This document shows positions 1 through 33,929 of a stretch of 33,929 nucleotides of DNA, piece by piece (position 1 is the first letter of the stretch; each line of letters opens with the position of its first letter). Below the pieces are notes generated by a model that was not told the DNA's origin, did not search any database, and worked only from the letters and a program-made list of their open reading frames with translations. Source of the stretch: a virus; IMG/VR virus record IMGVR_UViG_3300030329_003491, positions 1 to 33,929 of that record. One strand, 5' to 3'. The position numbers and the translations under genes were made by a program.

Positions 1-564
1 CTTCCAGCATTACTTAGCCAGATATTCCAAGAGGCATCTGGCAGATTCGAAGATGTTGGAATCCTTAATGGTAACAACACCACGAATTATGCAGGCATCT
101 TGGCATCAGGCGGAGATTATGTCATGGCCGCCGCCGCCGCTTTGACAACTGCTGATCTGTTGGGAATCTTCTACACATTAGAATCTCAGCATAGGTCTAA
201 TGCTACATTCGTAATGCCTTCATTGATATCCAAAGCAGTGAACTCAATTCAATCTACTGCCGCAGGTGTAACAGGTCTAGAAAGCCTTAGTGCCGCACCA
301 GCAGATTTCTTGTTAGGCAAGCCTGTTGTAAATAACGATATAAGCGGAAATGGTTTATCCACTTCCCTTGCTGCAAATAATGAGATCGGAGTATTTGGCG
401 ATTTCAGGCAGTATTACATCTTCGACAGAATCGGCTTCACAATTCGAAGAAACGATTCACTTTACATGGGTAACGACCAAATTGGATTCTTTGCATCACG
501 CAGAGGAGATGGTCAGGTTGGTTTAGCTGCAGCATTTAAAATTCTCAAGTGTGCAGCTAGCTAA
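1..564 (+). CDS. Major capsid protein, HK97 fold, C-terminal part (cut by window start)
   Basis: The reading frame is open from the first base and ends at TAA 562-564, giving 187 residues with no start codon. The opening residues (LPALLSQIFQEASGRF, then LNGNNTTNYAGIL) match the spine-helix to 'NGxGTxxPxGIL' region of HK97-type capsid proteins. The end, with YYIFDRIGFTIRR and a closing QVGLAAAFKILK, matches the usual last strands of the P and A domains ('..R.dgqv..p.Af..lk'). The frame 33258-33929 at the other end of the window supplies the N-terminal half, so the two are probably one gene interrupted by the window ends. Comparison with the family suggests about 30 residues are missing between them. 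This protein builds the icosahedral shell. Confidence 0.9.
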   Translation, partial: LPALLSQIFQEASGRFEDVGILNGNNTTNYAGILASGGDYVMAAAAALTTADLLGIFYTLESQHRSNATFVMPSLISKAVNSIQSTAAGVTGLESLSAAPADFLLGKPVVNNDISGNGLSTSLAANNEIGVFGDFRQYYIFDRIGFTIRRNDSLYMGNDQIGFFASRRGDGQVGLAAAFKILKCAAS

Positions 565-589
565 ATAGTTAGCAGACTATTAATAGTGC

Positions 590-647
590 TGGGGGGTTGT
601 CTGAGGGCTTGGTATTTTAATTAATACTAAAGAGATTCAACCCCCCA
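590..647 (+). terminator. Long GC-rich hairpin after the capsid gene
   Basis: A perfect 10-bp stem, TGGGGGGTTG (590-599) with CAACCCCCCA (638-647), encloses a 38-nt loop. The loop carries its own small hairpin, GTATT/AATAC. It lies 25 nt after the capsid stop and just before the ribosome site of the next gene. There is no run of T after the stem, so it is not a classical intrinsic terminator. It may be a partial terminator or an mRNA-end stabiliser that sets the high capsid to low connector expression ratio. Confidence 0.5.
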
Positions 648-665
648 TTGTAAAAGGAGATTATT

Positions 666-839
666 TTGGCAAAAGTAAAATGCATCAAAGAAGTTTCATT
701 AGGAAGTTTGGGGCAGTCTTTTGTTGTAGGCGAGGAATACAATATTCCAGCAAAAGAAGCAAAAGCATATCCTGAATATTTCGAATTGATGGAAACAAAA
801 ACAGAAACAAAAAAAGAGGAAACCGAGGAAAATAAATAA
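666..839 (+). CDS. Small acidic-tailed head protein, hypothetical
   Basis: A 57-residue product starting at TTG 666, chosen because AAAGGAG lies 8-10 nt upstream and no ATG fits. The N-terminal 40 residues (MAKVKCIKEV, then GQSFVVGEEYNIPAKEAKAYPEYF) look like a small beta domain of the kind often encoded directly after the capsid gene in siphoviruses. The tail is a low-complexity run rich in Glu, Lys and Thr. Its stop overlaps the next start (TAATG), indicating translational coupling to the connector gene. The function is unknown; position suggests a head-completion or decoration role. Confidence 0.65.
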   Translation: MAKVKCIKEVSLGSLGQSFVVGEEYNIPAKEAKAYPEYFELMETKTETKKEETEENK

Positions 840-1768
840 TGGCAGTCGACAGACATACCTATGCTTCATCTGATGATATGCGTGACTATCTAGCAGGCAC
901 ATCATATTCATCTGGTTGGACATCAGATGGATTGACACTTCGTCGTGTGTTGGAATCAAGTTCCAGAAGAATAGATAAGTATTGTGAAGGTGGTTTATTT
1001 GGTCCTAAAATCCAAACAAGAACTTTCGATATAGGTACAGGGTCATTAATACAATCCCCACAATATCTTACTGTAGGTGGTTATGGATCTAGTGATATAG
1101 CTACATCAAATGGATATGCATCGGTCATCCCACTTGATGCTTGGTTATTATCTGCAACAACGGTGACATCATATAAGCAAACTGCTAGGACAGAAAGTGA
1201 AACATTAACTGAAGGTCCATCAAATGATTATTTTTTGATTCCTTATAATTCCAGTCCTAAAACCATAATGAAATTAAATCAAGATTCAGATAAAGGCTTT
1301 TATTCTGGACAGCAGACATTAACAATATTGGGTAATTGGGGATATACAAATGATACAGAACAGATAACCGATCTTAATGGAGCTGTTTCATCAACCACAG
1401 CCACGACAGTTGCTGTTACTAGTGCAACAAACTTGGGACCAGCTCAGACAATCCTTGTTGGTACAGAACAAATGTATATAACAAGTATTTCCAGCAATAA
1501 TCTTACAGTTGAACGTGGGGTAAATGGCACTACTGCCGCAACCCATAGTGATGAGGATGCAGTCAAGGTATATATATACCCATCAGTTGTGGTTCAAGCG
1601 TGTTTGGATTTAGCGAAGATTACATTCAGAGATAGGGATCTTGGAGTAACACAAACAATAGGTTCAGCCGAACAGGGAGTCACTAGATCATCTCAAGAAG
1701 CAATCGATGTATTAAAAACATTGGATGGATATAGATCGGTTGGACTATCAAATTCTGTGAGTTTTTAA
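839..1768 (+). CDS. Head-tail connector (gp6-like adaptor), probable
   Basis: A 309-residue product. The N-terminus (YASSDDMRDYLAG, then LRRVLESSSRRIDKYCEG) fits the first helices of gp6/gp15-type adaptor proteins that form a ring under the portal. The C-terminus (YPSVVVQACLDLAKITFRDRD, then EAIDVLKTLDGYR) gives the last helices of that fold. Between them is a long beta-rich, Thr/Ser-rich insertion (about residues 90-250), making this protein about three times longer than a minimal adaptor. It is coupled to neighbours by TAATG overlaps at both ends. The assignment rests on position after the capsid gene and the helix pattern, not on a catalytic motif. Confidence 0.65.
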   Translation: MAVDRHTYASSDDMRDYLAGTSYSSGWTSDGLTLRRVLESSSRRIDKYCEGGLFGPKIQTRTFDIGTGSLIQSPQYLTVGGYGSSDIATSNGYASVIPLDAWLLSATTVTSYKQTARTESETLTEGPSNDYFLIPYNSSPKTIMKLNQDSDKGFYSGQQTLTILGNWGYTNDTEQITDLNGAVSSTTATTVAVTSATNLGPAQTILVGTEQMYITSISSNNLTVERGVNGTTAATHSDEDAVKVYIYPSVVVQACLDLAKITFRDRDLGVTQTIGSAEQGVTRSSQEAIDVLKTLDGYRSVGLSNSVSF

Positions 1769-2145
1769 TGGCTAAAGCATCAGTAAGTATTTCAGTAAAA
1801 GGTCCTTTATTCCGACCAGAAACAGACAAGAATGTTGTTAAGGCTATCAATACAGGATTGCTAGAACTAGCGGAGATCGAAGGTTCCAACAATGTAAGAA
1901 AACAATTATATCCTGGACATGGGTTTAAAACAGGTAGGCTACACAGGTCTATAGGTGCAGGGTTGATATCGGATTTAAATGCTCAATTTGATGCTGGTGA
2001 AACCATACATGGAAAAAATCTTGAATATGCCTCCAGAATAGAAGGCTATTACAAAATGTTTAAAAATACTCAAGAGAAAATAAAATCTGATACCAGCATA
2101 TTTGATAAATATATAGGCAGAGCAGTTGAGGAGGCTTTTTCATGA
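1768..2145 (+). CDS. HK97 gp10-like neck / tail-completion protein
   Basis: A 125-residue product. The pattern KTGRLHRSIGAG followed by GKNLEYASRIEGYYKMF is typical of HK97 gp10-like neck proteins ('TG.Lr.Si... g..Ya...E.G'). These sit between head adaptor and tail and help join the two. Position between the putative adaptor and the putative tail terminator fits the family's conserved order. The start overlaps the upstream stop (TAATG) and the end overlaps the next start by 4 nt. Confidence 0.75.
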   Translation: MAKASVSISVKGPLFRPETDKNVVKAINTGLLELAEIEGSNNVRKQLYPGHGFKTGRLHRSIGAGLISDLNAQFDAGETIHGKNLEYASRIEGYYKMFKNTQEKIKSDTSIFDKYIGRAVEEAFS

Positions 2146-2576
2146 GCCGATCAGGAGCTATAGATAGAATTGACGCTCTGCTTTCAACAGTTAGTGACCC
2201 AGCATTTACTGCTGTTTTAAGAGGAGAACCATTTGCAGTTGCAGGCAGTCCTCTGCTTTGTTTCTGGATAAGTGGCCGTGAAAATACAGCAGTCACTTTG
2301 ACAAATGCTGGAAGTACAACAACTTTTACTATCAGGGCTTTTTTTAGATTACAGGCATCAGCAGATGTAAGGGAATCAATTGAATTAGATGTATGGGATG
2401 CGATGGTCAATATTGATACTGCATTAAATAGTGATGCTAATTTAGCAGGGAATTGTGATGACAGCCGATTAGGTACAGCAACGACAGGTTATGTAGACCT
2501 AGGTGGAATAGCCTACAGGACTCTCACAATCCCATTTGAGGTCGATATCTTAGAGGAAGTAACAATCACACCATAG
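2142..2576 (+). CDS. Putative tail terminator / minor tail protein
   Basis: A 144-residue product beginning MSRSGAIDRIDALLSTV, with a predicted helix and then beta strands (TFTIRAFFRLQ, YRTLTIPFEVDILEEV). This size, fold pattern and position (after the gp10-like protein, before the tail tube) fit tail terminator proteins that cap the tail tube before head joining. No diagnostic motif is visible, so the role is inferred mainly from gene order. It overlaps the preceding gene by 4 nt (ATGA). Confidence 0.55.
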   Translation: MSRSGAIDRIDALLSTVSDPAFTAVLRGEPFAVAGSPLLCFWISGRENTAVTLTNAGSTTTFTIRAFFRLQASADVRESIELDVWDAMVNIDTALNSDANLAGNCDDSRLGTATTGYVDLGGIAYRTLTIPFEVDILEEVTITP

Positions 2577-2587
2577 GGGATTAGAAA

Positions 2588-3298
2588 ATGGCTAAAACTT
2601 CAGGATTAAACGTAAGGTGCTATGTGGCTGGGTACGATATATCAGGCGATGCCAATTCATTGGATGGAGTCGGATACACACAGAATCTTATGGAAACAAC
2701 CGCAATAAACTCAGAGGCAACTTCAAGGATCACAGGTTTGGTTGATGGAGTCTTAGGTGTAAATGTATTTTTTGAGGCTAGTTCCGAACATGCCGCTTTA
2801 TTATCAAGTAATAAGTTACCAACTGGGGACAGGAATGTTTTAGTTCCAATGGGTTCAGCAGTTGGGGATGCAGGCATTGGGTTAGTTTCCAAACAAGCAA
2901 ATTATGATGTCAGTCAAGGTGGACCATCTGCACCTATAACTGCAAAGGCTAGTTTTAATGCCAATGGATACGCACCAGAATTTGGTGTGATGCTTACAGC
3001 TCATGATGACACTCATTCATCTGCCAGTAATGGAACATCTGTGGATAACTCTGCAAGTAGTTCAAGTGGAGGAGCTGGATATTTACAAGCGTTCTCATTA
3101 TCAAGTGGAACCCCAGTTGTTAAGATCCAACACTCATCCGACAATTCTAGTTTTTCCGATCTTATTACATTCACAGCATCAACAGCTATTTCATCGGAAT
3201 ATCTAACAGTATCAGGAACAGTCAATCGTTATATCAGGGTAATAAGCACAGGTACATTTTCAAATCTGAACTTTGCCTGTTTATTTTATCGAGGTTAA
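2588..3298 (+). CDS. Tail-tube-like protein, long paralogue
   Basis: A 236-residue product. The first 125 residues align with the whole of the protein at 3349-3765: both begin MAK-SGL, share the pattern LLEATGI/LMETTAI, then ERIIGLGDG/SRITGLVDG, and an NGTFN/NVFFEAS strand. The extra C-terminal part, after a Ser/Gly linker at about 145-160, is beta-rich (KIQHSSDNSSFSDLITFT, then YLTVSGTVNRYIRVIS) and may be an exposed Ig-like or carbohydrate-binding decoration. It could be a tube subunit variant or an adaptor at a tail end. GGGGATTAG before the ATG supplies a weak ribosome site. Confidence 0.6.
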   Translation: MAKTSGLNVRCYVAGYDISGDANSLDGVGYTQNLMETTAINSEATSRITGLVDGVLGVNVFFEASSEHAALLSSNKLPTGDRNVLVPMGSAVGDAGIGLVSKQANYDVSQGGPSAPITAKASFNANGYAPEFGVMLTAHDDTHSSASNGTSVDNSASSSSGGAGYLQAFSLSSGTPVVKIQHSSDNSSFSDLITFTASTAISSEYLTVSGTVNRYIRVISTGTFSNLNFACLFYRG

Positions 3299-3300
3299 TT

Positions 3301-3339
3301 ATGCCTAAAAAGAAAAAACCAAAAAAGAAACCTTATTAG
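3301..3339 (+). CDS. 12-residue Lys-rich peptide, possible
   Basis: A very short frame (MPKKKKPKKKPY) fits exactly between the two tail-tube-like genes. It starts 2 nt after the stop of the long one; GAGG lies 6 nt before the ATG. The next gene's own AGGAGGG follows its stop. It may be a real micro-peptide, a leader that couples translation, or chance. Confidence is low because the frame is only 13 codons. Confidence 0.3.
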   Translation: MPKKKKPKKKPY

Positions 3340-3348
3340 GAGGGTATC

Positions 3349-3765
3349 ATGGCAAAACAATCAGGCTTAGGTGATTATATCGCCGTAGACGATAGTGGTG
3401 GTTCTGCAAGGGATATATCAAATGATGTATCAACCATTGAGGTAGCAATCCCACAGAATCTACTTGAGGCAACAGGTATCGACAAATCCGCTATGGAGAG
3501 AATAATCGGTTTAGGTGATGGCACAGTCACACTTAATGGTACATTCAATCCTGCGGCCAATATGTCACATGCTGTCTTTAAGACAAGGAGTGGTGTCAGA
3601 ACTGTTGATTATAGAGTAGGTGGTAACACATCAAGTAATCCAAAGTTATCTATGGAGATGCTTATATCATCATACAATCTCTCCAGAGGTACAGATGGCT
3701 CAATGACATGGACTGCTGAATTGGCATTACAGTCAGGCACACTACCAACATGGAGTACTGTCTAA
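3349..3765 (+). CDS. Major tail tube protein, probable
   Basis: A 138-residue product with the best ribosome site of the region (AGGAGGG, 4-5 nt from ATG). Length, beta-strand pattern and position directly before the frameshifted tail chaperones fit the major tail protein of siphoviruses. It is paralogous to the N-terminal half of the upstream 236-residue protein. Conserved stretches include LLEATGIDKSAMERIIGLG and the terminal strand TWTAELALQSG. It would stack as rings along the tape measure protein to form the tube. Confidence 0.7.
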   Translation: MAKQSGLGDYIAVDDSGGSARDISNDVSTIEVAIPQNLLEATGIDKSAMERIIGLGDGTVTLNGTFNPAANMSHAVFKTRSGVRTVDYRVGGNTSSNPKLSMEMLISSYNLSRGTDGSMTWTAELALQSGTLPTWSTV

Positions 3766-3768
3766 TCA

Positions 3769-4119
3769 ATGGTCAGTATAAATAAAAATGGTGTTAAACC
3801 TTTTATCCTAGAACGCAGAACAGCTCTGTTGGTATTTGAGGATGAACAATATGAAGGGTTAGAAATCAGAACAAAATTAGATGTAGATCTAAAGACATAT
3901 CTAGAATTACAGGCATTGACCACATCTAATAGTCCTGATGATTTAACCAGAGCATTTAAGATGTTTGGAGATCAAGTGTTGATCTCATGGAATGTACAGG
4001 ATGAGGATGGTAATGATGTTAAAGCCAATGCTGATGGGTTCATGACTATACCCCCAGCGTTTGCGATAAACATTTTGACATCTTGGAGTAATGCAACAGG
4101 TGCCGTGGGAAAAGTATAA
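3769..4119 (+). CDS. Tail assembly chaperone, G-like
   Basis: A 116-residue product placed between tail tube and tape measure, the standard site of the lambda G/T-type chaperone. It contains a helical middle (LDVDLKTYLELQALTTS, DLTRAFKMFGDQVLISWNV). The frame ends GTG GGA AAA GTA TAA, placing a perfect GGGAAAA slippery heptamer two codons before the stop. These chaperones bind the tape measure protein and help recruit tube subunits. The homology itself is not obvious by eye; the call rests on position, size and the frameshift site. Confidence 0.75.
   Translation: MVSINKNGVKPFILERRTALLVFEDEQYEGLEIRTKLDVDLKTYLELQALTTSNSPDDLTRAFKMFGDQVLISWNVQDEDGNDVKANADGFMTIPPAFAINILTSWSNATGAVGKV
4107..4113 (+). 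promoter_or_regulatory. -1 ribosomal frameshift site GGGAAAA
   Basis: The heptamer GGGAAAA lies in phase (G GGA AAA) at the end of the G-like frame. A -1 slip continues with AGT ATA ACC TCT GAC ATA TTG in the frame of the downstream 4131-4325 reading frame, with no intervening stop. This is the arrangement of the lambda G-GT frameshift. The fusion product would be 115 + 70 = 185 residues. Confidence 0.8.
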
Positions 4120-4325
4120 CCTCTGACATATTGAGATGGAAAGCAACCAAAGGAGGTACCAATCAGGATGGTTCGCCAGTAACCAAACCGATTGACCTTA
4201 CAGTAGCGGAATTAATAGATGGGATTTGTCAGAGGTATGGGCAACTCCCATCTGCTGTATTAAAAGAGGATGTAATGATGTTGAAAATAATACAAACAAT
4301 GGCATTGGTGGAAGATGGCAAATGA
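4113..4325 (+). CDS. Tail assembly chaperone, T-part made by -1 frameshift
   Basis: This is the 70-residue extension expressed by frameshifting from the gene at 3769. It has no good ribosome site of its own; the only internal start is TTG 4131. It carries a helical segment (PIDLTVAELIDGICQRYGQL, then LKIIQTMALVE) like the T-part that binds the tail tube subunit. Its end overlaps the tape measure start by 11 nt. Confidence 0.75.
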   Translation, partial: SITSDILRWKATKGGTNQDGSPVTKPIDLTVAELIDGICQRYGQLPSAVLKEDVMMLKIIQTMALVEDGK

Positions 4326-5895
4326 AGTAATAGTAAAAGTAAAAGCGGACACTAAAGATGCCCAATCAAATATTGGTAAGTTCCGATCTAAGGTTAAAAG
4401 TGCGATGCCAGCCATTTCCGCAGTATCTGGAGCGTTGGCTCTTGGTGCGACTGCCGCAGTTAAATTAGGTGATGAATTTACAGAGGCATCAAGAACAATC
4501 CAAGCTGGCACAGGTGCAACAGGTGACGCTTTAGAAGAATTAACAGAATCATTTGAAAATGTATTTAAAAATGTACCTAATGATTCACAGGAAGTAGCAA
4601 ATGCGATTGCCGATCTCAATACAGAGTTTGGTCTGACTGGAACTGAACTAGAAACAACAGCTATCCAGATGTTAAATGCAAGCAGAGTAATGGGAACAGA
4701 TTTAGGAACATCAATTAAAACAGTAGCAGATGGTATGCAGATATTTAATATTGATGCATCTGAAATGGGTGGTGTGATGGATAGTTTAGCCGCGGCTTCT
4801 CAAGCAACAGGAGTGCCTATGGATGAACTTGCCGCCAAGGTACAGACATTTGGTCCTGTATTAAAGAACGCTGGTTTCTCAATGGAGGAAGCGACAGCCT
4901 TCTTTGGAAGTTTGGAACAAAATGGTATTGCCGTCACCAGAGTCATGCCTGGAATTAACGCAGGGATGAGGAGATTATCCGAACAAGGTGTTACCGATCT
5001 AAAAGGAGCGTTATTAGAACAGATTGAAGCGATCAAGGGAGCTGAAACAGAATCACAAGCGTTAAACATGGCTACAAAGGCATTTGGTGCTGAAGGTGCT
5101 CAACGAATGACTGTTGCAATACGAAATGGAAATTTAGATCTAGGTGCATTACTGGAAACAATGGAAGGTAGTGAAGACACGATAAATAATCTAGCTGCAA
5201 ATACAGAGACAACAGCAGATAAATTTAACAAGATGAAAAATAATATCAAGGCGAATCTGGCACCTGTAGGTGAGTTCGCCACAATGTTAGGTCCAATAAT
5301 AATCATGATCCCAACATTGGTAAGTGGAATCTCAGGACTAACAGCAGTTATGGGAGCATTAAATCTTTCAATGGGTCCTGTCTTATTGGTTGTATTAGGA
5401 ATTACTGCGGCAATAGCCGCGGCCATTTTAATTTGGAAGAATTGGGACACCATTGTCGGAGCATTTAAAAAGACATGGGATAAGGTATGGGACAAATTAG
5501 AAGAACCTGTCAAGACTGTATTTGATGCAATAAAAGGTTATTTCAATATGTGGATTGAAGGAATCAATATCCTGATTAGAGGATTAAATAAAATTAAAAT
5601 TGATTATCCTGATTGGATACCTGTACTTGGTGGAAAAAGTTTTGGCACCAATATTCCAGAAATCCCAAAACTGGCACAAGGTGGTATTGTCACTGGTCCT
5701 ACCCTAGCAATGCTTGGTGAACGAGGTTCTGAAGCCGTAATACCCCTAAACAAAGCTGGTGGTGGAGTAGGTGGTGTCAATGTAACCATTACAGGAGATG
5801 TCTATGGCTTTGACGATTTTGAGGACAAGGTATCAGAAGCAGTTAGGGATGGAGCTAGGCGAGGTGGATATCAGGGAATATTAAACACAGCGTAG
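4315..5895 (+). CDS. Tail tape measure protein
   Basis: A 526-residue product beginning with a charged helix (VIVKVKADTKDAQSNIGKF), followed by long Ala/Gly-rich helices. A central block resembles TP901-1/PhageMin-type tape measures (EFGLTGTELETTAIQMLNAS, then GSLEQNGIAVTRVMPGINAG). Two hydrophobic segments lie around residues 322-375 (PIIIMIPTLVSGISGLTAV, VLLVVLGITAAIAAAILI). The C-terminus has a Gly-rich ALGxRGSEAVIPL-type segment common to these proteins. It sets tail length and is ejected with the DNA. It is short for a siphovirus, predicting a short tail. Confidence 0.9.
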   Translation: MANEVIVKVKADTKDAQSNIGKFRSKVKSAMPAISAVSGALALGATAAVKLGDEFTEASRTIQAGTGATGDALEELTESFENVFKNVPNDSQEVANAIADLNTEFGLTGTELETTAIQMLNASRVMGTDLGTSIKTVADGMQIFNIDASEMGGVMDSLAAASQATGVPMDELAAKVQTFGPVLKNAGFSMEEATAFFGSLEQNGIAVTRVMPGINAGMRRLSEQGVTDLKGALLEQIEAIKGAETESQALNMATKAFGAEGAQRMTVAIRNGNLDLGALLETMEGSEDTINNLAANTETTADKFNKMKNNIKANLAPVGEFATMLGPIIIMIPTLVSGISGLTAVMGALNLSMGPVLLVVLGITAAIAAAILIWKNWDTIVGAFKKTWDKVWDKLEEPVKTVFDAIKGYFNMWIEGINILIRGLNKIKIDYPDWIPVLGGKSFGTNIPEIPKLAQGGIVTGPTLAMLGERGSEAVIPLNKAGGGVGGVNVTITGDVYGFDDFEDKVSEAVRDGARRGGYQGILNTA

Positions 5896-5904
5896 AGGAT
5901 CATT

Positions 5905-7941
5905 ATGGCAAATGAATTAAAACATACGGCAGTTGGAACAGAATTAACTCAGGCAGAATATGAGGGAACAGCATCCCATGTATTTAACAGTCAGGCAACT
6001 GGAGATATCGTTTATGCATCTTCTGCATCTCAATTAACTCGATTAGGCATTGGATCTTCTGGTCAAGTATTAAAAGTCTCATCTGGTGGAATCCCAGAAT
6101 GGGGAACTGACACCACTAATGTTGCCGCAGGGTCGCTGACAGGCACGACAATGGCAAGTAATGTGGTTACCTCATCATTGACTACTGTAGGTGCTTTAAA
6201 TGCAGGCTCTATAACATCAGGATTTGGCACGATAAATAATGGGTCATCTACGATTACGACCACAGGTGCAATTACTGGAGGTTCATTAGATGTAAATGGT
6301 GGCAGTCAGTTTGATGGAACTGTTTCTGTTGGGGTTGATGATACTGGATATGATGTTAAATTCTTTGGAGCTACTGCTAGTGCATATATGTTATGGGATG
6401 AAAGTGCTGATGATTTGTTATTATCAGGTGATGCCAGAATGGGTATAGGTACGACCAATACTGCTTATGGATATTTATCCATAGATGCAGGAGGAGCAGG
6501 GACACGCATGGTCAGGCTTGGTGGCACAAGCACTACTTCTGGAAACCTTGCATATATTTCAAGAAACCTAGCTAGTGGAGACACAGATGCCCCAGTTGTT
6601 AGGATAAGACAAGATAACTCAGGTGACGACCAAGATGCTTTGCTCGTAGAAAATGACGGAACAGGCAATATCTTAACCTTGAAAGATGGTGGCACAGAAG
6701 TATTGGAAGTTGCTGATAGTGGGTTTATAGGAATAAATAAATCTGCTTCATCAAATGTCCAATTGGATATGAAAGCTACTTCTACTGGAGCACCGAACAT
6801 TCGCCTATATTCTACAGGCGATACTTTAACTTGGCAGATAGGTGCTACAAATACAGATGCAGGATATATGGATTTCTATGATGGAGGAACGCATAAAGGA
6901 AAAATATACCCAGAACGAACTAGCTTTTTAGCCAATGGAAATGAAGCAAACTATGCGAATTTAGTTCTTGGTCATACCTCAGACTATGAAGTTGAAGGAA
7001 CTAGAGCGATGTTCCAGATTTCAGGAGATGGAAATGATGCTTCCCAATCAATAGCTAGGTTTGATGACGGAGGGAATAGTCCTAGATTAAGATTTTTAAA
7101 ATCACGAAATGCAACCATAGGAAGTAACACATTAGTTCAGGATGGCGACCAGTTAGGGAATATCGGATTTAATGCGGCAGATGGTAATGACTTCTTTTGT
7201 GTTGGTGCGAGGATCTATGCAGAAGTTGACGGAACTCCAGGTCAAGACGATATGCCTACGAAACTAGTATTCCAAACTACCCCTGATGGTTCTGAATCCC
7301 CATCTGGAAGCAGAATGGAAATAGGTGCTGATGGCTATGTGGGTATAGGTAATGTGGAAGCTGACCAACTACTTCATTTATCAGCAGGCAATTCGTATCT
7401 GTTTATAGAATCAACTGAAGCATCTGATTCTAATGGTGCTAGAGGAAATGAAATCAGCTTTATAGGTAGGGAAAGTGCCGCCAACAATCGTGCTGCAATG
7501 GGCGGAATAAGAGTGGAGCATGATGGTACATCCGCTGACCACTCAGGGAAAATGGAAATATGGCTTACAGATGGAAATGGAAGTGATTCTTTAATTGCTT
7601 CAGGACAGGGTGGAACTGCTGCATTGATTATAAATTCAGACCACGATGCTACGCTCGATGGCACATTAACCCAAAGCTCTGATATAGCACTTAAGAAGAA
7701 TATTAATACGATTGACTCTGCACTAGACAAGGTTAATCAAATGCGTGGTGTTTCATTCGACAGGCTAGACAAAGATATCTCAAGTGTAGGATTAATCGCA
7801 CAGGAACTTGAGAAAGTTGCTCCTGAGTTAGTCCATGATAATAAAGAATATAAATCAGTTGCATACACGAATTTAACGGCTTATCTAATAGAAGCAATCA
7901 AAGAATTAAGTAACAAAATAAAACAACTGGAGAATAAATAA
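5905..7941 (+). CDS. Tail fibre/spike with C-terminal S74 self-cleaving chaperone
   Basis: A 678-residue product. The body is a series of beta repeats rich in Gly, Ser, Thr and Asp, with tail-fibre phrases such as GIGTTNTAYGYLSIDAG and MEIGADGYVGIGN. The last ~95 residues form a Peptidase_S74 intramolecular chaperone: TQSSDIALKKNINTIDSAL, then VSFDRLDKDISSVGLIAQEL and a coiled coil ending IKQLENK. In this family a Ser at the head of the domain and a nearby Lys cleave the chaperone off after the trimer folds; the SSD and KK residues fit. It is likely the host-recognition protein. It is coupled to the next gene by TAATG. Confidence 0.88.
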   Translation: MANELKHTAVGTELTQAEYEGTASHVFNSQATGDIVYASSASQLTRLGIGSSGQVLKVSSGGIPEWGTDTTNVAAGSLTGTTMASNVVTSSLTTVGALNAGSITSGFGTINNGSSTITTTGAITGGSLDVNGGSQFDGTVSVGVDDTGYDVKFFGATASAYMLWDESADDLLLSGDARMGIGTTNTAYGYLSIDAGGAGTRMVRLGGTSTTSGNLAYISRNLASGDTDAPVVRIRQDNSGDDQDALLVENDGTGNILTLKDGGTEVLEVADSGFIGINKSASSNVQLDMKATSTGAPNIRLYSTGDTLTWQIGATNTDAGYMDFYDGGTHKGKIYPERTSFLANGNEANYANLVLGHTSDYEVEGTRAMFQISGDGNDASQSIARFDDGGNSPRLRFLKSRNATIGSNTLVQDGDQLGNIGFNAADGNDFFCVGARIYAEVDGTPGQDDMPTKLVFQTTPDGSESPSGSRMEIGADGYVGIGNVEADQLLHLSAGNSYLFIESTEASDSNGARGNEISFIGRESAANNRAAMGGIRVEHDGTSADHSGKMEIWLTDGNGSDSLIASGQGGTAALIINSDHDATLDGTLTQSSDIALKKNINTIDSALDKVNQMRGVSFDRLDKDISSVGLIAQELEKVAPELVHDNKEYKSVAYTNLTAYLIEAIKELSNKIKQLENK

Positions 7942-8150
7942 TGGCAGATACAACAATCACTATAACAATACCTGAAGCTCAATGGAGTACTGTACAAGAA
8001 GCATATGCTTCTTTGGATACTGACATGTCTGCATCAGATGTCACGGAGACTACAGTAAAAAATAGAATGGTAAGTGATATCAAAGCTATTGTTGCACGAT
8101 ACGACAAGCAAAAGCAGACAATATCGTATTCCACATTCACTCCAAGCTAA
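7941..8150 (+). CDS. Hypothetical protein downstream of fibre
   Basis: A 69-residue product: an N-terminal strand (TTITITIPEAQWSTVQEAYA), then an acidic loop and a helix (KNRMVSDIKAIVARYDKQK). The family is not recognised. TAATG overlaps at both ends tie it to the fibre and to the next membrane protein, suggesting a virion or fibre-accessory role. Confidence 0.6.
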   Translation: MADTTITITIPEAQWSTVQEAYASLDTDMSASDVTETTVKNRMVSDIKAIVARYDKQKQTISYSTFTPS

Positions 8151-8332
8151 TGTATGACAACAGATGTTCGCTTGCCAGATCGGAGATTACCGATTTACGA
8201 AAAGATATTAACCTGACAATAAAAAGAAAAATCAATGCTCTGGAAATAGCAGTATGGGTAGGGTTATTTTTTAATCTAATCATACTGATGTCGATAACAA
8301 TATTAATAATTGGGAGATTTAATAATGGATAA
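8150..8332 (+). CDS. Small single-pass membrane protein
   Basis: A 60-residue product with a charged amphipathic helix (ITDLRKDINLTIKRKINALE) and one strong transmembrane segment near residues 34-55 (VWVGLFFNLIILMSITILII). The start overlaps the previous stop as TAATG; a second ATG two codons later is also possible. The order and size would suit a lysis accessory or holin-like protein, but nothing confirms it. Confidence 0.55.
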   Translation: MYDNRCSLARSEITDLRKDINLTIKRKINALEIAVWVGLFFNLIILMSITILIIGRFNNG

Positions 8333-8510
8333 TCAAATGAGATTCACAGATGCCGATCTACAAAATCTATGGATGATAAATCCGCTGGCAAGCGAGCAAT
8401 TAAAAACGATTGTATTAACTAGGATTAATAAAGAATTACAGGAAGAAAAAAAATGCACCTGTAATGGAAAGGTGTCTGAAAAAGAATTGGAAGCTGTAAC
8501 GGAGAGTTAA
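8325..8510 (+). CDS. Small hypothetical protein with CxC motif
   Basis: A 61-residue product. The ATG at 8325 was chosen because GGGAG lies 8 nt upstream. It is mostly helical and ends with a KKCTCNGKVSEKELEA segment. It overlaps the membrane protein gene by 8 nt. The function is unknown; small proteins of this type before a distal tail gene are common. Confidence 0.55.
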   Translation: MDNQMRFTDADLQNLWMINPLASEQLKTIVLTRINKELQEEKKCTCNGKVSEKELEAVTES

Positions 8511-10058
8511 TTGGCTAAAGCTACGATCGGAGTTCTTGTTGATTGGGATAATGACGGCAATTATGGTAATGCACATTCGGACATTACTAGTGATGTCATT
8601 GATGTTTCATGGTCCAGAGGTAGGGATTATGCTAGCCAATTGTCAGGCAATTCGGTATCAGGAAAATTAACAGCCGTAATACATAACACATCAGGTAAAT
8701 ATTCACCGAATAATACCTCATCTGCTTTGACTGGAAAAATAGAACCTGGACTGCGTATAAGATTAAACGCAGGCACAGGAAGTTTCCCTTATACTTTCCC
8801 GATCCTATTTAATGATACTCCGCATTTTGTCGGTAGGCTGGAGGAAATACGACCAGAGCCTTCATCCAAGGGAGCCAAACGAGCGAAACTTGTTGCATAT
8901 GGAACTTTAGGATTTTTAAATGATTTCAAAATTGACCTTGCTACCCAAACGAGTGTTAGGACTGATCAGGCAATAGGTGCAATATTAGATGATGCTGGTT
9001 GGCCTGCAACTGATAGATCTCTCGCGACAGGTTTAACAACTCTCACTCGTTTTTGGGTAGATGGTATGAAAACGATTAACGCATTAAGGATTCCAGAGGA
9101 AACTGAAGGCGGTTTTATCAAGGAAACAAAACAGGGATATATTGCTTTTGAATCACGACATACACGACTGACAGGTGATTATCAAACTAGCCAAGCAACA
9201 TTTTCAGATGCAAGTGGAGCTAGTTTATCCTATAGGGTTCTTGACCAGATAGATCCATTGTCAACAATTGTAAATCATACAGAGGCAACAACCAGAACAT
9301 ACACAACAGGTAGTGTGGCTGTACTGTGGACACTAGGTGAAACAGGTTCAGAGAGTCCTTTACTTGCACCAGCCGAATCAAGAACATTTGAAGCGAGATA
9401 TCCAAATCCATCTTCAGGTAATAATGCAGTAGAGGTAAATGCTTGGACGACTCCAGCAAGTACAACTGATTATACAGGCAATACAGCTCATGATGGTTCT
9501 GGAACCAATATGACTTCATCATTAGCGGTGACTAATACAAAGGTCGCACAAAGGATGATTATAACTGTAACTAATAATCACACAACAGTATCGGCATATT
9601 TAACAAAGTTACAGGCTAGAGGAACACCTGTTACACAAACACAAAACACAGTAAGGGCAATAGATACTGCATCACAGACTAAATATGGTGAAAGAAAATT
9701 TGTTGCCGAAACAGAATTTATTCCCAACACATCAGAAGCTCAACAATGGTGTGAATTTCAATTAGCAATTTATGCAACACCAGTCAACATCTTAAAAATG
9801 AGTTTCATAGCTAATAATTCAGATGCACTTTTATATCAGGCTTTAATTAGAGATATATCCGATCGGATAACTGTAACGGCTACCAATGAAGCAGAACTTG
9901 GAATCAATGCTGATTTTTTTATTGAATCGGAGAGACACAAGATTGATGGAAATAAACATGAGGTGACATGGGCTTTATCTCCAGCTTCTGGAGGATACAC
10001 AAACTTTTGGGTTTTGGGAGTTAGTAAATTGAATCAAAATACAGTTTTAGGATATTAA
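8511..10058 (+). CDS. Distal tail / baseplate-like structural protein
   Basis: A 515-residue product starting at TTG, with CGGAGAG 5-6 nt upstream. The N-terminus (IGVLVDWDNDGNYGNAHSDIT, then VIDVSWSRGRDYASQLSGN) is a beta domain seen in tail proteins that ring the tail tip. The middle carries Thr/Ser-rich strands, and the C-terminus (DISDRITVTATNEAELGINAD, then IDGNKHEVTWALSPA) resembles the Dit/gpL-type tip proteins that end in 'v.w.lsp'. It probably joins the tube to the receptor-binding apparatus. Confidence 0.7.
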   Translation: MAKATIGVLVDWDNDGNYGNAHSDITSDVIDVSWSRGRDYASQLSGNSVSGKLTAVIHNTSGKYSPNNTSSALTGKIEPGLRIRLNAGTGSFPYTFPILFNDTPHFVGRLEEIRPEPSSKGAKRAKLVAYGTLGFLNDFKIDLATQTSVRTDQAIGAILDDAGWPATDRSLATGLTTLTRFWVDGMKTINALRIPEETEGGFIKETKQGYIAFESRHTRLTGDYQTSQATFSDASGASLSYRVLDQIDPLSTIVNHTEATTRTYTTGSVAVLWTLGETGSESPLLAPAESRTFEARYPNPSSGNNAVEVNAWTTPASTTDYTGNTAHDGSGTNMTSSLAVTNTKVAQRMIITVTNNHTTVSAYLTKLQARGTPVTQTQNTVRAIDTASQTKYGERKFVAETEFIPNTSEAQQWCEFQLAIYATPVNILKMSFIANNSDALLYQALIRDISDRITVTATNEAELGINADFFIESERHKIDGNKHEVTWALSPASGGYTNFWVLGVSKLNQNTVLGY

Positions 10059-10066
10059 AAAACATT

Positions 10067-10435
10067 ATGGCTTGGACAACACCAAAAACTTGGCAGAATC
10101 TTATGGTTGATGATGACCAACTCAATACACAGTTAAGAGACAATATGAATGTATTATCCACACATACTCATACAGGTGCGGCTGGGTTTGGCAGTTCATC
10201 AATCGCACCTACGGCTTTATCATCTGCATCCCAGACAATATTGACTTTTGTAGATCAGGAAGCAAATCCTAGCACAAATGGAATCTTACAAAGAAATGGA
10301 AATGATCTTGTGTATTACAACGGCTCTACTGTTTTAAATCTTACTGCTGGTGACCAAGTTGCATCGATAGCAAGTATGAGAAGTCTTGGAACAGGAGCAA
10401 CACAAGCATCGGCAGGGAATCATACACACACATAG
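10067..10435 (+). CDS. Tail-tip protein, short copy of a tandem pair
   Basis: A 122-residue product. It parallels the first ~120 residues of the next gene: MAWTTP-TW, QLRDNMNVLSTHTHTG / QIRDNFNALTAHTHGG, then ILQRNGNDLVYYNGS / RLQRNGTTLVYYNGS. It stops right after AGNHTHT, exactly where the paralogue continues AGNHNHTPTTP. Paired HTHT motifs suggest metal-bound trimeric fibres as in short tail fibre tips. It looks like a truncated duplicate or a deliberately short isoform. Confidence 0.7.
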   Translation: MAWTTPKTWQNLMVDDDQLNTQLRDNMNVLSTHTHTGAAGFGSSSIAPTALSSASQTILTFVDQEANPSTNGILQRNGNDLVYYNGSTVLNLTAGDQVASIASMRSLGTGATQASAGNHTHT

Positions 10436-10444
10436 GAGAATATC

Positions 10445-11236
10445 ATGGCATGGACTACTCCCAGAACATGGGCAGATGATGAGATTATAACAACGGCATA
10501 TATGAATGCCCAAATCAGAGATAATTTTAATGCCTTAACAGCACATACCCATGGGGGTTCTGCTGGTGATGGATCTTCGACTTTAGCAAGTGGAGTTTCT
10601 TTTACTGGTTTAGCTACTGTCACATTTGCCGATCAGAGCGGAAATCCTTCTACCACAGGAAGGCTTCAAAGAAATGGCACAACCCTTGTTTATTATAATG
10701 GCTCTGCTGTTGTGTCACTAGGTACTGCTGATGCATCTGCTGGAACGGCATCATTAAGAACCTTGGGTACTGGAGCTACAAATGCTGCGGCAGGCAATCA
10801 TAATCATACACCGACAACTCCATCCACATCAGCTTTGACAGGTTCTGATGTTACCTCGGAATCAGCGTCAAGAACTTATTATAAGAAAGGATATTCTGCT
10901 GGTAATACAATTGACGGAACATCAAAAACCGTTACACCTACATTGACTGCAAATCTTGTTATTATTTCCTGTTTTGTTGCTTCTGCTGATGGTGAATCAG
11001 CACTTGGCAAAGTATCAATTAAAGAAACAGTTGGTGGAACTGAAACCAATGTTCAGACAGGAATCACTTCAAGGTTTCAGGAAAGAGCATCAGGGTCTAC
11101 GATTTATTGTGCATATGGAGCAGATTATATCGAGCGTTCCGATCGGACTGCGGCAACCTATACATATCATATTGAAGCTGATGAAGCAGTTAATTTGTCT
11201 GCGGCTTATCTTATCGCAACTGTGGTGCAAGCATAA
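10445..11236 (+). CDS. Tail-tip / minor fibre protein, long copy of a tandem pair
   Basis: A 263-residue product with AGGAG 8 nt before ATG. Residues 1-120 are homologous to the short copy just upstream, including TAHTHGG and AGNHNHT His motifs. Residues ~125-263 add a beta domain (TLTANLVIISCFVASADG, then ATYTYHIEADEAVNLSAAYL), probably a receptor-binding or knob domain. The pair lies next to the tail tip gene, so it likely forms part of the adsorption apparatus. Confidence 0.7.
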   Translation: MAWTTPRTWADDEIITTAYMNAQIRDNFNALTAHTHGGSAGDGSSTLASGVSFTGLATVTFADQSGNPSTTGRLQRNGTTLVYYNGSAVVSLGTADASAGTASLRTLGTGATNAAAGNHNHTPTTPSTSALTGSDVTSESASRTYYKKGYSAGNTIDGTSKTVTPTLTANLVIISCFVASADGESALGKVSIKETVGGTETNVQTGITSRFQERASGSTIYCAYGADYIERSDRTAATYTYHIEADEAVNLSAAYLIATVVQA

Positions 11237-11491
11237 ATGCCAGACGATAAAAAAACAGAGGATAAGAATTCAGCCCAACTAACAGGGAGGGAATTAATCA
11301 TCCTTGTGATCTTTGCTCCTGTCGTTTTTACTTGGTTGTTCTTGGGTGCAAGGATTATCTGGAGTGCTTCAAACAATCCACAAACACTTGATTCGATTGA
11401 AGGACTTCTAACTGCGTTGGCAGTTTTGACAATTCCAGTATCAGCAGGGCTTGCAGAATTATGGAAACTAGGAGGATCTAAAGATGAATAA
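11237..11491 (+). CDS. Small membrane protein, holin candidate
   Basis: An 84-residue product starting directly after the previous stop. It has a charged N-terminus and two transmembrane segments (LIILVIFAPVVFTWLFLG at ~19-36; LLTALAVLTIPVSAGLAEL at ~57-75), then a charged C-terminus. This is the layout of a class II-type holin. No endolysin is recognisable nearby, so lysis function stays an inference. Confidence 0.6.
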   Translation: MPDDKKTEDKNSAQLTGRELIILVIFAPVVFTWLFLGARIIWSASNNPQTLDSIEGLLTALAVLTIPVSAGLAELWKLGGSKDE

Positions 11492-12416
11492 GAAATTTTG
11501 GAATAAGATTGTATTTATTATTAAAGGCAGAAAAGTAAAACTACCTACTGTTAAAACACCATCTGTTAAAACACCAGAGATGGCAAACATCAATACACCT
11601 AAGATAGGTAAATTAAAACTACCACAGTTTGCTGGATTTGATCTAAAAGGAAAGACATCAGCTATTATTTTCGCGGCCATTTTAGGCAGTACAGCCGTTT
11701 TGTCTTTAGCTATTTATTTTTCCATTGAAGGAGTAACACAGGCACCTATTTTTCCAGAGGCTGGTGTATATGATGTGGCTGGCACACAACAACTGGGCTT
11801 TGTGGAACTTACTGTAGGTGAAGAAGTAAAAGATCAAACACAAACACTACAAGTAAATATAGGTGGTTCGATTATTTCCGATCTAGTATTTAAGGATATG
11901 AATGTCGGAGCTGATAGTGGGGTTTCCTTCGCAGTCCAGGTTGATGGCACCGATGGAAGTGGAGCAAAGATATTATGCGAAAATCTTACTTTGAAAAATA
12001 TAATCGCACCATCATTAAGATTTAATAGTTCGACTGCCTATGCATTATTTGTCAGTTCAACAATTTCTGATGGATTTTCAATAACTCCGACTTTAAACTC
12101 CGATCCAGTTGATTATGTTTTTGGTTCGGACAGAGGTGCGTTGAGTGTACCTGAAGCTAGTGGTTCAGATGTTGACCGCATTGTTGTATCAACTGGAAGT
12201 TCAACATCAACAGTTGGGAATATAACATTTGAAAACATAAGATCTAAAAATCCAATCGACATCCAAGACATTTCCTGTGGCACAGTCATAATAAAAGATT
12301 TGGTTATCGGTGATGGTACTGGAATTGATAGTGCAAGTTTTGTTTTATCATCGACTGTAAAGACTAGATCTCTATCATCCGTTGGAAATACTGAACGTAA
12401 TATAAGTGTGAAATAA
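11484..12416 (+). CDS. Type II membrane-anchored beta-rich protein, unknown
   Basis: A 310-residue product. A basic N-terminus carries tandem K-x-P/T repeats (KLPTVKTPSVKTPEM, then NTPKIGKLKLP). A transmembrane segment follows at about residues 58-80 (SAIIFAAILGSTAVLSLAIY). The remainder (~230 residues) is beta-strand rich and resembles short parallel beta-helix coils (LVFKDMNVG, ILCENLTLKNI, ITFENIRSKN, VIIKDLVIGDG). It may be a membrane-tethered surface or virion protein, perhaps for host entry or superinfection exclusion. The family is not recognised. It overlaps the upstream gene by 8 nt. Confidence 0.6.
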   Translation: MNKKFWNKIVFIIKGRKVKLPTVKTPSVKTPEMANINTPKIGKLKLPQFAGFDLKGKTSAIIFAAILGSTAVLSLAIYFSIEGVTQAPIFPEAGVYDVAGTQQLGFVELTVGEEVKDQTQTLQVNIGGSIISDLVFKDMNVGADSGVSFAVQVDGTDGSGAKILCENLTLKNIIAPSLRFNSSTAYALFVSSTISDGFSITPTLNSDPVDYVFGSDRGALSVPEASGSDVDRIVVSTGSSTSTVGNITFENIRSKNPIDIQDISCGTVIIKDLVIGDGTGIDSASFVLSSTVKTRSLSSVGNTERNISVK

Positions 12417-12575
12417 ATGAATTGGTTAGGAAAATTACGACCTCAGATATTTTTGGCGATATTACTTTTAGCAGTACTAGCAATGATTGCTGTTTATAAA
12501 AATATTCCAGAAGTCGCCACGGCCACAATAGGCGGAATCATAGCACTCGGCATGAAAGTCTTGGAGAGTGAATAA
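12417..12575 (+). CDS. Small membrane protein, holin-like
   Basis: A 52-residue product directly abutting the preceding stop. A short basic N-terminus (MNWLGKLRPQ) leads to a transmembrane helix (IFLAILLLAVLAMIAVY), then a second Gly-rich hydrophobic segment (VATATIGGIIALGMKVL). It is typical of small holins or phage membrane proteins. It is the second of three consecutive tiny membrane-protein genes. Confidence 0.6.
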   Translation: MNWLGKLRPQIFLAILLLAVLAMIAVYKNIPEVATATIGGIIALGMKVLESE

Positions 12576-12671
12576 ATGAAAAAAAAATTAGCGACAACAT
12601 TAACAATCGCATTAGCAACATCAATAAGCAGTTTTCTGTTTTATAAAAAAGTTAAAAGGAGATTCGAATGA
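12576..12671 (+). CDS. 31-residue membrane peptide
   Basis: The ATG at 12576 follows the previous TAA immediately; the stop overlaps the next ATG (ATGA). The peptide is MKKKLATTLTIALATSISSF followed by a basic tail KKVKRRFE: a positively charged start, one hydrophobic helix and a basic end. It could act as a holin partner or a signal-like peptide. Gene packing supports that it is translated. Confidence 0.5.
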   Translation: MKKKLATTLTIALATSISSFLFYKKVKRRFE

Positions 12672-12877
12672 ATATCTTTAAGGTGATAAGTTTCGCAATA
12701 AAATATAAGGCGACTGCTCCATTAGCCATTAAATTCATACAGGAGATAATGGACAGCGTTGGAGATCGGAAAATAACATCACATGAACGAAAAAAAATGA
12801 TGAACGCTTTTTGGGAAGTTGTTAAACAAATACAGCAAATCCAGATTCAGACAGCTAAAACAAAAAAACCTTCATAA
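12668..12877 (+). CDS. Small helical protein, end of late operon
   Basis: A 69-residue product with AAAAGGAGA 6-8 nt before ATG. It is amphipathic and helical (FKVISFAIKYKATAPLAIKF, then KITSHERKKMMNAFWEVVKQ), with a Gln/Lys-rich tail. It is not recognised. It is the last gene of the rightward structural operon; a large hairpin follows 10 nt later. Confidence 0.6.
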   Translation: MNIFKVISFAIKYKATAPLAIKFIQEIMDSVGDRKITSHERKKMMNAFWEVVKQIQQIQIQTAKTKKPS

Positions 12878-12886
12878 GACAGAAAA

Positions 12887-12950
12887 ATAGAGGGTGGTAA
12901 AAAAACTGTTTGGTATAATAACCCACCTAGTTGATTTAACAGCCCTCTAT
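12887..12950 (-). terminator. Bidirectional hairpin H1 between converging operons
   Basis: The stem ATAGAGGG (12887-12894) with CCCTCTAT (12943-12950) lies exactly between the converging rightward late and leftward accessory genes. Read leftward, the stem is followed by TTTTTC, as in an intrinsic terminator. An alternative inner stem GGTGG/CCACC is possible. It shares stem sequence and general layout with the hairpins at 14590-14649 and 27998-28066. Confidence 0.6.
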
Positions 12951-12954
12951 AAAT

Positions 12955-13101
12955 CTATGAATTAGCTATTTTCTTCTGATCTATTACTTTAACTAATGCT
13001 TCTGACATTGTTATGTCTTTTTCAACTGCATACAGTTTGATTTTTTTAATTAGATCTACAGGAACATTTTTGATTAAAAAATCCTTAGTGTTTTTGTCCA
13101 T
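12955..13101 (-). CDS. Arc-like ribbon-helix-helix DNA-binding protein
   Basis: A 48-residue product starting at ATG 13101, overlapped with the stop of the upstream 40-residue gene (TAATG). The strand DFLIKNVPVDLIKKIKLYA followed by EKDITMSEALVKVIDQ is the classical Arc/MetJ ribbon-helix-helix plan: one strand, helix A, turn, helix B. Such proteins dimerise and bind operators through the strand pair. It probably regulates phage early or lysogeny genes. An upstream in-frame start at 13257 would lie inside a repeat element and is unlikely. Confidence 0.75.
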   Translation of the reverse strand: MDKNTKDFLIKNVPVDLIKKIKLYAVEKDITMSEALVKVIDQKKIANS

Positions 13102-13223
13102 TACGCACCTTCCTTTATTACTATTTTGTTTTTTAAACTTCTGTAAACCGAAGTATTGTGTTTCCAATTGCGTTTTGCATTGGCAAACTTTTTCGATGAA
13201 TTGTGTCGTTTTTTCTTGCCCAT
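13101..13223 (-). CDS. Small highly basic protein
   Basis: A 40-residue product, MGKKKRHNSSKKFANAKRNW onward, with AAGGAGG 8 nt before ATG. It is very rich in Lys, Arg and Asn and probably binds nucleic acid. It is translationally coupled to the Arc-like gene (TAATG). It is preceded by repeat element E1. The family is not recognised. Confidence 0.6.
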   Translation of the reverse strand: MGKKKRHNSSKKFANAKRNWKHNTSVYRSLKNKIVIKEGA

Positions 13224-13247
13224 TTTGGATAACCTCCTTATTGTTTA

Positions 13248-13311
13248 TGGTTTCCATTGACCCCAGCTTGTGGGGTTTCGGTAGGTAACCAACCTACCAT
13301 CATCAGAATGG
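13248..13311 (-). repeat. Structured repeat E1, three-way-junction element
   Basis: Read on the minus strand, CCATT and AATGG can pair as an outer stem, enclosing hairpin P2 (GGTAGG/CCTACC, loop TTGGTTA) and hairpin P3 (ACCCC/GGGGT). AAACC and a ribosome site follow. The same design occurs at 13490, 13776, 15748 and 30001. P2 changes in compensating pairs between copies (GGTAGG/CCTACC, GGTGGA/TCCACC, GGTGGG/CCCACC), which supports base pairing. Here it separates the 52-residue zinc protein gene from the basic protein gene. Confidence 0.8.
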
Positions 13312-13312
13312 G

Positions 13313-13471
13313 TTATTGATGTCTCATTGGCTGTTTCCTTATGCAAAGAATGTCATCACATTCATGGCATTTTGGGTCAGCATTTTCTCGACCGAAAAAC
13401 TTCTTATCGAAATTAATCGATACTACGATGCAATTATTGTTGTTGCAGAAAAATGTAATTTCGTTTGTCAT
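13313..13471 (-). CDS. Small putative zinc-binding protein
   Basis: A 52-residue product with AGGAGG 9 nt before ATG. It has Cys at positions 9, 14, 35, 38 and 43, with a CHEC knuckle, so zinc binding is plausible. It lies between repeat elements E2 (upstream) and E1 (downstream). It is shorter than usual gene-finder limits but the ribosome site, clean stop and context support it. The function is unknown. Confidence 0.65.
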   Translation of the reverse strand: MTNEITFFCNNNNCIVVSINFDKKFFGRENADPKCHECDDILCIRKQPMRHQ

Positions 13472-13489
13472 TTTGGATTACCTCCTATT

Positions 13490-13552
13490 TGGTTTCCATT
13501 TACCCCATTGCTGGGGTTTCGGTGGATCACCAATCCACCATCATCAGAATGG
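13490..13552 (-). repeat. Structured repeat E2
   Basis: This is a copy of the three-way-junction element: outer CCATT/AATGG, P2 GGTGGA/TCCACC with loop TTGGTGA, P3 ACCCC/GGGGT with loop AGCAAT. The P2 pair differs from E1 at two positions, both compensated on the other strand of the stem. It lies between the 67-residue zinc protein gene and the 52-residue gene. Confidence 0.8.
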
Positions 13553-13553
13553 A

Positions 13554-13757
13554 TTATTCTACGATTGTGACATGTTGAAATGGTATTTCATAAACCTCTT
13601 TACAGTCGTTACAACGAAGTAATCCGACAAGTGTTTGTCCGAGCGATCCATTAATTATAAAATCTTCTAATTCTATTTGATTTACATAATAAGTATCTGG
13701 ATGACCTTGATGGCACTTTAGTGGTTTAATAAATAATTGTTTGATTATATTGATCAT
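13554..13757 (-). CDS. Small zinc-ribbon-like protein
   Basis: A 67-residue product with AGGAGG upstream of ATG. Two metal-ligand pairs are visible: LKCHQGHPDTYYV near the start and LLRCNDCKEVYEIPF near the end. The layout suggests a zinc ribbon of the kind found in small phage regulators. It lies between repeat elements E3 and E2. No specific function can be assigned. Confidence 0.65.
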   Translation of the reverse strand: MINIIKQLFIKPLKCHQGHPDTYYVNQIELEDFIINGSLGQTLVGLLRCNDCKEVYEIPFQHVTIVE

Positions 13758-13775
13758 TTGGATTTACCTCCTATT

Positions 13776-13836
13776 TGGTTTCCATTGACCCCTGTTGGGG
13801 TTTCGGTGGGTAACCATCCCACCATCATCAGAATGG
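13776..13836 (-). repeat. Structured repeat E3
   Basis: This is a copy of the three-way-junction element with P2 GGTGGG/CCCACC (loop ATGGTTA) and a shortened P3 ACCCC/GGGGT (loop AACA). It starts 2 nt after the stop of the 116-residue gene and precedes the 67-residue gene. Confidence 0.8.
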
Positions 13837-13837
13837 T

Positions 13838-14188
13838 TTATTTAAAAAGGGCTTGTACTGTATCCAATTCAAATTTATAGTGTCTGTCAGTACCGACTTT
13901 TTCAGCTCGTACTGCCCACTTTTTATTTTCATCTAGAGAAGTGATTTTGTAGGAATGTTTCTTGAATGTAAATGTATCGCCTATGTTGAAATTTAGGTCT
14001 GATGTTTTTTCATTCTGAACAGCTAGTGGAGTAACTGTAAAAGTGAAATCACAACTGCCTTCAAAACGAATCTTTGCCTTTGTAAAACTAGCATCGCAAT
14101 TATATTTTGCAACGAGGTTTTGGATTTCTGTCTGCAATTCTACCGATAATGCTCTTGCTTCTGTTCTGCCTATATCTTTAATTTCCAT
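13838..14188 (-). CDS. Hypothetical phage protein, accessory region
   Basis: A 116-residue product. An N-terminal helix (TEARALSVELQTEIQNLVAKY) is followed by beta strands (AKIRFEGSCDFTFTVTPL) and an SH3-like C-terminal segment (FNIGDTFTFKKHSYKITSLD, then KFELDTVQALF). Phages often carry such small 'ligand-binding' folds of unknown role. It has its own upstream gap with TATA-like sequences, so it may be the first gene of a transcript running left through the three small zinc/basic genes and the Arc-like gene. Confidence 0.6.
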   Translation of the reverse strand: MEIKDIGRTEARALSVELQTEIQNLVAKYNCDASFTKAKIRFEGSCDFTFTVTPLAVQNEKTSDLNFNIGDTFTFKKHSYKITSLDENKKWAVRAEKVGTDRHYKFELDTVQALFK

Positions 14189-14245
14189 TTGGATTTAACT
14201 CCTTATATTTCCTGTTTGTTGATATAGCTATCTTAATTGGTTTTA

Positions 14246-14262
14246 GGTATAACCTATATAAC
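14246..14262 (-). promoter_or_regulatory. Promoter candidate upstream of the 116-residue gene
   Basis: On the minus strand GTTATATAGGTTATACC lies about 60-75 nt before the ATG at 14188. An exact inverted repeat AGGT-ATA-ACCT (14245-14255 on +) overlaps it and could bind a regulator. A similar TATATAAG-type block lies at the same relative place upstream of the genes at 16197 and 30248 (minus). The core promoter elements cannot be fixed without a mapped transcript start. Confidence 0.4.
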
Positions 14263-14365
14263 ATGGATAAGGACTCTGTAGGGCTATTTCCTATAGCATA
14301 TGTTTTTTAAAATAAGCCAGAAAATAGCCCTAATGTGGCTCTGATTTTGCCACAAAAAATCTGTG

Positions 14366-14560
14366 TTATTGTTGCAAATCTGTTGGGTATCTGGATACCA
14401 ATTCTTGCCTTAATTCATCAGATTTTTGTAACACTTCATCCATTGGTGCATCAGTACCTTCAACTGTACAATCGAAAGTAAATACACCTTTAACCGATCT
14501 AGAAATATTGATTCTATATCTATATGACTTTTCTGTTTTTTCTATTATTTTAGTTTCCAA
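14366..14560 (-). CDS. Small hypothetical protein, TTG start
   Basis: A 64-residue product. The TTG at 14560 was chosen because ACAGGAG lies 7 nt upstream; the longer in-frame start at 14629 would translate straight through the 14590-14649 hairpin. The protein is beta-rich (KSYRYRINISRSVKGVFTFD) with a C-terminal helix (DEVLQKSDELRQELVSRYP). The family is not recognised. It follows the DUF932 gene and the hairpin H2. Confidence 0.6.
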   Translation of the reverse strand: METKIIEKTEKSYRYRINISRSVKGVFTFDCTVEGTDAPMDEVLQKSDELRQELVSRYPTDLQQ

Positions 14561-14589
14561 TTGAGATCTCCTGTTTATTTGGTTTTTAA

Positions 14590-14649
14590 AGAGGGCTGTT
14601 TTTTTCAAATGCTGTATATTACTATTCATTTGATTTATTACAGCCCTCT
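14590..14649 (-). terminator. Long hairpin H2 with conserved loop
   Basis: A perfect 10-bp stem AGAGGGCTGT (14590-14599) with ACAGCCCTCT (14640-14649) encloses a 40-nt loop. The loop contains CTGTATATTACTATTCATT (14612-14630), identical to a 19-nt loop segment in hairpin H3 at 28025-28043. It sits between the DUF932 gene and the following small gene. Termination, attenuation or protein binding in the loop are all possible. Confidence 0.6.
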
Positions 14650-14669
14650 ATCTAAAGTGGGTTTCGTAT

Positions 14670-15716
14670 CTAGACCAGAGCAAGGGCTGAATCAAATGCC
14701 CTTGCTTTTACATCTGCTCTGCGGCCATAAAGTGCTGATGGTGAATTATCACTACCCCTTCTGTAGTCCTCTGTTTCAACAATTGCGTTGTAAACCGCCC
14801 AAGGTGTATTTGCTAGATCGGAAAATTCCTGATTGAATATATCAAGTTTTTCTTTGGCTCCAGCTTTATAAGTATCGATTCTGTTTTGCCTTTGTTGATA
14901 TTGTTCCTGTAAAGGTGCACTTTCTTTTAGGATCTTATTCCAAACTGCTTTTGGTAAATCATCCGATGTGAATCCATTTGCCAACCTTAATCTGTTTGGT
15001 TGTGATGCTTTTGGATATGCCGTATCAATGATTGCATTCACTTGTTTTTCTACCAATGTAACTGTTGTCAAACTGTTCATCGCTGTAACCACAGTCTCTT
15101 GTACTTTTTTCATTTTGGTAAAAATATCCAGATAGAACTGTGCATCTGTTTTGATATTGGATGTATGTTTAAGATTTACAGAAACCTTTGCATTTTTCAT
15201 TCCTGTTACCAATGTGTTTTGACATACAACTCTGACAGGTGTAAATGCTATTGTTAAAGCACCGCCACCATCTCTGTGGTCAGTTACTAACCAATACAAC
15301 TGATGATCTTCATTAGCAATTGTTGAGTTTCCAGCATCCAAGGTCATAAAGATTTTTTCACCTTTACCTAAAGCCCCTGCTGTTTCGACTGGAAACTTTT
15401 CAGAGATCGGATTTAACATTGTGCCTAAATCCTTTGCCTGTATTGGTGTCCATTCTTTACCAACTGTTGCTAGGACTCTGTGCTGGTCATCATCTCCGAC
15501 TGGCTCTCGTACAACTGCAAATGAATCAGTTTGTACTTCTGTGCCATCTGGCAATTTTGTGAACATTGGCATGGTTTCAATGTTAAAAAGAATATCTGCC
15601 TTTGCCATTGCATCCAAAGCATTTATCTTTTCATCCTCTGGCATTACCTGTCCTAAACCATGCCATGCTGGTTGCCTTCTTACTAAAGATCTTTCTCCGA
15701 AAATATTTGAAGCCAT
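14670..15716 (-). CDS. DUF932 phage/plasmid-like protein
   Basis: A 348-residue product with CGGAGG 8 nt before ATG. It matches the DUF932 (phage/plasmid-like TIGR03299) family by its opening RQPAWHGLGQVMPED, the VLATVGKEWTPIQAKDL block, DHRDGGGALTIAFTPVRVVCQNTL and the closing STPWAVYNAIVE-like segment with a terminal GRRADVKARAFDSAL. The family is widespread on phages and plasmids; its molecular role is not established. It is the largest gene of the leftward accessory region and is preceded by repeat element E4. Confidence 0.9.
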   Translation of the reverse strand: MASNIFGERSLVRRQPAWHGLGQVMPEDEKINALDAMAKADILFNIETMPMFTKLPDGTEVQTDSFAVVREPVGDDDQHRVLATVGKEWTPIQAKDLGTMLNPISEKFPVETAGALGKGEKIFMTLDAGNSTIANEDHQLYWLVTDHRDGGGALTIAFTPVRVVCQNTLVTGMKNAKVSVNLKHTSNIKTDAQFYLDIFTKMKKVQETVVTAMNSLTTVTLVEKQVNAIIDTAYPKASQPNRLRLANGFTSDDLPKAVWNKILKESAPLQEQYQQRQNRIDTYKAGAKEKLDIFNQEFSDLANTPWAVYNAIVETEDYRRGSDNSPSALYGRRADVKARAFDSALALV

Positions 15717-15747
15717 TTTATTACCTCCGTATTATTTTTTAGTTAAA

Positions 15748-15809
15748 TGGTTTCCATTGACCCCTGTTGGGGGTTTCGGTGGGTAACCATCCCACCATCA
15801 TCAGAATGG
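15748..15809 (-). repeat. Structured repeat E4
   Basis: This is a copy of the three-way-junction element with P2 GGTGGG/CCCACC (loop ATGGTTA). One extra C lengthens the P3 loop relative to E3. It lies between the coiled-coil gene and the DUF932 gene, immediately before the latter's ribosome site region. Confidence 0.8.
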
Positions 15810-15813
15810 ATGA

Positions 15814-16197
15814 TTAACTTATTGCTTCCTCCCTGATGGCTTTAATATCAATATCGGCTTGACCGCTGTTGATATATTCTTCTTCCATAATCATTTCCTC
15901 ATTTGCTTTTTCCCAATCGTTTACTACTTCCAATCCAGCATCTAATGTATCTTTTGCTTTAGTACTGTTGGGATTCCATGGATATGCTTTGTCATATGAA
16001 TTTGTTTCCAGTTGGTCGAGAAGATTTTGAATCATGTAGTAGGTGTAATCTTTTAATCGATTAAATTCAGCCTTTGATTCTTTATTGGTTTCCAATAATT
16101 TTTCATTGGTTGTATTAGCGATCTTTAATTTCTGCTCCAACCGCATAATCTTGTAAGCCTGATTCTCTGGATGTACTTTATCTTGATAATGTTTCAT
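15814..16197 (-). CDS. Coiled-coil hypothetical protein
   Basis: A 127-residue product. The ATG at 16197 was chosen because ACAGGAGG lies 8 nt upstream; an in-frame ATG at 16227 lies before that site. A long heptad-like helix (YKIMRLEQKLKIANTTNEKL, then KAEFNRLKDYTYYMIQNLLD) precedes a charged, acidic C-terminus (DWEKANEEMIMEEEYINSG). It is probably the first gene of the leftward accessory operon, with a promoter-like block at 16247-16263. The function is unknown. Confidence 0.65.
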   Translation of the reverse strand: MKHYQDKVHPENQAYKIMRLEQKLKIANTTNEKLLETNKESKAEFNRLKDYTYYMIQNLLDQLETNSYDKAYPWNPNSTKAKDTLDAGLEVVNDWEKANEEMIMEEEYINSGQADIDIKAIREEAIS

Positions 16198-16246
16198 GTT
16201 TGAAACCTCCTGTTTAGATAAAGTCATTCTAATACTATATATATAA

Positions 16247-16263
16247 AACTTATATAATTAGTT
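16247..16263 (-). promoter_or_regulatory. Leftward promoter candidate, 17-nt repeat copy 1
   Basis: AACTAATTATATAAGTT on the minus strand is identical to 30298-30314. Both lie about 50-65 nt before leftward genes with an AAACAGGAG ribosome site. Shared placement before two separate operons supports a promoter or operator. It could be a TATA-rich promoter of unusual type; no standard -35/-10 pair is clear. Confidence 0.5.
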
Positions 16264-16669
16264 TACTGTTAATAGTTACATATCCTAATTTGTAACAGTA
16301 TTGCACAAATAGTTAAATACATAGGGAAAACAGGCTCTGACAAAGATAAGGTTTTATGTAGATCTATGAAAAACCTTAGAGGATGGGGACACAACTGGGG
16401 ACACATCAAACACCATTATATAAATATTCACTAACATAAAAACGGAAGAAGTTTATATAATCAAAAATTTATTTATTATCAAAAATGTGCGAAATATTAT
16501 TAAAATATTTGTTGGAATATAATCTTTACTTAAATTAATTATGTTTAACATCTAGAAACCACTATGGCTTTATAAGCAGTCTATAGAGTATTCAAAGACA
16601 ATTTGTTTATTACCATTTGTATGTTGGGATTTACCATTTGGAGACAATTTGGGGACAATGCTATGAAAT
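16264..16669. other. Gene-free region next to integrase: putative attP with arm-type repeats
   Basis: About 400 bp without a credible gene, very AT-rich, lying just downstream of the integrase gene. Direct repeats include TGGGGACACA at 16384-16393 and 16396-16405; the tandem 11-mers TTTGGAGACAA/TTTGGGGACAA at 16637-16658; TTACCATTTG at 16610-16619 and 16631-16640 (21 bp apart); and AGACAATTTG at 16596-16605 and 16642-16651. Repeats of this kind flank the core in attP sites of tyrosine integrases. The core itself cannot be named without the bacterial attachment site. GTTACATAT at ~16276 recurs upstream of 19192 and 30248. Confidence 0.55.
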
Positions 16670-17938
16670 TTAAGCATTTATAGCGTTATCCAGAAATTCA
16701 TTAATTTTGTAGATCCAAGGCATTTGGTCATTGATTGTCATGTGTGTATATAAAGCGGTTACATCACTTCCGATGGAATGACCTATCATTTGTTTTTTTA
16801 TTAACTCAGGCATACCGATTTGTGACATGGCCGTAATGCTGGTATGTCGTAATCTATGTAATGATATATTAGGCATCATAATAGATTTGCCACTCGATGC
16901 GGTTACCTCTTGAACCAATCCTAATTTATTGCAAGAAGTATTTATCATTTTGCTTATTGATATAGGGTTATAACAATCACCCCAAGACCTTTTAGCAGCA
17001 ATTAAATCTTTATATTTATCATTTCCAGTCGCCTGTTGTTTCGCTTTATATTCCAATAACAATTGTTTTGTTAAAGGACCAAAAGCAATTTTTCTTTTTG
17101 ATGATTTAGTTTTGCCGATGTCTCTTAATTGTAATTCTTTGATATGGTCGTCTTTTAAATATACTAAAGTATGAGTTGAATCAATGACCCCACAGACTCC
17201 AGTCTTATTCATTTTTGGCAGGTCGAAAAATTCAATATCACTCCATCGTAATCCCATGATCTCCTCACGACGCATTGCAGTATATAAAGCTAGATGCAAA
17301 ACCAAACCAAGATATGTTCCTTTGTAATGTTTAGATATTTGCTTATAGTCTTGATAATTAACAGGTTGCCGTCTGACAGTTGGTTGGCTGGAAGATCTCA
17401 CTAATTTGTTTAATCGTCTAATGATGTCGAGCAGTTTATCTGGATTAGACCATCTCCAATCAAGCATATGGTCTAGGCACATTTTGGCAATGATGAAATA
17501 TGCTTTAACTGTTCTTGGTGCTAATTGTTGTTTCCTCAAATGTTTTAGGAATAATTCAAAATCATAAATTGTTAAACCTTTGACTTTGATATTGCCAAAA
17601 AATGGCCGCAGAACTTTATTTAAATGTCTACGATAAACTGCTTTTGTTATATCTGAAAGACGATTTTCGAAAGTATCATTAATATATTCACTTTCAAATC
17701 GGTCAAAAACATCATTCATTGTTCTTCTGGAATCATCACTATAATCAATTCCATTTTTCAAGTCCTGTTCTTTTTTAAAAGCCAAAACCCTGACTTCTCT
17801 TAATGTTCCAATGAATGTATATTTGCGTTTGTCTCTCGTTCCATCGGCTCTAAAACCATTTGAAATGGTTACTTGCCAATGTGGGCATTTACCTGTTGGA
17901 CAGGTTTTATGTTTTAGGTTTATTGGTTTGGATGGCAT
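16670..17938 (-). CDS. int: Tyrosine integrase
   Basis: A 422-residue product. The start at 17938 was chosen because ACAGGAAC lies 6-8 nt upstream; the longer in-frame start at 17992 lies in the end of the neighbouring gene. It has an N-terminal arm-binding domain with CPTGKCPHWQ, a SAM-like core-binding domain (~75-165), and a catalytic domain with R223 (TAMRREEIMGLRW), H361-x-x-R364 (LHRLRHTS), H387 (MIGHS) and nucleophile Y397 (TALYTHM). All expected catalytic residues are present. It would integrate and, with an excisionase, excise the phage. The adjacent repeat-rich region is the likely attP. Confidence 0.95.
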   Translation of the reverse strand: MPSKPINLKHKTCPTGKCPHWQVTISNGFRADGTRDKRKYTFIGTLREVRVLAFKKEQDLKNGIDYSDDSRRTMNDVFDRFESEYINDTFENRLSDITKAVYRRHLNKVLRPFFGNIKVKGLTIYDFELFLKHLRKQQLAPRTVKAYFIIAKMCLDHMLDWRWSNPDKLLDIIRRLNKLVRSSSQPTVRRQPVNYQDYKQISKHYKGTYLGLVLHLALYTAMRREEIMGLRWSDIEFFDLPKMNKTGVCGVIDSTHTLVYLKDDHIKELQLRDIGKTKSSKRKIAFGPLTKQLLLEYKAKQQATGNDKYKDLIAAKRSWGDCYNPISISKMINTSCNKLGLVQEVTASSGKSIMMPNISLHRLRHTSITAMSQIGMPELIKKQMIGHSIGSDVTALYTHMTINDQMPWIYKINEFLDNAINA

Positions 17939-17975
17939 TGTATGTTCCTGTTTAGTTGGTTTCCAGTAGTCCAGG

Positions 17976-18161
17976 TTATTGCCGATCGGCAATTATCCGA
18001 TCTACAGCTTTCTGTGTCCAATATCCCTTTGCCGTTTTATTCATTGATTTGCGTAATAATATAATATCCTCAGATATTACATAAAGCACACCTTTAGGCA
18101 ATTTTGCATCAGTATGCAATTTGATTCCATGTTGGATTATTAACTTATCTAGAGCGGTCAT
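17976..18161 (-). CDS. Small hypothetical protein upstream of integrase
   Basis: A 61-residue product with GAGGTG before ATG. It is mostly helical and basic (MTALDKLIIQHGIKLHTDAK, then KSMNKTAKGYWTQKAVDRII). The family is not recognised. Its last codons contain the 16-bp perfect palindrome ATTGCCGATCGGCAAT (17978-17993). It lies in one leftward run with the repressor and integrase. Confidence 0.55.
   Translation of the reverse strand: MTALDKLIIQHGIKLHTDAKLPKGVLYVISEDIILLRKSMNKTAKGYWTQKAVDRIIADRQ
17978..17993. promoter_or_regulatory. 16-bp perfect palindrome before integrase
   Basis: ATTGCCGATCGGCAAT is a perfect inverted repeat about 40 nt upstream of the integrase start. It contains the genome-wide over-represented octamer CCGATCGG. 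It could be an operator for integrase control, or it may simply reflect the octamer with flanking symmetry. Confidence 0.4.
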
Positions 18162-18327
18162 AACTGCACCTCACAACAACAAATACACCACTCGATGCAG
18201 TTATATTAGTTATTCCAAAAACTAATAACTCCCATATGTATAATGCGATGTAATGTAATTTACTGCTTGATGGGTGCATTCCATTTCGGAATGGCTGCCC
18301 ATTTAAAATACCATTTAATTGTTCCAC
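18145..18327 (-). CDS. Small protein with hydrophobic segment, GTG start
   Basis: A 60-residue product. The GTG at 18327 has an excellent AAGGAGGAG 5-6 nt upstream, which is the main support. The middle is hydrophobic (LHYIALYIWELLVFGITNIT), possibly a membrane helix. It overlaps the next gene by 17 nt. The function is unknown and it could be spurious. Confidence 0.45.
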   Translation of the reverse strand: MEQLNGILNGQPFRNGMHPSSSKLHYIALYIWELLVFGITNITASSGVFVVVRCSYDRSR

Positions 18328-18377
18328 TTTGCTCCTCCTTGAGCCGTTAAAATATTAAAACTGTTAAGTCCGATATC

Positions 18378-18677
18378 TCAACATGGTGGAGCAACCCAAC
18401 TGTAATTTGATGATCTGGCAAATAATCTTATTCTTGCAAGTATTTCTAATATATTGAAATAATCATAAGTTACAGGCGATAAGTCTCTATTTTGAATAGT
18501 AATATCAGTAGTGGTTCTCAGGTTTGCTTTGATAGTTAACTGGTCGCCAATAAAAAACCAAGCATATTGTATTGATAAATTTCCACAGGATAATGTATCT
18601 GTGTATGGTGTCGATAATAATTTGGTGCATCTTTTTAATAGGAAATAGATTTTATTGTAATAGTGTTGGAATCTCAT
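18378..18677 (-). CDS. Hypothetical protein coupled to repressor
   Basis: A 99-residue product whose ATG overlaps the repressor stop (ATGA), with AGGAAG upstream. It begins with a basic amphipathic segment (FQHYYNKIYFLLKRCTKLL) and contains beta-like stretches (IQYAWFFIGDQLTIKANLRT). It is not recognised. Co-translation with the repressor suggests a lysogeny-expressed function, possibly immunity or exclusion. Confidence 0.6.
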   Translation of the reverse strand: MRFQHYYNKIYFLLKRCTKLLSTPYTDTLSCGNLSIQYAWFFIGDQLTIKANLRTTTDITIQNRDLSPVTYDYFNILEILARIRLFARSSNYSWVAPPC

Positions 18678-19063
18678 TTGTTACGCTTCCTGATGTTTTC
18701 AGAATTACGAGCCATTTCAACTGCGGTCCTAATCATATTCTGTTCTGTTGGCGATAGTTTTTTCCATTTTGAAAGCATGGCTACAATTGTTGGTTCTCCC
18801 TGTAATTCAGTAACCATGTCATTATCTACTCGCTGGGGATCTTCAGAATTTCCAACAAGGTAATCGACGCTGACATTATAGAGTTTCGCCAGCTCTATCA
18901 ATTTTTGTGCATTAGGTCGTGTCCTACCATTTTCCCAGTAATAAACAGTATGTTGGTCCACGGCCACAAATGTAGCTACTTCTTTTCTGATTAGATCATT
19001 TAATAATCGGCATCTTTTTAGTCTTTTTCCCAATTCGGGAAACTTGATTGGCGGCATGGGCAT
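18674..19063 (-). CDS. CI-like XRE-family repressor
   Basis: A 129-residue product. The ATG at 19063 was chosen because GGGAG lies 7 nt upstream. Residues ~9-65 form a Cro/CI helix-turn-helix: LGKRLKRCRLLNDLIRKEVA, then VAVDQHTVYYWENGRTRPN and AQKLIELAKLYNVSVDYLVG. The C-terminus is short (PTEQNMIRTAVEMARNSEN) and lacks a LexA-type protease domain. This is the probable lysogeny repressor. It is transcribed away from the excisionase-like and replication genes, with a 128-bp shared control region containing inverted repeats. Confidence 0.9.
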   Translation of the reverse strand: MPMPPIKFPELGKRLKRCRLLNDLIRKEVATFVAVDQHTVYYWENGRTRPNAQKLIELAKLYNVSVDYLVGNSEDPQRVDNDMVTELQGEPTIVAMLSKWKKLSPTEQNMIRTAVEMARNSENIRKRNK

Positions 19064-19085
19064 TATCTTCTCCCAGATAAATAAT

Positions 19086-19098
19086 GTCAAAATTTGAC
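19086..19098. promoter_or_regulatory. Operator candidate O1
   Basis: GTCAAA-A-TTTGAC is a perfect inverted repeat with a 1-nt centre, 23 nt upstream of the repressor start and facing the divergent gene. Symmetric sites of this size in this position are typical XRE repressor operators. It may mediate self-control of the repressor. Confidence 0.5.
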
Positions 19099-19103
19099 TA
19101 AAA

Positions 19104-19126
19104 GTTTAACATATAATAATGTAAAC
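19104..19126. promoter_or_regulatory. Operator candidate O2
   Basis: GTTTAACAT and ATGTAAAC form an imperfect inverted repeat around ATAATA, 6 nt from O1. The surrounding 19110-19155 is almost pure A/T with several TATAAT-like hexamers (for example TATAAT at 19113-19118 and 19145-19150), suitable for divergent -10 boxes. Its sequence differs from O1, so a second regulator or a loose consensus is possible. Confidence 0.4.
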
Positions 19127-19191
19127 GCAATATATAAATAATATATAATGAACTATAAGCAATTAGTTACATATTATTACAAGGAGGTTTA

Positions 19192-19533
19192 ATGGTAATT
19201 GGTACTATTTCAGAAGGTATAGACAGGAACAAATTATTCGAGGGATTCATTCGTTTAGTCCAAGAGGAAATCGATGGACAGGTGGTTGATAAAGTCGAAA
19301 CAAATATTCCTTTGTATCTGACTGTTGAACAGGTGGCAATGTCACTAGATGTTAGTGAACAGCATATCTGGAAATTGATTAAAGCTGGTGAATTGGAAAG
19401 TTTCCGATTAGGTAATGGATCTAAACTCGTGAGGGTTAAACAAGAATCATTAGAGAAATTCGCTAATGAACAGATTATTGCCGAAAAGACTAACCGAGCC
19501 AATGATGCCAAAAGGAGGAATGCCTATGGGTAA
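19192..19533 (+). CDS. Excisionase-like helix-turn-helix protein
   Basis: A 113-residue product with AAGGAGG before ATG. Residues ~42-90 match the MerR-like excisionase/HTH_17 fold: YLTVEQVAMSLDVSEQHIWK, then LIKAGELESFRLGNGSKLVR and VKQESLEKF. The N-terminal 40 residues are a separate helical segment. As first gene facing the repressor, it could be an excisionase, a Cro-like switch, or both. Confidence 0.8.
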   Translation: MVIGTISEGIDRNKLFEGFIRLVQEEIDGQVVDKVETNIPLYLTVEQVAMSLDVSEQHIWKLIKAGELESFRLGNGSKLVRVKQESLEKFANEQIIAEKTNRANDAKRRNAYG

Positions 19534-19606
19534 TAAAAGTGAAAAGATCGGAAATTGGTTAAAGTTCCGACCTTCTCATTTGAACTTATGGAAACCAAAC
19601 AACTAA
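19526..19606 (+). CDS. 26-residue peptide, possible
   Basis: The ATG at 19526 overlaps the previous stop (ATGGGTAA) and has AAGGAGG 7 nt upstream. The product is short and basic/aromatic (MGNKSEKIGNWLKFRPSHLN). Ribosome site and overlap argue for translation; size and lack of homology argue against. It may be a leader. Confidence 0.4.
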   Translation: MGNKSEKIGNWLKFRPSHLNLWKPNN

Positions 19607-19692
19607 ACAGGAAGTTGGCAAGTTCACAATCAGATTAGCACATTTAATCAATAAAGTGAATAAGCCGATCTCCATAAACAGGAGTATTAATT

Positions 19693-20370
19693 ATGGCTAT
19701 GAGCCAGACAATCGAACAAGCAATAGAGCAGTTTACATATGAAACAGATGCAAATGGCATCAAATGGTTTAGGGAACACAACATCACTGTAACCAAACAG
19801 GAATGGAATGAAGGTAGGGCAAAAATTTATTTTTATCATAATGATTTAGGTAAATATGAAGTCGGATGTTTTTTGAATGATGCACAATCATCGAAATTAC
19901 GAGAAGTAAGTAGTGCGAATCAAAACTACAGAATCGTTTTAGTGATGGGCAAACAACGTAATAACAATGATGGTGAGAGATTATTCAATTATTTCTGGAA
20001 TGTTAAATCCTTCCAAGGTGTTATTAATGATGTACAAAAAGAAATGACACCCAATGGCGGTTTTATAGACCTAGATAATATCGGAATCAAGCCGACAGAT
20101 GATGATGAGCTGGAAACAGCTAATGAGGTGTTTGACAGATTACAGAGTAATGAAAGTTCCGATCAGCAAATAAAACCATCAAATGGTGTTCATAAAACCA
20201 CCGCCCATGATGACCGACAAAAAGAAATAAATCTGGCGATGTGTTTTAAATCCGCAGTTGATATTTACTTAGGCAAAAACCTTGATGGTGGAATACCTAT
20301 GATTGAAAAAACTGCCGAGGAATTATTTCAATCTCTCCAGAATAGGAGGAAATTACATGGACTTACTTAA
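19693..20370 (+). CDS. Hypothetical early protein, replication module
   Basis: A 225-residue product with CAGGAG 8 nt before ATG. It has an N-terminal beta-rich domain (~20-115; VGCFLNDAQSSKLREV, NYRIVLVMGKQRNN), an acidic linker (~130-160), and a helical C-terminus (EINLAMCFKSAVDIYLGKNL, then KTAEELFQSLQNRRK). A domain plus acidic linker plus C-terminal helix recalls phage single-strand-binding or recombination accessory proteins. No diagnostic motif is visible and no function is claimed. Confidence 0.6.
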   Translation: MAMSQTIEQAIEQFTYETDANGIKWFREHNITVTKQEWNEGRAKIYFYHNDLGKYEVGCFLNDAQSSKLREVSSANQNYRIVLVMGKQRNNNDGERLFNYFWNVKSFQGVINDVQKEMTPNGGFIDLDNIGIKPTDDDELETANEVFDRLQSNESSDQQIKPSNGVHKTTAHDDRQKEINLAMCFKSAVDIYLGKNLDGGIPMIEKTAEELFQSLQNRRKLHGLT

Positions 20371-20596
20371 AGCAGAAGCATTTGTAACAAGCAAAACTAA
20401 AATCGGTGGCGGTGATGAGATGGAAGAGATTTTCTTACTAGCGAAGTATGAATGCACAGATTGTCCAGAAAAATTAGAGGATCAAGAGGAGCATCCAATA
20501 TGTTTTATCTGTGAAGGTAAAGGTACATATGAGGGCATTGTTTCTGGAGATCATGTTGTCGAATTACTGAACAACATAATTATGAGGGCAAGATAA
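20357..20596 (+). CDS. Small zinc-binding protein
   Basis: A 79-residue product. The ATG at 20357 was chosen because AGGAGG lies 7 nt upstream; it overlaps the previous gene by 14 nt. A four-Cys zinc pattern is clear: YECTDCPEKL and ICFICEGKGTYEG, like DnaJ-type CxxCxGxG fingers. It may bind DNA or proteins in replication. The exact role is unknown. Confidence 0.65.
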   Translation: MDLLKAEAFVTSKTKIGGGDEMEEIFLLAKYECTDCPEKLEDQEEHPICFICEGKGTYEGIVSGDHVVELLNNIIMRAR

Positions 20597-20599
20597 TCA

Positions 20600-21409
20600 A
20601 TGTCATCACAAGCCATGATATGGGGAGATAAACAAGTAATGCACATTTCCAAGTGGGCAACGAAATGTTTATTTGAAAGGTTGTGCAGATGGGCTGATGA
20701 AAATGATGAGGTGTCCTTTAGTATCAAGTGGCTTTCTTCTGAATTATATGACTGTCCTGAAAGTACTATCAAATCCGCAAAAAAACAACTTGAGGAATTG
20801 GGTTTGATGACTAAATCCAGACGAGGAAATCAGTATCAGGGCAGTCTGTATAAATTAAATCTTTTTGTAGATCTAAATGAAAAGCAAGTCCAAAAAACAG
20901 ACTTACAAAATGATAAGGAAGTCCAAAAAACAACCTCTGCACCAGAAGTGCAAGTCCAGAAAACAACCCATGCAAGTGATGTGCAAGTCCAAAATACTGT
21001 AGGTGTAAGTCCAATTTACTGTGGGAGTAAGTCCAAAAAACTGCCCTCTAATAATATCTTAATAACTTCTTTAACAAATAAAGAAATAGATGAATATCCT
21101 GATTGGGTAAAGATATTAATGAGTTTGGATTTTACAGATGAAAAACATCTGACACCTAAATGGATCCAATTAATGGAAAAAATCCATACCCCTGACCATC
21201 TGGAATTAGAAGCCTACGATTTCATTAAATGGGTTACCCTGCCGAAATATCAAGGCAAATATTCCGATGTCACAAGAGTGTTCCGAAACCATCTGAAGGA
21301 TAAAAAGCCCAAGGTTAAAACCAATGGGGACTTTAATCCAAGTGGTGGTGGGAATATGAATGAGATTTTAAAGATGAGTAAAACCTATAACAAGGAGATA
21401 AAGGTATGA
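20600..21409 (+). CDS. Replication initiator-like winged-helix protein (lambda O-like role)
   Basis: A 269-residue product. The N-terminus (~10-95) is a winged helix-turn-helix: ISKWATKCLFERLCRWADEN, then SIKWLSSELYDCPESTIKSA and KKQLEELGLMTKSRRGNQYQ. A linker with VQKT repeats (~97-150) separates it from a C-terminal domain (YPDWVKILMSLDFTDEKHLT, then YSDVTRVFRNHLKDKKPK). The linker-coding DNA contains six regularly spaced copies of AAGTCCAAAAAAC followed by an AT-rich stretch, as in lambda O where the origin lies inside the initiator gene. A DnaC-like loader lies two genes downstream. It probably binds these iterons and starts replication. Confidence 0.8.
   Translation: MSSQAMIWGDKQVMHISKWATKCLFERLCRWADENDEVSFSIKWLSSELYDCPESTIKSAKKQLEELGLMTKSRRGNQYQGSLYKLNLFVDLNEKQVQKTDLQNDKEVQKTTSAPEVQVQKTTHASDVQVQNTVGVSPIYCGSKSKKLPSNNILITSLTNKEIDEYPDWVKILMSLDFTDEKHLTPKWIQLMEKIHTPDHLELEAYDFIKWVTLPKYQGKYSDVTRVFRNHLKDKKPKVKTNGDFNPSGGGNMNEILKMSKTYNKEIKV
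20886..21041 (+). repeat. Origin iterons inside the initiator gene
   Basis: Six copies of AAGTCCAAAAAAC or close variants begin at 20886, 20919, 20952, 20985, 21007 and 21029. Spacings are 33, 33, 33, 22 and 22 bp, all multiples of 11, so the sites face the same side of the helix. The first four read as VQKT/VQNT. The 22-bp steps move the last two into other reading frames (VSPIY; KSKKLP), yet the DNA motif persists. Selection therefore acts on DNA, as expected for initiator-binding iterons. Confidence 0.85.
21048..21097 (+). other. AT-rich unwinding region of the putative origin
   Basis: Directly after the last iteron, 50 bp are about 80 percent A/T (TAATAATATCTTAATAACTT and on). In lambda-type origins the duplex-unwinding element lies right beside the iterons. 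Placement supports this reading; melting has not been calculated. Confidence 0.6.
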
Positions 21410-21786
21410 AAAAAACAAAGTTAACTGAACAAGAAAAGGAACAAGCGTACAAATTTATATTTGCTCAAGTCCAGAAGAAAGGATGGAATGAATTTAAAGC
21501 AAAGGATTTACAGGAACTATTTCAAACAAATGGAATTAGTAAGTCTTTACGTCAATGCCAAAGAATAATTCAAAATGCAAGGGATTATGAGGAACAGATG
21601 AAAGTAAATGCCTATTTGCTCCGATATCCTCGACGTGGAGAAGCGACAAATGAAGTGATTCTACAAGAATTGAAGTGGATGAATCTGAAAATCGAAACCA
21701 TCCTCGCCAAATTAACTGGATTAAATGTAATTGATACAAATGGTTATTTTGTTCCAGAGGAGGTTATCAATGAAGCAACTTCATAA
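21406..21786 (+). CDS. Hypothetical replication-module protein
   Basis: A 126-residue product overlapping the initiator stop (ATGA), with AAGGAG upstream. The N-terminal part is helical (TEQEKEQAYKFIFAQVQKKG, then FKAKDLQELFQTNGISKSLR) and suggests a helix-turn-helix. The C-terminal part is helical as well (LQELKWMNLKIETILAKLTG). Lying between initiator and helicase loader, it may be an accessory loading or regulatory factor. The family is not recognised. Confidence 0.65.
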   Translation: MKKTKLTEQEKEQAYKFIFAQVQKKGWNEFKAKDLQELFQTNGISKSLRQCQRIIQNARDYEEQMKVNAYLLRYPRRGEATNEVILQELKWMNLKIETILAKLTGLNVIDTNGYFVPEEVINEATS

Positions 21787-22546
21787 TGCTTTGCATAAGG
21801 TATTACAAAGACCATTACCTAATGATGCCCAATGCAATAACTGTAAATTCTTTGATACAAGTGACCCAAGGGTAAGAGAGATTTTGAGGGAACATAATCC
21901 GCATACATTTTCACAGATTTTGTATCAGGCAAATTGTAGATGTGAGGATCAATTCCATGCGAAAAAAGAGGAACAGAGAATCATGTGGTCGGATTCCCAA
22001 TTGCCTAACAGACATGGAGATGCTATCGCAAGGACATTTAGTAATTTTCATTTAATTGATGGAACGAAAAAAGCCTATGATAGCACCTATCAGTTTGGTA
22101 TGCGTAAAGGGCCTAAAATCCTAACATTGGTTGGCACATATGCATCTGGTAAATCCCATTTGCTGGAAGCTGTAGCAAGAGAATGGTTGCATGATGGACA
22201 TTCAGTTAAATATGAATATGTACCATCCATGTTGAATGAACTCCGATCGGCAAGTCAAAAGCCAGAATCAACAGACAGTAGTTTATGGGATTTAATGCAA
22301 GAAAAGTTCAAAGCCAAATTATTGATTCTTGATGATTTAGGACAGGAAACACCAACTGATTGGACAAGGAAGATATTAACAGAAATAGTCGATGAAAGGA
22401 TAAGAACCAATGGTTGGTTATTAACTGCTACCAATTACACCAATCAACAATTAAAGGAAAGGATTGACGAGAGATTCGTTAGTAGGTTATTTGACCGATC
22501 GGAAGCAATCGTCATGACCTGTAAAAGCTATGAAAAAGTGGCGTAG
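21770..22546 (+). CDS. DnaC/IstB-like helicase loader ATPase
   Basis: A 258-residue product. The ATG at 21770 was chosen because AGAGGAGG lies 7 nt upstream. An N-terminal Cys cluster (C22, C25, C56, C58) resembles the zinc-binding N-terminus of DnaC-type loaders. The AAA+ core has Walker A GTYASGKS (122-129) and Walker B LLILDDLG (184-191), with a sensor-like LLTATNYTN and arginine-containing ERFVSRLFDRS. It would load the host replicative helicase at the origin in the initiator gene. The need for such a loader suggests a bacterial DnaB-type helicase in the host. Confidence 0.9.
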   Translation: MKQLHNALHKVLQRPLPNDAQCNNCKFFDTSDPRVREILREHNPHTFSQILYQANCRCEDQFHAKKEEQRIMWSDSQLPNRHGDAIARTFSNFHLIDGTKKAYDSTYQFGMRKGPKILTLVGTYASGKSHLLEAVAREWLHDGHSVKYEYVPSMLNELRSASQKPESTDSSLWDLMQEKFKAKLLILDDLGQETPTDWTRKILTEIVDERIRTNGWLLTATNYTNQQLKERIDERFVSRLFDRSEAIVMTCKSYEKVA

Positions 22547-22862
22547 GACTGTTAAAGGATACGAATTAAAACTAGGACCAGAGGCAAAATTTATGTTGGA
22601 GGTTAAACAAGAAGCCCAGATGAATGGATGGATGTATTTCCATCCTTATGATAGTCGGAAATCAGTTCCAGGTTATCCAGATTGCACGATGGTCAGAAAT
22701 GGAAGGTTGATATTTGCGGAATTAAAAGCACATGAGGGATCTAAAGGTAAACCAACAATATTCCAACAGCAATGGTTAGAGGAATTAGCAACAGTTAGGA
22801 CAGTCGAGGTTTATTTATGGAACCCAAATGATATGGAAACAATTAAACAGGTGTTGAGGTAA
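22530..22862 (+). CDS. VRR-NUC domain nuclease
   Basis: A 110-residue product, essentially a single VRR-NUC domain. Key elements are GWMYFHPYDSRKSVPGYPDC (with G-x-PD) and NGRLIFAELKAHEGSKGKPT (with E-x-K), then QQQWLEELATV. The PD...ExK residues form the nuclease centre. In phages these small enzymes act as Holliday-junction or flap nucleases in replication and recombination. It overlaps the loader gene by 17 nt and sits in the same operon. Confidence 0.88.
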   Translation: MKKWRRTVKGYELKLGPEAKFMLEVKQEAQMNGWMYFHPYDSRKSVPGYPDCTMVRNGRLIFAELKAHEGSKGKPTIFQQQWLEELATVRTVEVYLWNPNDMETIKQVLR

Positions 22863-22864
22863 AA

Positions 22865-23344
22865 ATGAAACAACAAAGAATAGAACTATTGGTAAGTAAG
22901 ATTATGGAGAATTTAATGGATGAACCATATTTAGGATTAGCAAGGGATGCAATGGAAAAATATTTTGCTGAATATCCAGAAGATATTCCAAATTGGGAGG
23001 ATGATCTAAAGGATTATCAACTGCAATATTTTAATGGTGGCTATCAAAATACTGATGGCAAGTTGACTGAGGATATCAGGGCAGCGATTGACAAATTGGT
23101 AGAAGAAAAAAAGGCTAACAATCATGAAGATAGAAAGCTGATTTCAATCCCTAAATTAGCCAAGAGGTGGGATGTGTCTAGGCATCATATATGGAATGAG
23201 GTGCAGCGTGGGAATATACCGGCAATCCAGTCGGGTAAGCGTTGGTTTATTGGTATGACATTTGTGCTTGCTTGGGAAGAGATGCACGACCAGTTGGCTA
23301 AAGACAAATTATTACTGACATTCAATACCGGAGGCAAGAGATGA
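22865..23344 (+). CDS. Protein with C-terminal HTH_17 domain
   Basis: A 159-residue product. Residues ~1-85 are helical and acidic (ELLVSKIMENLMDEPYLGLA, then FAEYPEDIPNWEDDLKDYQ). Residues ~92-145 match an excisionase-type helix-turn-helix: LISIPKLAKRWDVSRHHIWN, then EVQRGNIPAIQSGKRWFIG. It is a second HTH_17 protein besides the one at 19192. It could regulate the downstream modification and late operons. Confidence 0.7.
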   Translation: MKQQRIELLVSKIMENLMDEPYLGLARDAMEKYFAEYPEDIPNWEDDLKDYQLQYFNGGYQNTDGKLTEDIRAAIDKLVEEKKANNHEDRKLISIPKLAKRWDVSRHHIWNEVQRGNIPAIQSGKRWFIGMTFVLAWEEMHDQLAKDKLLLTFNTGGKR

Positions 23345-23430
23345 AATTCAGACATACAAAAATAAATCCATGCCCCTGCTGTGGTGGATACACCGAGATG
23401 AAAAGAGGTATCGGTCAACATCATGACTAA
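23341..23430 (+). CDS. 29-residue zinc-knuckle peptide
   Basis: The ATG at 23341 overlaps the previous stop (ATGA), with GGAGG about 7 nt upstream; its own stop overlaps the next gene's ATG (ATGACTAA). The product contains NPCPCCGGYTEMKRG, the half-knuckle seen in Lar/restriction-alleviation-type small zinc proteins. Overlaps on both sides make translation likely. Function is not assigned. Confidence 0.55.
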   Translation: MKFRHTKINPCPCCGGYTEMKRGIGQHHD

Positions 23431-23956
23431 TCTAAATAAAAGGTTATTAAAGTACGACTGGAAAAATAACAGAAAATTGGTTCAATATGTAATTGATTTA
23501 ATAACGGAAGTCAATCAATTATCAATGCCATATTGTGAATGTACTAATGGTAAATGTGAATGTGAATGTGCTGCTTGTTACAAAAATGGTCATTATCGGT
23601 TTTGTTCCGAGAAAGGATGTCCAAATCAAAGGTTAGGACAAGGATTTGTATTTGGAGATTATTATTATTGTGATAATCATAAGCCAGAAGGATTTGATGA
23701 GGAATACCATGAGGATTCAGATGATGTGTATTGGACTGTCTGGAATGAGGATGACCTTATTCATTTGAATGACAACCTACGATTCCAACGCTGTGGGAAT
23801 ACCTGTGTCTGCCACATAATAGAGATCCATAACACACCAGCATTGATTGAGTTATTTTCAATTCCAAAGCCAATGAATTTCCCATTATTGAATCTTTATG
23901 AATATATAGAGAAAAAATGGCCTGACGAACAGAGTGGAGGTTCATTAAGTAGCTAA
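23423..23956 (+). CDS. Cys-rich hypothetical protein
   Basis: A 177-residue product with a helical basic N-terminus and a dense Cys cluster (YCECTNGKCECECAACYKNG, then FCSEKGCPNQ). More Cys/His follow (YYCDNHKPEG, CGNTCVCHIIEIHN), suggesting several zinc or metal sites. The C-terminus is a short helix (LLNLYEYIEKKWPDEQ). The family is not recognised. It is the last gene before the modification operon; the next 78 bp are gene-free and carry the leader. Confidence 0.6.
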   Translation: MTNLNKRLLKYDWKNNRKLVQYVIDLITEVNQLSMPYCECTNGKCECECAACYKNGHYRFCSEKGCPNQRLGQGFVFGDYYYCDNHKPEGFDEEYHEDSDDVYWTVWNEDDLIHLNDNLRFQRCGNTCVCHIIEIHNTPALIELFSIPKPMNFPLLNLYEYIEKKWPDEQSGGSLSS

Positions 23957-23992
23957 ATAACCCTAAATACCCTAAATAAGCTATAAGCATTG

Positions 23993-24028
23993 TTGTGGTC
24001 TAACGGATGTGCCCTAACCGAAAAGGAG
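23993..24028 (+). promoter_or_regulatory. Shared leader element, copy A (before modification operon)
   Basis: TTGTGGTCT, then CGGATGT-CCC, AACCGAA and GGAG occur in the same order here and at 30446-30480 before the portal gene. CGG and CCG can pair around an 11-nt loop. The element ends in the ribosome site. A preceding tandem CCCTAAATA/CCCTAAATA (23961-23979) may be part of a promoter. Because this block is leader-like, the Dam start is placed after it at GTG 24035. Confidence 0.65.
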
Positions 24029-24034
24029 TGCATC

Positions 24035-24463
24035 GTGATAACACAAACAAGTTGGGAGAAAGGTTTATTTTCATCTGTTAAAGATGATTGGGAAACCCCA
24101 CAACATTTATTTGATGAATTAAATCAAGAGTTCGGTTTTGAATTGGATGTATGTGCGGATGAAAGTAATGCTAAATGTAAAAGATATTTTACAGTTGAGG
24201 ATGACGGATTAAATATGAAATGGGAAGGTGTTTGTTGGATGAATCCTCCATATGGAAGGGTAATAGGAAAGTGGATCAAAAAAGCATATGAATCTGCTTT
24301 AAATGGAGCAGTAGTGATTTGTTTAGTGCCAAGTAGAACTGACACAAAATGGTGGCATGATTATTGTATGAAAGGCGAAGTTAGGTTTATTAAAGGAAGA
24401 TTAAAATTCGGAAGGTCTACCAATAGTGCCCCATTTCCGAGTGCGGTGGTGATCTTCAAATAA
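24035..24463 (+). CDS. DNA adenine-N6 methyltransferase, phage Dam family
   Basis: A 142-residue product starting at GTG with AAAAGGAG 6 nt upstream. It matches the phage Dam family: DDWETPQHLFDELNQEFGFE, then LDVCADESNAKCKRYFTVED, the catalytic NPPYG (70-74) and VICLVPSRTDTKWWHDY. It uses SAM to methylate adenine. Some relatives, such as the T1 enzyme, recognise GATC, but specificity here is unknown. It is first in the modification operon and lies behind the shared leader. Confidence 0.92.
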   Translation: MITQTSWEKGLFSSVKDDWETPQHLFDELNQEFGFELDVCADESNAKCKRYFTVEDDGLNMKWEGVCWMNPPYGRVIGKWIKKAYESALNGAVVICLVPSRTDTKWWHDYCMKGEVRFIKGRLKFGRSTNSAPFPSAVVIFK

Positions 24464-24499
24464 TATGTGATTTTTTCAATCTAAATACAGGGGTATGTG

Positions 24500-24826
24500 A
24501 TGCCTAAAAAAAATTATCCATATAGACAAGGGCATTTAAGTACATATGGAGCCACAAGGATAAAACATTTTAATATGACAAGACCTTATCTGAATCAAAG
24601 AAAAGCGAAGATCGGCGATAAAGTAATAATCCAATCTACCAAGGTTAACAGAAGCACATGGGTCAATAATCATTGGCAACATAATGGAATTGTTAATGGT
24701 ATAAAAAATATGGCACCACAGGGAGGATTATCTATTAAATGTCATTATTTATTAGAGTGTATGGATTGTGACCCATTAGAGGAAAAATGGGTTGTTGCCA
24801 GTCAATTCAGTAAACAGAACACATAG
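24500..24826 (+). CDS. Hypothetical protein in modification operon
   Basis: A 108-residue product; ATG 24500 is 6-7 nt after CAGGGG (GTG 24497 is the alternative). It is basic and aromatic, with SH3-like beta stretches (AKIGDKVIIQSTKVNRSTWV) and HYLLECMDCDPLEEKWVVAS. The 'iGdkViiq' turn is typical of small barrel folds. The family is not recognised; it may be an accessory to modification or DNA binding. Confidence 0.6.
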   Translation: MPKKNYPYRQGHLSTYGATRIKHFNMTRPYLNQRKAKIGDKVIIQSTKVNRSTWVNNHWQHNGIVNGIKNMAPQGGLSIKCHYLLECMDCDPLEEKWVVASQFSKQNT

Positions 24827-24846
24827 TAATAGAACAAGGAGCTGTT

Positions 24847-25374
24847 ATGAAAATTAGAGATCGGATAAAAGAATTACGCAGAGTTAACGCATCTGAATTG
24901 ATGCCCAATCCTAAGAACTGGAGAACACACCCAGTTGGACAACAGGATGCTTTGAAATCGGTATTATCACAAATTGGATATGCAGATGCGGTAATAGCAA
25001 GAGAAACAAAGGATGGCTTGATGTTGATTGATGGGCATTTAAGAGCGGAAACAACCCCTGATGCAACTATTCCTGTATTGGTACTTGATATCAATGAGGA
25101 GGAAGCCGATCTACTGCTAGCAACTTTAGATCCATTGGCAGGGATGGCAGAACCCAACACAGAACTATTAAAACAATTATTGGAAGGGATTGATGATAGT
25201 GATGGCCATATTAGTGCTTTGATCCAAGGTGTTAAAGATATGAATCAGATTATTGATTACAACCCAGAACCACCCACAGATTGGAATGATTATGATGATG
25301 AAACAATAAAGACAGATAAGAAATGTCCTAAATGTGGATATGAATGGAACGAATGGAATGACCCAAATGGCTAA
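24847..25374 (+). CDS. ParB-like protein with C-terminal zinc knuckle
   Basis: A 175-residue product with AAGGAG 8 nt before ATG. Residues ~12-80 are a ParB/sulfiredoxin-like domain: ASELMPNPKNWRTHP, VLSQIGYADAVIARETKDG and LMLIDGHLRAETTPD (GHLR is the signature). A linker helix follows, then DKKCPKCGYEWNEW, a single zinc half-knuckle. Phage ParB-like proteins often sit beside methyltransferases and PP-loop enzymes and may be nucleases or CTP/ATP-dependent switches. It overlaps the next gene by 8 nt (ATGGCTAA), so it is probably functionally linked to it. Confidence 0.85.
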   Translation: MKIRDRIKELRRVNASELMPNPKNWRTHPVGQQDALKSVLSQIGYADAVIARETKDGLMLIDGHLRAETTPDATIPVLVLDINEEEADLLLATLDPLAGMAEPNTELLKQLLEGIDDSDGHISALIQGVKDMNQIIDYNPEPPTDWNDYDDETIKTDKKCPKCGYEWNEWNDPNG

Positions 25375-26239
25375 ACGCAAAACAATAAATATCAGAAGTG
25401 GAATCACGATTGAAATTAGTAGGAAGGTCAGAAGTTATTTAATTGATTTCATAAAATCTTTACCAACAGACAGAATACTAGTGTCAACATCTGGGGGAAT
25501 AGATTCATCTGTTTTAGTTGTAGCTGGTTTAGAAGCTGGTGTTAAGGTGGATATTTCATCATTCACTTTAGACGACAGAAGATCTCGTGATTTTAAAAGT
25601 GCTCGTAAACTGGCTAATTATTTTGGCTTGGAATTTAAACCGATATATCTGCCGACAAATCCAGATGTTATATGCAACCAAGTAATGAGTTATATGAGAG
25701 ATTACAAGGTGCGTAGAAAAACCGATGTTGAGTGTGTTTATCCCATATCAATACAAATGTCTCAATTACCAAAGGGGACTCATTATGTTGGTGGGTTCTG
25801 GGCAGATGGTCATTTTTGTGTTTCCAAGAAAGGCATGATCCATTTTAAACATACAAAGGAATTATACCAGCAAAATAGATATGAATACTTTTTTGTTACC
25901 CCACGACATCAGAGAGTAGTGTTTAAAAATATGGCTGATGCTCATGGACTGTATTATTACGAACCATATTGGGGAAAGCAGATTTTCAATATGATGAGTG
26001 ATATCAATTGGGATCAGGCAAATAAACCTAGACAAAAAGAAATATTGAGATATGCATTTCCTGAATTAGATCCTTTACAAATAAAAACCCATACCAATTT
26101 GCAATTGGGCGATTCTGGAATAGCTGAAACGGTAGGTAATGCTATGAAGAATAAATTTACACCTAAAGCTAAATCGGCTGTATCTGCTTATAATTTTGTC
26201 GTCAAACAAGGATTGCTAAATGACTCTGCAAATAAATAA
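25367..26239 (+). CDS. Asparagine-synthase-like PP-loop ATPase
   Basis: A 290-residue product; ATG 25367 overlaps the ParB-like stop. It shows the PP-loop TSGGIDSS (41-48), a D-R-R after the second strand, VGGFWADGHF (141-150; comparable to the asparagine synthase SGEGADELF block), FKNMADAHGLYYYEPYWGK (comparable to the 'nMa.ahglE.R.PFld' block) and a Lys-containing QKEILRYAFPEL (comparable to 'K..LR.af'). The glutaminase domain is absent. Asparagine synthases adenylate a carboxylate and form an amide. Between a ParB-like gene and a cytosine methyltransferase paired with CmoA, its substrate may be a carboxymethylated DNA base. PAPS-reductase or QueC-like functions are less likely. Confidence 0.8.
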   Translation: MAKRKTINIRSGITIEISRKVRSYLIDFIKSLPTDRILVSTSGGIDSSVLVVAGLEAGVKVDISSFTLDDRRSRDFKSARKLANYFGLEFKPIYLPTNPDVICNQVMSYMRDYKVRRKTDVECVYPISIQMSQLPKGTHYVGGFWADGHFCVSKKGMIHFKHTKELYQQNRYEYFFVTPRHQRVVFKNMADAHGLYYYEPYWGKQIFNMMSDINWDQANKPRQKEILRYAFPELDPLQIKTHTNLQLGDSGIAETVGNAMKNKFTPKAKSAVSAYNFVVKQGLLNDSANK

Positions 26240-27272
26240 ACCAGCTTATAAAGTACCAACAATGGCTGAAATTAAAAAGATTAAGCCGAATGGTTATAAA
26301 GTCGTTAGTACATTTTCTGGTGCTGGCGGTACTTGTCTTGGTTACAAAATGGCAGGCTATGATGTTGTATGGGCATCTGAATTTGTACCAAAAGCGAGAG
26401 AAGTATATGAAATGAATCATGATACATATGTTGATGGGAATGATATTAGAACTGTATCTGGTGAAGATATTTTAAGACGAATCAATATGAAGATCGGTGA
26501 GTTGGATATATTGGAAGGATCTCCTCCATGTGCAAGTTTTTCAACTTCTGGAAAAAGACATAAGCATTGGGGTCAGGTAAAAAGCTATTCAGATAAAAAA
26601 CAAAGGACAGATGATTTATTTGATGAATATATAAGATTAATAAATCAGATAAAACCAAAGGTGTTTGTAGCTGAAAATGTAATGGGATTAGTTAAAGGAA
26701 AAGCAAAAGGATATTTTAAGGACATAATGAAAGGTATGAAAGCATCTGGCTATCAGGTACAGGCAAAAGGATTAGATGCGTCTTGGTTGGGAGTTCCACA
26801 GGCAAGACAAAGAGTGTTTTTCATGGGTGTCCGAAATGATTTAAATATACAGCCGACATATCCGCGGCCACTACCATATCAAATGGTGTTAAAGGATATA
26901 TTACCCAACATTAAAAACAATGAAGGGATTAAGGATGCTATTAGATATTTCGCACCAGCGTATGTCAGAGAATATCACAAAATCAAACAGGGTAAGAAGT
27001 CTGATAAATATATTACATTTAGAAGATCTCATTTTGATAAGCCTTGTTTAACAGTAATGGCAACACATAGTTCAGGACCAGCACATCCAATAGAACCACG
27101 ACATTTTACAATCAATGAATTAAAGCAGATTTGTTCGTTTCCAGAGGACTTCAAATTAATAGGTCGGTGGTCGCAACAGTTTGAACGATTAGGTCGTTCT
27201 GTTCCACCATTTATGGCAAAGGCAATAGCTGAAACAATTCAAAAGGAGGTACTTGATAAATGTCCAAGATAA
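26220..27272 (+). CDS. DNA cytosine-C5 methyltransferase with motif X Asn-to-Arg change
   Basis: A 350-residue product overlapping its neighbours by 20 and 13 nt. All main C5-methyltransferase motifs are present: I FSGAGGTCLG (32-41), IV GSPPCASFS with catalytic C104, VI AENV (151-154), VIII QARQRVFF (194-201), IX around RRSHFDKPCLTVMATHSSG (268-286) and X FERLGRSVPPFMAKAIAETI (321-340). The target-recognition region (~205-265) is short. Motif X normally reads GNSV; here residue 326 is Arg (codon CGT 27195-27197). This residue contacts the SAM methyl/sulfonium region, and Lys/Arg there allows carboxy-SAM use in engineered M.MpeI. Together with the next gene it is the proposed DNA carboxymethyltransferase. 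Confidence 0.93.
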   Translation: MTLQINKPAYKVPTMAEIKKIKPNGYKVVSTFSGAGGTCLGYKMAGYDVVWASEFVPKAREVYEMNHDTYVDGNDIRTVSGEDILRRINMKIGELDILEGSPPCASFSTSGKRHKHWGQVKSYSDKKQRTDDLFDEYIRLINQIKPKVFVAENVMGLVKGKAKGYFKDIMKGMKASGYQVQAKGLDASWLGVPQARQRVFFMGVRNDLNIQPTYPRPLPYQMVLKDILPNIKNNEGIKDAIRYFAPAYVREYHKIKQGKKSDKYITFRRSHFDKPCLTVMATHSSGPAHPIEPRHFTINELKQICSFPEDFKLIGRWSQQFERLGRSVPPFMAKAIAETIQKEVLDKCPR

Positions 27273-27991
27273 AGGATAAAGGTTATGCCCCAGAGAGATG
27301 GGCTTTTGATGAAAAGGTTACTGATGTCTTTGAGGATATGCTTGATAGATCTATACCACAGCATAGGGTGATGAGAGAAACTGTGACAGCTCTTGTTTCA
27401 AATTATATACAACCTAGATTTGATACAGGAGCAATATATGACATCGGATGTTCCAGAGGTGAAATGATCTCATTATTAAATGATAAAATCTCCGATCGGA
27501 ACTTTTCATATAAGGGATTTGAAATAAGCGAACCTATGTATGATGCCGCAGAAAAACGATTTAACAATACTAATAATGTCAGTATTCACAAAAACGATTT
27601 AAAACAAGGATTGCCAGCTTATCCAGAAAGTGTAGTTGCGATTACATCTGTTCTGACATTGATGTTTGTGCCAATGGAATATAGACAGAATTTATTAAGT
27701 GAGATCTATAACCAATTGGAAGATGAAGGCATATTTGTTTTAGTTGAAAAAGTATTAGGAGCTGAAAATGAACTAAATCAGGTGATGTCTGATTCCTATT
27801 ATGAAATGAAAAGAAATAATGGTTATACAGAAGAAGATATAACACGCAAGAAATTATCATTGGAAGGAGTATTGGTACCTGTTACAACAAGTACAAATAT
27901 TGAAATGCTACAGAACGCTGGTTTTCAGAAGATTGATTGTTTCTGGAGATGGATGAATTTTAGTGGATTTGTAGCGATTAAATACGAATAA
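27260..27991 (+). CDS. cmoA-like: CmoA-like carboxy-SAM synthase
   Basis: A 243-residue product, almost the same length as E. coli CmoA (247). Similarity runs end to end: RWAFDEKVTDVFEDMLDRSI with '[20 protein letters not shown]', then IYDIGCSRGE (59-68) with 'VYDLGCSLGA', YEMKRNNGYTEEDITRKKLS with 'HDFKRANGYSELEISQKRS', and the final FWRWMNFSGFVAIK with 'WFQCFNFGSLVALK'. CmoA converts SAM plus prephenate to carboxy-SAM, normally for tRNA cmo5U. E. coli R199, which I recall binding the carboxylate, aligns with K198. No CmoB-like gene is present. It overlaps the cytosine methyltransferase gene by 13 nt, so its product likely feeds that enzyme. Confidence 0.87.
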   Translation: MSKIKDKGYAPERWAFDEKVTDVFEDMLDRSIPQHRVMRETVTALVSNYIQPRFDTGAIYDIGCSRGEMISLLNDKISDRNFSYKGFEISEPMYDAAEKRFNNTNNVSIHKNDLKQGLPAYPESVVAITSVLTLMFVPMEYRQNLLSEIYNQLEDEGIFVLVEKVLGAENELNQVMSDSYYEMKRNNGYTEEDITRKKLSLEGVLVPVTTSTNIEMLQNAGFQKIDCFWRWMNFSGFVAIKYE

Positions 27992-27997
27992 CCAAAA

Positions 27998-28066
27998 CGA
28001 TAGAGGGTGGTTTGTTTAGGGGAACTGTATATTACTATTCATTAAAAAAACGACAGCCATCTATCG
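27998..28066 (+). terminator. Long hairpin H3 with conserved loop
   Basis: CGATAGA (27998-28004) pairs with TCTATCG (28060-28066); after one mismatch GG/CC extends it. The loop includes CTGTATATTACTATTCATT (28025-28043), identical to that in H2. It stands between the modification operon and the terminase operon. It may end the first transcript or control the second; a GGAGGGAAAA stretch follows immediately. Confidence 0.55.
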
Positions 28067-28087
28067 GAGGGAAAATAGAGGTGTTTA

Positions 28088-28558
28088 ATGGCAACTAGGA
28101 AAAATGGAACTGCAATTGAGGTCAAAAGATATAAGTATCTTGACTGGAAAATTGCAGGGTTGACATATAGAGAGATCGCAAAACAATTTAATACCACACC
28201 ATCAACTGTTCACAGTCATGTTCAAAAAGCATTAAAGGAATTGGCAGATGAACATTCAGAAGAAGCCGATCAGCTTAGAAACATACAGAATGCCAGATAC
28301 AATACTTTATTAGCTAGGCATTGGGGTCAAGCATTACAGGGAGACAGAGATGCATTGGATTCAGTTTTAAAGATCATGGGCAATATAAACAAGATAAACG
28401 GACTTGAACAAAGAGGACTGGAAATAGATCAAAGGATTACCAATTTTACTTTTAAAATAGATAGGACAAATATTGATGACAACTCCGACATATCAAGTAA
28501 CATACACACCGCCTTACCTATATCAGAAACAGAAGGACGCAATATTCACGAATCATAG
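28088..28558 (+). CDS. terS: Terminase small subunit-like protein
   Basis: A 156-residue product with GAGG 7 nt before ATG. It begins with a basic arm and a helix-turn-helix (YKYLDWKIAGLTYREIAKQF, then NTTPSTVHSHVQKALKELAD), followed by a helical oligomerisation region (ARYNTLLARHWGQALQGDRD). Directly upstream of and overlapping the large terminase gene, it is the DNA-recognition subunit that selects the packaging site. Confidence 0.8.
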   Translation: MATRKNGTAIEVKRYKYLDWKIAGLTYREIAKQFNTTPSTVHSHVQKALKELADEHSEEADQLRNIQNARYNTLLARHWGQALQGDRDALDSVLKIMGNINKINGLEQRGLEIDQRITNFTFKIDRTNIDDNSDISSNIHTALPISETEGRNIHES

Positions 28559-29669
28559 GTATGCGATAGTTGAAGGTGCTACCAAGTCTGGAAAGACAGT
28601 GGCCTGTTTATCTTGGTTATTAGAACAGGCGATTGTAGGAGATCTAGGAAATAATTTTTGGTGGATTGCTCCTGTTTATCCCCAAGCGAAAATAGCATTC
28701 CGTAGATTAAAGAGGGCGATTACCCAGAGAATGTATACGGCTAATGAATCAGAACTAACTATCACATTAAATAACGGAGCTGTTATCGGTTTTAAATCAG
28801 CAGAGAAACCTGACAACCTTTATGGTGAGGATGTTTATGCGGCAGTCCTAGATGAGGCTACCAGAATGAGAGAGGAAAGCTGGCATGCTATTAGATCCAC
28901 ACTTACGGCAACCCAAGGTAAAGTTAGAATAATCGGTAACGTAAAAGGTCGAAGGAATTGGGCATATAGATTATCAAGGCAAGCTGAAGGCAGTAATGAT
29001 AATTGGCACTACGCTAAACTTACAGCGTGGGACGCGGTTGAAGCTGGAATCGTAGCGAGATCGGAAATAGAAGATGCACAAAGGATTTTACCTGACCATA
29101 TATTCAAGGAACTTTATTTAGCTGAACCTTCAGATGACGGAGGTAATCCATTTGGCATATCAGCAATTGAATCCTGTAAACGAAAATTATCAAATGCAAA
29201 GCCTGTGTACTGGGGAATTGATTTAGCAAAGTCTCATGACTACACCGTAATTGTAGGATTGGACACTTTTGGTTCTGTCTGTTATTTCGATAGGTTTCAG
29301 AGATCATGGGAAGTAACAGAATTGGAGATCGTAAAAGCCATGAATGGAGAAACCTGTTATGTGGACAGCACAGGAGTTGGAGATCCAATAGTTGAAAGAT
29401 TACAAAAACGAATTTCTAATTTTCATGGCTATAAATTCACATCCAATAGCAAACAAAGGCTGATGGAAGGATTACAACTAGCAATCCATAACAGGGAGAT
29501 CGGATTTCCAGAAGGTTTAATCATGAGTGAATTAATGAGTTTTGAATATGAATGGTCAAGGTTAGGTGCGACATATTCAGCACCACAGGGAATGCATGAT
29601 GACTGTGTTATGGCATTGGCATTAGCTGTTTATGCAAGAGGGGAGGCTCCTGGACTAGGTGTATGGTAA
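28476..29669 (+). CDS. terL: Terminase large subunit
   Basis: A 397-residue product starting at ATG 28476 (TTG 28473 possible), inside the end of the small subunit gene. The ATPase has Walker A GATKSGKT (34-41) and Walker B AAVLDEAT (122-129). The RNase H-like nuclease has YWGIDLAKSHDYTVIVGLD with D249, YVDSTGVGDPIVE with D297, and a final HDDCVMALALAVYA. It powers packaging and cuts DNA. Its length is slightly short of the usual 420-550 but the motif set is complete. Confidence 0.93.
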   Translation: MTTPTYQVTYTPPYLYQKQKDAIFTNHRYAIVEGATKSGKTVACLSWLLEQAIVGDLGNNFWWIAPVYPQAKIAFRRLKRAITQRMYTANESELTITLNNGAVIGFKSAEKPDNLYGEDVYAAVLDEATRMREESWHAIRSTLTATQGKVRIIGNVKGRRNWAYRLSRQAEGSNDNWHYAKLTAWDAVEAGIVARSEIEDAQRILPDHIFKELYLAEPSDDGGNPFGISAIESCKRKLSNAKPVYWGIDLAKSHDYTVIVGLDTFGSVCYFDRFQRSWEVTELEIVKAMNGETCYVDSTGVGDPIVERLQKRISNFHGYKFTSNSKQRLMEGLQLAIHNREIGFPEGLIMSELMSFEYEWSRLGATYSAPQGMHDDCVMALALAVYARGEAPGLGVW

Positions 29670-29785
29670 TTAAAATTAAAAAACCACTAAGGTGTAATAA
29701 GTGTAATGCCTTACTTGCTGAAAAAGCTCCAGAAGGCACAAGGATTAAATGCAGGCGGTGTAAAGAGATAAATGAGGTCAAGTAA
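29663..29785 (+). CDS. com-like: Com-like zinc-finger protein
   Basis: A 40-residue product overlapping the terminase stop (ATGGTAA). PLRCNKCNALLAEKAPEGTR, then IKCRRCKEINEVK, is the four-Cys Com layout of Mu-like phages. In Mu, Com binds mom mRNA and switches on translation of a DNA-modification gene; elsewhere Com-like genes sit by terminase or portal genes. A link to the modification operon here is possible but not shown. Confidence 0.75.
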   Translation: MVIKIKKPLRCNKCNALLAEKAPEGTRIKCRRCKEINEVK

Positions 29786-29954
29786 TAGATGTCCTAAATG
29801 TGATGGCACCTTAATATTTGAATCAGATATCTACGGAGATTTTTATTCATGCATTATCTGTGGTAAACATATGATCATAAATTTTAGTACCTTATTTGGA
29901 ATAGGACAAAACAATCCTCATTGGGGAGTACAGAAACGAACAGGAAAAAAATGA
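29772..29954 (+). CDS. Small zinc-ribbon protein
   Basis: A 60-residue product overlapping the Com-like gene by 14 nt. It has two CxxC pairs (NRCPKCDGTLIFESD; FYSCIICGKHMIINF), a standard zinc ribbon with strand spacing, and a flexible basic tail (HWGVQKRTGKK). It is probably co-translated with the Com-like protein. Its target is unknown. Confidence 0.65.
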   Translation: MRSSNRCPKCDGTLIFESDIYGDFYSCIICGKHMIINFSTLFGIGQNNPHWGVQKRTGKK

Positions 29955-30000
29955 GGTCTATTGCGACTAATTTATTATTTTTGCTACTCCTGTTTAATAT

Positions 30001-30062
30001 TGGTTTCCATTTACCCCATTGCTGGGGTTTCGGTAGGTAACCAACCTACCTCGTCAGAATGG
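30001..30062 (-). repeat. Structured repeat E5, orphan copy
   Basis: This is a copy of the three-way-junction element: P2 GGTAGG/CCTACC, P3 ACCCC/GGGGT with loop AGCAAT, outer CCATT/AATGG. The linker between P1 and P2 is altered (CTGACGA). It starts right after the stop of the leftward coiled-coil gene. Unlike the other four copies, no gene follows on the minus strand, although TAAACAGGAG is still present. Confidence 0.8.
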
Positions 30063-30248
30063 TTATATATTGGATTGTTTTAATTGTTCGGTTAATTTTT
30101 TATTTTTGGATTGTTGCTTATCAATAATGTCTACTAATTTTCCAATGACCCTTTCTAGATCTTCCACTTTTTGTTTCATTTCCGAGTAAGCTTCAAAAGC
30201 TACTAGGTCTTCGATTTCCTCTGTTGTCTTGAATGTTGTGTTTTTCAT
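30063..30248 (-). CDS. Small coiled-coil protein
   Basis: A 61-residue product; ATG 30248 has CAGGAG 6 nt upstream. A continuous heptad-like helix spans YSEMKQKVEDLERVIGKLVD and IIDKQQSKNKKLTEQLKQSN. It is the only leftward gene within the rightward terminase-head region, with its own promoter-like block at 30298. It resembles an insertion of accessory-region material (gene plus E element). Its function is unknown. Confidence 0.65.
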   Translation of the reverse strand: MKNTTFKTTEEIEDLVAFEAYSEMKQKVEDLERVIGKLVDIIDKQQSKNKKLTEQLKQSNI

Positions 30249-30297
30249 TTCCAACTCCTGTTTTTAAGATATGACTATCTTATAGGGATATAGGTAA

Positions 30298-30314
30298 AAC
30301 TTATATAATTAGTT
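30298..30314 (-). promoter_or_regulatory. Leftward promoter candidate, 17-nt repeat copy 2
   Basis: AACTAATTATATAAGTT on the minus strand is identical to 16247-16263 and lies the same distance before a leftward gene. GGTTACATAT just upstream recurs in part at ~16276 and ~19164. The 230-bp gap 30255-30484 holds this block and, rightward, TTGACA at 30403-30408, which could be a -35 for the portal operon, though no good -10 is clear. Confidence 0.5.
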
Positions 30315-30445
30315 ATATGTAACCTTTAACATAGATATAAAACAGTTGTTATTTGCAAAATTGTTGCATAATTGCATAAATGTGACTCTGCAAAAACAGA
30401 TGTTGACACAGAGAAAGTTATAGTGTTACAAATTAAAATAACTGA

Positions 30446-30480
30446 TTGTGGTCTTATCGGATGTACCCAAACCGAAGGAG
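30446..30480 (+). promoter_or_regulatory. Shared leader element, copy B (before portal)
   Basis: TTGTGGTCT, CGGATGT-CCC, AACCGAA and GGAG repeat the element at 23993-24028. TCGG/CCGA can pair around the loop. GGAG is the portal gene's ribosome site. Matching leaders before two operons suggest a common control point. Confidence 0.65.
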
Positions 30481-30484
30481 CTAA

Positions 30485-32611
30485 ATGCCGTCCTTTTTTG
30501 GGTTATTCAATAAAAAACAATATCAAGAGATCGATGCTACTGTACCCCTGACCTATAATTTAGATCAGGCATTATACCCAGAAACCAATTATCTTAATTT
30601 TGCCAAAGAGGGTTATGGTAAAAATGAGATTGTCCATGCCTGTATTCGTGAATTAGCCACATCAGTCGCAAGTCCAACATATATGATTGAGGTGCCATCA
30701 TCAGAAGGTGGCATGATTGAGTTAACATCTGGCGAATTATTTGAGATCTTACAACAACCGACTCCCAATCAAGATTGGTATCAATGGATTGAACTGTTAA
30801 CCACATATCTGATGGTTAGCGGAAATGTATACGTTCTAAAGGAAAGGGCAAAAACAAATAAGGTTAGTAGTCTGTATTTATTACGACCTGACCGAATGAC
30901 GATTAATGGTGGATCCAAAGGACCAGAATCTTACACATATGAAATAGGTGGTGTTGATTACGTTATCCCTAAAGAGGATATCTGTCATTTAAAATTACCC
31001 AACCCAGCTGAAGATCTTTATGGATTATCTCCATTAAAGGTATTAGCCAGAGCAGTTAATCTGGATTTAAACATGACCGATTATGCGAAGGTGTTCTTTC
31101 AAAATGCTGGTATACCTTCAGGATTATTAAAGGTTAAAAGACGACTCCAGTCACAGGAGGAGGCATCAATAATCAGAAGCCGATGGAGAAGTCAATTTGG
31201 CGGTCGTGATAATTTTCACAAGGTAGCAATCATGGATGATGATGCGGAATACCAGCCAATGGGCAGTATGCCGAAAGATCTAGCATTATCAGAATTACAT
31301 AATGTGTCTGAATCAAGAATATGTGCTGTATTTGGTGTACCTCCGATTTTAATAGGTGCCAATGTAGGACTGGAAAGAGCGACATATTCCAATTACAGGG
31401 AAGCCAGATTTAGTTTTAATGCGGAAACTTTACGGCCATTGATTAACCGTATTATTAGATTTTTAAATACTTCAATAGCAATTGAATTTCCTAATCAAGG
31501 ACAGTTTGCTGTAGATCAATCATCATTAACAGAAATGATTGATGATAAAGAATCAAATACAGCAAGGGCGATAAACCTATTTGAGAAAGGTATGGTCACA
31601 TTAAATGAAGCAAGGGAGTTGGTTGGGATCTCTGCTATTTCCGCAGGCGATGTTAGACGTGTTCCATCCAACATTCTAGAAATAGCAGAAGGGGAACTGA
31701 CTCCTCCAATTTCGGAAGCTGAATCACTACCATTTCAGCCATCAACAGTTCGTTCATTAGAGTCTCCCAGCTCTATAGAAGTCCTTCCACCTCCCTTGAC
31801 CGAAAAAGATTCCGATCGGCTACTAGGAGCAATCAAACTAAGAAGGCTGTTGTTATTAGACAGAGAGGATATGGTCGATGAACTCACACCTAAATTTAAT
31901 CGTTATCTAACTAGGTTAAAAAACAGAGTTGATGGAATCATCGGAAGATTACAAGAAAGATCTACAGATGTAGAAGAATTAAAAGCATTTCCATTTGAAG
32001 CCAATGATCTAATTCCAGATATAGAACTTGGTAATTTAACAGACATCCTATATAAGGCATATGAACGTATAAGTAAACGTACATTCGGTATTGTCAACCG
32101 AACAGGAATTATAGGCTCACTTGACTGGGCATCAAATAGACCTGTCGTTACATCTATGCTTACACAGGCTCCCACTAGAGCAAACATGATTCATAACACC
32201 ACGAGGAAACATGTGCAAGGTGTATTGGAAAAAGCAATCCGTCGTGGTTATAACTTAGATCAAATGGTTGATGGTGTACCTGATGAAGGTTTTCGAGGAA
32301 TGAGGTCTGTATTAGGTGAGACAGAAACAAGGGCTCGTTTAATCGCCAGAACAGAAGTAATGAGGACCCAAAACCTGACATCACTAGGGATGTATAAAGA
32401 ACGCAATTTTGAATATGTACAGGCAACTGACCCAGATGGTGATGAAGGTGATACTTATGTAGACCCAGGCGATCCATATGGACGTACCTGTATTGAGAGA
32501 AATGGACAAGTGTATTCAATAACTGATGCAAGCAATATTAACGATCATCCAAACGGCACATTATCATGGATGCCAATGGGTAGGGATTACAAACCAGAGG
32601 AGGTTGTATGA
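30485..32611 (+). CDS. Portal protein fused to MuF-like head protein
   Basis: A 708-residue product. Residues ~1-400 match the HK97-type portal family: VHACIRELATSVASPTYMI, LMVSGNVYVLKERA, YLLRPDRMTI, EDLYGLSPLKVLARAV, FGVPPILIGANVGLERATYS. A Pro/Ser-rich linker (~405-450) leads to a helical region and a MuF-type C-terminus (~600-700): ETETRARLIARTEVMRTQNL, then GRTCIERNGQVYSI and HPNGTLSWMPMG. In many phages these are two genes, portal and Mu gpF-like minor head protein. The last residues overlap the protease start by 4 nt. The portal is the DNA gate and packaging dock. Confidence 0.9.
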   Translation: MPSFFGLFNKKQYQEIDATVPLTYNLDQALYPETNYLNFAKEGYGKNEIVHACIRELATSVASPTYMIEVPSSEGGMIELTSGELFEILQQPTPNQDWYQWIELLTTYLMVSGNVYVLKERAKTNKVSSLYLLRPDRMTINGGSKGPESYTYEIGGVDYVIPKEDICHLKLPNPAEDLYGLSPLKVLARAVNLDLNMTDYAKVFFQNAGIPSGLLKVKRRLQSQEEASIIRSRWRSQFGGRDNFHKVAIMDDDAEYQPMGSMPKDLALSELHNVSESRICAVFGVPPILIGANVGLERATYSNYREARFSFNAETLRPLINRIIRFLNTSIAIEFPNQGQFAVDQSSLTEMIDDKESNTARAINLFEKGMVTLNEARELVGISAISAGDVRRVPSNILEIAEGELTPPISEAESLPFQPSTVRSLESPSSIEVLPPPLTEKDSDRLLGAIKLRRLLLLDREDMVDELTPKFNRYLTRLKNRVDGIIGRLQERSTDVEELKAFPFEANDLIPDIELGNLTDILYKAYERISKRTFGIVNRTGIIGSLDWASNRPVVTSMLTQAPTRANMIHNTTRKHVQGVLEKAIRRGYNLDQMVDGVPDEGFRGMRSVLGETETRARLIARTEVMRTQNLTSLGMYKERNFEYVQATDPDGDEGDTYVDPGDPYGRTCIERNGQVYSITDASNINDHPNGTLSWMPMGRDYKPEEVV

Positions 32612-33255
32612 GGTTTAATAAATCATTTAAAGTCGATGACGTAAAAATACTGGATGAATCAGAAGGTGTGGTTGAGGCATTTGTAAACACCATGGGTATG
32701 GTGGATAAGGATAATGACATAATCAGCCCAAGTGCTTTTGATAAATCCATATTAAATAATCTACCATTACCTGTCCTTGCTGGGCATGACCAAGCATCAC
32801 TTGTAGGTAAAGTGATTTCAGCTAGGTCACAGCCGATCACAACAGATGAATATCAGTTATACGCAAAGATGCAGATGAATATGGAAACACAGGCAGGCAG
32901 AGAAGCCTTCAGTAATGTATCTGGAAACTATGTAAGAGAATGGAGTGTCGGATTTAATGTACCGAATCCAGAAACAGACCTTGAATATACAGAGGTTGAA
33001 GGCAAATCAGTAAGAACGATTAAGAATCTTGATTGGGTAGAAGTGTCCACAGTTATTCGTGGAGCATCCCCAATGACGACAACCATTTCAGCTAAATCAC
33101 AAACAGATGAACCTAATGATCGTAGTAGATCGGAAGTTGTTGATGATTCTGCCACCAACACGACTGAACAAGTCGCCTTGGATGCGGATTTAATTAAACA
33201 GCAAATTGAGATCACACGAACAAGGTTAGAACTAAAAAATAAAAGCGAGGAATAA
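32608..33255 (+). CDS. HK97-family prohead protease
   Basis: A 215-residue product with GAGGAGG before ATG. It shows the family pattern: VVEAFVNTMGMVDKDNDIIS, then catalytic H60 in LAGHDQ, S113 in VREWSVGF, and LDWVEVSTVIRGASPMTT. It cleaves scaffold and capsid N-termini during head maturation. The C-terminal ~50 residues are charged and helical and may serve as a scaffold segment. Gene order portal-protease-capsid is standard. Confidence 0.92.
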   Translation: MRFNKSFKVDDVKILDESEGVVEAFVNTMGMVDKDNDIISPSAFDKSILNNLPLPVLAGHDQASLVGKVISARSQPITTDEYQLYAKMQMNMETQAGREAFSNVSGNYVREWSVGFNVPNPETDLEYTEVEGKSVRTIKNLDWVEVSTVIRGASPMTTTISAKSQTDEPNDRSRSEVVDDSATNTTEQVALDADLIKQQIEITRTRLELKNKSEE

Positions 33256-33257
33256 TC

Positions 33258-33929
33258 ATGGATACAAAATCCTTGAGAGAAGAAGCTGGAGCATTGTTGA
33301 CTCTAGCAGACGAAAAAGTTAAAGAAGGGGATGCGGAACAAGCTGAAAAGATGCTTGTGGATGCTCAATCCAAAATGGAAAAAGCCGAATCTATTCAACA
33401 GGCTGAATCCAAAATAAAAGCATTAACAGGTGAATTTAATAAACCTGTGAACGACATACCTGTAGTATCAACAGATGTCGCAAAATACGATGCAAATGAT
33501 ACAACCAACCGAACCAAGGCTGATTACAAGCCTTCAGCATGGGTAAAAGGGATGCCTGCTATGGCACAGCCTATGTGGGTTCAAGAACAAATGGGTGATA
33601 ACCAAAAAGCAGAAGCTGATTTCCAGAAGGACACTTTTGTTAAATGGTTAACATCTCCGTCAGAGCAAATCTTCTATAAAAGTGCAACACCTGACCAAGT
33701 AAAGGCTATGCAGGAAGATACAGACGCTGAAGGCGGTTACTTCGTACCTGAGGAGTTCATCAATCAGGTCATACATGACCCAGGACTTCCATCAGGTCTT
33801 AGATCTCTTGCAACGGTTATAAGGGTGGCTTCCAAAGATGGATATCTACCTACACTTGCAAGTGCATCATGGGCGGCAATCGCAGAGGAAGCCGCTTATT
33901 CTGATCAGACACCAACAGTCGGTCAAGTA
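33258..33929 (+). CDS. Major capsid protein, HK97 fold, N-terminal part (cut by window end)
   Basis: 224 codons are visible and the frame runs off the end. Residues ~1-55 form a charged coiled-coil delta/scaffold domain (LREEAGALLTLADEKVKEGD). The capsid proper then appears: EDTDAEGGYFVPEEFINQVI, LRSLATVIRVASKDGYLPTL, SWAAIAEEAAYSDQTPT. The delta region is expected to be removed by the adjacent protease. The C-terminal part is at 1-564 of this window. Confidence 0.93.
   Translation, partial: MDTKSLREEAGALLTLADEKVKEGDAEQAEKMLVDAQSKMEKAESIQQAESKIKALTGEFNKPVNDIPVVSTDVAKYDANDTTNRTKADYKPSAWVKGMPAMAQPMWVQEQMGDNQKAEADFQKDTFVKWLTSPSEQIFYKSATPDQVKAMQEDTDAEGGYFVPEEFINQVIHDPGLPSGLRSLATVIRVASKDGYLPTLASASWAAIAEEAAYSDQTPTVGQV

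Follow-up and report, generated by a model that had tools for sequence, protein, structure and literature searches.

The stretch of DNA analysed here, hereafter the window, comprises the 33,929 nt at positions 1 to 33,929 of IMG/VR virus record IMGVR_UViG_3300030329_003491 and belongs to a temperate tailed phage. It contains five repeated elements, all on the minus strand and associated with small leftward genes. These are very probably type I hammerhead self-cleaving ribozymes, the cleavage itself being a prediction. The elements and their neighbouring genes are as follows.

13101..13223, minus strand: 40-aa gene next after copy 1; a further short gene runs on to 12955
13248..13311, minus strand: copy 1, putative hammerhead with pseudoknot tail, stem I 13307-13311/13254-13258; H17 is C at 13259, with the cut predicted between it and 13258; the upstream stop codon precedes the core by 6 nt, and the next start codon follows the cut by 35 nt
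13313..13471, minus strand: 52-aa gene between copies 2 and 1
13490..13552, minus strand: copy 2, putative hammerhead with pseudoknot tail; H17 is A at 13501, with the cut predicted between it and 13500; the upstream stop codon precedes the core by 6 nt, and the next start codon follows the cut by 29 nt
13554..13757, minus strand: 67-aa gene between copies 3 and 2, no family match
13776..13836, minus strand: copy 3, putative hammerhead with pseudoknot tail; H17 is C at 13787, with the cut predicted between it and 13786; the upstream stop codon precedes the core by 6 nt, and the next start codon follows the cut by 29 nt
13838..14188, minus strand: 116-aa gene upstream of copy 3, first of leftward unit A, no family match
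14670..15716, minus strand: DUF932 gene (phage-plasmid-like protein TIGR03299) after copy 4
15748..15809, minus strand: copy 4, putative hammerhead with pseudoknot tail; H17 is C at 15759, with the cut predicted between it and 15758; the upstream stop codon precedes the core by 9 nt, and the DUF932 start codon follows the cut by 42 nt
15814..16227, minus strand: 137-aa gene upstream of copy 4, first of leftward unit B
30001..30062, minus strand: copy 5, putative hammerhead with the exact consensus core CUGACGA, without the extra U; H17 is A at 30012, with the cut predicted between it and 30011; the upstream stop codon precedes the core by 5 nt
30063..30254, minus strand: 63-aa gene preceding copy 5, forming by itself a leftward unit amid rightward late genes

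The initial annotation had described five copies, and all are present where it placed them. A hammerhead-type pattern returned exactly these five matches in the window (0 expected from 100 dinucleotide shuffles). A covariance model built from the five copies scored them at 98-102 bits and nothing else in the window above 20 bits; the candidate sixth copy, which had that next score of 20 bits, lies in an AT-rich stretch and was rejected. MFE folds gave the three-way junction in 5/5 copies with modest z-scores (-0.7 to -3.1), and the structure was paired in 99% of cells versus 27-52% when slid. The covariation within the genome that the initial annotation had put forward is real, with changes on both sides in 2 of 21 pairs, both in stem II, but it is thin, amounting to three cells only.

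Read 5′ to 3′, all five copies consist of stem I (CCAUU/AAUGG), a CUGAYGA core, stem II, GAAA, stem III (A+CCCC/GGGG+U) and H17. The core nucleotides C3 U4 G5 A6 N7 G8 A9 and G12 A13 A14 are found in 5/5 copies, as CUGAUGA or CUGACGA and GAAA. The A15.1-U16.1 pair closing stem III is likewise A..U throughout, and H17, never G, is C, A, C, C and A in copies 1-5. Apart from N7, H17 and an additional U before stem II the core is invariant across the set; N7 and H17 are the two core positions where the hammerhead tolerates change. The MFE folds of all five copies, our scanner and the pair counts agree on three helices round the core with stem I open, which is the type I topology. Processing of mRNA had been proposed as one of several possible jobs, the junction not having been recognised as a hammerhead core, and a putative catalytic core (CUGANGA / GAAA / UH) at the junction turns that suggestion into a specific predicted cleavage site, GGGGUH^AAUGG, lying 29-42 nt ahead of the next start codon in copies 1-4, copy 5 being without a following gene. 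Moreover, loop II (UGGUU) and the 3′ tail (AACCA) have base-pairing potential at 4-5 of 5 pairs per copy, and this pairing shows matching changes on both partners in other phages, suggesting that the two can form the known stem I/II pseudoknot.

A structural scan for the core and three stems identified 117 non-redundant type I hammerheads on 77 viral contigs, the window included. The scanner recovers all five window copies and gave 0 matches in reversed controls over 2.3 Mb. For an unbiased test of pairing, viral matches were chosen on core and stem III alone (n=111). Stem I was paired 4/4 in 96/111 (shuffled mean 15, max 24) and stem II in 85/111 (shuffled mean 22, max 33). Stem I took 35 different sequences among these matches. 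At least 3 Watson-Crick pairs between loop II and the 3′ tail were present in 80 of the 117 hammerheads (shuffled tails mean 50, max 65). One contig (L182) carries one pistol ribozyme together with four hammerheads. At one of its leftward gene junctions, a relative of the window phage (L263; portal 66% and terminase 80% identity) carries a hammerhead that the covariance model of the five copies scores at 41.7 bits. Its stems I, II and III all differ from those of the window copies, yet pairing and core are retained; the initial annotation had held that homologues keeping primary sequence and losing pairing would speak against the fold, and the opposite was found. The relative's homologue of the 52-aa gene (37% identity, 1e-9) has no ribozyme ahead of it. 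On these sequence comparisons, the decisive covariation is that from other phages and this relative, not that from the window. The functional RNA fold proposed for the leftward strand is supported by the three-way junction in all five folds and by stems kept through covariation in homologues.

Searches with Rfam 15 found no hammerhead in the window at the gathering score or at E up to 10, and the matches that were returned, such as SNORD38 and Xist_exon1, were dismissed as chance. Rfam 15 also misses clear hammerheads of nine other viral loci, and we therefore attribute its silence on the window copies to the reach of the models. A loose viral pattern with stem I fixed as AATGG yielded mostly chance matches and was discarded. 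A tight pattern for this sequence family had no match in the viral collection outside this record, and the exact sequence family is therefore unique to this record within the collection. BLASTN of 12.9-18.0 kb against phage records likewise gave no match. At the 12 loci encoding relatives of this phage's DUF932 protein (52-55% identity) no type I hammerhead was present, showing that the ribozyme is not tied to the DUF932 gene.

The initial annotation is to be corrected in that copies 1-4 carry one extra U between A9 and stem II that is absent from copy 5. An extra nucleotide at this A9/stem II junction is common, occurring in 32/82 type I hammerheads from viruses; 30 of these 32 have U there, which looks selected. 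Insertions of 1-2 nt between CUGAnGA and the adjacent stems occur in known alignments (PMC10085705), and absence of an insertion at stem II is therefore not strictly defining for type I. An extra core nucleotide weakens a viroid hammerhead (PMC11014351); we expect copies 1-4 to cleave, possibly at a lower rate than copy 5.

The elements fill the space after one gene's stop codon and ahead of the ribosome site of the following gene. The description of the copies as sitting between genes and ending in a ribosome site holds for copies 1-4, whereas copy 5 is followed by an orphan AGGAG ribosome-site-like stretch and then by no start codon or gene. Among the viral ribozymes, 78/113 have a stop codon within 80 nt upstream plus a ribosome site and start codon within 90 nt, versus 9% of random positions. 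We consider it probable, judging from sequence, that the leftward transcript is cut into gene-sized mRNAs. Once that transcript is made, each ribozyme would cut itself at the GGGGUH^AAUGG site. The upstream mRNA would then end a few nt past its stop codon in two stable hairpins (stems II and III) with a 2′,3′-cyclic phosphate, and the downstream mRNA would start with a 5′-OH on a brief leader made up of AAUGGAAACC and the ribosome site. In this way, single-gene or two-gene mRNAs with ends independent of upstream sequence would arise from a polycistronic message. Processing for translation cannot be the sole use of copy 5, which no gene follows.

Several other explanations bear on these observations. 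A cis-regulatory RNA other than a ribozyme (a riboswitch, protein-binding leader or terminator) would suit the location just ahead of ribosome sites and the absence of an Rfam ribozyme match, but is very improbable, as every catalytic-core position fits the hammerhead consensus in sequence and spacing. A terminator at the copies was rejected, there being no U-run after the hairpins and no terminator-like site. It is somewhat less improbable, though still unlikely, that copies 1-4, with their extra U, cleave slowly or not at all and persist as hairpins, capping the upstream mRNA at its 3′ end or standing in the way of exonucleases. The extra U is present in 4/5 copies and the weakened viroid hammerhead points the same way; however, such a nucleotide is common among viral type I hammerheads and nearly always U, and the remaining core is intact, which a plain hairpin would not need. 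The stop codons suggest a further alternative. In the window these lie 5, 6, 6, 6 and 9 nt ahead of the core. We limited the wider count to cassettes of one gene in which the ribozyme ahead sets the start (n=25), given that TGA is part of every CTGA. In 9/25 of these the core UGA itself serves as the stop codon, and in 15 of the remaining 16 the stop lies 4-13 nt before the core. We found no earlier description, in the open-licence literature, of an upstream stop abutting stem I or being the core UGA. Such an arrangement would allow a ribosome ending on the upstream gene to cover the 5′ strand of the ribozyme and block cutting, making the ribozyme a sensor instead of a constitutive processor; we give this a low probability, and an equally low one to its corollary that cutting occurs only when the upstream gene is poorly translated. 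Compact phage genomes also predict tight packing, and self-cleavage is usually fast relative to rounds of translation.

The initial annotation had also raised the shuffling of gene cassettes, for which support comes from gene swaps at ribozymes in two other phage groups, and from those groups only. In five phage contigs (L257-L261) genes between hammerheads have been gained, lost and reordered. Hammerheads span 24% of the region but hold 115/146 synteny breakpoints, and the 6-7 kb past the last hammerhead are mostly colinear. Breakpoint counts are non-independent and ribozyme similarity draws alignment ends in, although the comparison of gene order is free of both effects. In the second group (L163, L202, L218, L228, L237 and L268) homology extends up to the first hammerhead and is followed by a differing gene. 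We found no earlier report, in the open-licence literature, of gene swaps at hammerheads between ribozyme-flanked genes. The elements might accordingly be chiefly DNA joints, at which homologous recombination adds, removes and reorders small gene cassettes, a possibility that we hold only tentatively for the window phage. It is similarly conjectural that a crossover inside a ribozyme would rebuild a whole ribozyme, such that any cassette order still yields processed mRNAs. A role as DNA joints leaves the retention of the catalytic core unexplained, and cleavage must therefore matter too. We put forward, as a speculative reading with the odds against it, that type I hammerheads are the punctuation of modular operons, forming self-contained swappable cassettes with cleavage gated by ribosomes terminating in the core. 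On the same modular-operon reading, which we consider doubtful, each ribozyme would begin at or in the upstream stop codon and end just ahead of the next ribosome site.

RiboJ-type insulators place a hammerhead just ahead of a ribosome site, freeing the 5′ end of the mRNA from upstream sequence. They resemble the window copies in working only; they were engineered from a satellite-RNA hammerhead and we claim no descent. The Chrysanthemum chlorotic mottle viroid (+) hammerhead also has one extra nucleotide in an otherwise consensus core, which De la Pena and Flores in 2001 reportedly placed at the A9/stem II junction. The viroid's extra nucleotide is A, whereas that of the window is U, and its setting is rolling-circle replication.

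Clustered phage hammerheads are already known (2011, PMC3088659), and the window set is a further member. Perreault et al. (2011, PMC3088659) reported prophage clusters from Clostridium scindens, Azorhizobium caulinodans and Agrobacterium tumefaciens. There, as in the window, where the pseudoknot is predicted, several hammerheads with a stem I/II pseudoknot are spaced along a single phage operon, on either side of one gene or a short block of genes of varying identity (PMC3088659). Cleavage of tandem phage hammerheads in like positions was observed in vitro and, for one of them, also in E. coli, and the authors proposed processing to gene-length mRNAs (PMC3088659). Unlike these clusters, the window shows a single phage with five type I copies that are paralogous, of which four have the extra U; its stop codons abut the ribozyme, and gene swaps at ribozymes are shown here for other phages. 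HHphage of haloviruses HF1/HF2 also lies just before a start codon (13 nt), and a mapped transcript 5′ end falls near its predicted cleavage site (PMC3088659). However, HHphage is single, has core insertions near C3 and heads an early transcript instead of being intergenic. Phage intergenic positions of this kind also harbour pistol, twister-sister and hatchet ribozymes, which differ in fold and catalytic core, and in 2023 the reason for the locations of phage ribozymes was still called unknown (PMC10085705).

In summary, many phage type I hammerheads escape Rfam 15, and a simple core-plus-stem search finds them. The window copies, closely bounded by a stop codon on one side and a ribosome site on the other, show unusually clearly how ribozymes may separate genes and allow phage gene swaps. 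With one consensus and four extra-U copies in a 34-kb genome, this phage offers a compact test system for processing, insulation and translation gating. Moreover, the exchange of genes at ribozymes in two further groups of phages provides a reason, in evolutionary terms, for arrays of this kind.

The 33,929-base window is a temperate tailed phage carrying integrase, tape measure, tail fibre, terminase and portal genes. Three short units make up its leftward gene set, and they contain all five repeated elements, each on the minus strand.

Leftward units, repeated elements and integrase gene of the window
about 14.2 kb to 12.95 kb, leftward, unit A
about 16.25 kb to 14.67 kb, leftward, unit B: a 137-aa gene, then a DUF932/TIGR03299 gene
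30063-30254, leftward, unit C: a single 63-aa gene amid rightward late genes
13248-13311, minus strand, copy 1
13490-13552, minus strand, copy 2
13776-13836, minus strand, copy 3
15748-15809, minus strand, copy 4
30001-30062, minus strand, copy 5
16670-17992 (-), integrase gene

Type I hammerhead ribozymes are defined by stem I, a CUGANGA core, stem II, GAAA, a stem III closed by A15.1-U16.1, and H17, after which the strand is cut. Each copy contains all of these parts, with CCAUU/AAUGG as stem I, and reads on the minus strand CCAUU-CUGAYGA-(U)-stem II-GAAA-CCCC..GGGG-U-H-AAUGG-AAACC. The initial annotation had proposed five repeated elements with a three-way-junction RNA fold and this was confirmed: the pattern occurs five times in the window, where none is expected by chance, 5/5 copies could be folded as hammerheads, and two stem II pairs show two-sided changes. 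Moreover, 99% of cells are paired across the five copies, compared with 27-52% for slid structures. Aligning the copies shows just three differences in the core: N7 is U or C, H17 is C or A, and copies 1-4, unlike copy 5, have an extra U after A9, ahead of stem II. Stems I and III never vary within the window and therefore covariation there is weak evidence alone. On these sequence features we assign the five elements to the type I hammerhead ribozymes, with predicted cleavage after H17. The class is an ordinary one, that of hammerheads clustered in one phage.

Support from other viruses came from a scan of IMG/VR with a pattern that constrained the core and stem III (CCCC/GGGG) and left stems I and II free. 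Of 111 non-redundant matches at the fetched loci, 96 had stem I paired at 4/4 positions (shuffled mean 15, maximum 24) and 85 had a paired stem II (shuffled mean 22, maximum 33), with 35 distinct stem I sequences among the 82 matches having both stems. Scanned for the structure, the full set of fetched loci yielded 117 non-redundant type I hammerheads on 77 contigs including the window, and zero in reversed-sequence controls. In 80 of these 117 the stem II loop could form at least 3 Watson-Crick pairs with the tail directly downstream of stem I (swapped-tail control mean 50, maximum 65), such as UGGUU with AACCA in the window, GGCU with AGCC in contig L182 and UUAGUUA with UAACUAA in contig L236. 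This predicted pairing is the stem I/II pseudoknot described in hammerheads by Perreault et al. (PMC3088659). Rfam 15 missed the window hammerheads and, at gathering score, returned zero in L133, L140, L163, L176, L182, L186, L239, L225 and L237, each of which has clear type I hammerheads; its models have a blind spot for those of phages.

The extra U is not peculiar to the window. Among the 82 viral hammerheads whose stems are clear, 32 have a nucleotide between A9 and stem II, and in 30 of these it is U. Known alignments contain 1-2 nt insertions adjoining CUGAnGA (PMC10085705), whilst an extra core nucleotide lowered but did not abolish the activity of a viroid hammerhead (PMC11014351). Therefore, copies 1-4 are probably active hammerhead variants and no new class. 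Extra-U type I hammerheads were also seen in bacterial genome contigs, L266 (Treponema MAG) and L268 (Ruthenibacterium MAG), both probably prophages; L268 has more copies upstream of small genes. In L182 a pistol ribozyme (1279-1355; 53.8 bits) shares a phage operon with four type I hammerheads, and here different ribozyme classes are in the same role.

The hammerheads are closely fitted between genes. Within the window, 5-9 nt separate the end of the upstream stop codon from the core, which puts the first base of stem I 0-4 nt past the stop; behind copies 1-4 the next start codon follows the predicted cut by 29-42 nt. Across phages, 78/113 hammerheads had both a stop codon no more than 80 nt upstream and a ribosome site with a start codon no more than 90 nt downstream, against 9% of random positions. 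A stricter count was limited to 25 cassettes in which the preceding ribozyme sets where the gene starts: in 9 of them the UGA within the CUGA core serves as the stop codon, and 15 of the remaining 16 have their stop 4-13 nt ahead of the core. We found no description of this stop-codon placement in the open-licence literature.

Relatives of the window phage were found in IMG/VR via portal. One relative, the 33-kb contig L263/L274, has a portal 66% and a terminase 80% identical, with colinear late genes, and the following element:

L263:1092-1145, the single hammerhead in a leftward operon

Its stems are CCUGU/ACAGG, GAGGGGGG/CCCCCCUC and ACAC/GUGU, its core is consensus without the extra U, and it lies between an upstream gene and a downstream AGGGAGG ribosome site. 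It was recovered at 41.7 bits by a covariance model built from the five window copies. For the gene that follows copy 2 this phage has a homologue, with no ribozyme in front, and the copy 5 slot in L263 and another relative, L262, holds other leftward genes without a hammerhead. The accessory genes in this slot just before the portal gene (window 29960-30480) differ from relative to relative: they run leftward in the window, L262 and L263, and a further relative, L264, has a rightward gene there. Therefore, hammerheads are common to these phages and not fixed to particular genes.

A role in shuffling gene cassettes had also been suggested. In five phage contigs, L257-L261, the presence and order of genes between hammerheads vary.

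Gene order in L257-L261 (letter, gene; hyphen, hammerhead)
L261: Z-A-B-C-D-E-G
L258: A-B-C-D-F
L259: A-D-I-C-E-G
L257: Z-J-A-K-D-E-F-G
L260: A-D-C-F

Synteny breakpoints fell at hammerheads in 115/146 cases, versus 24% of positions there, although these counts are non-independent and ribozyme similarity pulls alignment ends to the ribozymes; the gene orders are nonetheless plain. The 6-7 kb past the last hammerhead are mostly colinear. In a second, unrelated phage group homology extends as far as the first hammerhead and is followed by different genes. These swaps agree with what was noted in 2011, namely that hammerhead-flanked genes are not constant in identity (PMC3088659). The evidence, which comes from these two other phage groups, supports the suggested shuffling as something that follows from carrying several copies of a ribozyme.

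Promoter/operator-like sequences are common to the fronts of the window's leftward units, and L262 has a similar sequence, GATAGACATATCTTA, in the slot of unit C. Two long inverted repeats are possible terminators or protein sites.

14221-14235 and 30268-30282, promoter/operator-like, two exact occurrences of GATATNNCTATCTTA
16247-16263 and 30298-30314, promoter/operator-like, two exact occurrences of AACTTATATAATTAGTT
14583-14656, inverted repeat after the DUF932 gene, AGAGGGCTGT..ACAGCCCTCT
14279-14332, inverted repeat upstream of unit A, AGGGCTATTT..AAATAGCCCT

Elsewhere in the window, overlapping genes at 25334-27991 (+) encode an ATP-pyrophosphatase (Asn-synthase/QueC-like, SGGIDSS motif), a cytosine-C5 DNA methyltransferase and a full-length CmoA-like carboxy-SAM synthase (TIGR00740, 1.6e-47, below cut-off). 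The preceding gene (24847-25374) appears ParB-like by eye and has no Pfam match. The region is a candidate phage carboxymethylcytosine hypermodification module; a 2025 paper reports a cytosine carboxymethyltransferase from a phage (PMC12783734).

From the sequence, fold potential, covariation and position of the five elements, we infer that the ribozymes would cleave in cis while the leftward units are being transcribed. The upstream mRNA would gain a hairpin-capped 3′ end a few nt after its stop codon, and the downstream mRNA a short 5′-OH leader independent of context. Published analogous phage hammerheads cleave in vitro and, for one of them, in E. coli (PMC3088659). Cleavage in the window phage may be gated by ribosomes that terminate translation within the ribozyme. 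For copy 5, which no gene follows, one possibility is that it forms the end of a one-gene unit excised from a larger array. Two under-described features, the stop-codon placement and the gene swaps at hammerheads, make the question of function testable.
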